Assembly (NCBI GenBank): GCA_001950395.1
Contig: BDLO01000001.1
Coordinates: 1,587,979-1,651,978, forward strand
Source of the DNA: Coriobacteriaceae bacterium EMTCatB1
GTDB lineage: Bacteria; Actinomycetota; Coriobacteriia; Anaerosomatales; Anaerosomataceae
DNA: 64,000 bases
Direction: 5' to 3'
This document shows, piece by piece, positions 1-64,000 of the stretch. The notes below the pieces were generated by a model. That model did no database searches, had not been told where the DNA came from, and was given only the letters and a program-made list of their open reading frames with translations. The translations under genes and the position numbers were made by a program. Within the stretch, counting starts at the first letter, position 1. Each line of letters starts with the position of its first letter.

Positions 1-105
1 GTGGTCAAGCATCGGCCTCAGGCGTTGCATCTCCGCGTTCCCGTGGGACTTCCTGTCACGCCGCGGTCCCCACCCGGCTCTGTGCTCGTTCGCGATGGTT
101 CGGAA

Positions 106-134
106 TTGCCGCGTCCCCCTGGCGTCGCTATACT
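106..134 (+). promoter_or_regulatory. Promoter of tRNA-Ser gene
   Basis: A -35 box TTGCCG (106-111) and a -10 box TATACT (129-134) are separated by 17 bp. This is a near-consensus housekeeping promoter ending about 35 bp before the tRNA. The rest of 1-105 shows no gene I can support; it may be the tail of an upstream intergenic region. Confidence 0.7.
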
Positions 135-169
135 GCGCTATTGCCGCTCATCGCGGCAGCCGCCACCGC

Positions 170-262
170 GGAGAGGTGGCAGAGTGGTTGAATGCGGCGG
201 TCTCGAAAACCGTTAGTCCGGTTACCCCGGGCTCGAGGGTTCGAATCCCTCCCTCTCCGCCA
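170..262 (+). tRNA. tRNA-Ser (anticodon CGA)
   Basis: The sequence folds as a class II tRNA. The acceptor arm GGAGAGG (170-176) pairs with CCTCTCC (252-258). The anticodon stem GCGGT/ACCGT (197-201/209-213) encloses loop CTCGAAA, giving anticodon CGA at 204-206, which reads the UCG serine codon. There is a long variable arm, and the T-arm carries GTTCGAATC. Discriminator G259 is followed by an encoded CCA (260-262). The long variable arm and anticodon identify serine. No integrase or repeat was seen beside it, so nothing suggests use as an attachment site. Confidence 0.96.
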
Positions 263-297
263 GATGAATCCTATCCCGCAGCTGCGGGCTGCTCTTG

Positions 298-1176
298 CTA
301 ACCCTTCCGTGGCGGTCTTGGCACCAGCACCGGCGTGCTGCGCTTGTACTCCTCGTAGTCGGGCTGCCCGCCCCAGCGCTCGTCGGCCTTCTTCTCCAGC
401 AGCGGCACCCCGCTCACGCGCGTGATCAGCAGGTACACGAAGACAGGGGAGACGAGCCCTGCCAGCCGCCAGCCCTCTAGCGCCGGGAACGCGATGATCG
501 CGACGCCGAGCCACAGCGTGATCTCGCCGAAGTAGTTCGGGTGGCGCGACCACGCCCACAGCCCCGTTGCGATGAAGCGTCCGCGATTGGCCGCATCGGA
601 GCGGAAGCGGCTCTTTTGGTGGTCCGCGACGGCTTCCAGCCCGAAGCCGACGAGCCACACCGCTAAACCGACGAACGCGAACACGTCCAGCCCGCCTGGC
701 TTCGGAGCGGTGACGGCGCCGAGCGCAGCGGCGAGCGTCAAGCTCGCCCAGAGCCCCTGCAGCGTCCACGTCATGAAGAGCGCGGGCGCCGAGCCCTTGA
801 TGGCGTCGAAGCGGTCGTCTTTGCCGGCCTTCTTGATTCTGCGGAACAGGAACGGCCCGAGGCGACCGGCCCACACGAGCACGAGCGCTAGCAAGAGCAT
901 CGAGCGGGCGTCGAAGGCGCGGCTCGACAGCACGGCGAAGGCCATCACCGACACGTACGTGACGCTCCCGGTGATGTCGTAGAACCGCTCCGTGCGGAAG
1001 AGATACGACGGGACGAAAGCGATCCACTGGACGGCGAACGCGATGCCGACGCACAGCGCGAACACTGGGATGCCGCCGACGGTCGCTCCGCCCTGAGACC
1101 CGGCCCACGCCATGGCTGCGCCAAGCGTAACCGCCACGAGCGTGCCGGCGAAGGGCACCGCGCGCTTGCTCTCCAT
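298..1176 (-). CDS. DUF1295 / steroid 5-alpha-reductase-like membrane protein
   Basis: A 292-residue, multi-pass integral membrane protein of the DUF1295 group in the isoprenylcysteine methyltransferase/steroid 5-alpha-reductase superfamily. The C-terminal half carries the family block WAWSRHPNYFGEI near residue 220, where the NADPH-dependent reductases and methyltransferases of this fold bind cofactor. At least six hydrophobic segments precede and follow it. The ATG at 1176 was chosen because GGAGA lies 5 nt upstream and the hydrophobic N-terminus begins right after; longer in-frame extensions are charged, low-complexity shadow sequence. It is divergent from the DegV gene across a 109-bp gap. 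The substrate cannot be told from sequence; a lipid or steroid-like molecule is the family expectation. Confidence 0.85.
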   Translation of the reverse strand: MESKRAVPFAGTLVAVTLGAAMAWAGSQGGATVGGIPVFALCVGIAFAVQWIAFVPSYLFRTERFYDITGSVTYVSVMAFAVLSSRAFDARSMLLLALVLVWAGRLGPFLFRRIKKAGKDDRFDAIKGSAPALFMTWTLQGLWASLTLAAALGAVTAPKPGGLDVFAFVGLAVWLVGFGLEAVADHQKSRFRSDAANRGRFIATGLWAWSRHPNYFGEITLWLGVAIIAFPALEGWRLAGLVSPVFVYLLITRVSGVPLLEKKADERWGGQPDYEEYKRSTPVLVPRPPRKG

Positions 1177-1237
1177 GATTGTCTCCTTCGTGTCGAGCGG
1201 GAGCTCCTGCCGCGGGGTATCTACTGTGCAAGCCTGC

Positions 1238-1256
1238 GTGGGTAGGTATGTACCAC
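1238..1256. promoter_or_regulatory. Imperfect inverted repeat in divergent DUF1295/degV gap
   Basis: GTGGgTA (1238-1244) and TACCAC (1251-1256) form an imperfect inverted repeat across GGTATG, between possible -10 hexamers at 1218-1227 and the degV start. It may be an operator. No known motif was recognised and symmetry is weak. Confidence 0.25.
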
Positions 1257-1285
1257 CTGCCGCCCCGAACGCAAGGAGCCCACGA

Positions 1286-2146
1286 ATGGCGGTGCGCGTC
1301 GTGACCGATTCAGCGAGCGGGATCGACCCATCGGAGCTCGAACGTCTTTCTATCCGAACCGTCCCGCTGCACGTGATCCTCGGCGATCGAGTCCTCACCG
1401 AAGAGGAGCTTCGGCAGCCGGACTTCTTCGAGAGCGTCGCCTCGCTGGAGCGCCTGCCGCGCACCTCGCAGCCCTCACCCGAGGACTTCGCTGCCGCATT
1501 CCGATCGATAGTCGCCAAGGGCCACGACGTGTTGGCCGTGCTGATCTCGGCGGGTCTCAGCGGCACGATGCGATCCGCAGAGATGGCCGCAGACGTCGTG
1601 CGCTCGGAGTCGCAGGGAGCGCGGATCGCGCTCGTCGACAGCAAGTCGAACAGCATGGAGGAAGGCTTCGCGGTGCTTGCCGCGGCTGAAGCGGCGGCAG
1701 CGGGCGCCGACCTCGTTGCGTGCGCAAACGCCGCCGAGGAGACCACGCGCCGCACCCGCTTCCTGTTCACGCCACGGACGCTCGAGCACCTGCGCCGCGG
1801 CGGACGGATTTCGGGCGCTGCGGGTTTGCTTGCGGTGGCGCTGAAGATCGCCCCGATTCTCACTGCCGAGAAGGGGTTGACGAGCGTTGCGGGCGTGGCT
1901 CGCAGCGGCAAGGCGGCGTGGAAGAAGATCTCCTCGATCCTGAGAAGCGACGTCGAGCGGTTCGGGTTCCGGCGAGCCGCCGTGCAGTACTTCGCCGACA
2001 AGGCGGAAGGGATGCGCTTCATGGCCGAGGTCGTGCAACCGGTCGTAGGCCGGGCGGTGCCGCTGGTGCCGATCCCGGCCGCCGTCGGCGTGCACGTCGG
2101 GCCGGCGGTAGGTGTGGCTTACGAGACCGAGCTCCCGATGCGGTAG
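1286..2146 (+). CDS. DegV family fatty-acid-binding protein
   Basis: A 286-residue DegV (PF02645) protein. DegV/FakB proteins bind a fatty acid between two alpha/beta domains and, with a FakA kinase, hand exogenous fatty acids to phospholipid synthesis. The N-terminus VRVVTDSASGI is the family signature. SGLSGTMRSAE near residue 92 matches the loop that holds the carboxylate, and the TLEHLRRGGRISGAAGLL block near residue 165 is also diagnostic. The ATG at 1286 has AAGGAG at 1273-1278; the upstream in-frame extension lacks family similarity. No fakA is in the window. It lies 48 bp before the heliorhodopsin gene on the same strand, so the two are probably co-transcribed. Confidence 0.92.
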   Translation: MAVRVVTDSASGIDPSELERLSIRTVPLHVILGDRVLTEEELRQPDFFESVASLERLPRTSQPSPEDFAAAFRSIVAKGHDVLAVLISAGLSGTMRSAEMAADVVRSESQGARIALVDSKSNSMEEGFAVLAAAEAAAAGADLVACANAAEETTRRTRFLFTPRTLEHLRRGGRISGAAGLLAVALKIAPILTAEKGLTSVAGVARSGKAAWKKISSILRSDVERFGFRRAAVQYFADKAEGMRFMAEVVQPVVGRAVPLVPIPAAVGVHVGPAVGVAYETELPMR

Positions 2147-2194
2147 GACGTCTCAAGGAAGATGCGTCACAGGCAACTGAGAAGGGAGCAGGAC

Positions 2195-2995
2195 ATGGCA
2201 GGCACATCAGTGCCGACCAAGCAGCCGTCAGATGACGCGACGTACGCCAAGCTCCGCCGATTCAACCTGGTGATGGGTTGCCTTCACCTCGTGCAGGGCG
2301 TGTTCATGTGGGTCGTCAGCAACGACAAGACCTACCCGATCTTCACCAACTTCTTGACCTTCGATGTGGCGACGCGCTCGCTCAAACCGAACCCGCAGCT
2401 GCTGTACGATCTGCCGTTCGGTCCGGCGGTGGCGCTGTTCCTGCTCATCTCGGCAGTGGCGCACTTCTACCTGGCCACGATCGGCTACGGCCGGTACGTC
2501 GAGAACCTGAAGCGAGGCATGAACCCGGTCCGCTTCTACGAGTACGCGCTGAGCTCCTCGCTGATGGTGGTCCTCATCGGCATGCTGGTCGGCGTCTGGG
2601 ACCTCGGGACACTCATCGCCATCTTCGGCATCAACGCGATGATGAACCTCTTCGGCATCATGATGGAGGTCCACAACCAGACGACGGAGCGGACGAGCTG
2701 GCGGGCCTTCATCTACGGCTGCCTCGCCGGCATCGTGCCGTGGATCATCATCTTCCTGTACTTCAACGGCGCGGTGAGCTCAGGCGACGCGAAGCCGCCG
2801 GCGTTCGTGTACGCCATCGTGCCGACGCTCTTCGTCATGTTCAACGTCTTCGCGATCAACATGGTGCTTCAGTACAAGAAGGTCGGGCCGTGGCGCGACT
2901 ACCTGTTCGGCGAGCGCTTCTACATCGTGTTGAGCCTGCTCGCCAAGACGGTGCTCGCGTGGTTGATCTGGACCGGAACCCTGGCGCCGGTGTAA
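2195..2995 (+). CDS. Heliorhodopsin
   Basis: A 266-residue, seven-helix retinal protein of the heliorhodopsin family, which sits in the membrane with inverted topology relative to type 1 rhodopsins (N-terminus inside). Helix 3 begins NPVRFYEYALSSSLM, with E116 at the family counterion position. Helix 7 contains LSLLAKTVLAW, with K251 as the retinal Schiff-base lysine. H31 and H90 lie where conserved histidines are found, and the first polar segment is short with no signal peptide. ATG 2195 has GAAGGGAG at 2181-2188. There is no obvious carotenoid or retinal synthesis gene in the window. Function is unsettled in the family; sensing or signalling through a partner is favoured over pumping. Neighbouring DegV hints at a lipid link, which is inference only. 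Confidence 0.95.
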   Translation: MAGTSVPTKQPSDDATYAKLRRFNLVMGCLHLVQGVFMWVVSNDKTYPIFTNFLTFDVATRSLKPNPQLLYDLPFGPAVALFLLISAVAHFYLATIGYGRYVENLKRGMNPVRFYEYALSSSLMVVLIGMLVGVWDLGTLIAIFGINAMMNLFGIMMEVHNQTTERTSWRAFIYGCLAGIVPWIIIFLYFNGAVSSGDAKPPAFVYAIVPTLFVMFNVFAINMVLQYKKVGPWRDYLFGERFYIVLSLLAKTVLAWLIWTGTLAPV

Positions 2996-3001
2996 GCGCG
3001 C

Positions 3002-3012
3002 GGGGGGGGGGG
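3002..3012. repeat. G homopolymer (11 nt)
   Basis: A run of eleven G residues lies in the 19-bp convergent gap between the heliorhodopsin and MFS genes. Its length should be treated as uncertain because such runs are error-prone in sequencing; it lies outside both genes. Confidence 0.7.
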
Positions 3013-3014
3013 CT

Positions 3015-4292
3015 TCACGGCTGCTGGGCCGCGGTGCCCGCCGGCTCCGCGCCAAGCTTCGTGTCCCGCAAGAGCAGCCACGTCGCGACGGCGCCGATGA
3101 GGTAGAGCGCTGCGGCGTAGAAGTAGCCGACAGTGAGCGATGAGGCGGCGATCCTGCCTCCGAGCACGCTGCCGGCGAACCACGCGACGCTCCACGCGAC
3201 GTTGATCCACCCCAGCATGAGCGGCTTGTCCTGCGACGGGACGCCGTCCACAGCGACCTGGTTGAAGACGGGCCACGCCATGTTCATGAGCGCGGCGCGC
3301 ACCCACATGGCCACCGCGATGAGCGCGAGGGAGCGGGCGAGCGGAAGCGTGAGCATGAATGGCAGCGATGCGACCTGCGTGACGACGATCGCGCCGACGG
3401 GACCGAACCGTTTGACGAGCAGCGGCGCGGCGAGCGTGGCGACAGCCATCACAACAGAGGATGCTCCCTGGATCACGCCGATCTGCGCGACGCTTGCGCC
3501 CGCGTGCGTCCGCAGGAACAAGGGCACGAAGGGCATGACGAGCCCAGCGCCGAACGAGATCACGGCTTGCGGCACCGCCATGCCGAGAAGGCGGCGCCAG
3601 GACTGGAACGACCGCACGGTCGCAAGGTAGCGGCGTCGTGTCCTCCCGGCCGGGCGACTGGCCTCTCGGATGCCGAGCACCGGCGCTGCCGAAACCAGCA
3701 TGACGAGCCCCGCCGCCCCCACGGACCAGCGCAACGCCTCGGGCTCGGAAAGCCAGAATCCGAAGAGCGTCGGCAGCACGCCGCCGGCAAGAGCTCCCAC
3801 GAACGAGGCCATGACGCGCAGCGCGAAGTCCGCGGTGAAAAGCATGGTGAGCTTCGAGCCAGCGGGGGCGTTCTCAGACAAGAAGGCCGCGCCCACTGAG
3901 CGTATGATGCCGTCGCCGAGGCCGTAGAGGAGTCCGAGCGCGACGATCGCCGCAGCCCCGACAGGGAGCGCCTGCCCGAAGCGGGACAGCCCGAACGCGA
4001 CGCTCGCGCCGAGGAGCAGCCAGCGGTAACCGACGACTTGCACGAGCGGCGGCAGCAGCAGGCAGACGGCGCCAGATGACAGCGCGAGCGCTCCCTCGAC
4101 GTCGCCCACCACGGACGACGGCAGCCCCTGGGCCCGAACGTGCAGCGCGAAGAGCGTGCCGAGAAGCCCGATGCCGACGTTCTGCAGCGCCACGGCCAGC
4201 AGGTAGCGCTTCGCGTTCGATGGCGCGGTCCGGAGCGTTCGCACGTACGCTGCCGCGCCTCCGCGCAGGAGCGAGAAGAGGCGTCGCGACAT
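3015..4292 (-). CDS. MFS transporter (5' end rebuilt at island junction)
   Basis: A 425-residue major facilitator with about twelve hydrophobic segments: six, then a basic cytosolic loop near residues 205-225 (RPAGRTRRRY), then six more. LLYGLGDGIIRSVG and AMWVRAALMNMAWPVFNQV resemble drug/sugar efflux MFS proteins, but no substrate can be assigned. The first 33 codons are duplicated perfectly at 13158-13257 beside tdk. There the reading frame starts with a GTG overlapping the tdk stop, so the ancestral order was probably tdk-MFS in one transcript. Here the start is an ATG (4290-4292) with GGGAG just upstream, both contributed by the inserted island. The gene therefore looks intact but has been separated from its old promoter. 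Confidence 0.85.
   Translation of the reverse strand: MSRRLFSLLRGGAAAYVRTLRTAPSNAKRYLLAVALQNVGIGLLGTLFALHVRAQGLPSSVVGDVEGALALSSGAVCLLLPPLVQVVGYRWLLLGASVAFGLSRFGQALPVGAAAIVALGLLYGLGDGIIRSVGAAFLSENAPAGSKLTMLFTADFALRVMASFVGALAGGVLPTLFGFWLSEPEALRWSVGAAGLVMLVSAAPVLGIREASRPAGRTRRRYLATVRSFQSWRRLLGMAVPQAVISFGAGLVMPFVPLFLRTHAGASVAQIGVIQGASSVVMAVATLAAPLLVKRFGPVGAIVVTQVASLPFMLTLPLARSLALIAVAMWVRAALMNMAWPVFNQVAVDGVPSQDKPLMLGWINVAWSVAWFAGSVLGGRIAASSLTVGYFYAAALYLIGAVATWLLLRDTKLGAEPAGTAAQQP
4189..4288. repeat. 100-bp direct repeat, left copy
   Basis: Bases 4189-4288 are identical to 13158-13257 (100 of 100). The match stops sharply: C versus T on the left, A versus T on the right. The repeat covers codons 2 to about 35 of the MFS gene. 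This copy belongs to the full-length gene. Confidence 0.97.
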
Positions 4293-4319
4293 CAACGCTC
4301 CCGCAATCCGATTGGCCGC

Positions 4320-4347
4320 TGACAGGGGACGGGAAAGCGACCTGTCA
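4320..4347. repeat. TGACAGG/CCTGTCA inverted repeat at island left end
   Basis: TGACAGG (4320-4326) and CCTGTCA (4341-4347) form a perfect 7-bp inverted repeat with a 14-nt spacer, 31 bp inside the left island junction, and include the stop codon of the M20 gene. It may be a weak terminator or an end motif. No matching motif was found at the right end. Confidence 0.35.
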
Positions 4348-5472
4348 CAGAAGCTCTCCTTGCCCCTGTTCGCGCCAGCTCTGCAGAAGCATTTCGAATA
4401 CGAGCGTTGCAGTCTCGATGTGATCAACCGGACAGGACTCGTCGACTGTGTGTGCTTGGCCAGGGTCACCAGGACCGAATATCAGCACTTCGGAAGAGTT
4501 CAGTGCCGGAGACAGGACGGCCGCATCGGTGAAGTACGCGAGAGGCTCGCGAACGGAAGCTTCTCCCATCACCTCGCGCACGAGAAAGCTGAACGTCGCG
4601 TAGAAAGGCCCACCAGGAGCTGTTTGGACGGAAGCAAGATCCTGGAGCACCTCTAGTTCGATGTCTTCTGGTCCAGCCAGCGCAGAGATGTCCTCGAGCA
4701 ACGCGGAAGAATCAAGGCCCGCAGGCGTTCTTAAGTCGATTTCGGCCGATGCGTGATCTGGCACCAGATTGATCCTGGTACCTCCGTTGAATCGGCCGAC
4801 ATTCACCGTGACGCCGCCTGACCTCGAGCGCGTCGTCGCCAGGCCACCCTCTTCCAAGGCCAGGACGAACCTTGCCAACGCGGTGATGGCGTTCTTCCCT
4901 AGGTGCGGAGCCGATCCGTGCGCGGAGCGGCCTCGTGCCGTGGCGCGAAGCCACAGCGCTCCCTTGTGGCCGAGAGCGATAGACAGCCGGGTGGGCTCTG
5001 CCACGAGCATCGGACCCCCGGCGGGCAGCTTGCGAGAGCGTACGAGGTGCTTCGCTCCCGCGCATCCGGCCTCTTCATCGGCGGTGAGCACCAGCAAGAC
5101 TCCGCGCTCGTGCTTCCACGCACGTGCCTGCCGCGCCAGGGCTGCAACGAGGGCCGCGACGCCACCTTTCATGTCGGCGGCCCCTCGGCCGTATAGCTCG
5201 CCATCGACGAGATCGCCGCTCCATGGGTTGTTCTGCCAGCAATCGGGGTCAGCAGACACCGTGTCGAGGTGGCCGGACAAGATCAGAGGGCGGCTGGCAA
5301 CATTGCCGACGGCTGCCAACACGTGTGCTCGGCCAGGCCCCGCAGGCACCACTTCGACTTCGGCGCCTGCCCTTTGGAGCAAGTCGCCGCACAGTCGGGC
5401 TGCTCTCTCTTCGCCGCCTCCACTCGTATCGATGCGCACCAGTTCCTGGGCGAGTTTGACTGGATCGATCAC
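4345..5472 (-). CDS. M20 family metallohydrolase (ArgE/DapE-like)
   Basis: A 375-residue di-zinc amidohydrolase/peptidase of the M20 family. Ligand motifs are in order: SGHLDTV near residue 67, GRGAADMKGG near 97, the catalytic ADEEAG near 131 and GQAHTVDE close to the C-terminus. The lid/dimerisation domain spans roughly 170-280. Members remove acyl groups or cleave small peptides in the cytosol; exact substrate is unknown. Its ATG overlaps the lacI stop by 4 bp, so it is co-expressed with the island's regulator. In a nucleoside island it might deacylate an imported nucleoside or amide conjugate, which is inference. Confidence 0.87.
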   Translation of the reverse strand: MIDPVKLAQELVRIDTSGGGEERAARLCGDLLQRAGAEVEVVPAGPGRAHVLAAVGNVASRPLILSGHLDTVSADPDCWQNNPWSGDLVDGELYGRGAADMKGGVAALVAALARQARAWKHERGVLLVLTADEEAGCAGAKHLVRSRKLPAGGPMLVAEPTRLSIALGHKGALWLRATARGRSAHGSAPHLGKNAITALARFVLALEEGGLATTRSRSGGVTVNVGRFNGGTRINLVPDHASAEIDLRTPAGLDSSALLEDISALAGPEDIELEVLQDLASVQTAPGGPFYATFSFLVREVMGEASVREPLAYFTDAAVLSPALNSSEVLIFGPGDPGQAHTVDESCPVDHIETATLVFEMLLQSWREQGQGELL

Positions 5473-6473
5473 GATCCGCTCCGCGTTGATTCTCGAATGA
5501 CGAGCTGAGGGCTGACCGCGATTCTCTGCACCGGCAGGCTCATGTCCTCAATGCGTGCGTCGAGCAGCCTGATCGCTTGGTTAGCGATGGCCTCTGCCGG
5601 CTGACGCACCGTCGTGAGCGGCGGATTCGCCAGTGAGGCGAACCTGATGTCGTCAAAGCCGGTCACCATGACGTCGTCCGGCACTCTGACATGCCGTCTG
5701 TGGAACTCGCCAAGGAGACCTACTGCAATCTCATCGTTTCCGCAGACGATGGCATCAGGAAGCGGCCGCTCAGCAACCAGCGTCTTGGCGGCTTCGCGAC
5801 CCCAGTCTACTGAGAAAGCGCCGAGCAGCGGAGGACGGTTCGAACGAAGTCCGACCTTCCTAATGGCCGTGTTGAAACCAGAGAGCCTCTGTCTTGCCGC
5901 GGAGCTCTCGGGCGTGGCGCTCACGAATACGACGCGCTGTGCGCCGAGAGACACGACGTGGTTCACGGCCAGCATCATTCCGAAATCGTTGTCAATCCCC
6001 ACCCAGTCTGCGAAATGGCCCTCTACGTGGCGGTCAAGCTGTACCACGGGTACGAGGGAAGCGAGCTCTTCAACCATGGCTGCGCTGTCGGTCATAGACA
6101 CGGGCACAACGACGAGCCCATCGACTCGTCGTTCCAGAAGAGTGCGGGCCCTGCTTCGCTCCATTGCAGCACTCTGCTGCGCGTCGCATAGCAGCAGGTT
6201 GCGATCCGTCCTATTAAGAGCTCTCTCGACAGACTCCACCAGCGACGGGAAGAACGGGTTCTCGATCTCGGGCACTATCATCCCGACGGTAGCAGTCTTG
6301 CCATAGCGCAGCGCTCGTGCCAGCGCATTGTGACGATAGCCCAGCTCTCTGGCCGCCTTCCGCACCCTCGCTGTCAGTTCAGGCGATACGCGTTGCGCTC
6401 CGGACAGAACTCGGGAGGCTGTGGCCACAGACACGCCGGCTCTTTGGGCTACGTCTTTGATAGTTACAGACAT
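5469..6473 (-). CDS. LacI family transcriptional regulator
   Basis: A 334-residue LacI/GalR repressor. Residues 1-50 are the helix-turn-helix and hinge (IKDVAQRAGVSVATASRVL). From about residue 60 a periplasmic-binding-protein fold begins with VGMIVPEIENPFF and includes VTGFDDIRFA near 285, the sugar-pocket hinge of RbsR/PurR-like proteins. It is divergent from the ABC importer operon. Two sites with the LacI-family core lie in the gap (6542-6555 and 6631-6644), so it very likely represses both itself and the importer and responds to a sugar or nucleoside. A -10 box TATACT lies at 6511-6506 on its strand. Confidence 0.93.
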   Translation of the reverse strand: MSVTIKDVAQRAGVSVATASRVLSGAQRVSPELTARVRKAARELGYRHNALARALRYGKTATVGMIVPEIENPFFPSLVESVERALNRTDRNLLLCDAQQSAAMERSRARTLLERRVDGLVVVPVSMTDSAAMVEELASLVPVVQLDRHVEGHFADWVGIDNDFGMMLAVNHVVSLGAQRVVFVSATPESSAARQRLSGFNTAIRKVGLRSNRPPLLGAFSVDWGREAAKTLVAERPLPDAIVCGNDEIAVGLLGEFHRRHVRVPDDVMVTGFDDIRFASLANPPLTTVRQPAEAIANQAIRLLDARIEDMSLPVQRIAVSPQLVIRESTRSGS

Positions 6474-6505
6474 CGACGACCCGATTCCTGGAGATGACTG
6501 ACAAG

Positions 6506-6511
6506 AGTATA
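6506..6511 (-). promoter_or_regulatory. -10 box of lacI promoter
   Basis: On the minus strand TATACT reads from 6511 to 6506, about 33 bp before the lacI start at 6473. No clear -35 box was seen at the usual distance. Confidence 0.45.
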
Positions 6512-6541
6512 AGCCACGAAGCCGTCATTGGGGGTGTTGTT

Positions 6542-6555
6542 TGAGAACGTTCACA
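6542..6555. promoter_or_regulatory. LacI-type operator O1
   Basis: TGAGAACGTTCACA is an inverted repeat around a central CG and matches the common LacI-family pattern TGTAAACGTTTACA at 11 of 14 positions. It lies upstream of both the lacI -10 box and the importer -35 box, so it could serve either promoter or allow looping with the site at 6631. Confidence 0.6.
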
Positions 6556-6590
6556 CAGAGGGGAAGAAGCGCACTAAAGCACAAAGAGGC

Positions 6591-6619
6591 TTGACTAGGC
6601 TCGCAGACTGGCATACTTT
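6591..6619 (+). promoter_or_regulatory. Promoter of nucleoside/sugar ABC operon
   Basis: TTGACT (6591-6596), a 17-bp spacer and TACTTT (6614-6619) make a recognisable promoter. Transcription would start near 6626, just before the operator at 6631-6644. A repressor bound there would block initiation. Confidence 0.6.
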
Positions 6620-6630
6620 GAGCTCACGCA

Positions 6631-6644
6631 TGTAATCGTTTACT
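6631..6644. promoter_or_regulatory. LacI-type operator O2
   Basis: TGTAATCGTTTACT matches the LacI-family palindrome TGTAAACGTTTACA at 12 of 14 positions, with the central CG kept. Its place just downstream of the predicted start of the ABC operon is the classic repression position. Confidence 0.75.
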
Positions 6645-6666
6645 AGCGTCGAGGGAAGGGGTTGTG

Positions 6667-7653
6667 ATGAAACACCGGTTGAGAGTCAGCATGGTCGCCA
6701 TGGTCGTCGTGGCCCTGGCAGCAGCGGCCCTTTCGGGTTGCGGAAGCAAGACGGGAGGCACGGGGACAGAGACGGGAGGCACGTCGGGCGAGAAGCCGAT
6801 CAAGGTGGGTCTGGTCCAAATCAATCAGCAGGCGATCTTCTTCAACCAGATGAATGAGGGAGCTCAAGAAGCCGCAAGAGAAGCGGGCGTCGACTTGACC
6901 ATCTACAACGCGAACGACGATCCCGCGAAGCAGAACGAAGCGATCGCGAACTTCGTGACCCAGGGGTTCGACGCGGTCATCATCGTCGCAATCGATGTTG
7001 AAGGAGTGAAGCCAGCACTGCGCGAAGCAGCAAGCGCCGGCCTGAAAGTCGTTGCCGTGGACGCTGTCGTAGAAGACGAGTCCGTTCTCTGCCAAGTCGG
7101 CGTCGACAACAAGGCTGCTGGCGAGAAAATCGGCCAGTTCGTCGTCGACTATATGACGCAGAACGGCATCGGCGACAAGCGGATCGGCGTCATAGGCGCT
7201 CTGAACTCGTACATCCAGAACCTCCGTCTCGATGGATTCAAGTCTGTTGTCGAAGCGAATGGCGCAAAGATCACGCAGGTCGTTGACGGGCAGAACCGCC
7301 AAGAGGTGGCTATGACGGCTGCCGAGAACCTCTTCACTGCGCAGCCGGACACCAAGATCTTCTACGCTACGGGTGAACCGGCGATGGTCGGAGCCGTCGC
7401 TGCAGCTCGTTCGCAGAATCGTGTCGCGGACGTCAAGCTCTTCGGGTGGGATCTCACCTCTGAGGTCATCAAGGGCATCGACGACGGTTTCGTGATCGGA
7501 GTGGTGCAGCAGGATCCGAAGACTGAAGGGTACGAGGCCGTCATGGCGTGCAAGAAGCTTGTCGAGGGCCAGACGGTGCCGTCGTTCATCGACGTGCCAG
7601 TCACGATCGTCACGAAGGAGAACGTCGACAAGTTCCGTCCGATTTTCCAGTAG
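6667..7653 (+). CDS. Sugar/nucleoside ABC transporter substrate-binding lipoprotein
   Basis: A 328-residue type 1 periplasmic-binding protein of the RbsB/FrcB kind. A signal peptide with lipobox LSGC near residues 19-22 makes it a lipid-anchored surface receptor. The first lobe begins KVGLVQINQQAIFFNQM; the hinge and second lobe follow with ANDDPAKQNEAIANFVTQGFD and LFGWDLTSEVIKGIDDG. ATG 6667 has AAGGGG six bases upstream; a GTG one codon earlier is a possible start. It heads the seven-gene island operon. The downstream hydrolase and ribokinase suggest the ligand is a ribonucleoside or ribose derivative, but this is not shown by the binding protein itself. Confidence 0.92.
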   Translation: MKHRLRVSMVAMVVVALAAAALSGCGSKTGGTGTETGGTSGEKPIKVGLVQINQQAIFFNQMNEGAQEAAREAGVDLTIYNANDDPAKQNEAIANFVTQGFDAVIIVAIDVEGVKPALREAASAGLKVVAVDAVVEDESVLCQVGVDNKAAGEKIGQFVVDYMTQNGIGDKRIGVIGALNSYIQNLRLDGFKSVVEANGAKITQVVDGQNRQEVAMTAAENLFTAQPDTKIFYATGEPAMVGAVAAARSQNRVADVKLFGWDLTSEVIKGIDDGFVIGVVQQDPKTEGYEAVMACKKLVEGQTVPSFIDVPVTIVTKENVDKFRPIFQ

Positions 7654-7741
7654 TGCGCGTTTCAGGTCTGTAGGGCTGACGGGTTTTCGAGATGCAGAAG
7701 TGGGGCGAGACGTGGAAAACACGGCCACGGAGACGGAGTCC

Positions 7742-8482
7742 ATGCCGGATCGGGTGCTCCTGAAAGACATACGCAAGCGATTCGGCCCAGTCGAGGCTCT
7801 CCGCGGCGTCACATTTCACGTTGGTCCTGGTGAGGTGGTGGGACTTGCCGGCGACAATGCCGCCGGCAAGTCCACCCTCATGAAGATTCTCTCTGGCGCA
7901 TGCATGCCTGACGATGGCGAGATCTGGATCGACGGCGTCAAGATGACGTTTTCCTCGCCGCGCGATGCCCATGCTGTCGGGATCGAAATGGTGTATCAGG
8001 ATCTCGCCTTGTGCGACGACATCGACATCGCCGGCAACATCTTCTTAGGTCGAGAACCACGCAAGCCTGGCGGCTTCTTGCTCGATTTCCCTCGCATGCA
8101 CGCTGAGGCTGCCGAGCTCCTGCGTTCGCTGAAGATTCGCATTCCTTTCACGGACGTTCCCGTGCGCAACCTCTCGGGTGGGCAGCGGCAAGCAGTGGCC
8201 ATTGCGCGAGCCGTGGCGTTCAAACCTCGGGTGCTCATACTGGATGAGCCGACGGCAGCTCTCGCGGTCACGGAGGTCAACACTGTCCTGGAGCTTGTCA
8301 GGCACGTCGCTTCCCAGGGCGTGAGCGTCATCCTCATCACTCACCGACTTCAAGATCTGTTCACGGTGTGCGACAGGTTGTGCGTCATGTTCGAAGGGAC
8401 AATGGTGGCAGAGCTCGATGCAAAGAGCGCAACGCTCGAGGAGCTCGTTGCGGAGATCGTGGGTCGGGGGCACCGGCAATGA
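7742..8482 (+). CDS. Sugar ABC transporter ATP-binding protein (single NBD)
   Basis: A 246-residue ATPase of the FrcA type, with one nucleotide-binding domain rather than the two fused in RbsA. Walker A is GDNAAGKST near residue 38, the signature is LSGGQRQA near 143, Walker B is RVLILDEPTAAL near 163, and the switch His is in LITHRL near 200. It powers the permease encoded next. The ATG at 7742 has GGAG 5 nt upstream; an in-frame GTG at 7712 with GGGGCGAG upstream is an alternative adding 10 residues. The stop overlaps the permease start by 4 bp. Confidence 0.93.
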   Translation: MPDRVLLKDIRKRFGPVEALRGVTFHVGPGEVVGLAGDNAAGKSTLMKILSGACMPDDGEIWIDGVKMTFSSPRDAHAVGIEMVYQDLALCDDIDIAGNIFLGREPRKPGGFLLDFPRMHAEAAELLRSLKIRIPFTDVPVRNLSGGQRQAVAIARAVAFKPRVLILDEPTAALAVTEVNTVLELVRHVASQGVSVILITHRLQDLFTVCDRLCVMFEGTMVAELDAKSATLEELVAEIVGRGHRQ

Positions 8483-9504
8483 GAACGCAGCGACCTCCGT
8501 ATGCTCAAGGCACTGACGGATTATCCGAGACGAAATTCAGCGCGAGATTCGCCGCGTGGCTCCGGAGGAACATCCTCACGCTCGCGGTCGGCGGTGTGCT
8601 GGTGTTGCTCCTCATATTCTTCAGCCTTACGGCTGAGGCGTTCCTGACTGCTCCGAACATATTGAACATCTTGCGCCAGATCGCGCCTACGATGATCACG
8701 GCGGTCGCTATGACGTTCGTCATAACGACTTCAGGCATCGACTTGTCAGTTGGCTCGATGGTGGCGTTGTCTGGCTCACTGCTGGCGATTTGGGCGCACG
8801 GCGGCATGGATCCGGCACTCGCCTTGGTATTGGTTCTCGGAATCGGGTTCGTAGTCGGCCTTGTGAACGGTTGGTTCACTGCGTACTTTGGCCTGCCGCC
8901 GTTCATCGTCACGCTTGCGACGTTGGGTATTGTCCGGGGCACCGCCCTTCTCGTGACGCAGGGCTATTCGACCCCGCTGCCGCTTGGTTCTTGGCTGACT
9001 TTCTTGGGGCAGGGACGTATAGCGAACATCCCGGTTCCGGCACTGATAGCCGTGTTCGTCGCAGGGGCAGGGTGGTTCTTGTTCACGCAGACACCATTCG
9101 GTCGCTACGTTGTGGGGCTTGGCAGCAACTACGAGTCGCTCAGACGGGCAGGCGTTGACACAAAGCTCGTCAACTTGACCGTGTACGTGATGTCCGGCCT
9201 CGCGGCAGCTCTGTCAGGAGTGATCATCACGGCGCGTCTCGCATCAGGTTCATCGAACGCTGGGGTCGGATTCGAGCTCGAAGTCATCACTGCCGTGGTC
9301 CTCGGAGGCACGAGTCTCCTTGGCGGCAGGGGAAGCATGCTTGGCACGGTGCTGGGCGCACTGGTGCTTGGCGTGATTGCCAACGGTCTCATTCTGCTCC
9401 ACGTGTCTCCGTTCTATGTCCAGATAGCCCAAGGCAGCATCCTGCTGCTGGCGATTTTCATGAACACACGTCTGTTCGCGCGATTTGGGTCGGCGATGCG
9501 ATGA
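8479..9504 (+). CDS. Sugar ABC transporter permease (RbsC/FrcC family)
   Basis: A 341-residue inner-membrane permease with about nine hydrophobic segments. Family landmarks are TTSGIDLSVGSMVALSG near residue 77, VGLVNGWFTAYFGLPPFIVTLAT near 120 and EVITAVVLGGTSLLGGRGS near 270. It forms the channel of the importer with the ATPase encoded upstream and probably works as a homodimer. ATG 8479 overlaps the ATPase stop and its own stop overlaps the next gene, so the four importer/enzyme genes are translationally coupled. Confidence 0.94.
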   Translation: MRTQRPPYAQGTDGLSETKFSARFAAWLRRNILTLAVGGVLVLLLIFFSLTAEAFLTAPNILNILRQIAPTMITAVAMTFVITTSGIDLSVGSMVALSGSLLAIWAHGGMDPALALVLVLGIGFVVGLVNGWFTAYFGLPPFIVTLATLGIVRGTALLVTQGYSTPLPLGSWLTFLGQGRIANIPVPALIAVFVAGAGWFLFTQTPFGRYVVGLGSNYESLRRAGVDTKLVNLTVYVMSGLAAALSGVIITARLASGSSNAGVGFELEVITAVVLGGTSLLGGRGSMLGTVLGALVLGVIANGLILLHVSPFYVQIAQGSILLLAIFMNTRLFARFGSAMR

Positions 9505-10550
9505 TGAGCACTGTGCAGACGGTTCTCGGGGATGTCGACTCGAGCCAACTGGGACCGACTCTGTTCCACGAGCACCTGATACTCCAGAATGATGGCGCCT
9601 GGCGGCCTCCGACCAGCCGGGACACCGAAGGCCACCGCATAGCGAATCTCCCGCTGGAGATGTCGTTCCTCGGCAGGCTGCGGCTCGACCCGTACCTTTC
9701 CCGCGACAACGTGCGGTTAGACGACGTCGACTTGGCGATCAAGGAGCTCCAGCCGGTCGTGGAGGCGGGGGGCAAGACTATCGTGGAAGTCACTCCCTCG
9801 GCATCCGGGCGAGATCCTCGGGCGCTTCAGCAGATAGCTGAGGCCACAGGTCTGAATGTAATCATGGGCTGCGGCTTCTATCTGGAGAGGACGCATCCCA
9901 AAGAGCTGAAGAGCATGTCTGTCGACGAGATCGCCGACCGCATCATCAAGGACATCGTCGAAGGCATGGACGGCGTGCGTGCGGGCGTGATCGGCGAAAT
10001 CGGGGTCGGACAACGGTTCACGCCAGCGGAAGAGCGCTCGCTTCGTGCTGCAGCGAGAGCCCAGAAGCGCACAGGGGTTCCTCTTTGCGTGCACCTTCCA
10101 GGCTGGCTGCGTTATGGGCACAAGGTGCTCGACATCATCGAGAAGGAAGGCGGGATCCTCGAAGGCACAGTGCTCTGTCACATGAATCCCAGCTATTCCG
10201 ATCCCGAGTACCAAACATCGCTCGCTGATCGCGGCGCTTGGATCGAGTACGACATGATTGGCATGGAGTTCTATTACCCGGGAGAAGGACAGAGCCCAAG
10301 CGACGAAGAGAATGCCCGTGCCATAGCGGCGCTCATTCACAACGGATACGGAGATCGGATTCTGCTATCGCACGATGTGTTCTTGAAAATGCAGCTGCGT
10401 GCGTACGGCGGATTCGGCTACGCTCACGTGTTCACTGGATTTGCCGATCGCTTGGCGCGGCACGGCGTGGGCCGAGCACAGCTGCTCGAGATCCTTACGG
10501 CAAATCCTCGGAAAGTCTTCGAGGCCGCGTACGAGAGGAGATGTTCGTGA
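9501..10550 (+). CDS. Phosphotriesterase-family metal-dependent hydrolase
   Basis: A 349-residue TIM-barrel amidohydrolase of the phosphotriesterase-homology group. Metal ligands are visible: H23-x-H25 in TLFHEHL, a glutamate in GEIGVG near residue 168 in place of the carboxylated lysine of true phosphotriesterase, H in PLCVHLPG near 199, H in LCHMNPSYSD near 227 and the catalytic Asp in LSHDVF near 295. Such homologues are usually lactonases or phospho-sugar/nucleotide-ester hydrolases. In this operon it may open or trim an imported nucleoside or sugar derivative before the hydrolase and ribokinase act. Substrate is unknown. Confidence 0.88.
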   Translation: MMSTVQTVLGDVDSSQLGPTLFHEHLILQNDGAWRPPTSRDTEGHRIANLPLEMSFLGRLRLDPYLSRDNVRLDDVDLAIKELQPVVEAGGKTIVEVTPSASGRDPRALQQIAEATGLNVIMGCGFYLERTHPKELKSMSVDEIADRIIKDIVEGMDGVRAGVIGEIGVGQRFTPAEERSLRAAARAQKRTGVPLCVHLPGWLRYGHKVLDIIEKEGGILEGTVLCHMNPSYSDPEYQTSLADRGAWIEYDMIGMEFYYPGEGQSPSDEENARAIAALIHNGYGDRILLSHDVFLKMQLRAYGGFGYAHVFTGFADRLARHGVGRAQLLEILTANPRKVFEAAYERRCS

Positions 10551-11293
10551 TGCGCGTCCTTGCCGCTGGTGAATCATGGGTGAGCGAATCGACGCATTAC
10601 AAAGGGTTCGACTCTTTCCAGTCAGTCGTCTACGAAACGGGGATCGCTCCACTGAAGGCCGCGGTCGAGCCGAGCGGCATCGAGGTCGTCCACATGCCTG
10701 CGCATGAAGTGCCCGAACGCTTTCCGGCGTCGGTCGAGGCTTTGGATGCGTTCGACGTGGTGGTCCTTTCTGACATCGGCGCGAACAGCATTCTCCTGCA
10801 CCCAGACACGTGGTTGCGAGGAAGGCGCACGCCCAACCGTCTGAAGGTGCTGGCTGAATGGGTCCGCGCCGGCGGCGGGCTGTTGATGGCCGGCGGCTAC
10901 ATGAGCTTCCAGGGCTTTGAAGGCAAGGCCATGTACAGACGGACTCCTGTCGAGGAGGTTCTGCCGGTCACAATAGATCCGTGGGACGATAGGGTTGAGA
11001 CGCCCGAAGGGGCTGAGGTTACTGTGGTCGATGCGGCTCACCCCGTGCTGCTCGGCATACAAGGACCTTGGCCAGGGCTGCTCGGATACAACCGAGTCAC
11101 ACTGAAAGACGATGCGATTCTCCTTGCCAGTGTAGGAGAAGACCCGCTCCTTGCATTGCGGGAAGAGGGTGCAGGTCGCACGGCCGCGTGGACGTCAGAC
11201 ATAGGGCCGCACTGGTGTCCAGACGAATTCGTTGCGTGGCCGGGATACGCGAGGCTGTTCACCCAGCTGTTCCGGTGGCTAGCGGGGGAGTGA
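10550..11293 (+). CDS. Class I glutamine amidotransferase-like protein lacking the catalytic Cys
   Basis: A 247-residue protein resembling the STM3548-like group of amidotransferase-fold proteins. The usual nucleophile elbow is LLMAGGYMSFQGF near residue 117, where the catalytic cysteine is absent; DIGPHWCPDEF near 216 is another family block. It is therefore unlikely to release ammonia from glutamine and may be a binding or structural partner of the pathway enzymes. ATG 10550 overlaps the stop of the preceding gene and has GAGAGGAG 9 nt upstream; in-frame ATG 10541 and GTG 10547 are less well placed. Confidence 0.75.
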   Translation: MRVLAAGESWVSESTHYKGFDSFQSVVYETGIAPLKAAVEPSGIEVVHMPAHEVPERFPASVEALDAFDVVVLSDIGANSILLHPDTWLRGRRTPNRLKVLAEWVRAGGGLLMAGGYMSFQGFEGKAMYRRTPVEEVLPVTIDPWDDRVETPEGAEVTVVDAAHPVLLGIQGPWPGLLGYNRVTLKDDAILLASVGEDPLLALREEGAGRTAAWTSDIGPHWCPDEFVAWPGYARLFTQLFRWLAGE

Positions 11294-11300
11294 GCTGCGC

Positions 11301-12233
11301 ATGCCAGTTCCCGTCATCTTGGATTGCGACCCAGGACACGACGATGCACTAGCAATACTCCTCGCGGCGGCATCGCCAGCCCTCGATCTGCTCGCTATCA
11401 CCACCTGTGGCGGCAATCAAACCGTGGAGAAGTGCACGCTCAACGCGCGCCGGGTCTGCTCTGTCGCCGGCATAACCGATGTCCCGATAGCGCGCGGCGC
11501 CGAGGGGCCTTTGATGCGTTCTCTGCACATCGGCGAGTACGTTCACGGCGTATCCGGTTTGGATGGCCCTGAGTGGGGCGACCCCACGGTTCCAGAATCA
11601 GAAGAAAGCGCTCATGCTCTCATCGTGCGTTTGCTTCGAGAGTCGCTAGAACCCGTGGTTCTGATTCCGACGGGGCCGTTGACGAATATCGCGCTTGTGC
11701 TTGCGTCGCACCCTGAGCTCAAGCCGAAAATCCGTGAAATCGTCTTGATGGGTGGCTCGACGGAGCGGGGGAACGACACCCCGTACGCCGAGTTCAACAT
11801 ACGTGTGGATCCCGAGGCCGCCGACATCGTCTTCCGTTCAGGAGTGCCCGTGACCATGTGCGGGCTGAACGTGACGCATCAGGCGCTCGCGACGCCTGAT
11901 GTCTTGGATCGGCTGCGTGCATTGGGCACGCGGATGGGTGATTTGTGCGTGGAGCTCCTGACGTTCTTCTCCGCGAGCTACCTGAAGACTTGGGGCTTCA
12001 CTTCGCCTCCTGTGCACGATCCCGTGGCGGTGGCTCGTGTGATCGACCCATCGCTTGTGGAAGTCATTCCGGCTCCCGTGTCGATAGAGACTCAGGGCCG
12101 ATACACAGCCGGTGCGACGTGCGTCGATCTGCATCATCTGACGGGGGAACCTGATAACGCCCTTGTGGCAATGCGACTCGACACGCCCCGCTTCTGGGAC
12201 CTGCTGATAGGAGCGATTGCAAGCTATGCCTGA
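11301..12233 (+). CDS. Inosine/uridine-preferring nucleoside hydrolase
   Basis: A 310-residue ribonucleoside N-ribohydrolase (IUNH superfamily). The N-terminal motif DCDPGHDDA at residues 8-16 supplies the calcium-binding aspartates that activate water. Later motifs are VVLIPTGPLTNIAL near 117, EIVLMGGST near 146 and AEFNIRVDPEAA near 160; the late Asp is in SPPVHDPVAV near 240. It splits a nucleoside into base and ribose in the cytosol. This fits the ribokinase encoded next, with an 8-bp overlap. The preferred base cannot be decided from sequence. Confidence 0.93.
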   Translation: MPVPVILDCDPGHDDALAILLAAASPALDLLAITTCGGNQTVEKCTLNARRVCSVAGITDVPIARGAEGPLMRSLHIGEYVHGVSGLDGPEWGDPTVPESEESAHALIVRLLRESLEPVVLIPTGPLTNIALVLASHPELKPKIREIVLMGGSTERGNDTPYAEFNIRVDPEAADIVFRSGVPVTMCGLNVTHQALATPDVLDRLRALGTRMGDLCVELLTFFSASYLKTWGFTSPPVHDPVAVARVIDPSLVEVIPAPVSIETQGRYTAGATCVDLHHLTGEPDNALVAMRLDTPRFWDLLIGAIASYA

Positions 12234-13140
12234 AGTCGCGGTCGTTGGCAGCATAAACGTCGATCGTTCGGTGGAGGTCCCGGAGCCGCCGAGGCGCGGT
12301 GCCACGCTGTTAGGCGGGCCGGTGCTACGCGGGCCGGGCGGCAAAGGAGCGAACCAGGCAGTGGCGCTGGCTCGGCTCGGGCGCACCACTGCGATGATCG
12401 GCGCCGTAGGAAGAGACCCGGACGGAATGTGGATGCGGGAGGTGCTCGCTGCAGAACGCGTGTCTGTCGACGGCGTCGAGGAGGTCGACGAGCACACCGG
12501 GCAAGCGTTCGTGTTCGTGGAGCCGAACGGCGAAAGCACGATAGTGGTTTCGCCAGGTGCGAACATGGCTTTGTCAGCGGCGACGGTCGAGCGGCACGCC
12601 GAAACGATCTCGGCTGCTCGCGCGGTGTTGGCCCAGCAGGAGATCCCAGAGACTTGCATCGAGCGTGCGGCAGAGCTGTGCACCGGGATTTTCGTGCTCA
12701 ACCCGGCCCCACCGAGGCCGCTGTCCTACCAAGCGCTTTCTCGCGTAGACATTCTTGTGCCGAACAGGCACGAACTCACGAGCCTTCTCGGCGTCGACGA
12801 TTCGTGTGAGCTAGAAGATCTTGTGACCCTCGCAAGCCGTTTGCCAGTGTCGCAGGCGATTGTGGTTACGCTTGGCGAGGAAGGGGCTCTCGTCGTGAAG
12901 GATGGGACGTACGTCCACATACCCGCCGTCCCTGTTCGGGCCGTCGACGCTACAGCGGCTGGAGACACGTTCTGCGCCGCTCTCGTGGACGGGCTGCTCG
13001 AAGGCTGGGACGTCGTCGATGCTGTGAGGTGGGCCGTCAGGGTGGCAGCGGTGACTACAGAGCGGGCGGGCGCCATGACGGCGATACCGAGCCGTGCCGA
13101 GGTAGAGAGCCGCTTCGGCCTCTTCGTTCCCTCTGGGTGA
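12226..13140 (+). CDS. rbsK: Ribokinase
   Basis: A 304-residue PfkB-family sugar kinase. GSINVDRSVEVPEPPRRG at the N-terminus and GPGGKGANQAVALARLG near residue 40 are ribokinase substrate-binding blocks. VVTLGEEGALV near 215 and the anion hole/catalytic Asp in DATAAGDTFCAAL near 245 complete the active site. It phosphorylates the ribose released by the nucleoside hydrolase to ribose 5-phosphate. ATG 12226 lies inside the last codons of the hydrolase gene. It is the last island gene: its stop is 17 bp before the right-hand 100-bp repeat. Confidence 0.9.
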   Translation: MPEVAVVGSINVDRSVEVPEPPRRGATLLGGPVLRGPGGKGANQAVALARLGRTTAMIGAVGRDPDGMWMREVLAAERVSVDGVEEVDEHTGQAFVFVEPNGESTIVVSPGANMALSAATVERHAETISAARAVLAQQEIPETCIERAAELCTGIFVLNPAPPRPLSYQALSRVDILVPNRHELTSLLGVDDSCELEDLVTLASRLPVSQAIVVTLGEEGALVVKDGTYVHIPAVPVRAVDATAAGDTFCAALVDGLLEGWDVVDAVRWAVRVAAVTTERAGAMTAIPSRAEVESRFGLFVPSG

Positions 13141-13157
13141 TTCCGAACTGCCCGGTT

Positions 13158-13257
13158 GCCACGGCCAGCAGGTAGCGCTTCGCGTTCGATGGCGCGGTCC
13201 GGAGCGTTCGCACGTACGCTGCCGCGCCTCCGCGCAGGAGCGAGAAGAGGCGTCGCG
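13158..13257. repeat. 100-bp direct repeat, right copy
   Basis: Identical to 4189-4288. This copy directly abuts the tdk 3' end and probably marks the original position of the MFS gene start. Confidence 0.97.
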
Positions 13258-13261
13258 TCAC
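13158..13261 (-). pseudogene. 5' fragment of MFS transporter gene
   Basis: On the minus strand a GTG at 13261 overlaps the tdk stop (GTGA). It opens a frame that encodes the first 34 or so residues of the MFS protein (RRLFSLLRGGAAAYVRTL and onward), identical to the full gene from residue 2. At 13158 the frame runs into island sequence and stops near 13055. It is a remnant, not a functional gene, and reveals the ancestral tdk-MFS translational coupling. Confidence 0.9.
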
Positions 13262-13836
13262 GAGCTCTGCTCGCTCGGCCGGCCGGGGACCTCGTGGCAG
13301 TCAGGGCAGCGGGCCTCGTAGTAGTCGGCGCCGCCGACGAGGATGAGCGGCGAGTCCCACGGCGCCGGCTTGCCGTCGATGATGCGCTGCGTGCGCGTCG
13401 CCACGCCGTGGCACTTCTGGCAGATGGCCGTCAACAGCGACAGCTCGTCCGCAAGCGCCATCAGAGTCGGCATGATGCCGAACGGCTCGCCGCGGAAGTC
13501 CTGGTTCAGGCCGGTCACGTACACCACGCGACCTTCGGCGAGCAGGCGGCGGATCACGGGCACCAGGCCTTCGCCGAAGAACTGCGCTTCTTCGATGGCC
13601 ACCACACGGCAGCCGTCTCCGTCGATGCCCTCGGGGCCGTCGACGACGCGCGCCTCCATCTCGGTGCCGAGCCGGGAACGCGCCTTGCAGCCGTCGCGCG
13701 AGTCCACCGAGTGCTTGTAGATCACGATGCTGTCGCCCGTGACCGCGTGCCGCGACAGCAAGCGTATGAGCTCGCCCGTCTTGCCGCTGCTCATGCACCC
13801 TGCAATCACGTGCAAGCGACCCACGCGTCCGCCCAT
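13258..13836 (-). CDS. tdk: Thymidine kinase (type II)
   Basis: A 192-residue thymidine kinase that salvages thymidine with ATP in the cytosol. The P-loop is HVIAGCMSSGKTGEL near residue 10. The Walker B/catalytic motif is VVAIEEAQFFGEG near 85, with Glu as general base. GLNQDFRGEPFGIM near 115 is typical, and the lasso-domain zinc is held by CQKC near 147 and CPDC near 183. ATG 13836 has AGGAGG 6 nt upstream. The stop overlaps the GTG of the MFS fragment. Type II size and zinc cysteines are intact. The nucleoside island inserted right behind this nucleoside-salvage gene. Confidence 0.95.
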   Translation of the reverse strand: MGGRVGRLHVIAGCMSSGKTGELIRLLSRHAVTGDSIVIYKHSVDSRDGCKARSRLGTEMEARVVDGPEGIDGDGCRVVAIEEAQFFGEGLVPVIRRLLAEGRVVYVTGLNQDFRGEPFGIMPTLMALADELSLLTAICQKCHGVATRTQRIIDGKPAPWDSPLILVGGADYYEARCPDCHEVPGRPSEQSS

Positions 13837-13948
13837 GCGTCCTCCTTCTCGAAACCGGCGACGAACAGCATAACGCGAACGCCGGATTGCATACGAATAC
13901 GAGACCGCCATTGCCGAAGGAGGCACGTGAGCCGCCGTATCATCAGGC

Positions 13949-13973
13949 GTGAAGCCGCGCGTAGCGGCCTCAC
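13949..13973 (-). terminator. Hairpin at end of 5'-nucleotidase-like gene
   Basis: GTGAAGCCGC (13949-13958) and GCGGCCTCAC (13964-13973) form a 10-bp stem with one mismatch and a 5-nt loop, overlapping the stop codon of the phosphatase gene on the minus strand. There is no clear T-run, so termination is only possible. Confidence 0.4.
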
Positions 13974-15439
13974 TCGTACGCCAGCCGGCCCTCGACGCGT
14001 CTTCCGACGTGCTGGTTCGAGCGCAGCCACTCGTCGATGACCTGACGAGCGGAAGTCGTCACGACCTTCGAGGGTCCGGCCGCTTGCAGCTGCTCGAGCG
14101 TGACGCCGAGGTACGGCTCGCAGTTGCTCACGTGGTAACCCTGGAGACCGACTGTGACGAGGTCGTCGTCGCCCACCGGCGTGCCGTCGAGCGTCAGCGC
14201 AAGGAGTCGACGCTCGCCGTCGCTGTACCGCGCTCGCACCTTGCCGTTGACCTGGTAGCACTCTCCCTCGCCAGACAGCCGGTTGTCGGGCCGCATCCAG
14301 TGCTCGAGCATCCGGCGGAGCGTCGCTCCGGTGACGGTGAAGCGCGTGATGCCGTCGTCGTACGGGAAGCACGACAGCAAGTCCATCAGCGTGACGGTCG
14401 GGCCGAGCTTCGGCACGCGGACCGAGCCGGCACCGAGCAGCATCACGTCGATGCCGAGCTGCTCCGCGAGGGCATCCGCGATCAGGTTGCCGAGCGAGGT
14501 CTCGACGCACCGCTCCGGGTGCGTGTGCTCGTGCGCGAGCTTGCAGAGCACGACGCCGTACTTGCGGTCGACGACCGTCTTGAAGGAATCGATGAACTCC
14601 TCGAGCTCCCGATCCGGCTCAGCGATGCGCTCGTCGATCGGGATGAGCTGCCACTGCCACTCGACGATGGAATTCGTGTCGTCGTCCACGACGATGTCGA
14701 AGCGACCGATCTGGTCGGTGCCGGTGCCGGCCTGCACGATGAGCACGCCGTTGACGAGCGCTGGCTCTGACAAGACCGTGTGCGAGTGGCCGCCGATGAT
14801 GATGTCGACGCCCCAGGCCGGATCCAGGGCGGCGGCCAGCTCCTTGTCGGAGTCGAAGCCGATGTGCGTGAGCAGGATCGTGAGGTCGATGTCGTCGTTG
14901 CGGTACGCATTGCATATCCGGCCGACCTCTTCTGCCGCCTCACGGATGTCCACGAAGGTGCCGATGAGCTCGTCGAGCTTGATGGCGTCGAGCGCTTTCT
15001 CCGTCAGGATCCCGGTGAACAGGATGTCGAACCCGGCCTTCTTCATCACGTAGTGCGGGCGCATCATGCGCTTGTTGAACGGCTTGATGTACAGGTTCGC
15101 GTTCACGATCGGGAAGTTCGCGATCTTCTCCAGAAAGAGCAGGTGCGGGACGCCGTAGTCGACCTCGTGGTTGCCGAGCCTCACGATGTCGGGTGCGAGG
15201 TAGTTCATGATCTCGATGGTCGAGACGCCCTTGAAGTCTGAGTCGATGATCGAGCCCTGCAACATGTCGCCCGAGATCGCGTAGATGACGTTCTCCTCTT
15301 CGGCACGCACCTTGTTGAGGTAGCCCGAAAGCAGCGGCAGGCCTCCCGTGAGCGGACCTCCTCCCGCCGCTTGCTCGGCGAGGAAGTCTCCGTGCATGTC
15401 GTTCGAGTGCAGGATCGTGAACTTGCGTGTGCCCCCCAT
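13970..15439 (-). CDS. 5'-nucleotidase / UDP-sugar hydrolase family phosphatase, no signal peptide
   Basis: A 489-residue two-domain phosphatase. The N-terminal metallophosphoesterase domain has the two-metal motifs HSNDMHGDF (residue 10), ISGDMLQGS (56), LGNHEVDYG (92), THIGFDSDK (192) and GGHSHTV (215). The C-terminal 5'-nucleotidase substrate domain begins near 300 and includes ETSLGNLIADAL and GAGSVRVPKLGP. Unlike secreted UshA-type enzymes it starts MGGTRKFTIL with no signal peptide or anchor, so a cytosolic role in nucleotide or sugar-nucleotide turnover is likely. ATG 15439 follows GGGAGGGAGAA. It precedes tdk on the same strand, 133 bp away. Confidence 0.9.
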   Translation of the reverse strand: MGGTRKFTILHSNDMHGDFLAEQAAGGGPLTGGLPLLSGYLNKVRAEEENVIYAISGDMLQGSIIDSDFKGVSTIEIMNYLAPDIVRLGNHEVDYGVPHLLFLEKIANFPIVNANLYIKPFNKRMMRPHYVMKKAGFDILFTGILTEKALDAIKLDELIGTFVDIREAAEEVGRICNAYRNDDIDLTILLTHIGFDSDKELAAALDPAWGVDIIIGGHSHTVLSEPALVNGVLIVQAGTGTDQIGRFDIVVDDDTNSIVEWQWQLIPIDERIAEPDRELEEFIDSFKTVVDRKYGVVLCKLAHEHTHPERCVETSLGNLIADALAEQLGIDVMLLGAGSVRVPKLGPTVTLMDLLSCFPYDDGITRFTVTGATLRRMLEHWMRPDNRLSGEGECYQVNGKVRARYSDGERRLLALTLDGTPVGDDDLVTVGLQGYHVSNCEPYLGVTLEQLQAAGPSKVVTTSARQVIDEWLRSNQHVGRRVEGRLAYE

Positions 15440-15475
15440 GGTTCTCCCTCCCTGGCATCACGCGGGCGCCAGCGG

Positions 15476-16306
15476 CTACCCTGCGTCGCCCGGTCCTTTC
15501 GACCGAGGGCTCGGGATGTACTCCACTGATGGCCGCCGCTGAGCGGTCTGCGGGTACAGCGCCATGATGTCGTAGACGAGCTGCGGCATCTCCGTAGTCA
15601 CGGGCAGCCCGAGCTCGCGCGCCTGATGCGCGGTGATGGGATAGTCGTGCGTGTAGACGCCTGTGGCGAGCGTCTCAGCGAGCCGCTCGGCGGCCTCGCG
15701 CTCCATGCGCGCCTCCACGAGCTCGACGACGGTCTCTTTCACTTGGCGGATGGCCTTGCTCGCGATGTCGGCGAGGATGAGCGTCTCGTCGTCGACCTTG
15801 TCGATCGGCTTCTGTTCCAGCACACGCAGAATCGAGGCAGCCGGCTGCTGCCCGAGCTGCGGGTCTACCGGCCCCAGGACGGCGTTCTCGTCCATGACGA
15901 TCTCGTCGGCGGCCAGCGCGATGAGCGTGCCGCCCGACATCGCGTAGTGCGGGACGAAGACGGTGACCTTCGCCGGGTGTCGGCAGAGCGCCCGGGCGAC
16001 TTGCTCCGCTGCCAGGACGAGCCCGCCAGGCGTGTGCACGATGACGTCGATAGGGATGTCATCGTCTGTGAGCTTGATTGCTCGCAAGATCGCCTCGGAG
16101 TCGTCGATGTCGATGTAGCGGAAGATCGGGAAGCCGAGCAGGCTCATCGTCTCTTGCCGATGGATGAGCACGATTACTCTGCTGCCGCGCTCGCGCTCGA
16201 GGCGAGCGATGGCCCGCAGGCGCTCCATCTGGAGCATCCGCTGCCTCAGCACCGGCTGCAGAGACGACAGGATGAAGAACAGCCAGATGAGTGAGAGGAA
16301 ATCCAC
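15476..16306 (-). CDS. SDH family Clp-fold serine protease
   Basis: A 276-residue membrane-anchored protein of the serine dehydrogenase proteinase (SDH, PF01972) family, related to SppA and ClpP folds. One N-terminal transmembrane helix (residues 3-20) is followed by a basic stretch. The protease core has VIVHTPGGLVLAAEQ near 103, a catalytic-serine region HYAMSGGTLIALAAD near 139 and DENAVLGPVDPQLGQ near 156. It probably cleaves membrane or exported proteins. Start is GTG 16306, with GGGGGC upstream on the minus strand. It is divergent from feoAB, with 172 bp between them. Confidence 0.88.
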   Translation of the reverse strand: MDFLSLIWLFFILSSLQPVLRQRMLQMERLRAIARLERERGSRVIVLIHRQETMSLLGFPIFRYIDIDDSEAILRAIKLTDDDIPIDVIVHTPGGLVLAAEQVARALCRHPAKVTVFVPHYAMSGGTLIALAADEIVMDENAVLGPVDPQLGQQPAASILRVLEQKPIDKVDDETLILADIASKAIRQVKETVVELVEARMEREAAERLAETLATGVYTHDYPITAHQARELGLPVTTEMPQLVYDIMALYPQTAQRRPSVEYIPSPRSKGPGDAG

Positions 16307-16402
16307 CAGCCGCCCCCTTCGATGGCAGGAAAGGCACCCTTAATTAAGCTGCTGCCTGCAGTATTCCCATACTCGGGAGAAGCCACAACCAGAGCAGCCC
16401 TC

Positions 16403-16430
16403 TTGCGAGAATCTTAGTATATGCTAAGAT
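16403..16430 (+). promoter_or_regulatory. feoAB promoter with metalloregulator-like palindrome
   Basis: TTGCGA (16403-16408), 16 bp and TAAGAT (16425-16430) form a likely promoter. The 20-bp near-perfect palindrome ATCTTAGTATATGCTAAGAT (16411-16430; 18 of 20 symmetric) overlays the spacer and -10 box. The TTAG...CTAA core resembles DtxR/IdeR-type iron boxes. The expected logic is iron-loaded repressor blocking ferrous-iron uptake. The regulator itself is not in the window. Confidence 0.7.
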
Positions 16431-16478
16431 ACGCCATGAACACGTGCGAACCAGATGCGGACGCTGGAGCGTGGAGCG

Positions 16479-16805
16479 ATGATGCAAGATCAAGGACGCA
16501 GCCATAGGCACCGCCGCGGTGGGTATGCCGAGCCGACAGGCGGCAACCCGAACGTGTGCATGCTTGCCGACGACGAGCCGGCGACTGTCGTGCAGATCGA
16601 AGGCGGGAGGCACCTCGCCGCCCGGCTCCACAACCTCGGGATACTGCCGGGCAAGCGCATCAGGAAGCTCGGGACAATGCCAGGCAGCGGCCCGGTGATG
16701 GTGGACTGCGATGGCGTGCGGGTCGCGCTGGGTCGTGGCATCGCATCGCACGTGCTCGTGCAGCCGTCTCGTGACGCTCGCGATGCCGAGGAGTCTCAGC
16801 AGTGA
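16479..16805 (+). CDS. feoA: Ferrous iron transport protein A
   Basis: A 108-residue protein with a single FeoA SH3-like domain in the last 75 residues (VVQIEGGRHLAARLHNLGI, then MPGSGPVMV and VALGRGIASHVLV). FeoA is a small cytosolic partner needed for FeoB transport. The first 30 residues are a polar, histidine/arginine-rich extension not usual for FeoA, so the true start could lie further in. Start candidates are ATG 16479 and 16482, with GGAG at 16466-16469 and 16473-16476. The stop overlaps the feoB start by 4 bp. Confidence 0.9.
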   Translation: MMQDQGRSHRHRRGGYAEPTGGNPNVCMLADDEPATVVQIEGGRHLAARLHNLGILPGKRIRKLGTMPGSGPVMVDCDGVRVALGRGIASHVLVQPSRDARDAEESQQ

Positions 16806-18583
16806 GCGACGCCTCCTGCTGCGCCACCGGCGGCGAGCTCTCGACCGAGGGCCGCGGCTCCCGTCGCGTCTTGCTCGTCGGCAACCCGAACGTCGGCAAG
16901 AGCGTCGTGTTCTCGCGCTTGACCGGCGTCGGCACCGTCTCGTCGAACTACCCCGGCACCACGGTGAGCTTCCTCGAAGGCCGTATCCGGCTCAAGGGCG
17001 AGCAGGTGCCGGTCATCGACGTGCCGGGCTCGTACAGCCTGGAGCCGACCTGCCCTGCCGAAGAGGTGGCGTGCCGCGTGCTCGACGACGGCGGCATCGT
17101 CGTCAACGTCGTGGACGCGACCAATCTCGAGCGCAACCTTGCCCTGACGCTTCAGCTCCGCAAGATGGGGCTGCCGATGGTAGTAGCGCTCAACCTGATC
17201 GACGAGGCCCGGCATCGAGGCGTCCACGTCGACCTGGCTCGGCTCTCCGAGCTGCTCGGCGTTCCGGTGGTGGCGACGAGCGCGGTGTCGGGCGAGGGCC
17301 TGAAGGAGCTCGTGGAGGCGATCGAGCACGTCGCAGACGCTCCCGCACCGCAGCCGCTCGAATTCGAGGACCTGTGGGCGAGCGTGGGCGCGATCGTCAC
17401 GCAGGTCCAGCGCTTGGAGCATCGGCACCACACGTGGCGTGACGTCGTCGAGGAGATCAGCATCCGACCCGCGACCGGGATACCGTTCGGCATCCTCGTG
17501 GTGCTCGCGTCGTTCGCCGCGGTCCGGTTCATCGGGGAGTCGATCATCGCCTACGTTATGGACCCGCTGTTCGAGCACCTGTGGCGCCCTGTGGTGGAGG
17601 CGCTGTCGGCCGCGCTCGGAGGCGGCGGGGTCCTGCACGACCTGCTCGTGGGGTCGTATGTGGTGGTCGACGGGGTGCGCCAGATCGACTTCTCCCAGTC
17701 GCTCGGCGTCCTCACGACCGGGCTGTACGTGAGCCTAGGGGCGGTCATGCCCTACGTCATCGCCTTCTACGCAGTGCTCGGCGTCCTCGAAGACGTGGGG
17801 TACCTGCCGCGGCTCGCGGTGCTGCTCGACGGGGTGATGCACCGCTTGGGGCTGCACGGCTACGCCGTCATCCCGATCATCTTAGGCTTCGGTTGCAACG
17901 TGCCAGGGATCCTTGCAACGCGGGTGCTCGACACGCCACGGGAGCGCTTCATCGCCGCGACGCTCATCTCCATCGGCGTGCCGTGCGCCTCGCTCCAGGC
18001 GATGATCATGGCGCTCCTGGCTCCGTTCGGCGTGGGGTACGTGGCGCTCGTCTACGCCGTGTTGGCGGTGGTGTGGTTCGTGCTCGGCACGATCCTGCGG
18101 CTCACGAGCAAGGACTTCTTGCCAGAGATGGTGCTCGAGATCCCGCCCTACCGGCTGCCGTCGTGGAGCACGCTTGCGAAGAAGCTCTGGATGCGGCTCA
18201 AGGGGTACCTGATCGACGCAACGCCGGTGGTGCTGGTCGGTGTGGCCGTCATCGGCATCGTGAACCGCTCGGGCGTGTTCGAGAGCGTCGCAGACGCGAT
18301 CGCGCCGGCTATGCGGACGCTGTTCGGCCTTCCGCCCGAGACGGCGCTCGCGATCGTGCTCGGCTTCTTCCGCAAGGACATCGCCGTCGGCATGCTCGCG
18401 CCGCTGGGGCTGCCGCCGCTCGCGCTCGTGAAGGCGTCGGTCATGCTCGCCGTGACCTTCCCGTGCGTGGCGTCGTACACGGTGCTGCTTCGGGAGTTCG
18501 GAGCGAAGAAGACCGCGCTCGCGACTGGCATGATGGTCGCGACGTCGCTCGCGACGGGCATCGCGATGAATCTCGCATTCTAG
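16802..18583 (+). CDS. feoB: Ferrous iron transporter B
   Basis: A 593-residue ferrous iron permease, shorter than the usual 650-770. The N-terminal G domain has G1 GNPNVGKS (27), G2 YPGTTVS (50), G3 DVPGSYSLEP (73) and G4 NLID (133). The helical GDI region follows, then a membrane domain from about residue 225 with two Gate-like blocks: PILGFGCNVPGI-type near 360 and FFRKDIAVGMLAPLGL near 522. The short form lacks a long C-terminal tail. GTG 16802 overlaps feoA. Residues 6-7 are an isolated CC pair. Fe(II) uptake fits an anoxic or microoxic life. Confidence 0.95.
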   Translation: MSDASCCATGGELSTEGRGSRRVLLVGNPNVGKSVVFSRLTGVGTVSSNYPGTTVSFLEGRIRLKGEQVPVIDVPGSYSLEPTCPAEEVACRVLDDGGIVVNVVDATNLERNLALTLQLRKMGLPMVVALNLIDEARHRGVHVDLARLSELLGVPVVATSAVSGEGLKELVEAIEHVADAPAPQPLEFEDLWASVGAIVTQVQRLEHRHHTWRDVVEEISIRPATGIPFGILVVLASFAAVRFIGESIIAYVMDPLFEHLWRPVVEALSAALGGGGVLHDLLVGSYVVVDGVRQIDFSQSLGVLTTGLYVSLGAVMPYVIAFYAVLGVLEDVGYLPRLAVLLDGVMHRLGLHGYAVIPIILGFGCNVPGILATRVLDTPRERFIAATLISIGVPCASLQAMIMALLAPFGVGYVALVYAVLAVVWFVLGTILRLTSKDFLPEMVLEIPPYRLPSWSTLAKKLWMRLKGYLIDATPVVLVGVAVIGIVNRSGVFESVADAIAPAMRTLFGLPPETALAIVLGFFRKDIAVGMLAPLGLPPLALVKASVMLAVTFPCVASYTVLLREFGAKKTALATGMMVATSLATGIAMNLAF

Positions 18584-18590
18584 ACGCGAA

Positions 18591-18619
18591 GCGGCCCCGC
18601 CGGAATCCGGCGGGGCCGC
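18591..18619. terminator. Bidirectional terminator feoB / peroxiredoxin
   Basis: GCGGCCCCGCCGG (18591-18603) and its exact complement (18607-18619) make a 13-bp perfect GC stem with an AAT loop, in the 46-bp convergent gap. Without a strong T-run on either side, it probably still acts for both strands. Confidence 0.8.
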
Positions 18620-18629
18620 AGCGTTCGGG

Positions 18630-19346
18630 CTACTCGTCGTCTTTGGGGTTCCAGACCTCCCAGACGCGGCCGACGAGATCAGGGCCGGGTTTCAGCACCT
18701 TCTTGCCGGGCTCCCAGCCGGAGGGAGTGACTTCCTTGCCCCCTGTCTCCCGTACGTGCTGGAAGGCGCGGATCTGTCGAAGCGTCTCTTCGACCTTGCG
18801 GCCGACTGGCGGCGTGAGCACCTCCATCGCCTGGATGACGCCGTCCGGGTCGATGATGAACCTGCCGCGCACGTTCACGCCGGCGTCAGGGTCGTAGACG
18901 CCGTACGCAGAGCCGATGTGGCCTGCTGCGTCCGCCACCATCGGGAACGGTATGCCGCCCTGGACCATCTTGCTGAGCTCATGCTCGTCCCACATCTTGT
19001 GCACGAACTGGGAGTCCACGCTCACGGCCACGACCTCCGTGCCAAGCGACTTGAACTCCTCGTACCGTGCGGCGACCGCCGAGACCTCGGTCGGTCAAAC
19101 GAACGTGAAGTCTCCAGGGTAGAAGCACAGAACGACCCACGACCCGAGGAAGTCGGAGAGCTTCACCTGCTTGAACCCGCCCTGGTGATACGCGGGTGCG
19201 ACGAAATCCGGGGCCTTGCGCCCCACCATGATCGTGCTCACAGCGGCCTCCTTGTGCGTCGTTTCCACGTCCTCCTTCTCTTTCGGCCGTTCGCCAACGA
19301 CCGAGCCGGTCGGTCGTCCACAACCGATTGATTCCTGTTCTGCCAT
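18630..19346 (-). CDS. Selenocysteine-containing peroxiredoxin (UGA = Sec84)
   Basis: One reading frame from ATG 19346 to 18630 is interrupted only by TGA at 19097-19095. It encodes 238 residues of an AhpC/Prx1-like peroxiredoxin. The TGA falls exactly at the peroxidatic cysteine: [16 protein letters not shown]. With Sec read through, the thioredoxin fold is complete (KAPDFVAPA near 42, [13 protein letters not shown] near 165). No cysteine follows residue 84, and the usual resolving Cys of the VCP motif is replaced (KEVTPSGW), so this is a 1-Sec enzyme recycled by an outside thiol. The ATG has AAGGAGG. A hairpin follows the UGA. It lies 25 bp behind the DUF72 gene. Confidence 0.93.
19070..19093 (-). 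promoter_or_regulatory. Candidate SECIS element of peroxiredoxin
   Basis: Just after the UGA the mRNA can form CGGC-[GGUC]-GCCG (19081-19070), putting a GU-containing loop 17 nt past the UGA, the spacing of known bacterial SECIS hairpins. A competing stem CGACCG/CGGTCG (19093-19088 with 19078-19073) is also possible. Folding was judged by eye. Confidence 0.55.
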
Positions 19347-19371
19347 AGCGGCCTCCTTCCGCGTGTCCCGC

Positions 19372-20139
19372 TCACGTCAAAAGGTATGTACCCTCGACAG
19401 GCGCGCCGAGCATGCGGAGCAGGCGCAGCGCGTCTTTCGGCGCGTGGCCTTCGGCGTCGTTGTTGAAGTAGGCGTAGCAGTCCCGCCCTGCGGCGCGTTC
19501 GCGCGCGAGGAGCTCGGCCCAGGGCGCGAGCGCGGTCTCGTCGTATGCGCCACGGTACAGCGGCAGGCCGTGGAAGCGCGCGTACACGAACGAGGCGGTC
19601 GAGCAGGAGACCGCAGGCAGCGTCTCGCCGCTCACGTTCACCATCGCCACGTCGTGCTCCCGAAGGCGTGCGTAGACCCCCTGATCCAGCCAGGACTCGT
19701 GTCGGAACTCGATCGCGTGGCGCATCGGCGTGCCGTCGAGCAGCGTGAGAAAGCCCTCGAGGAGCGCGTCGTCCCGGGACAGCGACGGAGGCAGCTGCCA
19801 CAGCACGACCTCGAGCTTCGAGCCGAGACGCCCGACGCGGTCGAGGAAGCTTGAGACTGCGTCGCCGACGTTCCGCAGGCGTCGGACGTGGGTGACGAGG
19901 CGCGGCCCCTTCGCCGCGAAGACGAACCCGTCCGGTGTCTGCGTGCGCCAAGCGTCGACGGCTCGCTCGGTCGGCGTTCGGTAGAAGGTCGAGTTGACCT
20001 CGACCGTCGAGAAGACCTGCGAGTAGCGCGCGAGCCGCTCTGCAGAGGGAAGGCCTGGGGGATAGAGGACGCCCGTCCAGTGGGCGTACGACCAGCCGCT
20101 CGTCCCGACGAGGAGGCGGCCCCTTCGCTGGCCGCTCAT
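19372..20139 (-). CDS. DUF72 domain protein
   Basis: A 255-residue TIM-barrel-like DUF72 (YecE) protein. Family blocks are [17 protein letters not shown] (residue 11), [14 protein letters not shown] (43), WQLPPSL (118), [11 protein letters not shown] (144) and [19 protein letters not shown] near 223. DUF72 proteins are widespread and uncharacterised; a nuclease or metal-dependent role has been suggested because they often sit by repair genes. Here the ATG overlaps the endonuclease V stop by 4 bp, which fits a DNA or nucleic-acid repair context. Confidence 0.9.
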
Positions 20140-20912
20140 CGTGCCGGCGCCTCCATCATCGTTCGAAGCGCCGTCGCGGCCTCCTCGATGCCGCGTGCGG
20201 CGTTGCGTGCGAGCACTGAGGCCGTGTGGGCGAGCGCGAGCGGCTCGGGGACTCTGCGACGCCCGGTCGACCACGCGAGCGAGAGCGCGATGGCGCTCTC
20301 CAGGTCGGTCAGGTTCCCGGGCGAGACGTAGACTTGCTTCGAGCCGGTCTTCAGCCGGACGGCGGCTCCTTGCGCGCCACACTCCTTCGTGAGCACGAGC
20401 GCCTCGCCGCGCTCGAGGCCCGGAGAGCGGTCGACGGCGTGGAACGGCGTCTTTGCGACTCCGACCGTCGGAATGCCCGAAAGCACGCCGACGTGCGACG
20501 CAAGCCCGAGACCCCGTTCGTGGACGACGCCGTGGCCGTCCACGAAGACGACGTCGGGTGCGACGCTGAGCGCCCCAAGCGCGTCGATCAGGAGCCGCCC
20601 CTCGCGGAACGCGAGGTATCCAGGAGCGTACGGCGAGTCCGGTTCGCCGTCGACGATCGCGATGTCTCGAACGCGGAAGGCGCGATCCACGACCACCGCC
20701 GCCGCCCAGGCGTGCGAGCCGTCGAGCGCGTACGCGGCGTCGAGTCCCGCCGCCAGAGAAGGCGAGCCGTCGCCTGAGGCAGGAAGTGGCGTCTGCAGCA
20801 CCAGCGCGGCGAGCTGACGCTGGATGTCGGCGGCCTCGCTGCGGCTGACGCGCCACGGATGGCGTTGCGCCGCGACGCTCCGATCCGCGCCAGGAATCGC
20901 CGCCTCAGCCAC
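20136..20912 (-). CDS. nfi: Endonuclease V
   Basis: A 258-residue endonuclease V, which nicks DNA (and in some species RNA) one base 3' of deoxyinosine. Catalytic and wedge motifs are GLDAAYAL (residue 56, metal Asp), YAPGYLAFREG (94), VDGHGVVHERGLGLASHVGV (123) and the lysine-rich GSKQVYVSPGN (189). GTG 20912 follows GAGGAG, 6 bp after the stop of the deacetylase gene. It is translationally coupled to the DUF72 gene. Confidence 0.93.
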   Translation of the reverse strand: MAEAAIPGADRSVAAQRHPWRVSRSEAADIQRQLAALVLQTPLPASGDGSPSLAAGLDAAYALDGSHAWAAAVVVDRAFRVRDIAIVDGEPDSPYAPGYLAFREGRLLIDALGALSVAPDVVFVDGHGVVHERGLGLASHVGVLSGIPTVGVAKTPFHAVDRSPGLERGEALVLTKECGAQGAAVRLKTGSKQVYVSPGNLTDLESAIALSLAWSTGRRRVPEPLALAHTASVLARNAARGIEEAATALRTMMEAPAR

Positions 20913-20918
20913 GGCTCC

Positions 20919-21854
20919 TCACTTTCCGAGCGTGCCGAACCCGTAGCCCTGCTTCCGGAGCCCCGCGATCGCTTCGTCGAGCGCGTCAGCGTCGCTCGAA
21001 GACACGGCGTGCAGCAGGTAGATCGCTCCAGGATGGCTGCCGTCGAGGATGCGCTTGACTGTGACGTCGACGGGGGGCTGGTCGTCGACGACCCAGTCGC
21101 GGTGGGCAAAGCTCCAGAAGACTGACTCGTAGCCGAGCGCAGCCGTCCGGTACAGCGACAGCGCGCTGTACTCGCCCTTGGGGGGCCGGAAGACGTGCGC
21201 CAGCCGGGCGCCAGTCACCTCGGCGAACGCATCCTCGACGCGCGACAGCTCGCGAGCGAAGGCCGCAGCGTCGCGAGCGAGCGAGGGCATCGACGGGTGC
21301 GTGGCGCTGTGGTTCCCGACGACGTGGCCTTCGCGCACCATGCGGCGTACAAGCTCGGGGTTCGCGCGCACGTAGCTCTCGGTGACGAAGAAGGTCGCCT
21401 TGACGCCGTTTCGTGCGAGCGCGTCGAGGATGCGGGCCGTCTGCCCGTTCTCGTAGCCAGCGTCGAACGTGAGGTACACGAGCCGCCGGTCCGGTCCCAG
21501 GTAGCGCCCGCGATAGCGAGCGAGCAGCGCGGATGCGGCCGAGGGCACCGCAGGCGGACGGTGCTGCGTGTTCGGCGTGTAGTACCAGCTCCTCACCGTA
21601 TTGTCAGACGGTGCGGACCCGAGGGACGAGCCCGAGCCGCTCGTCGAGCCAGAGTCGCCCGGCTCGGCCGAAGGCGTGCGCCCGGGCGCGCTGCCGCCGT
21701 CGAGCGCGGGCTGTCCTGTCAGGACGACGGACGGCGCTCCCGTGGCTTCGGGGAGCGGCTCGACGGCCACGGGCGGCGAGATGTGCGAGCATCCGGCTGC
21801 GACCACGAGCGCGAGAGCCGCGAGTGCGAACACACGAGTCCGGGTCTTGTGCAC
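20919..21854 (-). CDS. Polysaccharide deacetylase lipoprotein
   Basis: A 311-residue exported NodB-homology carbohydrate esterase. From GTG 21854 (GGAGG 6 nt upstream) it has a lipoprotein signal peptide with lipobox VAAGC near residue 22, then a 60-residue Ser/Gly/Pro linker. The catalytic domain has TFDAGYENGQT (motif 1, base Asp), NHSATHPSMPSL (motif 2 His pair), FRPPKGEYSALS (motif 3) and YLLHAVSS at the end. It resembles the PdaA/PdaC type that deacetylates peptidoglycan sugars at the cell surface. An in-frame ATG 12 codons upstream lacks a ribosome site and would spoil the signal peptide. Confidence 0.9.
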   Translation of the reverse strand: MHKTRTRVFALAALALVVAAGCSHISPPVAVEPLPEATGAPSVVLTGQPALDGGSAPGRTPSAEPGDSGSTSGSGSSLGSAPSDNTVRSWYYTPNTQHRPPAVPSAASALLARYRGRYLGPDRRLVYLTFDAGYENGQTARILDALARNGVKATFFVTESYVRANPELVRRMVREGHVVGNHSATHPSMPSLARDAAAFARELSRVEDAFAEVTGARLAHVFRPPKGEYSALSLYRTAALGYESVFWSFAHRDWVVDDQPPVDVTVKRILDGSHPGAIYLLHAVSSSDADALDEAIAGLRKQGYGFGTLGK

Positions 21855-21926
21855 GTCCGCCTCCGACGCGAAAGCAGCTTCCGAAACCATGCTACCCACC
21901 TGACAATCGAGGGTCTCGCGGACCCG

Positions 21927-21932
21927 TATACT
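21927..21932 (+). promoter_or_regulatory. -10 box giving a leaderless ccsA-like mRNA
   Basis: TATACT ends 6 bp before the ATG at 21939, with no Shine-Dalgarno sequence between. Transcription would start at or next to the start codon. The -35 region is weak (CTGACA at 21900-21905, 21-bp spacing). Confidence 0.5.
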
Positions 21933-21938
21933 GTGCCT

Positions 21939-22907
21939 ATGCTGACACCTGCTTCCATAGACCAGGAGATCGCTGCGCTCACCGGCGCGCTCGAGTCGCT
22001 CGGTCGTCCGCTCGCAGTCCTCATCGCGGCGTGTGCGCTGCTGGTCGGCCTCGCGATCGCCGTCCCGGCGTTCAGGGGCAGGCTGCGTGCGGCGAGCGCC
22101 GCTCTGTTGGCGGCTCTTTCTCTCGGCGAGGCCGTGCTCGTGTGGTTCCACGTCCGTCTCGGCCAGGCGTGCGTCGTGGTGGAGCCGCAGTCCGGACGAG
22201 TGACCGGCGGGTTCGCGCTGCCGGTGTGGATCGAGTCTGAGAAGCTGTACGCGCTCGCCCTGCTGATCGCGGTCATCGCCGTGGCAGCCAGACGGCACGG
22301 AGAGGAGCTTCGTCCACTGCTTGCCGGCGCGGCTGCGGCCCTCGCGATCGGAGCGCTCATCTGGGGCCGGCCGTTTGCTGCACCGCTGCCCGACTTCCTG
22401 GCGCAGTACCGGGGGTACCTCGCCGCGTGGGCGTCTGGGGACGCCGCTGCCGCGATGCGCGCGTTCGCGTCCATCGAGGGCTCGCGCCGGTACTTCTACA
22501 ACGCCTGGTACATGTGGGTGCACCCGCCGCTGCTCTTCGTGAGCTACGGCGCGTTCGCCGCGTCGTTCGCGGCCACGCTGCTCATGATCGTCCGCAGGCG
22601 CTCGTCCTACGAGCAGACCGCGTACCGATGGGCGCGTCTCGGCTACCTTCCGCTGACGGCCGGCATGATCCTCGGGATGCCGTGGGCGATCGTCGCCTGG
22701 AAGGGCGAGGCGTGGTGGTGGTCGGGCAAGGTGAACATGTCGCTGATGATGTGGGCGCTGTACACCGCGTACCTGCACGGGCGGCTGTATCTTCGGCGAC
22801 CCGGCATGTGGAAGGCCGTGGCTGCTCTTTCGGTGGTGGCGTTCGTGGCGCTCGTGCTCACGTACCTCACGACGTACCTGGTGCCCGGCGTCCACTCGGT
22901 AGCGTGA
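21939..22907 (+). CDS. CcsA/CcmF-like cytochrome c assembly membrane protein
   Basis: A 322-residue membrane protein with about eight hydrophobic segments, matching the cytochrome c assembly family (PF01578). The HPPLL block is present (YMWVHPPLLFVSYGAF near residue 197) and the Trp-rich heme-handling segment reads AWWWSGKVNMSLMMWALY near 262. There the usual WWxWDPKE is degenerate, with Asp-Pro-Lys-Glu missing. It may handle heme for a c-type cytochrome, or be a diverged paralogue. It is probably made from a leaderless mRNA. It overlaps or abuts a second membrane gene. Confidence 0.75.
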   Translation: MLTPASIDQEIAALTGALESLGRPLAVLIAACALLVGLAIAVPAFRGRLRAASAALLAALSLGEAVLVWFHVRLGQACVVVEPQSGRVTGGFALPVWIESEKLYALALLIAVIAVAARRHGEELRPLLAGAAAALAIGALIWGRPFAAPLPDFLAQYRGYLAAWASGDAAAAMRAFASIEGSRRYFYNAWYMWVHPPLLFVSYGAFAASFAATLLMIVRRRSSYEQTAYRWARLGYLPLTAGMILGMPWAIVAWKGEAWWWSGKVNMSLMMWALYTAYLHGRLYLRRPGMWKAVAALSVVAFVALVLTYLTTYLVPGVHSVA

Positions 22908-22918
22908 TGGGAGGAGCG

Positions 22919-23536
22919 ATGCGAGAGCGGCAACGCTGGTCGTGGGACTTCGCTCTGGCCGTCGCCACCGTCGTGCTGCTTGGCGCGCTCGGCATCCAGT
23001 CGCTCGTCGGCACGCTGTACGCGTGGTGGGCGTATCGCACGCAGCCGGGTTGGGAGGCGACCGGGTACCCTGCGTTCGTCTCGGTGATGAACGCGGTGGC
23101 TGCGCCGCTCGCGGTGGCGCTCGTCCTCGTGATGGGGCTCTGCGTCCCGAAGCGGCTGTTCGCGCGCCGCGCGCTCGTCGGGGTCTCGGTCGGAGGTATC
23201 GCGGTCGGCGTGGCCGTGTGGCTGCTCACCGGCTCGATCAAGGACGGCCTCGGAGCGTACCTCGGCTTGTCCGCCTTGCTGCAAGCCGCCGTCGTCGTGC
23301 TGACGGTCGTCGGAGCCGGCGGGCTGAGCTACCTCACAGACAGCGCCGCTGCGAAGGCGGGTTCTGGCCTGCTGCACCTCGGCTTCATCCTGTTCGCTCT
23401 TTCGGTGGTGGCGCTGCAGTCGTCGCCGTTCATGCTGCCAGCATTCCTCGCGTCCGCGCTGCTGCTCACGGGCGGATCTGCGCTGTCCTTCTACGCTCGA
23501 CGGCCGCCGGTCGAAGGCTCGGGCAGCTCCACGTAG
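22919..23536 (+). CDS. Membrane protein of unknown function, partner of CcsA-like gene
   Basis: A 205-residue protein with five or six hydrophobic segments and a short charged start (MRERQRWSWD). I do not recognise a family. ATG 22919 has GGAGGAG just upstream; another ATG at 22907 overlaps the CcsA-like stop. Close coupling suggests both act together in the membrane, perhaps as the two halves of a heme-handling complex. Its last 46 bp overlap the 3' end of the convergent thioesterase gene. Confidence 0.7.
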   Translation: MRERQRWSWDFALAVATVVLLGALGIQSLVGTLYAWWAYRTQPGWEATGYPAFVSVMNAVAAPLAVALVLVMGLCVPKRLFARRALVGVSVGGIAVGVAVWLLTGSIKDGLGAYLGLSALLQAAVVVLTVVGAGGLSYLTDSAAAKAGSGLLHLGFILFALSVVALQSSPFMLPAFLASALLLTGGSALSFYARRPPVEGSGSST

Positions 23537-24018
23537 AGCGGCGCGGGGCGCGGGTCGGCGAACCATTCCGCGTGGAGGTCGCCCTCGGCGATGCGCTCGA
23601 TCGGGAGCCGCAGGTAGCGACCTGAGGCCTCCACTGCGACGGAGCCGTCCTCCAGGAGGATCTCGCCCGACCCCTCGAAGACGCGCCCACGGTCCACGTC
23701 GACCCGGGCGATCAGGATCGCTGGTCGGTCGAGAGGCACGGGCTTGCGGTATCGCACCGAGAGCTCGATGGTCACGCCCCACGTCTCAGGATCGTGGATT
23801 GAGACGGCTCGCCCGATCGCTTCGTCGAGAAGCGCGCTCGCAACTCCCCCATGGAGCCGTCCCGGATAGCTCTGGTGCTCGCGCGTCGGCGTGAACAGTA
23901 CGACGACTTCGTCGGCTTCCGTCTCGAGGAACTGCGCGTGCAGTCCGGCGGGGTTCTCAAGCCCGCAGCAGAAGCACGACTTGCTGACGTTCTGCGCGTT
24001 GCGGACGGCGCGTCTCAC
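23491..24018 (-). CDS. Hotdog-fold thioesterase (PaaI-like)
   Basis: A 175-residue hotdog-fold acyl-CoA thioesterase. GRLHGGVASALLDEAIGRAV near residue 53 is the catalytic helix of PaaI-like enzymes, and ELSVRYRKPVPLDRP near 85 is the second strand block. The N-terminus carries a CFCCGLENPAGL segment, seen in a subgroup with a CxxCG-type start. GTG 24018 lies 27 bp after the receiver-GGDEF gene stop. The 3' end overlaps a convergent gene by 46 bp. Substrate unknown. Confidence 0.85.
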   Translation of the reverse strand: MRRAVRNAQNVSKSCFCCGLENPAGLHAQFLETEADEVVVLFTPTREHQSYPGRLHGGVASALLDEAIGRAVSIHDPETWGVTIELSVRYRKPVPLDRPAILIARVDVDRGRVFEGSGEILLEDGSVAVEASGRYLRLPIERIAEGDLHAEWFADPRPAPLYVELPEPSTGGRRA

Positions 24019-24045
24019 AGGATCGACTCCCCGGTCGCGCTGCGG

Positions 24046-25002
24046 CTAGCCGAGCCCGATGCCGCGCCGTTCCGTGGCCACGAAGCTGCCGGGTTGCTGC
24101 TTCGCGTACTCAAGGAGGTCGTGACCCTGGTCCATGAGCTCGATGACGGAGCCGGGGAACCGCTCGACGACGGGGACGACGGCAGCACAGAGCGTGAGCG
24201 GCCCGTACCGCTTCGGCTCTCCGGAGCGGTCCGTGAGCGTGAAGCCGCCGCTCTCGCGATCCTCGTCCTCGTAGAAGTCGAGGATGCTGCCGTCGAACGA
24301 AGCGACGACGCTGTGCGCGATGCCCTCGGCTTTGTCCGGGTCGCAGGTCACGATGAAGTCGTCGCCGCCGAGGTGGCCGATGAAGGCGTCGTCGGGCTCC
24401 GCGAAGTTGACGGCCTCGAGCAGAAGCTCGGCGAGGTGGCGGATGAGCAGATCGCCCCGAGCGTGGCCGTAGCGGCTGTTGAACGCTCGGAAGCCGTCGA
24501 TGTCGAAGAAGATCACGGCGAACGGCTTGCGGCGCGCGAGCAGGAAACCGAGCCGTTCTTCGGTCAGCGCATTCGACGGAAGCCCGGTGAGCGCGTTCGC
24601 GAACCGCTCGCGCCGCATGCGGCGGATCACCATCTCGATGCGCGCGTCCAAGACGAGCGGGTCGATGGGCTTGGCGATGAAGTCGTCCGCCCCGGACTCG
24701 ATTGACATGATCTCGAACCCTGAACGGCCGAGCCCCGTCGCCATGATCACGGGCACGTACCTGGTTCGCGGGTCTGCCTTGATGCGCTTGCAGACTTCGA
24801 AGCCATCGATGTCTGGCAGGTTGATGTCGAGCACGACGATGTCGGGGATCGTTTCCGCCAGCGCTTGCAGCGCTCCGACGCCGTCGCTCGCTGTGAGGAC
24901 GGTGTAACCGCGCTCCTCGAGGGTCATCTGCGTCATTTGGCGGAGGGTCTGCGAGTCCTCCACGATGAGGACGGTGCCCTTGTGTGCTGCGGTGCGCTTC
25001 AC
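24046..25002 (-). CDS. Response regulator with degenerate GGDEF domain
   Basis: A 318-residue PleD-like regulator. The receiver domain (residues 12-128) has the phosphorylatable Asp in IVVLDINLPD near 57 and the conserved Lys in FIAKPIDP. The GGDEF domain (about 145-310) has FFDIDGFRAFNSRYGHARGD, but the signature reads GGDDF instead of GGDEF. The Glu-to-Asp change may weaken or abolish c-di-GMP synthesis. GTG 25002 was chosen because GGTGGAG lies just upstream; longer in-frame extensions are Cys/Arg-rich shadow. Its own kinase is not adjacent. Confidence 0.88.
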   Translation of the reverse strand: MKRTAAHKGTVLIVEDSQTLRQMTQMTLEERGYTVLTASDGVGALQALAETIPDIVVLDINLPDIDGFEVCKRIKADPRTRYVPVIMATGLGRSGFEIMSIESGADDFIAKPIDPLVLDARIEMVIRRMRRERFANALTGLPSNALTEERLGFLLARRKPFAVIFFDIDGFRAFNSRYGHARGDLLIRHLAELLLEAVNFAEPDDAFIGHLGGDDFIVTCDPDKAEGIAHSVVASFDGSILDFYEDEDRESGGFTLTDRSGEPKRYGPLTLCAAVVPVVERFPGSVIELMDQGHDLLEYAKQQPGSFVATERRGIGLG

Positions 25003-25129
25003 GTCTCCACCTGTCCCATTCCGCGCAGCCGCGATGCCCTCCTCAGCCAGTCGCGCGGCCGGCCATCTTCTGCAACAGTAGCATTCTTCCCGTTGCTGGC
25101 AATCCCTGCACGGCGCGAACGCGCGCGGG

Positions 25130-25135
25130 TATGAT
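25130..25135 (+). promoter_or_regulatory. -10 box before ThiS/MoaD-like gene
   Basis: TATGAT lies 25 bp before ATG 25160, in the 157-bp divergent gap. No convincing -35 box is seen. The remainder of the gap holds nothing else I can name. Confidence 0.4.
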
Positions 25136-25159
25136 AGCCAAGGTCGGGGAAGGAGCAGC

Positions 25160-25468
25160 ATGGACGGTCATGGTTCGGTCCAGGTGCGGCTGTTCGGAGC
25201 GCTCCACAGCTGGGCTTCCGAGCGCGGCGCGCCAACTGCGCTCGAGGTCGAAGTGCCCGAGGAGGGCCTCGTCGCACGCGAGCTCGCGCGGCGGGCGAGT
25301 CTACCTCTCGAGCTCATAGAGGGCGTGTTCGTCGATGGCAGGGTCCACGGAGCCGACCACGTGATCTTCCCGGGCCAGCGGGTCGCGTTCGTGCCCAAAG
25401 GCACTCCGGGACCACACCGGGTGTTCCTCGGCCTGTGGGACGCAGGCAAGCGCGGGAGCTGGACGTGA
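25160..25468 (+). CDS. ThiS/MoaD-like ubiquitin-fold protein without C-terminal GG
   Basis: A 102-residue beta-grasp protein resembling MoaD/ThiS sulfur carriers (VQVRLFGALHSWA start, GVFVDGRV and FPGQRVAFVPKG blocks). The family's functional C-terminal Gly-Gly is absent: after VAFVPKGT the chain runs on for another 20 residues (PGPHRVFLGLW...). It therefore cannot act as a thiocarboxylate carrier in the usual way unless processed. ATG 25160 has AAGGAG. Its stop overlaps the amidohydrolase start, so a partner role with that enzyme is plausible. Confidence 0.75.
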   Translation: MDGHGSVQVRLFGALHSWASERGAPTALEVEVPEEGLVARELARRASLPLELIEGVFVDGRVHGADHVIFPGQRVAFVPKGTPGPHRVFLGLWDAGKRGSWT

Positions 25469-26301
25469 CGGAGCACGAGGGCTCGCCCGTGCAAGGGGCT
25501 GCGGCGGGACTTCGCGTGATCGACTTCCACACGCACGTGTTCCCCGAAAACGTCGCGGCGCGCGCCCTGGCGGGCATGATCGACCGCACCCACATGCGCG
25601 CCTTCTACGACGGCACGGTCGAGGGGTTGCTCGGCGAGATGGATCGCGCAGGCATCGACGTGTCGGTGCTCGCTCCCGTGGCGACGAGGCCGTCGCAGGT
25701 GGCTTCCATCAACGACTGGACGGCGGAGCGCCTTTCGCCTCGGATCCGTGCGCTCGGGGCGATGCACCCCGCCTTCGACGACCCGGTGCGCGAGCTTGAG
25801 CGGATCGCAGCGCTCGGGCTGTCGGGCATCAAGCTGCACCCCGAGTTCCAGGCGTTCCACCCGGAAGACGAGCGCATGGGGCGCGTGTACGAGACGTGCG
25901 GACGCTTGGGGCTCACGGTGCTGTTCCACGCAGGCGAAGACCCGAACTTCGAGACGGTCTCGGGCGAGCCTGAAGTGTTCGCGCGGCTTGCGGAACGCCA
26001 CCCCGATACGACCTTCGTGCTCGCGCACATGGGCGGCTACCGCATGTGGGACGAGGCGGTGCGTCTTCTGGTGGATGCTCCCGTGTACCTGGACACCTCC
26101 CACGCCACCGAGGTGTTCGCACCGTCTGAGCTGCGCGACCTCATCCGAGCGTACGGAGCGGAGCGGGTGCTTTTCGCAAGCGACGGCCCCTGGACCGACG
26201 CCGCGGCGGCGCTGGCGGCCGTGCGGTCGTGCGGTCTTAAGCCGAGCGAGATCGAGCGGGTGGTGTGGGGCAACGCGGCGTCGCTGCTCGGAATCGCTTG
26301 A
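25465..26301 (+). CDS. Amidohydrolase-2 family metal-dependent hydrolase
   Basis: A 278-residue TIM-barrel hydrolase/decarboxylase of the amidohydrolase-related (ACMSD-like) family. DFHTHVFPE near residue 20 gives the HxH metal site, IKLHPEFQ near 132 and VLFHAGED near 158 give further histidines, FVLAHMGGYRMWDEA near 185 another, and FASDGPWTD near 235 the catalytic Asp. Substrates in this family are carboxylated or amide-bearing small molecules; none can be assigned. GTG 25465 overlaps the upstream ThiS/MoaD-like stop by 4 bp. Confidence 0.88.
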   Translation: MTEHEGSPVQGAAAGLRVIDFHTHVFPENVAARALAGMIDRTHMRAFYDGTVEGLLGEMDRAGIDVSVLAPVATRPSQVASINDWTAERLSPRIRALGAMHPAFDDPVRELERIAALGLSGIKLHPEFQAFHPEDERMGRVYETCGRLGLTVLFHAGEDPNFETVSGEPEVFARLAERHPDTTFVLAHMGGYRMWDEAVRLLVDAPVYLDTSHATEVFAPSELRDLIRAYGAERVLFASDGPWTDAAAALAAVRSCGLKPSEIERVVWGNAASLLGIA

Positions 26302-26333
26302 AGAAAAAGCGTGCATTCTTCGGCGGACTCGCG

Positions 26334-26339
26334 TATAGT
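26334..26339 (+). promoter_or_regulatory. -10 box of cold-shock gene with long leader
   Basis: TATAGT at 26334-26339 implies a leader of about 100 nt before the cold-shock ATG. Long 5' leaders are typical of cspA-type genes and often fold in a temperature-dependent way. The leader (26345-26448) contains CGCGGCGTGACACCCGCG-type complementary stretches. Confidence 0.45.
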
Positions 26340-26448
26340 GCGTTGCGGGCCGGATGGAAGGCCCACGGATTCGCGGCGTGACACCCGCGTGGCGCGGGAA
26401 GCGTCACGTCGCTTTGTTTTGCCCTGCGGGGCGGAAGGAATGGTTTGC

Positions 26449-26652
26449 ATGGCACAGGGAACGGTCAAGTGGTTCAACCCGGACAAGGGCTACGGCTTCA
26501 TCTCGCACGATGGCGGTGACGACGTGTTCGTCCACTTCAGCGCCATCCAGGGCGACGGCTTCAAGAGCCTCGATGAGGGCCAGGCTGTCGAGTTCGAGAT
26601 CGCTGATGGTCAGAACGGCAAGAAGCAGGCGGCGAACGTCCGCAAGCTCTAG
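26449..26652 (+). CDS. csp: Cold shock protein
   Basis: A 67-residue single OB-fold cold-shock domain protein, full family length. RNP1 is KGYGFISH near residue 13 and RNP2 is VFVHFSAI near 26, with [11 protein letters not shown] at the start. It binds single-stranded RNA as a chaperone. ATG 26449 has AAGGA 9 nt upstream; an earlier in-frame ATG at 26440 would leave no room for a ribosome site. A strong terminator follows. Confidence 0.96.
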
Positions 26653-26677
26653 CACCACAGACTGAGCTGCGCGAACC

Positions 26678-26712
26678 GGGGCGGTCCGATATGGGCCGCC
26701 CCGTCGTTTTCT
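26678..26712 (+). terminator. Rho-independent terminator of csp
   Basis: GGGGCGGTCC (26678-26687) pairs with GGGCCGCCCC (26693-26702; one G-U pair) around GATAT. It is followed by a T-rich run TCGTTTTCTT. This is a textbook intrinsic terminator. Confidence 0.92.
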
Positions 26713-26763
26713 TGTCAGCGGTGGTGGATATCATTGGTAGCGAGGGTGACGAGAGGAGACGCC

Positions 26764-27678
26764 GTGCCGGTCACTGTCGCTGTCATCGGGGGCGCGAACA
26801 CCGACATCTTCGGGCTTGCCGGTGCTGCGGTGCGAGCGGGTGACTCGGCGCCAGGGACCGTGCGCATCAGCCCGGGTGGGGTGGGGCGCAACGTCGCCGA
26901 GAACCTCGCTCGGCTCGGCTGCGACGTCCGCCTCGTCACGTCGGTCGGCGATGGCGTGGATTCCGAGGCGCTGGTCGCGGAATGCCGCCACCTGGGGATC
27001 GACGTGCGCGTCGTGCCCGCCCCTGGTCTGCCCTGCCCTCGCTACGTGTGCATCGTCGACGAGCAAGGGCGGCCGGTCGCGGGGGTCTCGGACATGCGCG
27101 CCGTCGAGCGCCTCGTTCCGGACGCCATCGATCAGTTCCGGCCGGCTGTCGACGGGGCAGACGTCGTCGTGCTCGACGCGAATCTGCCGGAAGCGACGAT
27201 CGCGTGGGCGTGCGATCAGTGGCGCGATCGCCCGGTGATGGCTGACGTCGTCTCGGTGGCGAAGGCGACGAGGATCGCGGGGTGCTTGGATCGACTTCAC
27301 ACCGTGAAGGCGAACGCCGTAGAGGCGGCGGCGATTCTCGGAGCTGCGCCCGGCGACCTCGAAGGCGCTGCTGAAGGGCTTCTTTCACGCGGGGCGCAGC
27401 GGGTGGTCCTCACGGACGGAGCCGATGGCGGCCTGTTCGCCGCAGGCGCCGAGCGCGTGCGCTTCAAAGCGATCCCCGCACGCGTCGCCAACGCGACCGG
27501 TGCGGGCGATGCGTTCATGGCGGGCGTGGCGTACGGTACTGCCGCTGGATTCGACCTGAAGCGTATGCTGGCGTTCGCGGCGGCAATGGCGGCCTTCGCC
27601 CTAGAAAGCGAGCGTACAGTGAGCGAAGCCATCGATCTTGCGTCTGTCCTGAGACGTGCCAACGAGGTGATGTCGTGA
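26764..27678 (+). CDS. psuK: Pseudouridine kinase (PfkB family)
   Basis: A 304-residue PfkB sugar kinase. VAVIGGANTDIFG at the start and SPGGVGRNVAENLARLG near residue 38 are typical of pseudouridine kinases, and the catalytic block is NATGAGDAFMAGVAYG near 245. It phosphorylates pseudouridine at the 5' hydroxyl. The call rests largely on the partner gene psuG, whose start overlaps by 4 bp. GTG 26764 has GGAG 5 nt upstream; a TTG at 26734 is a longer alternative without a ribosome site. Confidence 0.88.
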   Translation: MPVTVAVIGGANTDIFGLAGAAVRAGDSAPGTVRISPGGVGRNVAENLARLGCDVRLVTSVGDGVDSEALVAECRHLGIDVRVVPAPGLPCPRYVCIVDEQGRPVAGVSDMRAVERLVPDAIDQFRPAVDGADVVVLDANLPEATIAWACDQWRDRPVMADVVSVAKATRIAGCLDRLHTVKANAVEAAAILGAAPGDLEGAAEGLLSRGAQRVVLTDGADGGLFAAGAERVRFKAIPARVANATGAGDAFMAGVAYGTAAGFDLKRMLAFAAAMAAFALESERTVSEAIDLASVLRRANEVMS

Positions 27679-28586
27679 GCAGCTTCGTGCGGATCGCTCC
27701 TGAGGTCGAGGAAGCCCTGGCTGGCGGCGCGCCGGTGGTGGCGCTCGAGTCGACCATCATCTCGCACGGGTTCCCGTATCCGTCGAACCTCGAATGTGCG
27801 CTCGAAGCGGAGAGCGTGGCTCGAGAAGAGGGGGCAGTCCCGGCGACGATCGCAATCGTGGACGGCGAGATCCGTGTCGGCCTTGCGAGAGACGACATCG
27901 AGCGGCTCTCAACCGACAAGGCGGTCCTGAAGGCCAGCACGCGCGACATCGGAACGGTCGTCGCTCTCGGGCGCACCGGGGCGACGACCGTCGCGGCGAC
28001 CATGACTATCGCCGGGCGTGCGGGTGTCAGGGTGTTCGCCACTGGCGGCATCGGAGGGGTGCATCGGGGCGGCGAGACGACGCTTGACGTCTCCGCGGAC
28101 CTCGAGGAGCTTGCGCGCACCCGCGTGGCGGTCGTGTGCGCCGGGGCGAAGTCGGTCCTCGACATCGGGCGGACGCTCGAGTACCTCGAGACGCGCGGGG
28201 TTCCCGTGCTCGGCTACCAGACGGACGAGTTCCCGGCGTTCTACACGCGCACCAGCGGCTTCCGGGTCGACGCGCGCGTCGAAAGCCCAGAAGACCTGGC
28301 TCGAGTGCTCCGCGTGCGGGACGAGATCGACCTTCCGGGAGGCGAAGTCATCGCGAACCCGATCGATCCGCACGACGAGATTCCGCCGGCGGAAGTCGAG
28401 GCCGCCGTGTCGAGGGCGCTCGAAGAGGCGGCGCTTCGGGGTGTTTCGGGGAAGGCCGTGACGCCTTTTCTGCTCGCGCAGATTCACGAGATCACCGGCG
28501 GCCGGAGCGAGCAGGCCAACAAGGCCCTCGTGATGAGCAACGTGCAACTGGCGGCGCGCATCGCACGCGCTTACCAGAAGCGGTAG
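27675..28586 (+). CDS. psuG: Pseudouridine-5'-phosphate glycosidase
   Basis: A 303-residue PsuG. ALESTIISHGFPYPSNLE near residue 23, DDIERLSTDKAVLKASTRD near 75 (catalytic Lys), GATTVAATM and VFATGGIGGVHRG near 118 are highly diagnostic. It splits pseudouridine 5'-phosphate into uracil and ribose 5-phosphate, finishing RNA-derived pseudouridine breakdown with PsuK. GTG 27675 overlaps psuK. The 3' end overlaps the convergent ABC ATPase gene by 16 bp. Confidence 0.95.
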   Translation: MSSFVRIAPEVEEALAGGAPVVALESTIISHGFPYPSNLECALEAESVAREEGAVPATIAIVDGEIRVGLARDDIERLSTDKAVLKASTRDIGTVVALGRTGATTVAATMTIAGRAGVRVFATGGIGGVHRGGETTLDVSADLEELARTRVAVVCAGAKSVLDIGRTLEYLETRGVPVLGYQTDEFPAFYTRTSGFRVDARVESPEDLARVLRVRDEIDLPGGEVIANPIDPHDEIPPAEVEAAVSRALEEAALRGVSGKAVTPFLLAQIHEITGGRSEQANKALVMSNVQLAARIARAYQKR

Positions 28587-29350
28587 ACCCCGTTCCGTTC
28601 TTCCAGCTCGAGCGGGAAGCCGAACAGCCGGGAGAGCTGCTGGCTCGTCAGCACGTCTGTCTTCGGGCCGTCGGCGACGATCCGCCCGTCCTTCAGCAAG
28701 ACGACCCGCTCGATCTCGGGCACGATGTCCTCGACGTGGTGGGTCACCAGGAGCAACGCGCGGTGCGAACGAGCCAGTTCGCTGAGGGTGCGTCGGAAGT
28801 GGTACGCGGCTGACGGGTCGAGGCCGTGGCACGGCTCGTCGAGGACGAGCGCCGCAGGGTCGCTCACGAGCGCTCGCGCGATGAGCGCCCTTCGGGCCTC
28901 GCCCGTCGAGAGCGTGTCCATCGTCCGTTCCGCGAGGTGCTCGACGCCCATGTCTCGCATCGCTTCTAGAGCGGCCCGCCGCATCTCAGGAGTGACCTCG
29001 CTCGCGCGATACAGCCCGATCGATCCGAAGAACCCGGACAGGACCGCCTCCTCGACGCGGACTGCGCGGTCGTAATCCGACTGGAGCGCGTCTGAAACGA
29101 TGCCAAGCAGCGCCCGGACCTCGAACAAAGGCGCTCGCGGATCGCCGTTCACGAGGACTGCGGTGCTCGGCGTGTGGATGGGGAGCACGTCGCGGGTCAG
29201 CAGACGGAGGAGCGTCGACTTGCCGGCGCCGTTCGGACCGAGCACGGCGACGCGCTCGCCGGGTGCGAGCGTGAAGCGGTCGACGGACAGGAGTGCGCGT
29301 CCGTCTCTTACGACGGTCGCGTCACGGATTTCGATCAGTGGAGCGGTCAC
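28571..29350 (-). CDS. Orphan ABC ATPase (ModF/PhrA-like)
   Basis: A 259-residue ABC ATP-binding protein. Walker A is GPNGAGKST near residue 36, the signature is LSTGEARRALIARAL near 138, Walker B is ALVLDEPCHGLD near 160, and the switch is LVTHHVEDI near 192. No permease gene is adjacent. Single ATPases with LSTGE signatures resemble ModF-like molybdenum proteins, or ATPases paired with distant permeases. GTG 29350 lacks a good ribosome site; upstream in-frame sequence belongs to the divergent gene's strand. Confidence 0.85.
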   Translation of the reverse strand: MTAPLIEIRDATVVRDGRALLSVDRFTLAPGERVAVLGPNGAGKSTLLRLLTRDVLPIHTPSTAVLVNGDPRAPLFEVRALLGIVSDALQSDYDRAVRVEEAVLSGFFGSIGLYRASEVTPEMRRAALEAMRDMGVEHLAERTMDTLSTGEARRALIARALVSDPAALVLDEPCHGLDPSAAYHFRRTLSELARSHRALLLVTHHVEDIVPEIERVVLLKDGRIVADGPKTDVLTSQQLSRLFGFPLELEERNGVYRFW

Positions 29351-29395
29351 GGCGTCATGGTACGCTACGAGGACCTTCGTCGGACAGGAGCGCAC

Positions 29396-29866
29396 GTGAC
29401 CGAGATCGACGTACCTGGTCGGGGCCGCATCGCCGTTGAACACCTCGTGCTCGACGTGAACGGCACCATCGCAGCCGGCGGCGAGCTTATCGACGGAGTC
29501 GCGCAGCGCCTCGCGCAGCTCCGTGACCGCATCGCTGTCGTGGCGGTGACTGCCGACACGCACGGCACCGCAGCCGTGCTCCGTGAGCAAGCGGGCATCG
29601 AGGTGAAGGTGATCGCACCCGGTGGGGAGGGCGCGCAGAAGCTCGAGCTGGTGCAGGCGCTGGGGGCGCAGTCAGTCGTCGCCGTGGGCAACGGGGCGAA
29701 CGACGTGGAGATGCTGCAGGCAGCCGCGCTCGGGGTGTGCGTCGTCGGGCGAGAAGGGGCCGCGACGGCCGCGCTGCTCGCGTCTGACGTCGTGGTGGCG
29801 GACGTCGCAGATGCTCTGGACCTTCTTCTTGAGCCTCGCCGCGTGGTGGCCACGCTTCGGAGGTGA
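29396..29866 (+). CDS. Small HAD-superfamily phosphatase-like protein (soluble P-type-ATPase-like)
   Basis: A 156-residue minimal HAD protein related to the phosphorylation domain of P-type ATPases. The nucleophile motif is LDVNGTIAAGG near residue 19; Asn replaces the second Asp of DxDGT, as in the COG4087-like group. AVTADTHGTAAVLR near 52 is motif II, and VAVGNGANDVEMLQAA near 103 is motif III/IV with the metal Asp. It lacks a cap domain. Probably a cytosolic phosphatase of unknown substrate. GTG 29396 has GGAG 5 nt upstream. Confidence 0.82.
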   Translation: MTEIDVPGRGRIAVEHLVLDVNGTIAAGGELIDGVAQRLAQLRDRIAVVAVTADTHGTAAVLREQAGIEVKVIAPGGEGAQKLELVQALGAQSVVAVGNGANDVEMLQAAALGVCVVGREGAATAALLASDVVVADVADALDLLLEPRRVVATLRR

Positions 29867-29871
29867 CGGGC

Positions 29872-30645
29872 TCAGCCCTTCGTGGGCGGCTTCTGGTCAA
29901 TCGGCGGCAAATCGCCCAGCGCTCGCCTGACCGCGTCGACGGCGATCGCGGTCTGGACCTCAGGCGGGATGGTCGCGTCTGAGTCGCCTCGCTGGCGTCC
30001 GTAGGATCCCCACTGCGCGTGGTTGGCTCCTTCGACGTCCGCCACCGTGCTGTCGCTCGGCAAGCTCGCTCGCGCTTTCTCGAACGCGGCTCTGTCCAAG
30101 ACCGTGTCACGGGTTCCCGCGAGCGCTATCACTGCGATTCGCGCGTTCGAGAGGTCCGTCGAGCGGGGCGGGTAGCCGGCGAGCAGCACGAGCGCAGCGT
30201 AGCGCCCCGGCCTGTCCGCGACGTGAGCGGCAGCCATCGCTCCTCCCAAAGAGTGGCCGACGATCGCCCAGCGACGGATCTCGGGGTGCGCTGCGACGGC
30301 TCGGTCGGCAGAGTTCGGCGCCAGCACCGCAAGGTTCGCCGGCATCTTGACGATGACGGCTCGATAGCCCGCCTGTGCGAGCCCGCGCGCCAGAGGGGCG
30401 TACGACCGCGGATCGACGCGTCCTCCCGGGTACATGACGACGCCGGTCGCCGGTGTCGAGGCCGAGGGCCAGAGCTCCCAGCCCCAGTCAGTCCGCTCCA
30501 CCGAGATGCCGTCTCCGGGTTCGAGCGCCTCGCGCGCTCGAGCGTCCGGTCCGAGGGGCGTGGCGAGCCAGAACGCTGCGGCGAGCACTGCCGCCGCGAG
30601 AAGAGCTGCGACTGCGACGCCGACACGCTTGATTCGTGGACGCAC
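29872..30645 (-). CDS. Membrane-anchored alpha/beta hydrolase
   Basis: A 257-residue alpha/beta hydrolase with an N-terminal membrane anchor or signal (VGVAVAALLAAAVLAAAFWLA). The core has the nucleophile elbow VGHSLGGAMAA near residue 131, the acid in LAGTRDTVLD near 178 and the catalytic His in EGANHAQWG near 209. It resembles dienelactone-hydrolase-like or lipase-type enzymes (PF12695-like). GTG 30645 follows GGAGGG; an ATG seven codons upstream is the alternative. A TATACT -10 box lies upstream on this strand (30673-30668). Confidence 0.85.
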   Translation of the reverse strand: MRPRIKRVGVAVAALLAAAVLAAAFWLATPLGPDARAREALEPGDGISVERTDWGWELWPSASTPATGVVMYPGGRVDPRSYAPLARGLAQAGYRAVIVKMPANLAVLAPNSADRAVAAHPEIRRWAIVGHSLGGAMAAAHVADRPGRYAALVLLAGYPPRSTDLSNARIAVIALAGTRDTVLDRAAFEKARASLPSDSTVADVEGANHAQWGSYGRQRGDSDATIPPEVQTAIAVDAVRRALGDLPPIDQKPPTKG

Positions 30646-30667
30646 CCCGCCTCCCTCCGATGGCATC

Positions 30668-30673
30668 AGTATA
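30668..30673 (-). promoter_or_regulatory. -10 box of alpha/beta hydrolase gene
   Basis: TATACT reads 30673 to 30668 on the minus strand, 22 bp before the chosen GTG. The -35 region is not recognisable. Confidence 0.45.
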
Positions 30674-30719
30674 CCGTTCGTCGGACCTCACGCGACGACC
30701 GGCCCGCGAAGTGGTACCG

Positions 30720-30725
30720 TATAAT
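30720..30725 (+). promoter_or_regulatory. -10 box of single-domain response regulator
   Basis: A consensus TATAAT at 30720-30725 lies 24 bp before the ATG at 30750. No clear -35 hexamer is seen 17 bp upstream. Confidence 0.55.
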
Positions 30726-30749
30726 GTGTCTGTGTGCGAGGGGATGTCG

Positions 30750-31136
30750 ATGTCCAAAGTCTTGCTCGTCGAAGACAATCCACAGAACCGCTACCTTCTC
30801 ACGTTCCTGCTTGAGAGGAGCGGATACGAGGTCGTCACCGCCGAAGATGGCGAAGCGGCCATCGAGGCGGTGCCTGCGTACCTCCCGGACGTCATCCTCA
30901 TGGACGTGCAGCTGCCGAAGCTCGATGGGTACGAGGCGACGCGCCGCATCAAAGCCGACGAGCGCTTCGCTCGGATACCGATTCTGGCGCTCACCGCGCA
31001 CTCGATGAAGGGCGATCGCGCGAAGGCGCTCGAGGCCGGCTGCGACGACTACATCACCAAGCCGGTGGACATCGACGTCTTGCTGCGTCGCATCCAAGAG
31101 GTCGTCGGAGCAGAGCCTGGCTCTGCGATGTCGTAG
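30750..31136 (+). CDS. Single-domain response regulator (DivK-like)
   Basis: A 128-residue stand-alone receiver. KVLLVEDNPQNRYLL gives the acidic pair, ILMDVQLPKLDGYEATRRIK near residue 52 the phospho-Asp, LALTAHSMKGDR near 80 the conserved Thr-Ala, and CDDYITKPVDIDVL near 100 the Lys. No output domain follows. The sequence is close to the DivK/CheY-like receivers found in hybrid-kinase relays. ATG 30750 has GAGGGG 6 nt upstream. Partners are unknown. Confidence 0.93.
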   Translation: MSKVLLVEDNPQNRYLLTFLLERSGYEVVTAEDGEAAIEAVPAYLPDVILMDVQLPKLDGYEATRRIKADERFARIPILALTAHSMKGDRAKALEAGCDDYITKPVDIDVLLRRIQEVVGAEPGSAMS

Positions 31137-31143
31137 TCCGCGG

Positions 31144-31149
31144 TATACT
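31144..31149 (+). promoter_or_regulatory. -10 box of SRP RNA gene
   Basis: TATACT at 31144-31149 is 7 bp before the predicted 5' end of the SRP RNA. No good -35 box is seen. Confidence 0.6.
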
Positions 31150-31155
31150 GCGAAA

Positions 31156-31276
31156 GCAGCGCTCGCTCACGTCGCGTCCCGGGCGGCGGCACGTCGCGAA
31201 CCTGGTCAGGTCCGGGAGGAAGCAGCCATAAGCGGCCTCTGCCGGGTGTCCGGGGCGCGTCGTGAGCAAGCGCTGC
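31156..31276 (+). ncRNA. ffs: Signal recognition particle RNA (small bacterial type)
   Basis: The conserved domain IV is clear: GGTCAGGTC, then GGAAGCAGC, with the symmetric and asymmetric internal loops that bind Ffh. The two ends pair (GCAGCG at 31156-31161 with CGCTGC at 31271-31276), giving a single long hairpin of about 121 nt. It lies 61 bp before dnaX, its common neighbour in Gram-positive bacteria. Confidence 0.93.
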
Positions 31277-31337
31277 CGCATCGAGGATCGCGCCGGCGGA
31301 CGATGCTCCGACGGCACGGACCGGAAGGGCTTGCCGC

Positions 31338-33116
31338 GTGGCACACCAATCCTGGTACCGCAAGTACCGGCCGCAGACGTTCGACGACGTCGTGGGCCAG
31401 GCGCACATCGAGCGCACGCTGCGCAACGCGGTCGACGAGGGGATCGTCGCGCACGCCTACCTGTTCACCGGCCCACGCGGCACCGGCAAGACGACGACCG
31501 CCCGGCTGCTTGCCAAAGCGCTGAACTGCCAGGCGGGCCCGACGGGCGAGCCGGACGATACGTGCGAGGATTGCCGCGAGATCGCCGAAGGCCGGCATCC
31601 GGACGTCTACGAGCTCGATGCCGCATCACGCACCGGCGTCGACGCCGTGCGCGAGGAGATCATCGGCCGCGTGAGCTACGCGCCCACGCGTGGCCGGTAC
31701 AAGGTGTACATCATCGACGAGGCGCACATGCTCTCCGCGGCGGCGTTCAATGCGCTGCTCAAGACGCTGGAAGAGCCTCCCGCCCACGCGGTGTTCGTGT
31801 TGTGCACCACGCACCCCCAGAAGGTTCCTGAGACCATCCACTCGCGATGCCAAAGGTTCGAGTTTCGGCGCTTGTCGGTGGAGGAGATAGTCGAGCGGCT
31901 GAGGCGCATCGCAAGCGCTGAGGGCGTCGAGGTCGAGGAAGGGGCCCTCTCGCTCATCGCGCGGCACGCTTCAGGCGGCATGCGTGATGCGATCACGACG
32001 TTGGAGCAGCTCGCCTCGTTCGCTTCAGGCCCGATAACGCTCGAAGATGCTGAAGGGCTTCTCGGCGAGGTGGGCTCGGAGGAGCTGTTCGAGGTCGTCG
32101 AGCTGTTGGAGGCCGGTGACCTCGGGGGCCTATTCGGTTTCGTGGCAGGGTTGGCGGAGCGCGGCGCAGACTTGACGGAGTTCGCCGTCGCCCTGGCGCG
32201 GCATGCGAGAGACCTGCTCGTCGCGCTCGTCTTGGAGGATCCCGGTCCGGCGCTCGACGTGCGTGCAGACGACGCGCGGCGTCTGCGCAGGCAGGCGCAG
32301 GCGCTCGGGCCTGCGCGCGTCACGCGGATGCTTGACGTGCTCGACGACGTGACGAGCGCCATGAGAAACGCTGCTGACGTGCGGCTCGCGTTGGAAGTGG
32401 CGCTCACACGCCTCGCGCGTCCGGAGTCGGATCTGACGCTCGAAGCGCTCGCCCAGCGAATAGAGGCGCTCGAAGATGCCCTGCGAAGCGGCGCTGGCGC
32501 GAGGCCGACGAAACCGGCCCAGACGGCGAAGCCAGCTTCGCAGCCGCGCGAAGCGGCTCCCAAACCCGACGCCACCGCGCGGCCGGCGACGGAGGCGAAG
32601 CCCGAAGAACGCGGCGAGAAGGCCGAGCCCCAAGCGCACGCTGGCGCGCTCGATCCCCGGTCGCTCAAGCGCTCGTGGCCGGCGGTGATCGCTGAGATCC
32701 GCAAGAAGAAGGCCTCGCGCTCGCACTTGTTCGACTCGACAGAGCCGGAGGTCGTCGGCGATGCGCTCGTCGTCGAGTTCCCGCGCGACCGCGCCTTCTC
32801 GATGGAGCTCGCGCGCGAGCCCGAGACGCTCGCGCTTCTGCGAGGCGCGCTCGAGCGCGTGTTGGGGGCGTGTCCGCCGGTGGAGTTCCGGCTCGGGCGC
32901 GAAGGGGTGTCTTCGCCGGCGGAGGTCGTGAACGAGACCGTTGCCCCGACCTCGAGCGATGTCGAGCGATTGGGCGACGCCTCGCAAGGGGCGGGCCCCG
33001 CTGCGGGATCGGTCAGCGATGAAGCGGACGTGGAAGCCAGGCTGATGGCGGAGCTCGGAGCGACAGTCCTGGAAGAACGGGAGATTGGCGACGGCATCGA
33101 CGGCCCGTCGCACTAG
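31338..33116 (+). CDS. dnaX: DNA polymerase III subunit gamma/tau
   Basis: A 592-residue clamp-loader ATPase. Walker A is GPRGTGKTTTAR near residue 45, with zinc cysteines at CQAG and TCEDC (64-80). The DExx box is IIDEAHML near 130 and the sensor/SRC motif is SRCQRFEF near 170. Domain III ends near 370, followed by a Lys/Pro/Ala-rich linker and a C-terminal tau-like domain from about 430. GTG 31338 has AAGGG 8 nt upstream. It starts the dnaX-ybaB-recR cluster. No frameshift-type slippery A-run was noticed. Confidence 0.96.
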   Translation: MAHQSWYRKYRPQTFDDVVGQAHIERTLRNAVDEGIVAHAYLFTGPRGTGKTTTARLLAKALNCQAGPTGEPDDTCEDCREIAEGRHPDVYELDAASRTGVDAVREEIIGRVSYAPTRGRYKVYIIDEAHMLSAAAFNALLKTLEEPPAHAVFVLCTTHPQKVPETIHSRCQRFEFRRLSVEEIVERLRRIASAEGVEVEEGALSLIARHASGGMRDAITTLEQLASFASGPITLEDAEGLLGEVGSEELFEVVELLEAGDLGGLFGFVAGLAERGADLTEFAVALARHARDLLVALVLEDPGPALDVRADDARRLRRQAQALGPARVTRMLDVLDDVTSAMRNAADVRLALEVALTRLARPESDLTLEALAQRIEALEDALRSGAGARPTKPAQTAKPASQPREAAPKPDATARPATEAKPEERGEKAEPQAHAGALDPRSLKRSWPAVIAEIRKKKASRSHLFDSTEPEVVGDALVVEFPRDRAFSMELAREPETLALLRGALERVLGACPPVEFRLGREGVSSPAEVVNETVAPTSSDVERLGDASQGAGPAAGSVSDEADVEARLMAELGATVLEEREIGDGIDGPSH

Positions 33117-33128
33117 GAGGAGGCGCTG

Positions 33129-33440
33129 ATGAGGCCGGACATGGGCAGTCTGATGAAGCAAGCGCAGCGCATGCAAGCAGAGCTCGCGCGTGCGCAAGAG
33201 GAGATTGCGAGCCAGCGCATCGAGGTCTCCGTCGGCGGCGGGGCCGTCAAGGCGGTGATGACCGGCTCGCTGGTGCTGGAGTCCTTGAGCATCGACCCGG
33301 GCGCAGTCGATCCCGACGACGTGGGGATGCTGGAGGACCTGGTGGTCGCCGCGGTGAACGAGGCGCTCAGGCAGGCGCAAGAAGCGGCCGCCAAGCGCAT
33401 GGAGGCCGTCACTGGCGGTCTGAAGATCCCGGGACTGTAA
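33129..33440 (+). CDS. ybaB: YbaB/EbfC family nucleoid-associated protein
   Basis: A 103-residue DNA-binding YbaB/EbfC protein. It has an N-terminal helical segment with [19 protein letters not shown] and the core [16 protein letters not shown] near residue 36. It forms tweezer-like dimers that bind DNA. ATG 33129 follows AGGAGGAGG, 12 bp after dnaX. Its place between dnaX and recR is the conserved order. Confidence 0.95.
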
Positions 33441-33444
33441 CCGC

Positions 33445-34050
33445 ATGTCTTTGTACGCTCCTGCCATAGCTCGCCTCATCGAGGAGTTCCAGCGGCTTCC
33501 GGGCATCGGTCCGAAGTCGGCTCAGCGGCTCGCATTCTTCATCCTGCGCTCCGACGAAGAGAGCGCGCGCCGGCTCGCCGAGGCGATCGTCGAGGTCAAG
33601 CGCTCAGTGAAGCTGTGCTCCCAGTGCTACAATCTCGCAGAGGGGGAGCTCTGCGAGATCTGCGCGTCTGAGAAGCGCGATAGAAGCGTCCTGTGCGTGG
33701 TGGAGGAGCCACGCGACGTGGTAGCCATCGAACGCTCGGGCGGGTTCTCGGGCTTGTACCACGTCTTGCAGGGGGCCATCTCGCCGATGGACGGCATCGG
33801 GCCCGAGCAGCTGAAGATGCGCGAGCTCGTGGAGCGCGTCGCCTCAGGCGAGATCAGGGAGGTCATCGTCGCCACGAACCCCAACGTCGAGGGCGAGACG
33901 ACCGCGCTGTACATCGCGCGTCTCTTGCGGCCGCTCGGCGTGCGCGTCACGCGGATCGCGTCGGGGCTGCCGGTCGGAGGCGACCTCGAGTACGCGGACG
34001 AAGTCACGCTCAGCCGCGCTCTCGAAGGACGGCGCGACATCGGGGAATGA
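33445..34050 (+). CDS. recR: Recombination protein RecR
   Basis: A 201-residue RecR, full length. The N-terminal helix-hairpin-helix is [17 protein letters not shown] near residue 12, the zinc finger [16 protein letters not shown] is at 57-72, and the Toprim domain follows with [12 protein letters not shown] near 82 and [21 protein letters not shown] near 141. It clamps onto DNA with RecF/RecO in gap repair. It starts 4 bp after ybaB without a strong ribosome site, so translation is probably coupled. Confidence 0.97.
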
Positions 34051-34206
34051 CAGATACTGTCTACCGTTCACCGAAAGAACACGCCGCCGAGCCACGTCTA
34101 GCGTCCGTTCGTGGGCTTAGCGCCCGTATCCTGGTCTGACCCGGTCGTCTCCCCGAGCCGTTCGTTGCGAAGACCGGGTGCGATCGTCGACGAGGAAGGG
34201 GATGCC
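34051..34206. other. Intergenic gap recR-porG
   Basis: 156 bp with no gene. A TATCCT hexamer at 34127-34132 could be the -10 box of the por operon; nothing else was recognised. Confidence 0.4.
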
Positions 34207-34785
34207 ATGCAGCAGCTGACGGAGATCCGTTGGCATGCGCGTGCCGGACAGGGAGCCGTGACGGCGGCGAAGCTCGTCGCGGAGACGGCGCTCGAGCTGG
34301 ACCAATTCATGCAGGCCATGCCCGAGTACGGCCCTGAACGGATGGGCGCGCCGATCAAGGCGTTCACGCGCATATCGCCCGAGCCCATCGAGATCCACTG
34401 CAACATCGACCACCCGAACGTCGTCGTCGTGCTCGACGAGACGCTGCTCTCGATCGTCGACGTGACTGAAGGGCTGCAGGACGGCGGCGTCATCATCGTC
34501 AACACCTGCAAGACGCCGGACGCGCTCCGCAAGGAGCTCGGCCTCGAGGGGCGGGACGTGAGGGTCGCCTCCGTCGACGCGTCAGGCATCTCGCTCGAGA
34601 CCCTCAAGCGCGACATCCCGAACACGCCGATGGTCGGCGCTCTGGCGAAAGTGACTGGCCTGTTCACACTCGATGAGATCCTCTCGCACCTCACCAAGAC
34701 GTTCGGCAAGAAGTTCTCCCAAGACGTGATCGACGCGAACATCGCCTCGGTCAAGCGCGCATACGAGGAGGTGAGCGTCGGATGA
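34207..34785 (+). CDS. porG: Pyruvate:ferredoxin oxidoreductase gamma subunit
   Basis: A 192-residue gamma subunit of a 2-oxoacid:ferredoxin oxidoreductase. IRWHARAGQGAVTAAKLVAE near residue 7 and MPEYGPERMGAPIKAFTRIS near 38 are family blocks. The subunit order gamma-delta-alpha-beta is that of archaeal-type pyruvate synthases. The complex splits pyruvate to acetyl-CoA and CO2, reducing ferredoxin. ATG 34207 has GAAGGGG upstream; the stop overlaps porD. Confidence 0.92.
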   Translation: MQQLTEIRWHARAGQGAVTAAKLVAETALELDQFMQAMPEYGPERMGAPIKAFTRISPEPIEIHCNIDHPNVVVVLDETLLSIVDVTEGLQDGGVIIVNTCKTPDALRKELGLEGRDVRVASVDASGISLETLKRDIPNTPMVGALAKVTGLFTLDEILSHLTKTFGKKFSQDVIDANIASVKRAYEEVSVG

Positions 34786-35102
34786 AGTGGGACATCTCCC
34801 GCATGGGCGAGTGGACTTCTGACGAGTTCCCGCTCGGAGCAGTCATCCCGGAGGCGGGCAACTCGGACGACTACGTGACGGGCGGTTGGCGCAGCCAGCG
34901 CCCGGAGCGGGACGACGAGAAGTGCACGCAGTGCCTGCTGTGCTGGATCGTCTGCCCGGACTCCGCGATCCGTGTGCAAGACGAGAAGGTCACCACGTTC
35001 GACCTCAAGCACTGCAAGGGCTGCGGGGTATGCGCGAACGAGTGCCCGGTGGACGCAATCACGATGGTGCCCGAGGGCTGCGATCTCCCGGAGGTGAAGT
35101 GA
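34782..35102 (+). CDS. porD: Pyruvate:ferredoxin oxidoreductase delta subunit (2[4Fe-4S] ferredoxin)
   Basis: A 106-residue iron-sulfur subunit. Two CxxCxxCxxxCP motifs bind two [4Fe-4S] clusters: CTQCLLCWIVCP near residue 48 and CKGCGVCANECP near 78. It carries electrons from the TPP site to free ferredoxin. ATG 34782 overlaps porG by 4 bp and ends 1 bp before porA. Confidence 0.95.
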   Translation: MKWDISRMGEWTSDEFPLGAVIPEAGNSDDYVTGGWRSQRPERDDEKCTQCLLCWIVCPDSAIRVQDEKVTTFDLKHCKGCGVCANECPVDAITMVPEGCDLPEVK

Positions 35103-35103
35103 C

Positions 35104-36291
35104 GTGGTCGAGCAGAAGGTCGTAGCTGCCACCGGCAACACCGTGGTGGCTGAGGCGATGCGGCAGTGCAAGCCAGACGTCGTGGCGGCGTATCCGATCA
35201 CACCGCAGACGACGATCGTCGAGGAGTTCGCAGCGTTCGTCGCAAAGGGCCGCGTGCACACCGAGTACGTGACCGTCGAGTCCGAGCACTCTGCCATGAG
35301 CGCTTGCATCGGCGCCTCCGCGGCCGGGGCGCGAGTGATGACTGCAACCTCCTCGCAGGGGCTTGCGCTCATGTGGGAGGAGCTGTACATCGCAAGCGGC
35401 ATGCGCTTGCCGATCGTCATGGCCAACGCGAACCGCGCCCTCTCCGCGCCCATCAACATCCATTGCGATCACTCGGACGCCATGGGCGCTCGGGACGCCG
35501 GCTGGATCATGTTGTTCGCCGAGACCGCCCAGGAGGCGTACGACAACACGATCATGGCGGTGCGCATCGCCGAGGACTACGAGGTCCTGCTGCCCGTCAT
35601 GAGCTGCCTCGACGGCTTCATCACGACGCACTCGATCGACAGGGTGTCGCTGCTCGACGACGAGTCGGTGGCCGGCTTCGTGGGCGAGCGCGAGGCCGAG
35701 CGTGCGCTGCTGGATCTCGAGCACCCGGTCACGCACGGCGCGTTCGCGGGGCTTGGCGGCCCATATCTGGAGTTCAAGAAGGCGCAGCGGCAGGCGATCG
35801 AGCGTTCTCGCGCAGTCGTAAAACGAGTGGGCGACGAGTATGCCGCGCTCTCCGGACGGCCGTTCGGTGTGCTCGAGACCTGGGGCATGGACGATGCAGA
35901 GGTCGCGGTCGTCGTGATCGGCTCGACGGCCGGCAACGTGCGCCACGTCGCTCGCGCGCTGCGCGCAGACGGCAAGAAGGTCGGCGTCGTGAAGATCCGC
36001 TGCTTCCGCCCGTTCCCGTACGCCGAGCTCGCCGAAGCGCTCTCGGGGGTGAAGGCGGTGGCGGTCATGGACAGGGCCGAGTCGTTCGGCGCCGAAGGCG
36101 GCCCGCTGTACCTGGAGACGCGCTCGGCGCTGTACGACGCAAGCAACCGTCCCGCGGTGGTCGGTTACGTGTACGGCCTGGGCGGCAGCGACGTGAAGCT
36201 CGAGCTCGTCGAGTCCGTGTACGGCGACCTGCTCGACATCGCGGGCGGCGCTGCCGCTCCAGCAGGCCCCGTCTACCTCGGCGCACGATAG
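35104..36291 (+). CDS. porA: Pyruvate:ferredoxin oxidoreductase alpha subunit
   Basis: A 395-residue alpha subunit. AAYPITPQTTIVEE near residue 29 is the pyrimidine-binding fold motif, ESEHSAMSACIGASAAGAR near 60 includes the catalytic Glu region, and the C-terminal transketolase-like domain begins near 260. GTG 35104 follows GGAGGTGAAGT-type sequence. A close match to the PorA/VorA group; pyruvate is assumed as substrate from subunit order, but 2-oxoisovalerate or another 2-oxoacid cannot be excluded. Confidence 0.93.
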   Translation: MVEQKVVAATGNTVVAEAMRQCKPDVVAAYPITPQTTIVEEFAAFVAKGRVHTEYVTVESEHSAMSACIGASAAGARVMTATSSQGLALMWEELYIASGMRLPIVMANANRALSAPINIHCDHSDAMGARDAGWIMLFAETAQEAYDNTIMAVRIAEDYEVLLPVMSCLDGFITTHSIDRVSLLDDESVAGFVGEREAERALLDLEHPVTHGAFAGLGGPYLEFKKAQRQAIERSRAVVKRVGDEYAALSGRPFGVLETWGMDDAEVAVVVIGSTAGNVRHVARALRADGKKVGVVKIRCFRPFPYAELAEALSGVKAVAVMDRAESFGAEGGPLYLETRSALYDASNRPAVVGYVYGLGGSDVKLELVESVYGDLLDIAGGAAAPAGPVYLGAR

Positions 36292-36300
36292 GAGGCGCAG

Positions 36301-37233
36301 ATGGCGACACTGAAAGAGCTCACCCACCGCGAAGACCGGCTCGCTGGCGGACATCGGCTCTGCGCAGGCTGCGGCGCTTCGATCGCCGTGAGGCAGGTGC
36401 TGCTTGGGGCCGGAGAGGATCCGGTCGTCGTCGGTTGTGCGACCGGCTGCCTCGAGGTCTCTACGACCATCTACCCGTATACGTCGTGGAAGACGCCGTT
36501 CATCCACAATGCATTCGAGAACTCGGCCGCGACCATCTCCGGTGTGGAAGCCGCGTTCAAAGGGCTGAAGCGCGCCGGCAAGATTCCCGCAGACAAGCGC
36601 GTGAAGTTCGTGGCGTTCGGCGGCGACGGCGGCACGTACGACATCGGCCTGCAATCGCTTTCGGGCGCGATGGAGCGGGGTCACGACATGGTGTACGTCT
36701 GCTACGACAACGGCGCGTACATGAACACGGGCATCCAGCGCTCGTCAGCGACGCCGAAAGGCGCGTGGGCGACGACGGCGCAAGTGGGTCCCGCCCAGGC
36801 GGGCAAGCAGCAGCGGCGCAAGGACCTCACGCAGATCATGGCCGCTCACGGCATCCCGTACGTTGCGCAGGCGTCGATCAGCCACTGGAAGGACCTCACC
36901 GAGAAGGCGGCGAAGGCGTTCGCGGTCGAGGGCCCCGCGTTCATCAACGTGTTCGCGCCGTGCCCGCGTGGCTGGCGCATCCCCTTTGACAAGACGGTGG
37001 AGATCGCCAAGCTCGCCGTACAGACCGGCTTCTGGCCGCTGTACGAAGTCGAGGACGGCGTCTGGCGCCAGACGGTCAAGGTCGTCAATCGCAAACCCGT
37101 AGAGGAGTTCCTGCGTCCGCAAGGCAGGTTCAAGCACCTCTTCGCGCCGGGCAACGAGGCGCTGCTGGCCGAGATCCAAGCCGACGTCGACCGAGCGTGG
37201 GAGCAGCTTCAGAGGCGATTCTCGGAGGCCTAG
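36301..37233 (+). CDS. porB: Pyruvate:ferredoxin oxidoreductase beta subunit
   Basis: A 310-residue TPP-binding subunit. HRLCAGCGASIAVRQ near residue 19 and GCATGCLEV near 45 supply cysteines for the third [4Fe-4S] cluster, with another Cys in FAPCPRGW near 220. The TPP motif is FGGDGGTYDIGLQ near 103, ending DNGAYMNTGIQ. It completes the PorGDAB complex. It starts 9 bp after porA and is followed by a strong terminator. Confidence 0.94.
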   Translation: MATLKELTHREDRLAGGHRLCAGCGASIAVRQVLLGAGEDPVVVGCATGCLEVSTTIYPYTSWKTPFIHNAFENSAATISGVEAAFKGLKRAGKIPADKRVKFVAFGGDGGTYDIGLQSLSGAMERGHDMVYVCYDNGAYMNTGIQRSSATPKGAWATTAQVGPAQAGKQQRRKDLTQIMAAHGIPYVAQASISHWKDLTEKAAKAFAVEGPAFINVFAPCPRGWRIPFDKTVEIAKLAVQTGFWPLYEVEDGVWRQTVKVVNRKPVEEFLRPQGRFKHLFAPGNEALLAEIQADVDRAWEQLQRRFSEA

Positions 37234-37271
37234 TCACGCGAGGAAGTCGTTGCTGTTCGATTGCGACTGCG

Positions 37272-37306
37272 AAGAAGGCCTGGCGTCTGGCGCGCCGGGC
37301 CTTCTT
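37272..37306 (+). terminator. Terminator of porGDAB
   Basis: AAGAAGGCC (37272-37280) pairs with GGCCTTCTT (37298-37306), with an inner GGCG/CGCC stem and a 7-nt loop. The stem is long and stable, though the following T-run is short. Confidence 0.8.
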
Positions 37307-37312
37307 GGGTGC

Positions 37313-37318
37313 TAGAAT
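37313..37318 (+). promoter_or_regulatory. -10 box of PstS-like/HD-GYP operon
   Basis: TAGAAT at 37313-37318 lies just past the por terminator and 35 bp before the lipoprotein start. Confidence 0.4.
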
Positions 37319-37352
37319 CGGCATCGTCGGCTGCCCCATCGATTGGAGCTGG

Positions 37353-38189
37353 ATGTCGCGTATCGGCAGGTCGACGGTCGTCGGTATCGCTATCGTTCTG
37401 CTCGTGCTGCTGGCTTCGTGCCAACAGAACGGGTCTTCCGCCACGCCGACGGCCACCGAGATCCGCATCTCGGGGGCAGGTCCCGGGGTAGCACTCCTGA
37501 CGGTCCTTGCGGCCGAGTACCGCGACGACAGCGTCGAGTTCGTGTTCCTGCCCGGGCTGCACTCCGCCGGCGGCATCGAAGGCGTTGCGAACAGAGATCT
37601 GGAGATCGGCGCGGTGGCGCGCGACCTCACGGATGAAGAAGCCTCGCTGGGGCTGAGGTATGAGCGGCTCTCAGACGATGCGCTGGTCGTAGCAGTGCAT
37701 CCGGGTTGCGGCGTCACGGGGCTCACCGTCGGGCAGGTGCGCGACATCTATGCGGGGCGGCACGCGAACTGGCGCGAACTCGGCGGAGCAGACCTGCCTG
37801 TCGTCGTGCTCGATCGCAACGAAGACGAATCCGCGAAGATTTACCTCAGGAAGCACGTCCTCGGTCCGTCCTTGCAAGTCACTGCGAGCGCAGGCGTGCT
37901 TGGGAGCGAGCCGGACATGGTCAAAGCTGTGGCATCGACCCCTGGAGCTATCGGGTACTTCTCTCTCGGCGCGGCGACTGCCGTGGGGAACCGCGTCCAC
38001 GTCCTCGAGCTCGACGGCGTGCGGCCGACGGTGGCGAACGTGCACGCGGGCAAGTATGGTGTCGTCCGGCCGCTTGGGGCGGTGATCAGGCGCGACGCGC
38101 CTGAGCCAGTGACGCGGTTCGTCGAGTGGGCAGCGGGTCCCGAGGGGCGTGCAGTCATGGAACGGCACGGCTACGCTGCGGCGCAGTGA
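37353..38189 (+). CDS. PstS-like phosphate/anion-binding lipoprotein
   Basis: A 278-residue substrate-binding protein of the PstS-like group. A lipoprotein signal ends in LLASC near residue 22. The mature part starts TEIRISGAGPGVALLTVLAAEY, and DIYAGRHANWRELGG near 125 is the family's conserved segment. YFSLGAATAVGN near 200 is the second lobe loop. No Pst permease or ATPase is near. Instead it is followed after 9 bp by a membrane HD-GYP sensor, so it may present a ligand to that sensor rather than feed a transporter. Confidence 0.82.
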   Translation: MSRIGRSTVVGIAIVLLVLLASCQQNGSSATPTATEIRISGAGPGVALLTVLAAEYRDDSVEFVFLPGLHSAGGIEGVANRDLEIGAVARDLTDEEASLGLRYERLSDDALVVAVHPGCGVTGLTVGQVRDIYAGRHANWRELGGADLPVVVLDRNEDESAKIYLRKHVLGPSLQVTASAGVLGSEPDMVKAVASTPGAIGYFSLGAATAVGNRVHVLELDGVRPTVANVHAGKYGVVRPLGAVIRRDAPEPVTRFVEWAAGPEGRAVMERHGYAAAQ

Positions 38190-38198
38190 GGTTCGGCG

Positions 38199-40760
38199 AT
38201 GTCGACGATGCGAACCGCCAAGCGCCGCCTGCACAACGAGATCGTCTACCCGCTTCTCGGCGCACTGTTGACGGTCGGCGTCGTGGCGGTGGTGCTCGGC
38301 GTGACCGTTGTGGGCAGCATCAGCGAATCGTGGGTCGATGAGCAAGCTGCGAGCACTGCTGGAGAAGCGAGCGGATTCCTGACGCAGCAAGCCGAGCATC
38401 TCAGCAGGGTGGCGAACCTCGCGTCAGCCGATCCAGTCTTGGAGTCGGCTGTCGCATCTGGTGATGCGGCGCGGATCGAGGCCCGTCTTGCAGTGCTGCG
38501 CAGCATTCTCGGTGTCGACGAGATGGTCGCGTTCGACGAACAAGGCCGCGTGCTTGCATCAGTCGCAGACACGAGCTTGCTTCCCGGCTCAGAACCGTTC
38601 CCCGAGGACATGGTGAAGTTCTCGCGCATCGGCATGGCGTACGTGACGTTCGTGGACATCGAGGGCGCCGAGCACCTCTGCGCTCTCTATCCGGTGCGAA
38701 CGAAGGAGTATCACGCTGCGACGCTCCTCGTCGGCCGGAAGCTCGACGACAGTCTCCTGTCAGCTCTGCAGCCACTGAGGGGTGGCGGCGTGGCGGTGTT
38801 CGGCGCGAAGGGGACGACCCCAGCGGTTCGGGTCTCGCCGCAGAGCGAGGACGCAGCGGAGCTGAAACGGGCGCTAAGGTCTGCAATCGCGGTCGACGTG
38901 ATGCGCGAAGGGAGCTCCTGGAGCATCGTGCTGCCCGCGAGCCGGTACCGCGCGAGCGCCGCTAGATTCCGCCTGCCTGGTGACCCGAGGCAGGGCTCGG
39001 TGTGGATCGTGGGAGCTGCTCCCACCACCATCGTCGAGCGGGTTCGTGCTTCGACGACGCTCCTCATCGTGTTGTGGACCGTCGTCGCCATCGGCTCGCT
39101 GTTCGGGCTGGGATGGTTCCTTGCAAACCGGGTGGGCGGACCCATCGCTGAGCTTGCGGAGTCGGTGGAGCGGGTCGCTTCCGGCGACTACGCTGTGGAG
39201 TTCCGTGCCGAGGACAACAACGAGATCGCGGTGTTGTCCGAGAACCTGGCGAAGATGACCGAGTCGCTGCGCGAGCGAACGGAGGGTCTCACGCGGAAGG
39301 TTCTCGAGCTGGCAACTCTGTACGAGATGAGCAGGGTGCTTGGTGCGACGCTGGAACTGGACGTCCTCTTGGACGCAGTCCTCGACTCGACGCTCAGAAT
39401 CCTCGGCGCAGACGTCGGCTTCGTCGCGCTGCTCGACAAAGAGACCCAAGAGCTGGATGTGTTGACGTGGCGTGGCATCCGTGCCAAGGACGCTCGGCCG
39501 GTCGGGGGCGGTTCGATGGCCGAGTGGGTGGTCAAGGAGGGGAGGTCGCTCCTCTTCAACCCGCCGTCAGACGGCGCTGGCGATGTCCCGCGATCGGAGC
39601 CGGCCACGGGTGCGTTCGCTGCGGTGTGCGTGCCGCTTCACGCTGCCGACGGTGTCATCGGCGCGCTGTACGTGGGGAGCTCGGATCCGACTGCACGATT
39701 CACGAGCGAGGACGTACGCCTGCTCTCAACCATCGCCAACCACGCGACCATCGCGGTGGGCAACATCGATCTGTACGCCTCGCTGCAGGAGGCATACCTG
39801 TCGACGGTGCGCGCCTTGGCTGCAGCCATCGACGCGAAAGACCCGTACACCCGAGGCCACTCGGAGCGAGTGGCGACCTACGCCCTCATGATCGCTGAGC
39901 GCATCGACTTGCCTTCGGACCAGAGAGACGCGTTGGAGATGGCGTCGTATCTGCACGACATCGGCAAGATCGGCATCTCGGAGGACATCTTGCTCAAGCC
40001 GGGCAAGCTCTCGGATGAGGAGATGGGCCAGATGCGGCACCATCCGCTCATCGGCGCCAACATCCTCAGACCGGTGTCCTTCCCCTGGCCGATACTGCCG
40101 GTCGTCCGCCATCACCACGAGCACTACGACGGCAACGGCTACCCAGCGGGACTGCGAGGCGAGGAGATCCCGCTATTGGCGCGGATCTTGACGGTCGCCG
40201 ACTCCTACGAGGCGATGACCTCAGACCGACCATATCGCCGCGGCCGCTCCACCCAAGAAGCTATCGCTGAGCTCAGGCGCTGCGCAGGCACGCAGTTCGA
40301 CCCGACGCTGGTGGAGGCATTCGTTCAGGTGCTGGAGTCCTCACAACAGGAGACCTCCGCTCTCGACGAGGTCGTGCCAGGTGCGCACGCGGAAGACGGC
40401 TCGCCTGAGCAGGAGGAGGCCTCGCTCACCGCGTTGTGCGAGGGCGTCCTCGCCGCGCTTCGGAGACTGGGCGGACCGCGGCTCTCGGCCAACGTTGAGC
40501 GAGAGGCGAACGCCCGCATGGCGGAGCGTGGGCTCCCGTACGTGTTGCGCTCGGGCAGACTCGTGGCCGCCATCGAAGGTGAGCCGCAGAGCGGCTCGTT
40601 GTCGAGCGCCGCCGAAGTCGTTATCGCTGTGGTAAGGGACGCAACGGGAAGCGGCCTTGCCGCGCAGTTCGTGAGCGAAGCGCTCCAGCAGCTCCCGCCC
40701 AGGATGCGCTCGGTGGCGCAGGGCATCGTCGACGAGGTGCTCGGCGGCTCAAGCGCGTAG
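38199..40760 (+). CDS. Membrane sensor HD-GYP c-di-GMP phosphodiesterase
   Basis: An 853-residue multidomain protein. Two transmembrane helices (about 17-42 and 283-307) bracket an extracellular Cache-like domain. HAMP follows (VGGPIAELAESVERVA near 312), then GAF (about 375-525), then HD-GYP (about 535-700) with intact catalytic residues: HSERVATYA, YLHDIGKIGI near 585, HHPLIGANIL, HHHEHYDGNGYP near 645 and DSYEAMTSDRPYRR near 675. A C-terminal 150-residue extension of unknown role resembles no domain I know. It should degrade c-di-GMP in response to an external cue. It is co-transcribed with the PstS-like lipoprotein. Confidence 0.93.
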   Translation: MSTMRTAKRRLHNEIVYPLLGALLTVGVVAVVLGVTVVGSISESWVDEQAASTAGEASGFLTQQAEHLSRVANLASADPVLESAVASGDAARIEARLAVLRSILGVDEMVAFDEQGRVLASVADTSLLPGSEPFPEDMVKFSRIGMAYVTFVDIEGAEHLCALYPVRTKEYHAATLLVGRKLDDSLLSALQPLRGGGVAVFGAKGTTPAVRVSPQSEDAAELKRALRSAIAVDVMREGSSWSIVLPASRYRASAARFRLPGDPRQGSVWIVGAAPTTIVERVRASTTLLIVLWTVVAIGSLFGLGWFLANRVGGPIAELAESVERVASGDYAVEFRAEDNNEIAVLSENLAKMTESLRERTEGLTRKVLELATLYEMSRVLGATLELDVLLDAVLDSTLRILGADVGFVALLDKETQELDVLTWRGIRAKDARPVGGGSMAEWVVKEGRSLLFNPPSDGAGDVPRSEPATGAFAAVCVPLHAADGVIGALYVGSSDPTARFTSEDVRLLSTIANHATIAVGNIDLYASLQEAYLSTVRALAAAIDAKDPYTRGHSERVATYALMIAERIDLPSDQRDALEMASYLHDIGKIGISEDILLKPGKLSDEEMGQMRHHPLIGANILRPVSFPWPILPVVRHHHEHYDGNGYPAGLRGEEIPLLARILTVADSYEAMTSDRPYRRGRSTQEAIAELRRCAGTQFDPTLVEAFVQVLESSQQETSALDEVVPGAHAEDGSPEQEEASLTALCEGVLAALRRLGGPRLSANVEREANARMAERGLPYVLRSGRLVAAIEGEPQSGSLSSAAEVVIAVVRDATGSGLAAQFVSEALQQLPPRMRSVAQGIVDEVLGGSSA

Positions 40761-40773
40761 CTGGCCGTGCTGG

Positions 40774-40779
40774 TACACT
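40774..40779 (+). promoter_or_regulatory. -10 box of lysC-asd operon
   Basis: TACACT at 40774-40779 lies about 47 bp before the lysC start. The -35 region is unclear. Confidence 0.4.
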
Positions 40780-40825
40780 ATCCCGCAACCTCAGTTCAGC
40801 CCTGCGCTCGCGTCGGGGGGATGTG

Positions 40826-42085
40826 ATGGCTCTCGTCGTCCAGAAGTACGGTGGAACGTCGGTCGGAACGCCGGAAAGGATCCGGGCGGTTGCACGCAGG
40901 ATCATCGCGCGCAAGCGCTCCGGTGACGACGTGGTGGCCGTGGTGTCCGCTATGGGCCACGTGACCGACGAGCTCGTCGAACTCGCGCACAGCGTGTCTG
41001 CCGAGCCGCCCGAGAGGGAGATGGACATGCTGCTCGCTACCGGCGAGCAAGTCTCGATCGCGCTGCTTGCGATGGCGATCCACGCCGAAGGATACGACGC
41101 GGTCTCCTTCACAGGGCAGCAGGTGGGCATCGTCACGGACCCGGTGCACGGCAAGGCGAAGATCCAGAAAGTGCAGGCCGATCGCGTGCGCGAGGCTCTC
41201 GCGGAAGGCAAGATCGTGATCGTGGCCGGCTTTCAGGGCGTCACGGAAGACGGTCAGATCACGACGCTCGGCCGCGGAGGCTCCGACACCACCGCGGTCG
41301 CCGTCGCAGCCGGCATCGGTGCTGACGTGTGCGAGATCTACACCGACGTCGACGGCGTGTTCACTGCCGATCCACGTATCGTTCCGGAAGCACGCAAGAT
41401 CGACGTCATATCGTACGAGGAGATGCTGGAGCTTGCGGCGAGCGGTGCGGGGGTGCTGCAGCTCCGCAGCGTGGAGTTCGCGCGCAATCACGGGGTCGTC
41501 ATCCACTGCCGGTCGTCCTTCAACGACTCACCCGGCACCATCGTCAAGGAGGCCGATGAGACCATGGAGCAAGCGATCATCTCAGGGGTCGCACACGACA
41601 CGTCTGAGGCCAAGGTCACGATCCGCGACGTGCCCGACCGCCCAGGCGTGGCCGCGACGGTGTTCACGAAGATGGCAGACGCGCACGTCAACGTGGACAT
41701 GATCATCCAGAACGTCTCTGAGCAGGGGCTCACCGACATCTCCTTCACAGTCCCTAAGACCGATCTTGTGCGGGCGAAGCGAGCTGTCGAGGAGGTCGTC
41801 GAAGAGCTCGGCGCGCGCACGTGGGCGATCGACGAGTCCATCGCGAAGGTCTCGCTCGTGGGTGCGGGCATGAAGACGCACCCTGGAGTCGCCGCCAAGA
41901 TGTTCAGCGTGCTGGCGGATGCCGGCGTGAACATCGACATGATCTCCACCTCCTCGATCCGGATCTCGTGCGTGATCGAGGCCGACAAGGTCGAGCAGGC
42001 GGTTCGCGCGCTCCACAGCGGGTTCGGGCTGGATGCTGAGATGATCACCAGGGAGGTCTCTCCTGGATGCGGCGAGGAGTCGTAG
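40826..42085 (+). CDS. lysC: Aspartate kinase
   Basis: A 419-residue aspartokinase that starts lysine, threonine and methionine synthesis. The kinase domain opens with VVQKYGGTSVGTPERI and has LLATGEQVSIALL near 70 and GRGGSDTTAVAVAAG near 150. Two C-terminal ACT domains (about 265-340 and 345-419), with the NVDMIIQNVSE and NIDMISTSSIRIS blocks, give feedback control by end-product amino acids. ATG 40826 has GGGGGG 5 nt upstream; an in-frame GTG one codon earlier also fits. It is adjacent to asd, the common pairing in Actinobacteria. Confidence 0.96.
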   Translation: MALVVQKYGGTSVGTPERIRAVARRIIARKRSGDDVVAVVSAMGHVTDELVELAHSVSAEPPEREMDMLLATGEQVSIALLAMAIHAEGYDAVSFTGQQVGIVTDPVHGKAKIQKVQADRVREALAEGKIVIVAGFQGVTEDGQITTLGRGGSDTTAVAVAAGIGADVCEIYTDVDGVFTADPRIVPEARKIDVISYEEMLELAASGAGVLQLRSVEFARNHGVVIHCRSSFNDSPGTIVKEADETMEQAIISGVAHDTSEAKVTIRDVPDRPGVAATVFTKMADAHVNVDMIIQNVSEQGLTDISFTVPKTDLVRAKRAVEEVVEELGARTWAIDESIAKVSLVGAGMKTHPGVAAKMFSVLADAGVNIDMISTSSIRISCVIEADKVEQAVRALHSGFGLDAEMITREVSPGCGEES

Positions 42086-43111
42086 ATGGCGTGGACGAAG
42101 CAGATGCCCGAGCGGCCGGTGGTCGCGGTTGCGGGCGCCACTGGGGCCGTCGGCGCCGAGATGCTCAAGGTCCTCGAGCAGCGCAGGTTCCCTGCCTCGG
42201 AGGTGCGGGCGCTCGCGTCTGAGCGCTCGGCGGGCAAGCGGCTGTCGTTCGCTGGCAGCGAAATGGTCGTCCAGGAGATGACCGAGAGCTCCTTCGAAGG
42301 CGTTGACATCGCGCTCTTCTCGGCCGGCGCATCCGTAAGCAAGCGGTTCCGCGATGCCGTCACGTCCGCTGGGGCGGTGATGATCGACAACTCGTCGGCG
42401 TTCAGGATGGAGCCGGACGTTCCGCTCGTGGTCCCAGAGGTGAATCCCGAGGACGCGCACACGCACGATGGCGTCATCGCCAACCCGAACTGCTCGACCA
42501 TCCAGATGGTGGTCGCGCTGGCTCCTCTGGAGCGCCTGGCCCCCATCAGGCGGGTCGTCGTGGCGACGTATCAGGCCGCGAGCGGCGCAGGACAGGCTGC
42601 CATGGACGAGCTGTACGAGCAGACGGCGGACTTCTTGGCGGGGCGGCCGATCGAGCCGAAGCGGTTCGCCCACAGGATCGCGTTCAACTGCATCCCGCAC
42701 ATCGACGTGTTCATGGCAGACGGCTCCACCAAAGAAGAGTGGAAGATGGTGGTCGAGACCCAGAAGATCATGCACCGACCCGATCTTGCCGTCGCCGCCA
42801 CCTGCGTGCGCGTTCCGGTGCTGCGCTGCCACTCGGAGGCGGTGACGGTCGAGTTCGCCGCGCCGGTCGATCTCGACGACGTGCGAGCAGCGCTCGCAGA
42901 AGCGCCGGGCGTGACTGTTCTCGACGACGTGGCGGCGAGTCTCTACCCGATGCCTGCGATGCTCGAGGGGACAGACGACGTGTACGTGGGTCGTATCAGG
43001 CGCGATTCGAGCGTCGAGAACGGCGTCCAGATGTGGGTCGTGGCCGATCAGCTGCGCAAGGGAGCTGCTCTCAACGCGGTGCAGATAGCCGAGATGCTGC
43101 TGCCGCGTTAA
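42086..43111 (+). CDS. asd: Aspartate-semialdehyde dehydrogenase
   Basis: A 341-residue Asd, which reduces aspartyl phosphate from LysC with NADPH. VAVAGATGAVGAEML near residue 12 is the NADP site, PNCSTIQMV carries the catalytic C136, YQAASGAGQAAMDEL near 163 is next, and HSEAVTVEF near 250 has the catalytic His. ATG 42086 immediately follows the lysC stop and has GAGGAG upstream. Confidence 0.97.
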   Translation: MAWTKQMPERPVVAVAGATGAVGAEMLKVLEQRRFPASEVRALASERSAGKRLSFAGSEMVVQEMTESSFEGVDIALFSAGASVSKRFRDAVTSAGAVMIDNSSAFRMEPDVPLVVPEVNPEDAHTHDGVIANPNCSTIQMVVALAPLERLAPIRRVVVATYQAASGAGQAAMDELYEQTADFLAGRPIEPKRFAHRIAFNCIPHIDVFMADGSTKEEWKMVVETQKIMHRPDLAVAATCVRVPVLRCHSEAVTVEFAAPVDLDDVRAALAEAPGVTVLDDVAASLYPMPAMLEGTDDVYVGRIRRDSSVENGVQMWVVADQLRKGAALNAVQIAEMLLPR

Positions 43112-43162
43112 TATTGACTCGCGGGCTGAGTCCACGAGCCGGTCGAACGCAGGGAGGGCGCC

Positions 43163-43840
43163 GTGTCAGAGGCCACGATTCTTATCGTCGAGGACGACCA
43201 GACCATCGCGCGATTCGTGCAGTTGGAGCTCGAACATGCCGGCTACCAGGTGCTGCGAGCGGGTGATGGTTCTGCGGCGATGGATCTGATGGCTGAGAGT
43301 GACGTCGACCTCGTGATACTCGACCTGATGCTGCCGGGCGTGGATGGGCTGGACGTCGCCAGGTTCATCCGCAAGAAGGGCATGGACGTCCCGATTCTCA
43401 TGCTCACCGCTCGCGCGGAGACGCACGACGTGGTCGTCGGTTTCGAGGCAGGCGCAGACGACTACCTGCGCAAGCCGTTCGAGATCCCGGAGCTGCTCTC
43501 TCGCGTTCGGGCCCTCCTGAAGCGGACGAAGACCGCACAAGAGCCGCGTTACGAGGCCTCTGGCGTCGCAATCGACCTCGAAAAGCGTCAAGCCACGCTC
43601 CACGGGCGGCCGCTCAACCTGACCAGCAAGGAGTTCGATCTGCTCGCGTATCTCGTGGCGAACGCTGGGCGTGTCGTCTCCCGCGACGAGATCTTCGAGG
43701 CGGTGTGGGGCGGGCAGCCTGCTTCTGAGAGCAACGTGATCGAAGTCTTCATCTGCCACCTGCGCACGAAGATCGGCGACAAGGAAGCGAAGATCATCCA
43801 GACCATACGCGGGGTCGGCTACTTCTTCGCCCGGGGATAG
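43163..43840 (+). CDS. OmpR-family response regulator
   Basis: A 225-residue two-component regulator. The receiver (1-120) has ILIVEDDQTIARF, the phospho-Asp in LVILDLMLPGVDG near 53, and YLRKPFEIPEL near 102. The winged-helix DNA-binding domain (130-225) has LTSKEFDLLAYLVANAGRVV and VIEVFICHLRTKIG. GTG 43163 follows AGGGAGG. The paired histidine kinase starts 1 nt after its stop. Target genes are unknown; the QueT-like gene downstream is a candidate. Confidence 0.95.
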   Translation: MSEATILIVEDDQTIARFVQLELEHAGYQVLRAGDGSAAMDLMAESDVDLVILDLMLPGVDGLDVARFIRKKGMDVPILMLTARAETHDVVVGFEAGADDYLRKPFEIPELLSRVRALLKRTKTAQEPRYEASGVAIDLEKRQATLHGRPLNLTSKEFDLLAYLVANAGRVVSRDEIFEAVWGGQPASESNVIEVFICHLRTKIGDKEAKIIQTIRGVGYFFARG

Positions 43841-45334
43841 ATGCGTCTGAAGTCCATACGCGCTCGAGTCCTGTACCTCGCCACCGTCTTCGCGGCGCTC
43901 CTCGTTGGAAGCGTCACTTTGGTGACGTACTTCGTCGTGGCGCAAAGCACCGTCTCTTCCGCACAGGCGACGTGTGCGCGACTCGCGTCGTTCGCTGCGG
44001 ATTCTTCGCGTCGAGCTGTCGAGAAGCTGGCAGAGCCGTCTTCCAGCGCGGTCGAGGTCGACACGATGGCGTGGGACGCGTTGTCGGAGTCTCTCCAGCC
44101 AGCCGGAGACCTCATCGATGGGGCAAGCGTCGCTCTGTGGGAAGCGAAGGGCGCCGCGGACCCTCTTCGGCGCGTGTGGTCTTCTCAAGCTGGAGCGCGT
44201 GTCCGCTCGCTTCAAGATGCTCGGGAGGCGCTCAGGCGAGGAGAGGCCGTCAGCACGACCGTGGGCAGCGGCGGATTCCTTGCGGGCTTCTTCACGAAGG
44301 CCGATCTCGGGCTGTGCATCTCCTACGTGCCACTGGAGCTGCCCAGTGGGCGGATGGCGCTGGTCGAGGTGTCGTACAAGCCGCAGCGTGAGGAGCGGAT
44401 GCTTGACCAAGCTCGCGCACCGATGGTCGCCGTCGGCGTGCTCGCGACGGCGCTCGCCATCCTGATGATGCAGGTCGTGATGGGATGGGTGCTCTCGCTC
44501 GTCGACGAGATCCGCCGCGCGGCAGACTCGATCGACGCCGGCCAGCTCGACACTCGGCTCCCCGAGCAAGGCGAGCACGAGATATCCGAGCTTGCGAGGT
44601 CGCTCAATGCGCTCATCGACCGCCTCAAGAAGCGTGCGGACGCGCAGACGCGATTCGTCGCGGACGCCTCGCACGAGCTGGCCACGCCGGTCGCTGGCAT
44701 CCGTGGGTACGTGAATATCCTCCGCGCATGGGGCGCCGAAGATCCCGATATGCGCGACGAGGCCATCGCCGCGATCGACCGCGAGTCCCGACGCATGGCC
44801 AAACTGTGCTCGGATCTTCTCGCGATGATCAGGAGCGAGGAGATCTTGGAGTTCAAGCACGTGAGGTACGACATCAACGCCGTCGCGCGGGAGGTGCTCG
44901 CGAACGCGGCGACCCGGTACATGGACAAGAACCTCGAGTTCCTGGGTCCAGACGAGGGGCCGCTTGCCCTATGGGGGGACCCCGATCGCATCGAGGAGGC
45001 CCTGGGCATCCTCGTCGACAACGCCTGCAAGTACACGCCTGCTGGAGGCCGCGTGCAGGTGAGCACGCGTCGCCACAAGGATCGCGTCGTCATCGAGGTG
45101 AGCGACACGGGGATCGGAATCCCGGAAGAGGACCTCCCGAACGTCTTCGAGCGCTTCTATCGCAGCGACGCCTCTCGCTCGAAGGAAACGGGGGGCTTCG
45201 GCCTCGGTCTGTCCATTGCGAAGCACATCGTGGATGCGAGCGGCGGCATGATCTGGGCCCGCAGCAAGCTCGGCTCTGGCACGACGTTCATCATCTCGCT
45301 TCCGAGGAACAAGCAGAAGGGCGCCAACGAATGA
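43841..45334 (+). CDS. Sensor histidine kinase
   Basis: A 497-residue membrane kinase. Two transmembrane helices (about 10-35 and 195-220) flank an extracytoplasmic sensor. HAMP follows (about 220-275), then the HisKA domain with ASHELATPVAGIRGYVNIL (phospho-His 278) and HATPase_c with N box LVDNACKYTP near 390, G1 SDTGIGIPEEDL near 425 and G2 GFGLGLSIAKHI near 455. It pairs with the OmpR-type regulator upstream. The signal it reads is unknown. Confidence 0.95.
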   Translation: MRLKSIRARVLYLATVFAALLVGSVTLVTYFVVAQSTVSSAQATCARLASFAADSSRRAVEKLAEPSSSAVEVDTMAWDALSESLQPAGDLIDGASVALWEAKGAADPLRRVWSSQAGARVRSLQDAREALRRGEAVSTTVGSGGFLAGFFTKADLGLCISYVPLELPSGRMALVEVSYKPQREERMLDQARAPMVAVGVLATALAILMMQVVMGWVLSLVDEIRRAADSIDAGQLDTRLPEQGEHEISELARSLNALIDRLKKRADAQTRFVADASHELATPVAGIRGYVNILRAWGAEDPDMRDEAIAAIDRESRRMAKLCSDLLAMIRSEEILEFKHVRYDINAVAREVLANAATRYMDKNLEFLGPDEGPLALWGDPDRIEEALGILVDNACKYTPAGGRVQVSTRRHKDRVVIEVSDTGIGIPEEDLPNVFERFYRSDASRSKETGGFGLGLSIAKHIVDASGGMIWARSKLGSGTTFIISLPRNKQKGANE

Positions 45335-45945
45335 CGGATAGCCGATGCGCTCGTCAGGAACGCCGCGATGGCGGCGTCGCCGTGGACGGTCGCAGCCGTA
45401 GGGCACGGTATGTCGCTCAGGCGGGGCTCATCGCAGCGCTGTATGCTGCATCGACGCTGCCGATGATCCAAAGCCCGCTCACGTACGGGCCTGTGCAAGT
45501 GCGTGTCTCCGAGGCGCTCACGGTGCTCGCGCTGTTCACGCCGGCGGCGGTTCCCGGGCTCACCATCGGGTGCGCAGTCGCGAACGGGGCGATGGTGGCC
45601 CAGTTCGGCCCGATGGCGCTGCTCGACGTCGTGTTCGGCTCGCTCGCCACGTTTCTCGGAGCCGCGTGGACGTATCGCCTCCGTCGGCGTCCCGCGATCG
45701 CGCTCCTGGGGCCCGTCGTCGCGAACGCCGTCATCGTGGCGGCGTACCTGCCCGTCGTGTTGGCCGCGACCGGGCTCTACGACACGACCGTGCTGGGGGT
45801 GCACATCAGCGATTCGTGGATGTGGATGTACCTTTTCGGTCTCGTCACCATCGCGGCTGGCGAGTTCGTCGCCGTGTACCTCGTGGGTGGACTCCTGGCT
45901 TTCGCGTTGCGGCTCTCGGGCGCCGCGCGTATCGTTCACGGATAG
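45331..45945 (+). CDS. QueT-like queuosine-precursor ECF transporter substrate component
   Basis: A 204-residue membrane protein of the QueT family (PF06177), the substrate-capturing unit of energy-coupling-factor importers for queuosine precursors. After a 28-residue polar N-terminus, IAALYAASTLPM, GPVQVRVSEALTVLALFTPAAVPGL near residue 60 and VFGSLATFLGAAWTYRLRRRP near 105 are family blocks. ATG 45331 overlaps the kinase stop, so it is co-expressed with the two-component genes. No PreQ1 riboswitch can fit upstream because it lies inside the kinase gene. Confidence 0.82.
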   Translation: MTDSRCARQERRDGGVAVDGRSRRARYVAQAGLIAALYAASTLPMIQSPLTYGPVQVRVSEALTVLALFTPAAVPGLTIGCAVANGAMVAQFGPMALLDVVFGSLATFLGAAWTYRLRRRPAIALLGPVVANAVIVAAYLPVVLAATGLYDTTVLGVHISDSWMWMYLFGLVTIAAGEFVAVYLVGGLLAFALRLSGAARIVHG

Positions 45946-45966
45946 GCGCACGGCGAAGGGGGTCTC

Positions 45967-47784
45967 GTGAGCGACGAAGGCGTCATCAGCACCGGGCGAC
46001 CAGCTGCGAGGGAGCGAGAGCCGCTCATCGTTCACGACAAGCCGTCCTGCACTGAGTGCTGGGGTTGCGTGAGGGTGTGCCCGGTGAGGGCCATCCGAGT
46101 CGTCGAGGGGCGTTCGGAAATCATCCAAGAGAAGTGTGTCGCATGCGGGCTGTGTGTCGGGGAGTGCGGCGCCCGGGCGCACAAGGTCCGGGACGACACC
46201 CCAGCCGTTCGAGAGCTCTTGCGCTCCAGACGGCCCGTGGTGGCGCTGCTGGCATCGGAGTTCACGGCTGCGCTGCATCCGTTGACGCCGCTCGCCGTCG
46301 AGCGAGCGCTCGCAGGTCTCGGCTTCTCGTCTGTGGAGACGACTGCGCTCGGCGAGGAGATCGTCGCCATCGAGTACGAGCGAATCGCCGCGCGGGAAGG
46401 CACGCCGTTCACCATACGGTCGACGTGCCCGGTGGTGGTCGACTTCGTCCGGAAGTACCACCCTGCGTTCGTCCCGGCTCTTGCTCCCGTGGTGCCACCT
46501 TACGTGGCACAGGCCCGCCTCATCAGGGCGATGTACAGCGACGACGTGGCGATCGTGTACGTGAGCCCGTGCTTCGCTCGCAAGGACGAGGTCTTCGACC
46601 CCCATCTCGAAGGACCTGTGGACGCGGCGATCGACTTCCTGGAGTTGAAGCAGATGATCGTCTCCCAGGAGCGCGGGGGCGGGCACCGGGCCATGCATGC
46701 GAACGTGACTGCGCGCCCCCGGATCCTGAAGCAACTCTCGCTCACTGACGGGTTCCCGAGAGAAGCGCTCGCCAAAGGATCCCCGACCGATGGCCAGGTC
46801 CACGTAGTGCGTGGGATCCCCGATCTCGATCGGCTGCTCAAGGCGATCGCGGCAGGAGAGACCGCTCCGGCAGTCATCGATGCGCTCAACTGCGAGGGCT
46901 GCATCGATGGCCCCGCCGTCAATCCCGGGATGTCGCTCTTCGCGAAGCGCAACGTGGACCGTGCCGCGCGCACGGCGCCTGGGGTCGCGGCCGTGAGCAC
47001 TCGTACGCTCATGGAGGTGCTGCCGAAGGTCGAAGTCGTGCGGTCGTTCCGCCCCGATCCCGTGCACCTGCCGCGGCCGAGCGACGCTCTCATCGACGCG
47101 CTGCTCGCCGACGGAGGGTTCGCGTCGCGCGCGGAGGTGCTCGATTGCGGCGCGTGCGGGTATCCGACGTGCGTTGAGCACGCGGAGGCGATCTTCAGGG
47201 GCGACTCGTCTTGGGAGATGTGCTTCCCTCTCCAGCGGCGGCGCCTGCAGCAAGCCGAGACCGCGCTCGAAGCTCTGGTGACCATCGACGAGCTCACGGG
47301 GGTGTGGAACGACCGCGCATTCGATGAACGGCTCGGGCTCGAGATGGCGAGACATGCGCGATACGGCACGCCGCTGTCGCTCGTGCTGCTGGACATTGAC
47401 GGCTTCGGGGCCGTGAACGACCTCCTCGGCGAATCCGGCGCGGACGAAGTCCTGAAGCGGATCGCGGAGACCCTCGCAGGGAGCGTTCGCTCCACCGACA
47501 TGGTCGCTCGCCTACGCGGAGACCAGTTCGCGGTCCTGCTTCCTGGAGTCGGCAAGACGGCGGCGTTCGCGGTCGCCGAGAAGCTGCGTGCGCTCGTCCG
47601 AGAGCAGCGCATGCCAGCGGTGAGCGGGTATACAGGTGATGTGCGCGTCACGATGTCGGCTGGGGTCGCATCAGCTGACAAGGAGATGCTCGGCGGCGAC
47701 GACCTGCTCGCAGCCGCAGAGAACGCGCTTCTCGAGGCGGTCCAGCAAGGATCGGATCGGGTCGGTATAGCGGCATCAGGATAG
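45967..47784 (+). CDS. Ferredoxin/[FeFe]-hydrogenase-like/Fe-S/GGDEF fusion (redox-sensing signal protein)
   Basis: A 605-residue fusion. Residues 28-70: 2[4Fe-4S] ferredoxin (CTECWGCVRVCP, CVACGLCVGECG). About 80-370: [FeFe]-hydrogenase large-subunit-like domain with reduced H-cluster motifs: RSTCPVVVDF (one Cys, not TSCCP), SPCFARKDE and NCEGCIDGP, so the diiron active site is probably not catalytic. About 395-425: Fe-S (Fes4-like) motif CGACGYPTC with a later C. About 435-605: GGDEF domain (TIDELTGVWNDRAF, LLDIDGFGAVND) with signature RGDQF, likely inactive or altered. It probably senses redox state or H2-linked electron flow. GTG 45967 follows AAGGGGG; amrS starts 9 bp later. Confidence 0.88.
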   Translation: MSDEGVISTGRPAAREREPLIVHDKPSCTECWGCVRVCPVRAIRVVEGRSEIIQEKCVACGLCVGECGARAHKVRDDTPAVRELLRSRRPVVALLASEFTAALHPLTPLAVERALAGLGFSSVETTALGEEIVAIEYERIAAREGTPFTIRSTCPVVVDFVRKYHPAFVPALAPVVPPYVAQARLIRAMYSDDVAIVYVSPCFARKDEVFDPHLEGPVDAAIDFLELKQMIVSQERGGGHRAMHANVTARPRILKQLSLTDGFPREALAKGSPTDGQVHVVRGIPDLDRLLKAIAAGETAPAVIDALNCEGCIDGPAVNPGMSLFAKRNVDRAARTAPGVAAVSTRTLMEVLPKVEVVRSFRPDPVHLPRPSDALIDALLADGGFASRAEVLDCGACGYPTCVEHAEAIFRGDSSWEMCFPLQRRRLQQAETALEALVTIDELTGVWNDRAFDERLGLEMARHARYGTPLSLVLLDIDGFGAVNDLLGESGADEVLKRIAETLAGSVRSTDMVARLRGDQFAVLLPGVGKTAAFAVAEKLRALVREQRMPAVSGYTGDVRVTMSAGVASADKEMLGGDDLLAAAENALLEAVQQGSDRVGIAASG

Positions 47785-47793
47785 GAGGGCACG

Positions 47794-48804
47794 GTGCGAG
47801 AGGCCGACCTCTGGGAGACCTTAGAGGGCGGCGTCGTGCACTGTCTGCTGTGCCCTCACAGCTGCCGCATCGCAGACGGAGCGGCGGGTATCTGCGGCGC
47901 GAGACGCAACGTGGGCGGACGGCTCTTCGCGGCGACCTACGGCGAGGTCTCCTCGATTGCAGCCGATCCTATCGAGAAGAAGCCGGTCTTCCACTACCGT
48001 CCGGGAACGCGGGCGCTCTCGCTCGGCAGCGTCGGGTGCAGCATGCGCTGTCTGCACTGCCAGAACTGGAGCATCAGCCGGGCGCGGCTTGAGGACGGCG
48101 GCGTCAGGAGGATTGCACCGGAAGAAGTGGTCGCCATCGCGCGCCTCGAGTCGTGCGAGGGAGTCGCGTTCACGTACAACGAGCCGGTGATCTGGGCGGA
48201 GTTCGTGAAGGACACCGCAGCGCGCGCGAGAGACGCCGGGCTGTACACCGTGATGGTCACCAACGGCTACGTCACCGAGGCGGGGCTCGACTACCTCGGC
48301 TCGGTGATCGACGTGTGGCGTGTCGATGTCAAGGCGTTCGACGACGAGACCTATCGACGCCTGTGCAAGGTCCGCTCGATGCTGCCTATCTTGGAGGCCG
48401 CCGTCCGGGCCAAGGAGCGGTGGGGCATGCACGTGGAAGTCGTCACCAACGTCATCCCGTCCGTGAACGACTCCGCAGAGACTGCGCGGGGAATCGCTCG
48501 ATGGATTCGCGATGCCCTCGGGGCGAAGACGCCGTGGCACGTCACACGCTTCTTCCCGTACCTCGAGCTCTCGCACCTGCCGCCGACGCCTGTCGAGACG
48601 CTCCGGCGCTTCCGCGACATCGGCAGGGAAGAAGGGCTCGCGTTCGTGTACCTCGGCAACGTCGCAGAGCCAGGAGGCGAGGACACAGTGTGCCCGCGGT
48701 GCGGCGCCCTCGCGATCGGTCGCGACGGCTATCGCATCGTCAGCCGCGCGACGCGAGGCGGTGCGTGTGCCGCATGCGGAGAGCCGCTCGGGCTGGTTGA
48801 ATGA
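47794..48804 (+). CDS. amrS: AmmeMemoRadiSam system radical SAM enzyme
   Basis: A 336-residue radical SAM protein of the AmrS family. An N-terminal CLLCPHSCRIADGAAGICGAR segment gives extra cysteines. The radical SAM cluster motif is GCSMRCLHCQNW near residue 85 (CxxxCxxC), followed by GVAFTYNEPVIWAEFV near 122 and a glycine-rich SAM region. A C-terminal CPRC...CAAC zinc-type pair closes the chain. The family works with AmmeMemo proteins of unknown function, which are not in the window. GTG 47794 has AGGAGGG. It lies between the Fe-S/GGDEF fusion and the Sec-DsbA gene. Confidence 0.93.
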   Translation: MREADLWETLEGGVVHCLLCPHSCRIADGAAGICGARRNVGGRLFAATYGEVSSIAADPIEKKPVFHYRPGTRALSLGSVGCSMRCLHCQNWSISRARLEDGGVRRIAPEEVVAIARLESCEGVAFTYNEPVIWAEFVKDTAARARDAGLYTVMVTNGYVTEAGLDYLGSVIDVWRVDVKAFDDETYRRLCKVRSMLPILEAAVRAKERWGMHVEVVTNVIPSVNDSAETARGIARWIRDALGAKTPWHVTRFFPYLELSHLPPTPVETLRRFRDIGREEGLAFVYLGNVAEPGGEDTVCPRCGALAIGRDGYRIVSRATRGGACAACGEPLGLVE

Positions 48805-48815
48805 AGGAGAGAGCC

Positions 48816-49466
48816 GTGGCTGACGATCGGTCGCAAGCAGCAGTCTCGCGCGTGCTGGTGTTCTACGACTACGCTTGACCTTTCTGTTTCGTGGACCAGT
48901 TCCGGTTCCTTAAGCTCCGCGAAGAGATGGGCGTGTACCTCATGGGTGTGCCGTTCGAGCTTCGGCCGGACATGCCAGACGAAGGACTGTCGGCGTCACG
49001 CGACGGGCTCTCGCATTCCCCGCGTGTCGAAGAGCGGTTGATCCAGCTCGCTGCCAAGGAAGGCGAGCGCATGGTGCTGCCCGACCTCGTGCCGAAGACG
49101 CACAACGCCATGGTGCTTGCGGAAATCGGACGCGACAGAGGGGACGATGTGTTCTGGCCGCTTCACCTCGACATCTTCAGGGAGTACTTCGTCGCCGGCA
49201 GGGACATCGGCGATCGGAGCGTGCTCGTCCCCGTCGGTCTGAAGCACGGGATCCCGGAGTCCGAGATGACTGAAGCGTGGGACTCGGGGCGGTACGACGA
49301 GCGGCTCCACGAGTTCAGGCACCTCGCTCTTCACCTTGGGATTCAGGAGACACCTGCCGCGATCATCTGCGACGAGCTGATCGTCGGCTCGCGGCCCTAC
49401 GAAGTCCTGCGCGCTGCCGTCCAACGGTGCCTGGTGCGGCCGGACAACGTCCAGAACGCTGAGTAG
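48816..49466 (+). CDS. Selenocysteine-containing DsbA/FrnE-family thioredoxin-fold protein (UGA = Sec21)
   Basis: From GTG 48816 (AAGGAG 6 nt upstream) one frame runs to 49466, broken only by TGA at 48876-48878. Read as Sec it encodes 216 residues of a DsbA-family oxidoreductase with active site YA-U-PFC-FVDQF, where relatives have CPFC. FELRPDMPDEGLSAS near residue 50 is typical of FrnE/2-hydroxychromene-isomerase-like DsbA proteins, and the C-terminal half has HLDIFREYFVAGRDIGD. There is no signal peptide, so it is cytosolic. A SECIS-like hairpin follows the UGA. It lies 11 bp after amrS. It is the second gene in this window with UGA exactly at the catalytic Cys. Confidence 0.92.
48893..48909 (+). 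promoter_or_regulatory. Candidate SECIS element of Sec-DsbA gene
   Basis: GGACC (48893-48897), loop AGTTCC and GGTTCC (48904-48909) form a 5-bp stem with one bulged U and a loop containing GU, 14 nt after the UGA. A bulged U plus a GU loop is the minimal SECIS pattern known from E. coli fdhF, although there the bulge is on the 5' side. Folding was judged by eye. Confidence 0.6.
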
Positions 49467-49494
49467 CAGGCGAGCGGACGGCCGTCGCGAGCGG

Positions 49495-49500
49495 TATCAT
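49495..49500 (+). promoter_or_regulatory. -10 box of glycosyltransferase-lytSR gene run
   Basis: TATCAT lies 16 bp before the first possible ATG (49517). The mRNA leader would be 10-40 nt depending on which start is used. Confidence 0.45.
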
Positions 49501-49516
49501 TGTTGCTGCTCGAACA

Positions 49517-50791
49517 ATGACGTGCTGCGAGATGGAAGGTGTTCCGTTGGAGCCCTGCGTCATCATCCCTACGTTCTGGACGCGCAAGCGAGGCCGACCG
49601 ACCTCAGAGGGCCCGTTCCGCTACGACCACCCGACGCCGATCGACGAGGACGGCACGCTCCCCGACTGTCTGCGATCGCTGGAGACTGTCGAGGGGCTCG
49701 GGCGCGTCGTGCTTATCGTGGCTGCGACGCACGAGTCAGTGGAGCACGCCGCCGAGGACCGCGTGCGCGACATCCTCGCTGACTTTCCAGAGCTGGACGC
49801 ACTTGTGGTCGGCCCCGCGGAGATGGGGTCTTTGCACCGGCGGATGGAGCAGCTGGAGTTCGCCGACATTCTGGACGCAGTCGCCCTCGGCAGTTATGGA
49901 GCGGTGCGCAACGTCGGCCTGCTGGTCGCCGCGACGCTGGGTTCTGACCTCGTCGTGTTCGTCGACGACGATCAGGTGGTGACCGACCCTGCGTTCCTCC
50001 TTCGCGCGCAAGAGGGGATCGGCGAGGAAACCGGCAAGGGCAAGCGCGTGCTTGCGAAGAGCGGCTACTACACCGACGAGCAGGGGCGCTACCAGTTTGC
50101 GAGCGATGCTCCCTGGTACGACATGTTCTGGCGACAGGACGACGCGTTCACTTTGGCGCTCGCGGCAGTCGCACGTCCTCCTCGGATCACGCCCAGCACT
50201 GTGGCCATGGGCGGCTGCCTGGCGATCCACAAAGACCTGTACAGCACGGTGCCCTTCGACCCGTGGGTCGGGCGCGGCGAGGACATCGACTACGTGATCA
50301 ACGTCCGGATGCACGGCGGGGACATCTTCTTGGACGGCGAATGGTCGGTTATCCATCAGCCACCGAAGCTTCCCAGCGAGGCTGCTGCGTTCAGGCAAGA
50401 CGTCTTCCGGTTCGTGTACGAGCACCGGAAGCTGGAGTTCTCGAAGTCGCAGGTGGACCTGCGGCAGGTCACGCCGGACTCGCTCATGCCGTACCCGGGC
50501 CCGTTCGTGGAGGGCTCGGTCGTATGGCGGGCCCGTGTCACCGCGCTTCTCCGTGCCCTTTCCGGGAAGGAGCCGGGAGAGTACCTACGCATCGCGCGTC
50601 GCGGTGTGAAGCAGGCCAACGAGTACTCGCGCGAGAACTGCGAGCGGTACTTCGCATTGCAGCGCAGGTGGCCGATGCTCGTGGATCGCCTGTGGGAAGA
50701 CATCGCGCTCAAGACGCTGTTCACTGGTGAGCGCCGCATCGATAGGAGCGCGATCACCGGTCGATTCCCGGTGGTGCCGCCGGAGCGATGA
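49517..50791 (+). CDS. Glycosyltransferase family 2-like protein
   Basis: A protein of up to 424 residues with a GT-A fold. CVIIPTFWTRKRG opens the nucleotide-binding domain, the DxD-type metal motif is LVVFVDDDQVVTD near residue 152, and MGGCLAIHKDLY near 230 and GRGEDIDYVI near 252 are acceptor-side blocks like those of mannosyl/galactosyltransferases. It probably moves a sugar onto a lipid or polymer at the membrane. Start is uncertain: ATG 49517 (given), ATG 49532, or TTG 49547, the last having the best ribosome site (GGAAGG). The stop overlaps the TSUP gene by 4 bp. Confidence 0.82.
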   Translation: MTCCEMEGVPLEPCVIIPTFWTRKRGRPTSEGPFRYDHPTPIDEDGTLPDCLRSLETVEGLGRVVLIVAATHESVEHAAEDRVRDILADFPELDALVVGPAEMGSLHRRMEQLEFADILDAVALGSYGAVRNVGLLVAATLGSDLVVFVDDDQVVTDPAFLLRAQEGIGEETGKGKRVLAKSGYYTDEQGRYQFASDAPWYDMFWRQDDAFTLALAAVARPPRITPSTVAMGGCLAIHKDLYSTVPFDPWVGRGEDIDYVINVRMHGGDIFLDGEWSVIHQPPKLPSEAAAFRQDVFRFVYEHRKLEFSKSQVDLRQVTPDSLMPYPGPFVEGSVVWRARVTALLRALSGKEPGEYLRIARRGVKQANEYSRENCERYFALQRRWPMLVDRLWEDIALKTLFTGERRIDRSAITGRFPVVPPER

Positions 50792-51561
50792 GCCTGGGGT
50801 CGGCGGCGCAGTCGTTCTTGATCGGGGCGGTCTCCGGGGTCCTGTCGGGCGCATTCGGCATCGGGGGCGGTATCGTGACGACCCCGGCCATCCGCCTCAT
50901 CCTGAAGGCGCCTGCGCTCGTGGCCGTGGGCACGCCGCTGCCGGTCATCATCCCGGGAGCGCTCACGGGAGCGTGGACGTACCTTCGTCGAGACCTCGTC
51001 GACGTCCGCGCCGCCACGACAGTGGGCGTCGTGGGGTCGATCGCCTCCATCGTGGGTGCGTGGCTGAGCAAGCTAGCGGGGGGCTCGGCCGTCATGCTCG
51101 CGACGGCGGCGCTCATCGTGTACGTGGCTGCCGACACCGCCGTCTGGGCAGCCAAGAAGAGTCGTGGGCACCACGGGCAGCGGCCTGCCGCGCCGGCTGT
51201 CCCTCGTGTGGCGACGATCGGGCTCGCGGCGGGGCTGTATTCGGGCTTCCTCGGCCTTGGGGGCGGCTTCGTCATCGTGCCCTTGCTTACGCGCTGGCTC
51301 GGGTTCGACATGAAGAGGGCCGTGGGCACCAGTCTGCTCTCGGTCGCGATCCTCGCGATACCAGGAAGCGTCGCCCACTACCTTCTCGGTCACATCGACC
51401 CGAAGATTGCCCTCGGGTTGGCCGTGGGCGTCGTCCCGGGGGCAGCCGTCGGGTCGCGCCTCACGGTGCTCGCACGCGAGACGGCCGTGCGCTACGCGTT
51501 CGCGGTGATGCTGGTATGCGTTGCCGTCTGGCTCGTCCTCGGGGAGCTGGGGGCACTGTGA
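50788..51561 (+). CDS. TSUP (TauE/SafE) family anion transporter
   Basis: A 257-residue membrane protein with about eight hydrophobic segments and two family repeats: SGAFGIGGGIVTTPAI near residue 20 and SGFLGLGGGFVIVPLL near 153. TSUP proteins move sulfite, sulfoacetate, formate-like or other organic anions across the membrane. ATG 50788 overlaps the glycosyltransferase stop and its own stop overlaps the acetyltransferase start. Confidence 0.92.
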   Translation: MSLGSAAQSFLIGAVSGVLSGAFGIGGGIVTTPAIRLILKAPALVAVGTPLPVIIPGALTGAWTYLRRDLVDVRAATTVGVVGSIASIVGAWLSKLAGGSAVMLATAALIVYVAADTAVWAAKKSRGHHGQRPAAPAVPRVATIGLAAGLYSGFLGLGGGFVIVPLLTRWLGFDMKRAVGTSLLSVAILAIPGSVAHYLLGHIDPKIALGLAVGVVPGAAVGSRLTVLARETAVRYAFAVMLVCVAVWLVLGELGAL

Positions 51562-52433
51562 TTGCGCGGTCTCACGCTCTCAGAACGGCCGGCGAGCACG
51601 ACTTAGGGCGCGTCTGGGCGCTCGCGCGGCAGGAGGGCCTGTTCGGATCGCTGGACGAGCTGCGAAGCGCCTGGGCCCGGGTCCCGTGGACGATCCAGGT
51701 GAGCGACGCGGGCGACCTTGCGATCTTGGACAGGTGGCGCGAGCACCTGCCGTTGATGGCGGTGAGCGCGCTGTGGAGCCCCGAGCGCAGTGTGTCTTCG
51801 CACATGGCGGCGCTTCACGCAGTCGCGCGGGCCCACGGGTTCGAGGACGTCCTGAGCCCGTTCGTGCCCGAGGACGGCGTTGCCCCGTACCTCAAAGCGG
51901 GGATGCGGATCGTCCACACGGGGCTTGCCATGGCGCGTCGTACAGGTGCTCCACTCCCTGACGAGCGTCCGACCGGCACGGCGTTCGAGATTGCAGACGA
52001 AAGCGCGCTTGAGCAGCTCTTGGCACTCGACATCGCGTGCTTCAGCGATTTCTGGCGGTACGACGTGCGGCTCATGGCGCGGTACCTTGCAAGCGATCGG
52101 ACGGTGGTCGCGAAGCGCGGCCTGGCGGTGGTGGGGTACGCTATGTGCCGGATCGACAGAGGGCACGGCGTCGTGGGCCGTCTCGCGGTAGCGCCCGCTC
52201 ATCGCGGGAACGGCATCGGCAGCGCGCTCCTCGCCGATTGCTTGCGGTACCTGGAGAGGCAGGGGATCCATCGCACGGTGCTGTACACTCAGGCGGGCAA
52301 CGACGCGGCGCAGCGGCTGTACGCGCGGTTCGGGTTCGAGAGCATCGGGCCCCGCAAGCACCTGCTCGCGTTCGGCGCCGTCGAAACCGAGAAAGGTGTG
52401 ACCCCGTGCAGTCCAGGCGTGCGATCGTCATAG
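51558..52433 (+). CDS. GNAT family N-acetyltransferase
   Basis: A 291-residue acetyltransferase with two GNAT-like halves. The C-terminal half has the acetyl-CoA motif GRLAVAPAHRGNGIGSALLADCL near residue 213 and TQAGNDAAQRLYARFGFE near 248. The N-terminal half (1-130) is a degenerate copy. Substrate unknown. GTG 51558 overlaps the TSUP stop by 4 bp. Its last 28 bp overlap the start of lytS, so the two are tightly coupled. Confidence 0.85.
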   Translation: MIARSHALRTAGEHDLGRVWALARQEGLFGSLDELRSAWARVPWTIQVSDAGDLAILDRWREHLPLMAVSALWSPERSVSSHMAALHAVARAHGFEDVLSPFVPEDGVAPYLKAGMRIVHTGLAMARRTGAPLPDERPTGTAFEIADESALEQLLALDIACFSDFWRYDVRLMARYLASDRTVVAKRGLAVVGYAMCRIDRGHGVVGRLAVAPAHRGNGIGSALLADCLRYLERQGIHRTVLYTQAGNDAAQRLYARFGFESIGPRKHLLAFGAVETEKGVTPCSPGVRSS

Positions 52434-53686
52434 ACGCCGCGTTGTTCCTGGCCACGTCTGCCATCGGCGTGGTCGCGGTGGCCTCTGTGCTCGGCGGGGT
52501 CTCGCGACCCGTGTCGATCGTCGCGGTGGGCGGCCTCATACTGATCGCCGTCGGGTCTGTCGTCGCTCGCGTGCTCACGAGACCCGACCACATACGAGCC
52601 ATGCAGTCGCACCAGATCCTCGAGATCGCGTCGCGCAGCCTGGCGTACATGCGGCGCGGGCTCGATCCCGAGACGGCGCAAGCGGTGTGCCGTCTGGCGC
52701 TTGAGGAGAGCGATGCGGCCGCAGTCGCCATCACCGACAGAGACACGGTCCTCGGCTTCGCGGGGATCGGCGAAGACCATCACCACCCCGGCGGGCCCAT
52801 CATGACGAAAGCGACGCGAGAGGCCATCGAGGCCGACGAGCACCGCATCCTTGCGACGCGCGAAGACATCGGCTGCCCCGTGAAGGGCTGCTACTTGCGG
52901 GCGGCGATCGTCGTGCCTCTGCACGTGCGGGGGGAAGTCGTGGGGACGCTGAAGTTCTACTACACGACCCCGCGGCTGCTGAACGAGACGCAAGTCACGA
53001 TGGTAGAGGGTCTGGCGCGTTTGCTTTCGACGCAGCTCGAGCTCTCGGAGCTGGAGCGGCAGACCGAGCTGGCGTGCCGCATGGAGCTCAAAGCCCTTCA
53101 GGCGCAGATCAACCCGCACTTCCTGTTCAACACCATCAACACGATCGCTGCGCTCATCCGCACCGACCCCGCGCAGGCGCGCGAGCTGCTGCGCGAGTTC
53201 GCACGGTTCTACCGCCGCACGCTGGAGGAGAACGAGGACCTCGTCCCGCTGGAGCGCGAGCTCGAGTACGCGCGGAGCTACATGCGCTTCGAGAAGGCCC
53301 GGTTCGGAGACCGCATCCGCATCGTCGAAGAGGTCGAAGAGGGGCTCGACGAGGTCTTGGTTCCCGCGTTCATCGTCCAGCCGCTGGTTGAGAACTGCGT
53401 GCAACACGCCCTCATGCCTGACAGACCGCTCACCATCGTGCTGCGAGTGCGGCGGGACGATGGCGGGATCGCAATCTCGGTGCAGGATGACGGCGCTGGC
53501 ATCCCTGCAAGCGAGCTGTCGCGCGTGCTCGAATCGGGCGTCGGGCGAGGTCTTGGCATCGCGCTCAAGAACGTGCACGATAGGGTGCGCGGCCATTTCG
53601 GGCCTGGCAGCGGGCTGACGATCGAGAGCCGCGAGGGCGTTGGCACCACCGTCACCGCCCGTCTCGTGCCGAGGAGCGGAGGGTAG
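52406..53686 (+). CDS. lytS: LytS-type sensor histidine kinase
   Basis: A 426-residue kinase. Two N-terminal transmembrane helices (8-55) precede a GAF-like domain (about 70-215) with CPVKGCYLRAAIVVPL. The His_kinase domain (PF06580) has LQAQINPHFLFNTINTIAALI near residue 230 with the phospho-His in NPHFLFN, and HATPase_c follows (FIVQPLVENCVQHAL near 325, DDGAGIP near 365). It lacks the long 5TM-LYT sensor of classical LytS/BtsS. GTG 52406 has AAAGGTG. It pairs with the LytTR regulator 2 bp downstream. Confidence 0.92.
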   Translation: MQSRRAIVIDAALFLATSAIGVVAVASVLGGVSRPVSIVAVGGLILIAVGSVVARVLTRPDHIRAMQSHQILEIASRSLAYMRRGLDPETAQAVCRLALEESDAAAVAITDRDTVLGFAGIGEDHHHPGGPIMTKATREAIEADEHRILATREDIGCPVKGCYLRAAIVVPLHVRGEVVGTLKFYYTTPRLLNETQVTMVEGLARLLSTQLELSELERQTELACRMELKALQAQINPHFLFNTINTIAALIRTDPAQARELLREFARFYRRTLEENEDLVPLERELEYARSYMRFEKARFGDRIRIVEEVEEGLDEVLVPAFIVQPLVENCVQHALMPDRPLTIVLRVRRDDGGIAISVQDDGAGIPASELSRVLESGVGRGLGIALKNVHDRVRGHFGPGSGLTIESREGVGTTVTARLVPRSGG

Positions 53687-53688
53687 GC

Positions 53689-54402
53689 ATGGGTCTCATC
53701 AAGGCGCTCGTGGTCGACGATGAGGCGCCAGCGCGCTCTGAGCTCAGGTACTTGCTGGAAGAGGCCGGCGGCGTCGAGGTCATCGGCGAGGCGTCGAACG
53801 CCCAAGAGGCGCTCCAGCTCATCAAGGCCATCCCGTACGACGTGGTGTTCCTCGACATCGACATGCCTGGCATCTCGGGCATGCAGCTCGCCGAAGCGCT
53901 CAGCCAAGCCGAGCGGCAGCCCGCGGTGGTCTTCGTGACTGCACACAGCGAGCATGCGGTGAAGGCCTTCGAAGTCGCCGCGGTCGACTACCTGGTCAAG
54001 CCCGTCGAGCTCAAGCGGCTTCAGGCGGCGATAAGCCGATTGCGCCCGTCCGAGGAGGCGCCGGCACGCATCGAGCGGATCCCGGTCGAGAAGGCCGGTC
54101 GCAAGCTGCTCATCCAGGTGCAGGACATCTACTACGTCATGGCAAAGGACGACTACTCCTACATCTTCACCGCGAACGAGCGGTTCTTGTCGACGATGTC
54201 GCTTTCGCAGATCGAGTCCCGTCTCGAGCCACAGGGCTTCTTCCGTGTGCACCGGCGCTTCGTCGTGAACCTTGCGCAGGTGCGCGAGGTCGTGCCGATG
54301 TACGGCGGGACGATGCTGCTAACTCTCAAGGACGCGGCTGGCACACAGGTGCCGGCCTCGCGCAGGCGGGTGCCGGCGCTGAAGAAGGCGCTCGGGCTGT
54401 AG
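53689..54402 (+). CDS. lytR: LytTR-family response regulator
   Basis: A 237-residue regulator. The receiver (1-120) has KALVVDDEAPARSELRYLL and the phospho-Asp in VVFLDIDMPGISG near 54. The LytTR DNA-binding domain (about 130-235) has IYYVMAKDDYSYIFT and FFRVHRRFVVNLAQV. Kinases and regulators of this class often control uptake of pyruvate, acetate or other carboxylates. The UspA-DUF485-symporter genes that follow 0.7 kb later are natural candidates for its targets, though no LytTR box was identified. Confidence 0.93.
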   Translation: MGLIKALVVDDEAPARSELRYLLEEAGGVEVIGEASNAQEALQLIKAIPYDVVFLDIDMPGISGMQLAEALSQAERQPAVVFVTAHSEHAVKAFEVAAVDYLVKPVELKRLQAAISRLRPSEEAPARIERIPVEKAGRKLLIQVQDIYYVMAKDDYSYIFTANERFLSTMSLSQIESRLEPQGFFRVHRRFVVNLAQVREVVPMYGGTMLLTLKDAAGTQVPASRRRVPALKKALGL

Positions 54403-54852
54403 GTGCTCGTCGGTCTCGTCTCAGACACGCACGGCACGCTCCCGAGCGGGGTGGCGCGGGTCTTCTCGAGATGTCAGCGCATCCTGCACGCAGGAGACGT
54501 CGGTTCGCTCGAGGTGCTTCGAGAGCTCGAGTCCATCGCCCCGGCAGACGCGGTCGCCGGCAACATGGACGGCGCGCTCACGGGCGTCCTCGACGAGCTG
54601 CTACGCGTCACGCTTGCGGGAGCGAACGTCATCGTCGCGCATCGTCTCGAGGAGGCCCTGCGTGCGCATCGAGCGTCACCAGCCGACGTGCTCGTGGTGG
54701 GCCACACGCACGTGCCGATGGTCGAGCGCCGCGAGGGCGTGCTCGTGGTGAATCCTGGATCGGTCTCTCGTCCGAGGAGCGCAGCGGGCGCGACCGTCGG
54801 CGTTCTCGAAATCGCCGCTCGCGGTGCGATCGCCCGCATCGTCGCCGTGTAA
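54403..54852 (+). CDS. YfcE-type metallophosphoesterase
   Basis: A 149-residue minimal calcineurin-like phosphoesterase. Metal motifs are VSDTHG near residue 7, HAGDVGS near 30, AGNMDG near 52 (Asn then Asp instead of the usual GNCD), VAHR near 77 and VVGHTHVP near 100. It is similar to MJ0936/YfcE phosphodiesterases. GTG 54403 directly follows lytR. Substrate unknown. It ends the run that began at 49517. Confidence 0.9.
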   Translation: MLVGLVSDTHGTLPSGVARVFSRCQRILHAGDVGSLEVLRELESIAPADAVAGNMDGALTGVLDELLRVTLAGANVIVAHRLEEALRAHRASPADVLVVGHTHVPMVERREGVLVVNPGSVSRPRSAAGATVGVLEIAARGAIARIVAV

Positions 54853-55079
54853 AGCTCCTCGCCGCTGCAGTCCCGGCACCGGTCGGTGGCAGGTGGATGC
54901 GGGCGAGCGGCGCGCAGGCGTCCGATAGCCGCTTGGATTTCCGTTCACCTGCCGTTCTCGTCCTTCTGCCGACCCGGTCTCGCCGCATACCCCGGCTGCG
55001 CATGCCAGCCCGCGCGCACGCGCTACCGTTCGCCTCAGGACCGCGCATCGTGCGCGACCAGAAGGAGGAGGTGAACCGG
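54853..55079. other. Intergenic gap before uspA
   Basis: 227 bp without a gene. It presumably contains the promoter and possible LytR sites for the uspA-DUF485-symporter operon, but I could not recognise a clear -10/-35 pair or direct repeats. Confidence 0.4.
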
Positions 55080-55574
55080 ATGAAGGTCTGCATCAAGGGG
55101 TCAGCCGATGACATCAAGCTCGGCGACATCCAGGAGGTCTGCCACGAGATCGACAAGATCTTGCTGCCGACCGACGGTTCGGAGCCTGCAGTCGCGGCCA
55201 CCGAGTACGCCGTCATCCTCGCGAAGACCTTCGGCGCGAGGGTCAAGGCGATCTTCGTGGACACCGGCCTTGAAGCGCTCGAGTACCCCGAGGAGGTCAT
55301 TGACGAGGAGGCGTTCGAAGGCGTCCATCCGTCAGTGAAGGGGCTCGTCGTCGCGAAGACGATGTGCGAGCGCAACGGGGTCGAGTGCGAGGTCGAGGTC
55401 GTCAAAGGCGGCGTGGCGAAGCGGATCGTGGCTGCTGCCATCGAGTGGGGCGCGGACATGATCGTCTGCGGCGACACAGGGCGCACAGGCTTGAAGCGGA
55501 TCGCGCTCGGGAGCGTCGCCGAGACGGTCGTCAAGGGCTCGCCGATCCCCGTGCTGGTGGTCAAGGCCGAGTAG
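55080..55574 (+). CDS. Universal stress protein (UspA family)
   Basis: A 164-residue Usp-fold protein. After a 24-residue N-terminal extension (MKVCIKGSADDIKLGD...) the fold starts DKILLPTDGSEPAVAATEYAVILAK. The ATP-binding loop is ICGDTGRTGLKRIALGSVAETVV near residue 130, close to the G-2x-G-9x-G-S/T consensus. ATG 55080 has AGGAGGTGA. It leads the operon with DUF485 and the symporter, and Usp proteins commonly accompany such transporters. Confidence 0.92.
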   Translation: MKVCIKGSADDIKLGDIQEVCHEIDKILLPTDGSEPAVAATEYAVILAKTFGARVKAIFVDTGLEALEYPEEVIDEEAFEGVHPSVKGLVVAKTMCERNGVECEVEVVKGGVAKRIVAAAIEWGADMIVCGDTGRTGLKRIALGSVAETVVKGSPIPVLVVKAE

Positions 55575-55601
55575 GCAGCAAGAGAGAAGGAGGTGCACAC
55601 G

Positions 55602-55976
55602 ATGGCGGACACAACGGCACGCGCTGCCGGGAAGGCCCCGACGGCTGCTCACGTCAGGCACGGCGAACACGTCGACACGATCGAGAGCGTGGATGCGGTC
55701 TTCCGCGAGCAGCGCAAGCTCTCGTTCACGTACGGCGCGATCTTCTTCGCCGTCACGCTTGCTATACCGGCTGCCTCGGTGTGGTGGGAGGACTGGTACG
55801 CCAAGCCGATCTGGGGAGGTTTCACGGCCAACTACTTGTTCGTCTCCCTCATCTACTACGTCTTCTTGTGGGTGATGGCGTGGACGTACTCGAAGCAAGC
55901 GGACAAGCTCGACGAGAAGCTCGCGCACATGGCAGAAGAGATCGCGGCGCAGTCGCAGGGCGGGGAGGAGGCGTAG
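55602..55976 (+). CDS. DUF485 small membrane subunit of symporter
   Basis: A 124-residue protein with two transmembrane helices (LSFTYGAIFFAVTLAIPA and YLFVSLIYYVFLWVMAW). It belongs to the DUF485 group that is nearly always encoded before a sodium:solute symporter of the ActP/MctC type. It is thought to assist or stabilise that transporter. ATG 55602 has AAGGAGG 8 nt upstream and it ends 3 bp before the symporter. Confidence 0.9.
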   Translation: MADTTARAAGKAPTAAHVRHGEHVDTIESVDAVFREQRKLSFTYGAIFFAVTLAIPAASVWWEDWYAKPIWGGFTANYLFVSLIYYVFLWVMAWTYSKQADKLDEKLAHMAEEIAAQSQGGEEA

Positions 55977-55979
55977 GAG

Positions 55980-57815
55980 ATGAACACGCTTGCAATCGTC
56001 CTGGTGATCGCGCTCATCCTGTTCACGATCGCCCTGTCGATCTTCTCTCGCCGGTTCACGCGCACCACCGCGGACTTCTACCTTGCCGGCCGCAAGGTAG
56101 GTTCCTTCTCGAACGCGTCGGCGATCTCAGGCGACTACCTGTCGGCGGCCTCGTTCCTGGGCGTCGCAGGCGCGGTCTATGCCTCCGGCCTTGACGGCGT
56201 GTGGTATGCGGCTGGCTTCGCCGGCGGCTTCATGGTGGTCGTGCTCTTCATCGCCTCGGCGCTCCGGCGCTTCGGCGAGTACACGGTGGCCGACTTCGCT
56301 TACGGCCGCTTCGGCAGCGACCGCATCCGCCTGGTGACGGTGCTTGCTGTGCTGCTGACGTCGCTGTTCTACATGGCGCCGCAGATGTTCGGCGCCGGCA
56401 CGACGTGGCAAGTGCTCGTCGGCAAGGGCATCTTCGGGATGGAACCGTACACGTCTGGCGTCGTCGTCATCGCGGCCATCATGGCGTTCTACGTCGGCGT
56501 GGGCGGCATGAAGGGAACGACGCTCAACCAGATCTTCCAGTTCTGGTGGCTGTGGTTCGCGATGTTCCTGGTGGTGGCATTCGCCTTCGGCAACGGGTTC
56601 AGCTACCCGAAAGCGCTCGCTGACGCATCCAAGGAACCGATCGTCGACACGAAGGCGCTGACGGTGGCCGAGCTCACCACGCCGAACCCTGCGACTGGCA
56701 AGACGCCGCTCGAAGCGGCCAAGACGGTCATGACGCCGGAGGAGTACGCGAAAGTCGAGGAGTTCGTCGCGGCCAAGTCCGAGGGCAAGATCCCGGTTGC
56801 GCTTCCGGCCAAGAACAAGCTGCACGAGCTGAGGGCGATGCTGTTCCGCGAGCCAGGGCATCGCTACAACAAGTTCGATCAATTCTCGATGGTGCTGGCG
56901 CTCGTCCTTGGCACTGCGGGTCTGCCGCACATCCTCAACCGGTACTACACGAACCCCTCCGGTTCGGCTGCCCGTCGCTCGACGTTCTGGGTGCTCGTGT
57001 TCATCGGCACGTTCTACATCATGGCGCCGATCGCCGGCCTCGCGGGTCTCGGCTTCATCAAGGAGCACCTCGCGAACGGTGGCACGATCGCCGCGGCGAA
57101 CGTCCACGGCCACCTCGTGAAGCCCGACCAGGTCATGCCGACGCTCGGCAACCTGCTCGGCGGGCAGGCGCTTCTGGGCGTCGTCTCAGCCGGCGCTTTC
57201 GCGGCCATGTTCTCCACCATCGGTGGTCTGCTGATCGCGTCTGCCTCTGCGGTCGGTCACGACGTGTACGAGAAGTACATCAACCCGAACGCGAGCGAGA
57301 CCAAGCGAGTGCTCGTTGGGCGGGTCGCGGTGCTGCTGTTCGCCGGTCTGGCGCTGCTGATCGGCCTGGCGATTCCGAAGTTCGGGCTGGATCAGGCGTA
57401 TCCGGCGCTGATCGCGATGATGGTGACCTGGGCGTTCTCGGTCGGCGCCTCGGCGTTCGTGCCGATGCTGCTCACGGGCATCTGGTGGAAGGGGACGACG
57501 GAGCGCGGAGCCACCGCCGGCATCTTCGTCGGGCTGGGGAGCTCGATACTGTTCATCTTCCTGAACATCTTGCAGACGCTCGGCAAGATCCCGAAGGAAG
57601 GCGTTGTCGGGTTCCTCGGCTCGCTGACGTTCCCAGTGCTGTTCACCTTCCCGCTTTCGCTCTTGACGATCATCGTCGTGAGCAAGCTGGATGGGCAGTT
57701 GCCGAAGAACGTCGACGAGATCTGGATGCGCATACACGGCACGGCGCACGAGCGGCACGAGCGCGACCTCGGGCTCGACAAGGTCGGCGGGCTGCTCGGC
57801 ACCAAGAGCCACTAG
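55980..57815 (+). CDS. Sodium:solute symporter (ActP/MctC-like monocarboxylate transporter)
   Basis: A 611-residue SSS-family symporter with about 13 transmembrane helices. TTADFYLAGRKVGSFSNASAISGDYLSAASFLG near residue 29 is the sodium/substrate core of the acetate/pyruvate subgroup, and GTAGLPHILNRYYTNPSG near 310 and FSTIGGLLIASASAVGHDVY near 410 are also typical. A 70-residue soluble insert (about 210-300) sits between helices. It probably imports acetate, pyruvate or a related acid with sodium. LytS-LytR upstream may control it. Confidence 0.92.
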   Translation: MNTLAIVLVIALILFTIALSIFSRRFTRTTADFYLAGRKVGSFSNASAISGDYLSAASFLGVAGAVYASGLDGVWYAAGFAGGFMVVVLFIASALRRFGEYTVADFAYGRFGSDRIRLVTVLAVLLTSLFYMAPQMFGAGTTWQVLVGKGIFGMEPYTSGVVVIAAIMAFYVGVGGMKGTTLNQIFQFWWLWFAMFLVVAFAFGNGFSYPKALADASKEPIVDTKALTVAELTTPNPATGKTPLEAAKTVMTPEEYAKVEEFVAAKSEGKIPVALPAKNKLHELRAMLFREPGHRYNKFDQFSMVLALVLGTAGLPHILNRYYTNPSGSAARRSTFWVLVFIGTFYIMAPIAGLAGLGFIKEHLANGGTIAAANVHGHLVKPDQVMPTLGNLLGGQALLGVVSAGAFAAMFSTIGGLLIASASAVGHDVYEKYINPNASETKRVLVGRVAVLLFAGLALLIGLAIPKFGLDQAYPALIAMMVTWAFSVGASAFVPMLLTGIWWKGTTERGATAGIFVGLGSSILFIFLNILQTLGKIPKEGVVGFLGSLTFPVLFTFPLSLLTIIVVSKLDGQLPKNVDEIWMRIHGTAHERHERDLGLDKVGGLLGTKSH

Positions 57816-57824
57816 CGCGGACCT

Positions 57825-57850
57825 GCGGGCTTCACCCCCAGGAGGCCCGC
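57825..57850 (+). terminator. Terminator hairpin after symporter (first)
   Basis: GCGGGC (57825-57830) pairs with GCCCGC (57845-57850) over a 14-nt loop. A weaker hairpin just before the main one. Confidence 0.45.
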
Positions 57851-57860
57851 TTCAGTCCAG

Positions 57861-57896
57861 GCGCCGGCTCCTCGAAGAGCATCGAGGGGCCGGCGC
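57861..57896. terminator. Bidirectional terminator symporter / pgi
   Basis: GCGCCGGC (57861-57868) pairs with GCCGGCGC (57889-57896), with an inner CTCGA/TCGAG stem; TCTTA follows. It sits in the convergent gap and can end both transcripts. Confidence 0.8.
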
Positions 57897-57898
57897 TC

Positions 57899-59548
57899 TT
57901 ACGTCCGGGTCGCCGTGACGAGGTCGTCCGCGAGCGCGGCGATGGTCTCAGCTCCGCCCGAGGGCAGGTCGAGCCGCATGGCCCGCCGGCCGTGGCGGGC
58001 GAGCGTGACGAGGTCGCCTTCCGCTTGCGCCCGATGAAGCGCAGCAAGGGTGAAGCGCTGGCCGGGAATCAGGAAATCGGTGCGGTCGCGGGCCGTCACC
58101 AGAAGGAAGACCCCCGTATCCGGGCCGCCCTTGTGCAGCTGGCCGGTCGAGTGGAGGTAGCGAGGGCCGATCTCCACGCAGACAGGCATGCCCGTGGCGT
58201 CGCGCAGCGCAGCCGCGGCGTGATCGAGCGGCTCACGATACGCGGCGTCGTCAGGCACGTAGGCGAGCAGCGCGAAGTAGTCGCCGGGACGCGCGCTCGC
58301 GAGCCAGCGCCGGCAAGCGTCGATGCTCGAGGCGGGCAGCGGCTCCGGCTGCGCAAGCGCTCCCGCGAATGTGATCCACGTCCCGTCCAAGTCGCAGCAC
58401 GCTCGCGGCGCTGATGCGGAGCCGGAGAGGATGTCGTTGGTCGCAGCTTTGGCCTCCGCGACGTTCGGCTCGTCGAAGGGGTTGACGCCCAGCAAGAATC
58501 CAGCGAGCGCCGTCGCGAACTCCCAGCGGACGAACTCTGCGCCGAGGTCGAGGCCGTCTTCCAATACGAGCTCGAAGACGTCGTGCCCCGCTCTCGCGCT
58601 CGTCGCCCACTCTGCGAGCGAGCCGTCTGCCGCAAGCCGTACCACGGCTACGAGCCGGTCAGGGCCGTACGCTGCGGCATCTGGCAGGGCGGTCTCGACG
58701 ACGGGGACGACGCCCTTCCCGTCTTTGCCGAGCGACTCGGCGATGAGCTGTTCCACCCACAGCCCGAATGGTCTCAGCGCAGGAGACGCCACGATGGTGA
58801 GCTTGTCGCGACCCTCCGCGTGGCCGTCTGCTATCCACGCGGCCAGCTGCGCTCCGGGGTTCTGCTCCGGGCTGCTCTTGCAGGCCGCTTCCATGACGGA
58901 TGCGCGCGCGACGAGGGCTTCGACGTCGATGCCCGTGAGCGCTGCTGGCGCGAGGCCGAACAGGGTGAGGGCCGAGTACCGCCCGCCAACCGTGGGAGGT
59001 GCGGAGAGCGTGAGCCGCATGACCTCTTTCTGGCGGAGCTTCTCGAGGGGCGAGCCGGGATCGGTTATCACGATGCAGCGACGGCCGGCAGCGGGCCGTC
59101 CGAGCGCGTCATCCAGCCAGCCCCGCACGATCGCGTACAGCGACAACGGCTCGATCGTCGTGCCCGACTTGCTCGCCACGATTACGAAGACGCCTGCGGG
59201 ATCAAGCGTCTGCAGCAGCTTGGAGACGGCGATCGGGGACGTGGTGTCGAGCACGTGCAGCCGCGGGTACCCGGCCGCGTTCCCGATGATGCGCGACATC
59301 ACGAGCGGCGCGAGCGACGAACCGCCCATGCCGAGCAGCAGCAGGTCGGTGGCGCCTTCCTCCCGGAGAGCGGAGGCGAGGTTGGCGAGCAGAGGGAATC
59401 GGGCAGGCGCTTTGCTCGCGAGGTCGAGCCATCCGAGCCGCTGCCCGACGGCGATGCGCGTGTCGACGTCGTCCGTGAACAGGCTCGCGTCGCGCGCGAG
59501 CAGGCGCTCGACGGCATCGGCCTCCACGAGTCGCTCGATCGCTCCCAT
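57899..59548 (-). CDS. pgi: Glucose-6-phosphate isomerase
   Basis: A 549-residue phosphoglucose isomerase of the glycolysis/gluconeogenesis pathway. LLLLGMGGSSLAPLVMSR near residue 68, IVASKSGTTIEPLSLY near 123 (phosphate-binding SKSGTT), GGRYSALTLFGLAP near 188 (catalytic Arg-type loop) and ESLGKDGKGVVPVVE near 270 are diagnostic. GPRYLHSTGQLHKGG near 463 carries the catalytic His and Lys. ATG 59548 follows AAGGAGG. It is the last gene of the minus-strand run from hypF, 14 bp after the EamA gene. Confidence 0.95.
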   Translation of the reverse strand: MGAIERLVEADAVERLLARDASLFTDDVDTRIAVGQRLGWLDLASKAPARFPLLANLASALREEGATDLLLLGMGGSSLAPLVMSRIIGNAAGYPRLHVLDTTSPIAVSKLLQTLDPAGVFVIVASKSGTTIEPLSLYAIVRGWLDDALGRPAAGRRCIVITDPGSPLEKLRQKEVMRLTLSAPPTVGGRYSALTLFGLAPAALTGIDVEALVARASVMEAACKSSPEQNPGAQLAAWIADGHAEGRDKLTIVASPALRPFGLWVEQLIAESLGKDGKGVVPVVETALPDAAAYGPDRLVAVVRLAADGSLAEWATSARAGHDVFELVLEDGLDLGAEFVRWEFATALAGFLLGVNPFDEPNVAEAKAATNDILSGSASAPRACCDLDGTWITFAGALAQPEPLPASSIDACRRWLASARPGDYFALLAYVPDDAAYREPLDHAAAALRDATGMPVCVEIGPRYLHSTGQLHKGGPDTGVFLLVTARDRTDFLIPGQRFTLAALHRAQAEGDLVTLARHGRRAMRLDLPSGGAETIAALADDLVTATRT

Positions 59549-59562
59549 GACGCCTCCTTGCC

Positions 59563-60507
59563 CTACGTGCTCTCGACGATGGCCTCAGGTGCCTCGATAG
59601 CCGGCTGCGGCTCCATACGCGCTACGGCAAGCCCGCTCGCGATGACCAGAGCCGCGCCTGCTGCCGTCCATGCTGTTATCGGTTCGCCGAGGAACGCGGC
59701 TGAGAACGCAACCGCGCTCACCGGCTCAGCGTACGTCAACATGGCAGCGTGGTCCGCGCGAACGAGCCGCAGTCCCGACAAGAACAGCATTCCCGTAAGC
59801 CCCGTGTCCACCACGCCGAGGGCGGCGACTCCGAGCCAATCTGTGGGAGAGCTCGGGCCCTTGAGCAGCAGCACCGCGGGCAGAAGGACGACGACGGCGC
59901 CCACGTACTCCCCGAGCATGTAGACGCCCGTGGGGACGCCCGCGAGCAGCCGCTTCGCATTCAGCACGAGGGCCGCGTAGGTGAACGCAGATGCGAGCGC
60001 CATCGCCGCACCGAGGATCTCGCGGCCGCTGCGGATCCCGAGGTCGCGCGGCCCGACGATCGCGACCACTCCTGCGAGCGCAAGCGCCATCGGGAGCAGG
60101 AGCCGGCGGTCGAACCGCTCCGAGCCGAGAACGGGGGTGAGCACCGCGACGAGCACCGGGCCAAGGTAGGCGAGCAGCACCGCCACGGCGACGGTCGTGA
60201 GCTGCAAGGCACCGAGGTAGAGCGCCCAGTTGAGCGCGAGCAAGCACCCCATGGCGAACAGCGCCGCGTATCGTCTGGGCGCAAGGCTCCACAGCGCTTT
60301 GAGCTGGCCGCTGAGCGCGAGCGCGGCTGCCGCGACCAGCGCAGCGAACACGACACGCCAGAAGACGATGACCGCAGGATGTGCGTGAACCATGCGGACG
60401 AAGATCGGGATCGTCCCCCACGTCGTCGCCGCAAGCGCGACCCGTGCAAGCCCGCCTAGCGACTCCGTGCGCGCGCCGCTGCCGCGTGTGCCGAGGTTGC
60501 TACCCAT
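59563..60507 (-). CDS. EamA family (DMT) transporter
   Basis: A 314-residue drug/metabolite transporter with ten hydrophobic segments in two EamA repeats: ALAATTWGTIPIFVRMVHAHPAVI near residue 24 and AASAFTYAALVLNAKRLLAG near 168. Substrate unknown; exporters of amino acids or sugars are common. Its ATG overlaps the hypE stop by 4 bp, an odd but tight coupling to hydrogenase maturation. Confidence 0.9.
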   Translation of the reverse strand: MGSNLGTRGSGARTESLGGLARVALAATTWGTIPIFVRMVHAHPAVIVFWRVVFAALVAAAALALSGQLKALWSLAPRRYAALFAMGCLLALNWALYLGALQLTTVAVAVLLAYLGPVLVAVLTPVLGSERFDRRLLLPMALALAGVVAIVGPRDLGIRSGREILGAAMALASAFTYAALVLNAKRLLAGVPTGVYMLGEYVGAVVVLLPAVLLLKGPSSPTDWLGVAALGVVDTGLTGMLFLSGLRLVRADHAAMLTYAEPVSAVAFSAAFLGEPITAWTAAGAALVIASGLAVARMEPQPAIEAPEAIVEST

Positions 60508-61517
60508 CAGCAGATGCGTGGGAGCTGCTCTCCCACGAGCATGTCCATCACCCGCGTCGCGCCGAACGGCGTCTTGACGTGCACGCGGCCTGCCGGGCCC
60601 TCGGTGACCTCGCCGATGATCGCGGCGTCCTGCCCGTAGGGCGCGCTGCGCATCGCTTCCAGGGCGGCGTCGGCCTGGTCAGCCGGGACGACGGCCACCA
60701 TCTTGCCTTCGTTCGCCACCTGGTACACGTCGTAGCCGAGCATCTCGCACGCGCCTCGGACCTGCTCGCGCACGGGCACTGCGGACTCGTCGACGACGAT
60801 TCCGACGCCCGATGCGCTGGCGAGCTCGTTCAGCGTCGAGGCGAGTCCGCCTCGCGTCGGGTCGCGGAAGCAGCGAGTCCCGGGTGCGGCGTCGAGCACG
60901 GCGTGGACGAGCGCAGCGAGGGGCGCGGCGTCCGAGACGATCTCCGTCGAGAATGCGAGCCCCTCGCGCACGGAGACGACCGCGATGCCGTGGTCTCCGA
61001 GGGTGCCGGAAAGCAGCACGAGGTCGCCTGGCTTGCAGTGCGAGCCAGAGAGGTCGAAGCCGTCCCGCACGACGCCGACGCCGGCGGTGTTGACGTACAT
61101 GCCGTCGCCGTGTCCCTTCTCGACCACCTTCGTGTCGCCAGTGACGATCCGGACGCCGGCTTCCTCTGCCGCCGCGCGCATGGATGCGAGCACGCGGCGC
61201 ACGACCTCGACGTCGAGCCCCTCTTCGAGCACGAAGCCGACGGAGAGGTACAGAGGCACGGCGCCTGCGGTGGCGATGTCGTTCACGGTGCCGCACACGG
61301 CCAGACGGCCGATGTCGCCGCCGGGGAAGACGAGCGGCGAGACCACGTAGGTGTCAGTGGAGATGGCCAGGCGTCCGGGTGGGATCTCCACGACGCCGGC
61401 GTCGTCGAGGCGCCGGAGCGTCTCGTTTGCGAAGCTCGGGACGAAGACCTCCTCGATGAGGTCGCGCATCATCGTGCCACCGCTGCCGTGAGCGAGAAGT
61501 ATGCGGTCGTGTTGCAT
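60507..61517 (-). CDS. hypE: Hydrogenase expression/formation protein HypE
   Basis: A 336-residue HypE, which dehydrates a C-terminal thiocarbamate to the thiocyanate that donates CN to the [NiFe] site iron. AHGSGGTMMRDLIEEVF near residue 9, DTYVVSPLVFPGGDIGRLAVCGTVNDIA near 53 and GRTRGGLASTLNE-like DPTRGGLASTLNELA near 220 are diagnostic. The chain ends PRIC, the required C-terminal cysteine. ATG 61517 has GGAAGGGA upstream. It is in the hypF-C-D-E operon. Confidence 0.96.
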   Translation of the reverse strand: MQHDRILLAHGSGGTMMRDLIEEVFVPSFANETLRRLDDAGVVEIPPGRLAISTDTYVVSPLVFPGGDIGRLAVCGTVNDIATAGAVPLYLSVGFVLEEGLDVEVVRRVLASMRAAAEEAGVRIVTGDTKVVEKGHGDGMYVNTAGVGVVRDGFDLSGSHCKPGDLVLLSGTLGDHGIAVVSVREGLAFSTEIVSDAAPLAALVHAVLDAAPGTRCFRDPTRGGLASTLNELASASGVGIVVDESAVPVREQVRGACEMLGYDVYQVANEGKMVAVVPADQADAALEAMRSAPYGQDAAIIGEVTEGPAGRVHVKTPFGATRVMDMLVGEQLPRIC

Positions 61518-61551
61518 GTCCGAAGTCCCTTCCAGCCGATGCGCGCTGCGT

Positions 61552-62652
61552 TCAGGCGCGACCGTGGTCGGTGTAGCGATAGTACGCCGCGCACGAGCCC
61601 TCCGAGGAGACCATGCACGGCCCGACGGGGTGCTCGGGGGTGCATGCGCGCCCGAAGAGGCGGCACTCGTATGGCAGCACCGCTCCACGCAGCACGTCTC
61701 CGCACTGGCAGCCCTTGTGCTCGCGCGGGTCGGGCGGGGCCACGGTGAAACGCCGCGCGGCGTCGAACTCGGCGTACCGATCGCGGATTGCAAGGCCGGT
61801 CCCCGGAATCACGCCCAGCCCGCGCCACTCGGCGTCGCACGGCTCGAACACGTCGTCGATGGCTGCGATGGCGTGCGGATTGCCCTCGGGGGCGACGACC
61901 CGTCTGTACGCCACCTCGATCTCCGCCCTGCCGTCACGCAGCTGCTCGGCGAGCATAAGGATGCCCTGGAGCACGTCGAGCGGCTCGAACCCTGTGACGA
62001 CGCCGGGAACGCCGTAGCGCGACGCGAGGAACTCGTACGGCTTCGTGCCGATCACCACCGAGACGTGGCCCGGCAAGATGAACCCGTCGATCTCGACGAG
62101 AGGATCGTTCACGAGCGCCTCGAGGGCCAGCGGCACCGTCTTGTGAAGCGAAAGCACCGAGAAGTCCCGGAGGCCCCGAGCGGCTGCCTGCTGGATCGTG
62201 ACGGCTATCGTCGGAGCGGTGGTCTCGAACCCGACTCCGAGGAACACGACCTCGCGGTCTGGTTCCCGCTCCGCCAGCTCGAGCGCGTCCAGCGGCGAGT
62301 ACACGACGCGGACGTCACGCCCATCGCCTTTCTCGCGCGCGAGCGAGGAGTACGAGCCTGGGACCTTCATCATGTCGCCGAACGTCGCCAGCGTGACGCC
62401 GGGCTGTCGGGCGATCTCGATGGCGAGGTCGATATCCGCGTTGCCGGTGACGCATACCGGGCAGCCCGGACCGGAGAGCAAGGTGATCGCCTCAGGCATC
62501 AGCCCACGGATGCCGTTCTTGGCGATCGCCATGGTGTGCGTTCCGCACACCTCCATGAGCTTCATCGGCCGCACGGCCGCAGCCCGTATGCGCCGGACGA
62601 GCCCGTCGGCGAGCGCCGGGTCGCGGAAGGCGGCGGTCAGGTCAGCGCTCAC
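61552..62652 (-). CDS. hypD: Hydrogenase formation protein HypD
   Basis: A 366-residue iron-sulfur scaffold for Fe(CN)2CO assembly with HypC. LMEVCGTHTMAIAKNGI near residue 32 and LLSGPGCPVCVT near 58 carry the essential cysteines, VGFETTAPTIA near 138 is conserved, and the C-terminal [4Fe-4S] set is HKGCQCGDVL, YECRLFGRACTP and GPCMVSSEGSCAAYY. GTG 62652 overlaps hypC by 4 bp. Confidence 0.97.
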   Translation of the reverse strand: MSADLTAAFRDPALADGLVRRIRAAAVRPMKLMEVCGTHTMAIAKNGIRGLMPEAITLLSGPGCPVCVTGNADIDLAIEIARQPGVTLATFGDMMKVPGSYSSLAREKGDGRDVRVVYSPLDALELAEREPDREVVFLGVGFETTAPTIAVTIQQAAARGLRDFSVLSLHKTVPLALEALVNDPLVEIDGFILPGHVSVVIGTKPYEFLASRYGVPGVVTGFEPLDVLQGILMLAEQLRDGRAEIEVAYRRVVAPEGNPHAIAAIDDVFEPCDAEWRGLGVIPGTGLAIRDRYAEFDAARRFTVAPPDPREHKGCQCGDVLRGAVLPYECRLFGRACTPEHPVGPCMVSSEGSCAAYYRYTDHGRA

Positions 62653-62909
62653 GACGCGGGCTCCGCCTGAAGCTCGCCTGCCTCGTCCTCGATGAGCCCG
62701 CCTTCGCGCAAAAGGTCGAGCGTCTCTCTCGCGAACTCCTCGGAAATGACCTCGAGCGCGAAGCCGGCGTGCACGAGCACGTGGTCGCCGACTTTGGCGT
62801 TCGGCACCATGTGCAGGCTCACCCAGCGGGTGACGCCAAGGATGTCGACCTGCGCCATGTCGTTGTCGTTGCGCTCACTGATGATCCTTGCCGGAATGCC
62901 CAGGCACAT
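62649..62909 (-). CDS. hypC: Hydrogenase assembly chaperone HypC
   Basis: An 86-residue HypC/HupF chaperone. The N-terminal MCLGIPARI holds the essential Cys2, and VGDHVLVHAGFALEVI near residue 41 is the OB-fold signature. It carries the iron intermediate with HypD to the hydrogenase large subunit. Its first 35 bp overlap the 3' end of hypF and its stop overlaps hypD. Confidence 0.97.
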   Translation of the reverse strand: MCLGIPARIISERNDNDMAQVDILGVTRWVSLHMVPNAKVGDHVLVHAGFALEVISEEFARETLDLLREGGLIEDEAGELQAEPAS

Positions 62910-64000
62910 GCGCTCCTCCTTGCTCCGCCGCCCGGCGCCGGGCCCAGGCGACGATCGCTTGTCCGAACGAGACCCCGCCGTCGTTGACGGGCAGGGACAC
63001 GTGCGTCAAGACGCGGAACCCGCGCGCCTCGAGCTCTTCGAGCACCAGGCCCGTCAGGATCCGGTTCATGAACACGCCGCCGGAGACGGCCACGGTCGAC
63101 AGACCGGTACGGCGACGGGCTCTCTCGCACGCGTCCACTATAGCCATGCTCAGGCCACGATGGAAGCGCATGGCGACCGTCGGCGCCGCGACGCCGGCTG
63201 ACAGGTCGTCCAGCACAGCCCGCACGGCAGGTCGGGTTGTGATGACCGGGGCTTTCCAGCCGAAGGAATACGCGCCGCGCTCATCGCGATCCGCCACGGC
63301 TTCAAGCTCGATGGCGGCCTGCCCCTCATACTGCGCGTCGTCGCGGATCCCGGCGAGGGCGGCCACGGCGTCGAAGAGCCGGCCGGCCGACGACGTGCGC
63401 GGCGTGTTCAATCGACGCTCCACCATCCGAAGAACGACGTCTTCCTCGCCAGGGGCGAGGCGCTGCCGCAAGAAGGAGGCGCCAGGGTGGTCGAGCAGGT
63501 CGAACGCGGCGAGGATGCCGAGCGCCATCCGTGCCGGCCTCCGGATGGCGGCCTCGCCGCCTGGGAGCGGGACGTACTCGAGGTGCGCGAACCGTTCGAA
63601 GCCGGTCACGCTCGCGAGCAGGATCTCGCCGCCCCAGATCGCGCCGTCGGTGCCGTAGCCCGTCCCGTCGAACGCCACGCCGATCACGGGCCCTGGCTCC
63701 GCGTGCTCGCCCAACACGCTCGCGATGTGCGCGTGGTGGTGCTGGACGCCTTCGGTCGGGAGGCCGAGGGCGAGGGCGTGCTTCGTGGGGAGGTACTCCG
63801 GATGCAGGTCGTGAGCGACGAGCGCGGGCGATATGCGGAACAGCCGCTCGTAGTCGGCGATGACGCGTTCGAAGGCCGCGAACGTCTCGGCGTTCTCCAT
63901 GTCGCCGACGTGCTGAGTGACGAACGCGTGGTCGCCCGAGAGGAGCGTCACGGCGTTCTTCTGCTCGGGGCCGCACGCGAGGACGTCGACGTGCGCGTGC
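62875..64000 (-). CDS. hypF: Carbamoyltransferase HypF (partial, 5' end beyond window)
   Basis: The frame is open from the window edge (64000) to the stop at 62875, giving the C-terminal 374 residues of HypF. The first codons read LACGPEQKNAV, then LLSGDHAFVTQHVGDMEN and AHDLHPEYLPTKHAL. These belong to the Kae1-like carbamoyltransferase part, with GVQHHHAHIASVLGEH and GVAFDGTGYGTDGAIWGGE further on, and SGGVFMNRIL and LPVNDGGVSFGQA near the end. HypF makes and transfers the carbamoyl group that becomes CN. The acylphosphatase, zinc-finger and YrdC-like domains must lie outside the window. Confidence 0.95.
   Translation of the reverse strand, partial: HAHVDVLACGPEQKNAVTLLSGDHAFVTQHVGDMENAETFAAFERVIADYERLFRISPALVAHDLHPEYLPTKHALALGLPTEGVQHHHAHIASVLGEHAEPGPVIGVAFDGTGYGTDGAIWGGEILLASVTGFERFAHLEYVPLPGGEAAIRRPARMALGILAAFDLLDHPGASFLRQRLAPGEEDVVLRMVERRLNTPRTSSAGRLFDAVAALAGIRDDAQYEGQAAIELEAVADRDERGAYSFGWKAPVITTRPAVRAVLDDLSAGVAAPTVAMRFHRGLSMAIVDACERARRRTGLSTVAVSGGVFMNRILTGLVLEELEARGFRVLTHVSLPVNDGGVSFGQAIVAWARRRAAEQGGAHVPGHSGKDHQ

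Follow-up and report, generated by a model that had tools for sequence, protein, structure and literature searches.

Within a 64,000-nucleotide stretch of the genome of Coriobacteriaceae bacterium EMTCatB1 (hereafter the window; the host genome is a single complete contig of 1.84 Mb), the plus-strand gene at positions 45967-47784 encodes a 605-amino acid protein that joins ferredoxin motifs, a [FeFe]-hydrogenase-like domain (H-domain), a further FeS motif and a degenerate GGDEF domain, and this fusion is a single protein conserved order-wide in subsurface Coriobacteriia. As both ends of the protein in the window's family are devoid of the enzyme residues, the fusion there probably acts not as an enzyme but as a switch that responds to redox and nucleotides. 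To the fuller reading, that of a soluble Fe-S sensor-transducer made of two pseudo-enzyme halves, in which the family would have given up c-di-GMP synthesis as its output in favour of non-catalytic switching in response to nucleotides, we give an even chance. By its predicted architecture, the fusion is new among sensory [FeFe]-hydrogenase-like proteins, and no described [FeFe]-hydrogenase-GGDEF fusion was found in the open literature (subscription papers being outside the scope of the search).

Layout and conservation of the fusion protein

The open reading frame starts with GTG, is preceded by an AAGGGGG ribosome-binding site (45956-45962) and runs through 605 codons in one frame with no internal stop. 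Pfam matched Fer4_10 at residues 21-67 (31.5 bits), Fe_hyd_lg_C (PF02906) at residues 91-316 (100 bits; cut-off 22.1), FeS (PF04060) at residues 392-421 (33.8 bits) and GGDEF (PF00990) at residues 439-597 (120 bits), with no match to a PAS domain in the protein. Residues 1-365 of the AlphaFold2 model (mean pLDDT 91, pTM 0.77) align to solved [FeFe]-hydrogenases (CbA5H, Z 34.2; CpI, Z 33), and residues 435-605 to GGDEF structures (3ign, Z 28.0; PleD, Z ~27). Pfam, a PDB profile search and the model agree on the following order of features, all on the plus strand: (i) two [4Fe-4S] ferredoxin motifs (46024-46176), each with the spacing Cx2Cx2Cx3C, at Cys 28/31/34/38 and 57/60/63/67, (ii) the H-domain (residues 91-365; 46237-47061), with Z scores of 33-34 against CpI and CbA5H, (iii) a C-terminal FeS motif, Cx2Cx4Cx16C (47146-47223; Cys 394, 397, 402 and 419), spaced as in group C/D HydS (PMC8163306), (iv) a helix of residues 420-437 (47224-47277), assigned from the secondary structure of the model, which could act as a signalling stalk, and (v) the GGDEF domain (47281-47757). 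The sequence-only reading had proposed just such a polypeptide, with ferredoxin, hydrogenase-like, Fe-S and GGDEF parts; the domain search that it called for returned PF02906, PF04060 and PF00990 alike, and the fold model confirms the assignment.

That reading had also called for a survey of the architecture, and had named a frameshift fusing two genes as the finding that would speak against it. Proteins of this architecture, 48-81% identical, were found throughout the order, so that neither a frameshift nor an assembly fusion nor chance can explain it; the frame is intact in the window and open in nearly all orthologues, and chance motif matches are further excluded by Pfam, fold and conservation. 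By sequence, the relatives are MAGs that carry the label Coriobacteriia or Anaerosomatales. In 63 of 69 Anaerosomatales genomes, the fusion (split over two contigs in one genome) is the sole PF02906 protein, scoring ~80-118 bits in most cases as compared with 215-320 bits for the true hydrogenases in other families of the class.

All 16 cluster-ligand cysteines, including the eight of the ferredoxin motifs, are invariant (n = 44 aligned sequences), and dN/dS is well below 1 across all domains of the gene. Together with the synteny kept across the order, this leaves a negligible probability that we are dealing with a decaying gene whose function is gone, a view to which a single genome lends some colour: its copy is broken or cut by an assembly gap. 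This copy has further lost ferredoxin cysteines, FeS cysteines and the GGDEF signature, possibly reflecting gene decay in one genus.

The hydrogenase-like half

Comparison with CpI identified three motifs in the H-domain: L1, RSTCP (46417-46431), where C154 corresponds to CpI C300 and T153 replaces C299; L2, SPCFARKDE (46564-46590), where C202 corresponds to C355 and R205 replaces K358; and L3, CEGC (46891-46902), where C309 and C312 correspond to C499 and C503 and stand one residue closer together than in the CxxxC of hydrogenases (CPGGC in CpI). The pared-down TCP, PC and CxxC motifs noticed earlier are recovered here as the STCP, SPC and CEGC of L1 to L3. The H-domain fold is present with its four cubane cysteines (C154, C202, C309 and C312; invariant, n = 44), and the surroundings of the di-iron site differ from those of CpI at three points, namely T for C299, R for K358 and the shortened L3. 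The C299 position is occupied by T in 50 of 51 GGDEF-type sequences, and the K358 position by K in none of the 51, as against 16 of 19 histidine-kinase-type sequences and two true hydrogenases. Both C299 and M497 are variable in HydS too (PMC8163306), so that the loss of C299 alone is not decisive.

The maturase search covered HydG in 69 genomes of the order and HydF in 41 genomes of relatives; HydG above the cut-off (312 bits) was found in none of the 69, and HydF above the cut-off (325 bits) in none of the 41. Four genomes of families f7 and f11 encode HydG-like radical-SAM proteins scoring 160-190 bits, which is below the cut-off, and these were not counted; HydF matches of 50-93 bits, present in all 41 genomes, were judged to be other GTPases, being far below the cut-off and present in 14 of 14 control genomes as well. 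Among the PF02906 proteins of the order, the survey detected none that is a true [FeFe] hydrogenase; a second [FeFe] hydrogenase in the window genome, considered as a regulatory target, was discarded, no other PF02906 protein being present there. The absence of HydG and HydF, the CxxC form of L3 and the replacement of both C299 and K358 make H2 sensing via an H-cluster unlikely, while a plain [4Fe-4S] is still plausible given the four invariant cubane cysteines. Judged from these features, the H-domain is much more likely to hold a lone [4Fe-4S] than an H-cluster. The earlier argument that the loss of TSCCP speaks against H2 catalysis therefore holds, reinforced by the missing maturation genes and the lost K358 equivalent; lacking several of the defining features that were tested, the predicted protein is not filed as a hydrogenase.

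TmHydS (group C, M2f) and TamHydS (group D, M2e) resemble the fusion in their two N-terminal [4Fe-4S] clusters, H-domain and C-terminal Cx2Cx4Cx16C motif, as well as in the replacement of C299 and a small residue at M353 (PMC8163306, PMC13104023). In contrast to the fusion, whose genome is devoid of HydG and HydF, they bind the H-cluster and turn over H2; the fusion is further set apart by the loss of K358 and by its L3 CxxC (as compared with CpI), and carries GGDEF where these proteins have PAS or no output domain. The PAS domain of group C and the hydrogenase operon neighbourhood of group C/D HydS are both missing from the fusion. A genuine H2 sensor carrying an H-cluster, as in these groups, would explain the common layout down to the C-terminal motif, could accommodate the variability of C299 and M497, and would suit the cultured Anaerosomatales, which consume H2 (PMC9686372). 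However, these isolates use [NiFe] hydrogenases (PMC9686372), and the lack of HydG in 69 genomes and of HydF in 41, the want of a true [FeFe] hydrogenase across the order, the CxxC L3 and the replaced K358 make such a sensor highly improbable.

Apart from the GGDEF fusions, the closest sequence relatives of the ferredoxin-H-domain-FeS module are histidine-kinase fusions. The module is fused to HisKA-HATPase_c kinases in Clostridia, Myxococcota, Dehalococcoidia, Gemmatimonadota, Ignavibacteria, Riflebacteria and others, and in eight of the kinase-type genomes the weaker, fusion-type match shares a contig with a true [FeFe] hydrogenase, mostly at a distance of <=3 kb; six further kinase-type genomes, all metagenome-derived, showed neither a true hydrogenase nor HydG above the cut-off. 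The attachment of the same module to kinases in several phyla, often beside true hydrogenases, supports a sensor role. With the same L1 to L3 and FeS motifs, the kinase fusions are akin to HydDB [FeFe] group C1 (putative, histidine-kinase-linked), their membership of which is itself putative; the fusion differs in its GGDEF output and in having no adjoining true [FeFe] hydrogenase. The outputs listed for [FeFe] groups in HydDB are kinase, chemotaxis and phosphatase, with no cyclase-linked group (PMC5037454). HydDB [NiFe] group 2c (putative, diguanylate cyclase-linked) also wires a hydrogenase-type sensor to c-di-GMP (PMC5037454), but is an unrelated [NiFe] protein, and the fusion has no [NiFe] subunit. 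Canonical GGDEF fusions were also found beyond the order (n = 3), each as the sole PF02906 protein and with HydG not above the cut-off. The six histidine-kinase fusions from genomes devoid of both a true [FeFe] hydrogenase and HydG above the cut-off suggest that, in several phyla, the H-domain module may not need an H-cluster.

The GGDEF half

An alignment to WspR and PleD shows the GGDEF domain of the window protein to be catalytically degenerate: it lacks the equivalents of PleD K332, E371, K442 and R446, whilst those of D327 and D344 are kept, as are the I-site and the acid at the third A-site position. The A-site (47515-47529) reads RGDQF instead of GG[DE]EF, with D519 kept in the third position and Q520 at the position of PleD E371; K332 corresponds to G481, and the phosphate-binding K442 and R446 correspond to V592 and S596 (47740-47754). 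The I-site RxxD (47488-47499; R508 and D511), together with K539 as third I-site residue (PleD R390 position), is invariant in 22 of 22 degenerate and 28 of 28 canonical sequences. The canonical relatives invariably carry K481, H489, G517 and E520, and likewise Y589 and K592 where aligned. Among the degenerate sequences, K481, H489, E520, Y589 and K592 are each found in 0 of 22, the equivalents of PleD K332, E371 and K442 thus being lost throughout, and R596 (PleD R446 equivalent) is retained in 3 and lost in 19. D476, D493, D519 and F521 are kept, like the three I-site residues, in all 22 and N484 in 20; position 517, the first of the A-site, is mostly non-G, and within the clade positions 1 and 4 of this site vary, the fourth having changed from E to Q, R or T.

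A tree built from the N-terminal half only, with GGDEF left out and the kinase fusions as outgroup, united the 22 degenerate sequences as a single clade (support 100/100), nested among the canonical GGDEF fusions; on this topology, the loss of cyclase residues is a single event, confined to the window's family. Pairs compared within the degenerate clade gave a GGDEF dN/dS of ~0.14-0.3, an estimate by which purifying selection continues to act on the domain. A Gly-Tyr pair (554-555) is invariant in the clade and missing from the canonical relatives.

In the window protein, c-di-GMP synthesis is very probably gone; the protein would at most sense c-di-GMP or GTP, and, several of the tested defining features being absent from its sequence, it is not filed as a diguanylate cyclase. 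The doubt about cyclase activity raised earlier from RGDQF was well founded, several further GTP-handling residues being lost besides the signature itself. Activity in spite of RGDQF might be argued from the intact metal-binding acids and from the AGDEF and SGDEF first-position variants, which can be active (PMC3974145), but the replacement of E in the fourth position, the drift of positions 1 and 4 and the loss of all K332 and K442 and most R446 equivalents make it very unlikely. Taken as a whole, the sequence-only reading is upheld in its domain assignment and in questioning both H2 catalysis and cyclase activity; its notion of a redox-to-c-di-GMP sensor suits canonical relatives found elsewhere in the order, in other families, and very probably fails for the window protein at the c-di-GMP-making step.

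The lost A-site combined with an I-site intact in 22 of 22 sequences is the pattern of degenerate-GGDEF c-di-GMP receptors. To our knowledge, none of PopA, PelD, CdgA and CC3396 has an iron-sulfur or hydrogenase-like input module. These four proteins share with the fusion a degenerate A-site and a non-catalytic role, predicted in the case of the fusion, with the I-site intact in those of the I-site type (PMC3974145, PMC7288161); PopA, PelD and CdgA are established c-di-GMP receptors (PMC3974145), and the GGDEF domain of Caulobacter CC3396 is an established GTP sensor (PMC7288161). Retention of the I-site was rejected as proof of c-di-GMP binding, as by itself it is not significant: of the 30 GGDEF positions fixed in the canonical sequences, 16 are still so in the degenerate ones, and the probability that all three I-site residues are kept is P ~0.14. 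The degenerate A-site might instead bind GTP/GDP with Mg as in CC3396 (PMC7288161), nucleotide occupancy rather than c-di-GMP gating the sensor; the metal- and guanine-binding acids D476, D493 and D519 (22 of 22) and N484 (20 of 22) are in keeping with this. The lost phosphate-binding equivalents of K332, K442 and R446, which should weaken triphosphate binding, and the bulky or variable first A-site residue argue against such a GTP switch, which we regard as unlikely.

Proposed signalling and genomic context

The N-terminal 420 residues have the tripartite layout seen in putative sensory [FeFe]-hydrogenases (2x[4Fe-4S], H-domain and C-terminal [4Fe-4S]), most likely carrying [4Fe-4S] clusters only, with a lone cubane in place of the H-cluster. 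From the domain set, we infer redox or ligand sensing by the clusters; the module may read the state of low-potential electrons (ferredoxin) or a cluster-reactive signal, the change passing via the C-terminal cluster and helix 420-437 to the GGDEF domain. The redox state of the C-terminal cluster of TamHydS, a protein without output domain, is unchanged by H2 (PMC13104023), an observation that makes a plain relay of electrons through the module less convincing. For the greater part of the order, the output would be a normal diguanylate cyclase, the ancestral form driving c-di-GMP synthesis, often beside a phosphodiesterase. In the window's family, it would be a non-catalytic switch, most likely binding c-di-GMP through its intact I-site or, as the less favoured option, GTP through what is left of the A-site, and its output would proceed via protein contact with a partner; cluster content, sensed cue, I-site binding and output are all deduced.

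The signalling route of putative sensory [FeFe]-hydrogenases is an open question in the field. Here, a cousin of the HydS module forms one polypeptide with an enzymatic read-out, and signalling could thus be measured as c-di-GMP made according to redox state, using for instance the canonical orthologues L062 or L075. Moreover, one clade has dropped the cyclase and kept sensor and synteny, a natural experiment that separates sensing from catalysis, and the family suggests that one branch of the H-domain proteins may dispense with the H-cluster.

The fusion gene lies 21 bases downstream of a queT transporter gene (45331-45945, plus strand; PF06177), which adjoins it in 47 of 50 loci, that is, in every Anaerosomatales locus, and is followed after 9 bases by a gene for the radical SAM enzyme of the AmmeMemoRadiSam system (47794-48804, plus strand; TIGR04337, 310.6 bits, cut-off 220), kept in 44 of 50 loci, all inside the order. 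A promoter/terminator scan over 43000-49000 gave no match. Few papers of the open literature name the AmmeMemoRadiSam system, with one mention each. The cluster of radical-SAM enzymes needs one-electron reduction. The conserved gene directly downstream allows a non-signalling role, in which the module would deliver low-potential electrons to this enzyme and the GGDEF remnant would be a dimerisation scaffold. We hold this to be improbable, as related modules in other phyla are fused to kinases, the three GGDEF fusions beyond the order have no such radical-SAM neighbour in the flanks examined, and the canonical relatives retain a complete cyclase. No more probable, in our estimate, is a double pseudo-enzyme in these anaerobic subsurface bacteria, in which a pseudo-hydrogenase, reading cellular redox with only a [4Fe-4S] where the H-cluster would sit, and a c-di-GMP-binding pseudo-cyclase would form an AND-type switch over the adjacent AmmeMemoRadiSam modification system.

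Five other GGDEF proteins with intact A-sites and two EAL domains are encoded in the window genome; c-di-GMP is thus probably made elsewhere in the cell, and probably present in it. No PilZ protein was found in this genome. A GAF/PocR-HD-GYP gene, likely a phosphodiesterase, lies in the upstream flank of 17 of 26 canonical-side loci (one of them being truncated before the GGDEF domain) versus 0 of 21 degenerate loci, a contrast whose Fisher P of 1e-6 is overstated because the loci are related by descent. The window itself contains, at a greater distance upstream of the fusion gene, a HAMP-GAF-HD-GYP (HD_5) gene (38199-40760) upstream of lysC-asd, likely encoding a c-di-GMP phosphodiesterase, and a second atypical GGDEF-like match (24343-24594, minus strand; GGDDF), partial and scoring 50.8 bits.

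Follow-up and report, generated by a model that had tools for sequence, protein, structure and literature searches.

A predicted selenocysteine-containing FrnE/DsbA-type oxidoreductase gene in Coriobacteriia and the sequence context of its in-frame UGA

The gene at positions 48816-49466 of the 64,000-nucleotide stretch of Coriobacteriaceae bacterium EMTCatB1 DNA analysed here (the window) very probably encodes a cytosolic FrnE/DsbA-type thiol-disulfide oxidoreductase with selenocysteine (Sec) as its active-site nucleophile, in the motif U21-P-F-C24; we put the probability of this reading at about 0.95. Comparison with orthologous sequences indicates that the locus is a real selenoprotein gene in which an in-frame UGA puts Sec in the active site. 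The orthologues have exchanged Sec and Cys repeatedly, and the Sec forms share both a hairpin downstream of the UGA and a U directly before it.

The gene and its product

48816-49466, forward strand: Sec-containing FrnE/DsbA-type oxidoreductase gene (predicted), 216 residues, GTG start, TAG stop, active site U21-P-F-C24
48804-48811, forward strand: ribosome-binding region AAGGAGAG, upstream of the GTG start, from sequence
48876-48878, forward strand: UGA codon 21, predicted Sec codon, with Cys at the aligned position of 13 orthologues

The original prediction described a GTG start with a good ribosome site, a frame broken solely by TGA at codon 21, and an active site that would be lost from any annotation begun after the UGA; each of these points was borne out. 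The sequence AAGGAGAG is a Shine-Dalgarno match with 6 nt spacing between its GGAG and GTG 48816, and the upstream gene stops 11 nt before that start. The sole in-frame stop ahead of TAG 49464-49466 is TGA 48876-48878, its coordinates being exact, and the context of codon 21 in the read-through frame is YDYA-U-PFC. The standard ORF call begins 3' of the UGA, at GTG 48891, yielding a 191-aa product that lacks the active site.

Pfam, a profile match to a solved FrnE and the predicted fold all agree with the DsbA/FrnE-type assignment made in that prediction. The Pfam DSBA family (PF01323) matches residues 13-203 (E 1e-19; 71.5 bits against a gathering cut-off of 25.6), and the profile match to FrnE 5cnw has an E of 1.2e-17. 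The closest fold to the AlphaFold model (pLDDT 91.7) is that of Deinococcus radiodurans FrnE (Z 25.1, rmsd 2.2, 204 residues), followed by SCO1869, HCCA isomerase (Z 22.3) and kappa GST (Z about 20); solved-structure matches to designed repeat proteins (6xr1 and others) were discarded as chance repeat matches. The best fold and profile matches, together with a CXXC-type site near the N-terminus, favour placing the protein in the FrnE subfamily (COG2761). No signal peptide is visible in the sequence, and the enzyme is therefore presumed to be cytosolic.

Orthologues and exchange of Sec and Cys

The gene was sought in 60 relatives as well as in the genome of the window, with a match in 36, and 34 syntenic orthologues, all of the same order, were taken for the reading of codon 21. 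This codon is TGA in 21 of them and TGC or TGT in the other 13. The alignment to FrnE/DsbA homologues thus returned the Cys that had been expected at residue 21, and homologues without any residue at this position, named in the original prediction as evidence against it, were not encountered among the 34. Invariant across the orthologue alignment are C24, the Thr-Pro loop (T179-P180), C185 and C205. The gene is present in 39 of 396 Coriobacteriia genomes, all within the window's own order. Within the genus, pN/pS is 0.22 upstream of the UGA (codons 10-20) and 0.19-0.23 downstream, and this likeness argues for the same coding constraint on both parts.

About six changes between Sec and Cys are needed on the tree, of which at least two are forced by well supported branches. 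One Cys orthologue (L041, genome G050) retains the GCT that precedes the codon as well as a hairpin core of the Sec type; judged from its sequence, it is likely a recent Sec-to-Cys conversion carrying a fossil SECIS. The idea that the TGA or Cys form tracks the presence or absence of Sec machinery was dropped, as selB is found in most Cys-form genomes too.

The surroundings of the gene in the window are as follows.

45967-47784, forward strand: iron-only hydrogenase large-subunit C-terminal domain fused to GGDEF, conserved neighbour
47794-48804, forward strand: AmmeMemoRadiSam system radical SAM enzyme (TIGR04337), upstream neighbour ending 11 nt before the GTG
49517-50791, forward strand: weakly family-2 glycosyltransferase-like protein, conserved downstream neighbour
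50788-51561, forward strand: TauE/SafE permease, conserved downstream neighbour

The order hydrogenase/GGDEF, radical SAM, DsbA, glycosyltransferase-like, TauE, sensor kinase and LytTR regulator shows little change in the 16 loci examined, one of which (G058) is without the radical SAM gene. Because gene order is kept around both the Sec and the Cys forms, the two are considered orthologues. The fusion of a ferredoxin-type [FeFe]-hydrogenase C-terminal domain to GGDEF, which lies beside the DsbA gene in the 16 loci, looks like a sensor. The product of 49517-50791 shows 65-90% identity, above that of DsbA itself, and its glycosyltransferase-2 match is weak.

The SECIS hairpin

48893-48909, forward strand: apical SECIS stem-loop GGACC-AGUUCC-GGUUCC, GU in the loop, one unpaired U in the 3' arm, on a comparative basis

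A hairpin with a bulged U and a GU loop had been predicted within the 31 nt that follow the UGA. Hairpin, GU loop and unpaired U are all present, and the description is refined in that the U lies in the 3' arm. The core spans 15-31 nt downstream; the hairpin ends 31 nt after the UGA, and the GGACC/GGUUCC stem encloses a six-base loop with GU. In the E. coli fdhF SECIS the bulged U is on the 5' side, whereas the unpaired U here is on the 3' side. No Rfam element matched the locus.

SECIS folding, proposed as a check, gave a divided result. The single-sequence fold of the window's hairpin alone is not significant relative to shuffles (z -0.35), and comparative evidence was therefore used, which did favour the element. 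The core GACC-[AG]GUUC[AC]-GGU stands at a fixed distance from the UGA in all 21 Sec genes as opposed to 1 of the 13 Cys genes. Pair 18-34 is C-G in 17 Sec genes and G-C in 4 (those of the window's genus) with zero mismatches, which amounts to one compensated pair. RNAalifold recovered the helix from the Sec set and none from the Cys set. Within the hairpin, codon usage is likewise restricted in the Sec set, with Arg30 only CGG or AGG and Asp27 only GAC, and looser in the Cys set. In the Cys genes, too, 82% of cells at the stem positions are paired; part of the pairing thus follows from shared coding constraint, and for this reason the case is not rested on pairing alone. In these alignments, the features that discriminate the Sec from the Cys genes are the loop and the two closing C-G pairs. 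The element has the form of a bacterial SECIS, a stem-loop just after the UGA with a G in the apical loop, albeit one whose single fold is not significant.

Sec machinery and other selenoproteins

The genome encodes tRNA-Sec (anticodon tca), selB, selA and selD, all at 1.713-1.721 Mb and within about 7 kb of one another (one contig, 1.84 Mb). It therefore holds the complete set of selA, selB, selC (tRNA-Sec) and selD by which bacterial selenoproteins are judged, and the absence of Sec machinery that would have told against the original prediction was not observed. The selD gene (L210, G000:C1:1713630-1714547) is itself a selenoprotein gene, with an in-frame TGA in KSG-U-AAKWGPGD and GGT before the UGA. 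The claim that the 64 kb contain two selenoprotein genes also holds, the other one being a peroxiredoxin with TGA at 19097 on the reverse strand.

18630-19346, reverse strand: AhpC/1-Cys peroxiredoxin, second selenoprotein gene of the window, UGA 19097-19095, FTFV-U-PTE

The peroxiredoxin TGA sits at the peroxidatic Cys, and the gene was found in 17 of the 61 genomes searched, with TGA in every one of the 17.

Three of the 21 TGA-bearing genomes (G012, G045 and G053) yielded no selA, selB or tRNA-Sec; G053 has a further TGA-containing gene. Most simply, the clustered locus was not assembled in these genomes. This is favoured because the sel genes are clustered and the sister genomes have them, and loss of Sec decoding was judged the weaker explanation.

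Relation to known selenoproteins

Catalogues have included DsbA-like UxxC selenoproteins (COG2761/PF01323) since 2005 (PMC1088965), and a 'DsbA-like protein form 1' is listed as a selenoprotein (PMC13188914). The family is therefore already known as a selenoprotein family, to which this gene adds a member. With the DsbA-like selenoproteins of the 2005 Sargasso Sea set (PMC1088965) and of PMC13188914 it shares the Pfam family, the UxxC motif, a SECIS directly after the UGA and the existence of Cys homologues. It differs in its source, as those of PMC1088965 came first from marine metagenomes and the genes here come from an order of Coriobacteriia and a conserved neighbourhood; the family-specific hairpin loop RGUUCM and the U before the UGA seem to set it apart further.

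Deinococcus radiodurans FrnE (DR_0659; 5cnw/5cp1), described as a cytoplasmic disulfide reductase or isomerase, shares the fold (Z 25) and the cytosolic location and has a CP(W/F)C-type site where UPFC sits (PMC8945050). In the present protein Sec replaces the first Cys, and identity to D. radiodurans FrnE is 20-22% (structural alignment). The C-terminal CX4C, which is found in many FrnE proteins and is not strictly defining, is absent from all 34 orthologues; it is also missing from some FrnE proteins (PMC8945050).

Several other Actinomycetota families also possess Sec-FrnE genes (L137-L139, L142, L144, L145, L147-L151, L155, L158), with TGA at the equivalent position in the context DY/DF-I-U-P[FYW]C. 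These are more distant, with profile scores of 98-156 bits versus at least 300 within the order, and they have A or C before the UGA, not U.

A U directly before the Sec-UGA

48873-48875, forward strand: GCT codon, U at -1 to the UGA, conserved in Sec forms only

In the Sec set, no codon of the alignment is as biased as codon 20, where GCT accounts for 16 of 16 Ala codons, against a background GCT share of about 10% of Ala codons. A U at -1 is found in 18 of the 21 Sec genes for DsbA as opposed to 1 of the 13 Cys forms at the matching codon. The same base precedes the UGA in 16 of 17 Sec-peroxiredoxin genes (GTT; 19098-19100 in the window copy) and in Sec-FdhA genes, both in the order (10/10, CTT) and in the rest of Coriobacteriia (20/20, ACT or GTT). 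It is found in one of two more distant Fdh genes, and selD of this genome reads GGT-TGA as well. The matching codon of Cys-FdhA is mostly ACC, ACG, GTC or CTG, and only 2 of 69 terminating TGA codons of neighbouring genes follow a U. Pooled over three unrelated families in Coriobacteriia, -1 U stands at 65/70 versus 2/69 (Fisher p 7e-31, indicative only, since the rows are related). The amino acids that precede the Sec-UGA with -1 U are Ala, Val, Leu and Thr, with Gly in SelD.

Independent contrasts for -1 U on the DsbA tree comprise two supported pairs and hence have no power. An informal comparison across families revealed no apparent shared downstream partner base for the -1 U, as the idea of an extended SECIS stem would have it. 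A 5' context rule for bacterial Sec decoding was not found in the literature searched.

In Coriobacteriia, Sec decoding seems to need the -1 U as a further cis signal, or at least strongly to prefer it. It is somewhat more likely than not that Sec decoding in this class uses a 5' element (NNU-UGA) besides the downstream SECIS, across unrelated genes and with various preceding residues. On the sequences compared the rule is lineage-specific, because A or C takes the place of U in the Sec-FrnE genes of other Actinomycetota. As a guess, the -1 U perhaps acts on the ribosome, either by way of the wobble pair in the P site or by affecting how release factor 2 competes for the codon.

Alternative explanations and proposed mechanism

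That UGA 48876 is a real stop, leaving a pseudogene or a 191-aa protein made solely from GTG 48891, is highly improbable. The standard ORF caller does list only 48891-49466, but 21 genomes have TGA at this codon, purifying selection acts both before and after it, and the 191-aa product would be without the first strand and the active site. Reinitiation downstream was rejected as well, for GTG 48891 has a counterpart in only 4 of the 21 Sec genes, those of the window's genus, with GTC in the other 17, and in several Sec genes the roughly 20 codons that come next include no possible start. A sequencing error as the source of the UGA is very unlikely. Highly improbable too is a genome-wide reassignment of UGA (to Trp, for example) or its reading as Cys: the frame would be open under any code in which UGA is sense, but TGA makes up 69 of the 131 stops examined in these loci, the aligned residue is always Cys and never Trp, tRNA-Sec (tca) and SelB are present, and the SECIS signature tracks the UGA.

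Membership of another DsbA-fold group, whether kappa-class GST/HCCA isomerase or the Rcas_1661/DsbG-like seleno-lipoproteins, in place of the FrnE subfamily is unlikely, though less remote than either of these readings of the codon. The fold scores of HCCA isomerase and kappa GST given above speak for it, as does a weak match to NF041057 (the seleno-lipoprotein family) in 32 of the 34 orthologues. Against this, FrnE ranks first both by profile (among natural proteins) and by fold, and the CXXC-type motif is retained, whereas kappa GST and HCCA isomerase use Ser. The NF041057 score of 27.1 bits is far below the curated cut-off of 190, and the N-terminus shows no sign of a lipoprotein signal.

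For the preferred reading, a Sec-containing FrnE-type enzyme, we infer Sec insertion, enzymatic direction and substrate as follows. SelB with Sec-tRNA would bind the hairpin just 3' of UGA 48876 and deliver Sec there in place of termination. Sec21 would then attack substrate disulfides, and Cys24, beside the conserved Thr-Pro loop (T179-P180), would resolve the selenyl-sulfide. On balance, the enzyme would most likely serve to reduce or isomerise disulfides in the cytosol of an anaerobe.

Implications

With this gene, a known selenoprotein family reaches into an order of Coriobacteriia. Gene finders that start downstream of the UGA lose its active site. The repeated swaps between Sec and Cys within one conserved neighbourhood provide a clean natural experiment on Sec-to-Cys conversion. 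If the -1 U rule is true, it would be a simple signal separating Sec-UGA from stop-UGA in a whole bacterial class, one that would improve annotation and point to competition between Sec decoding and termination.
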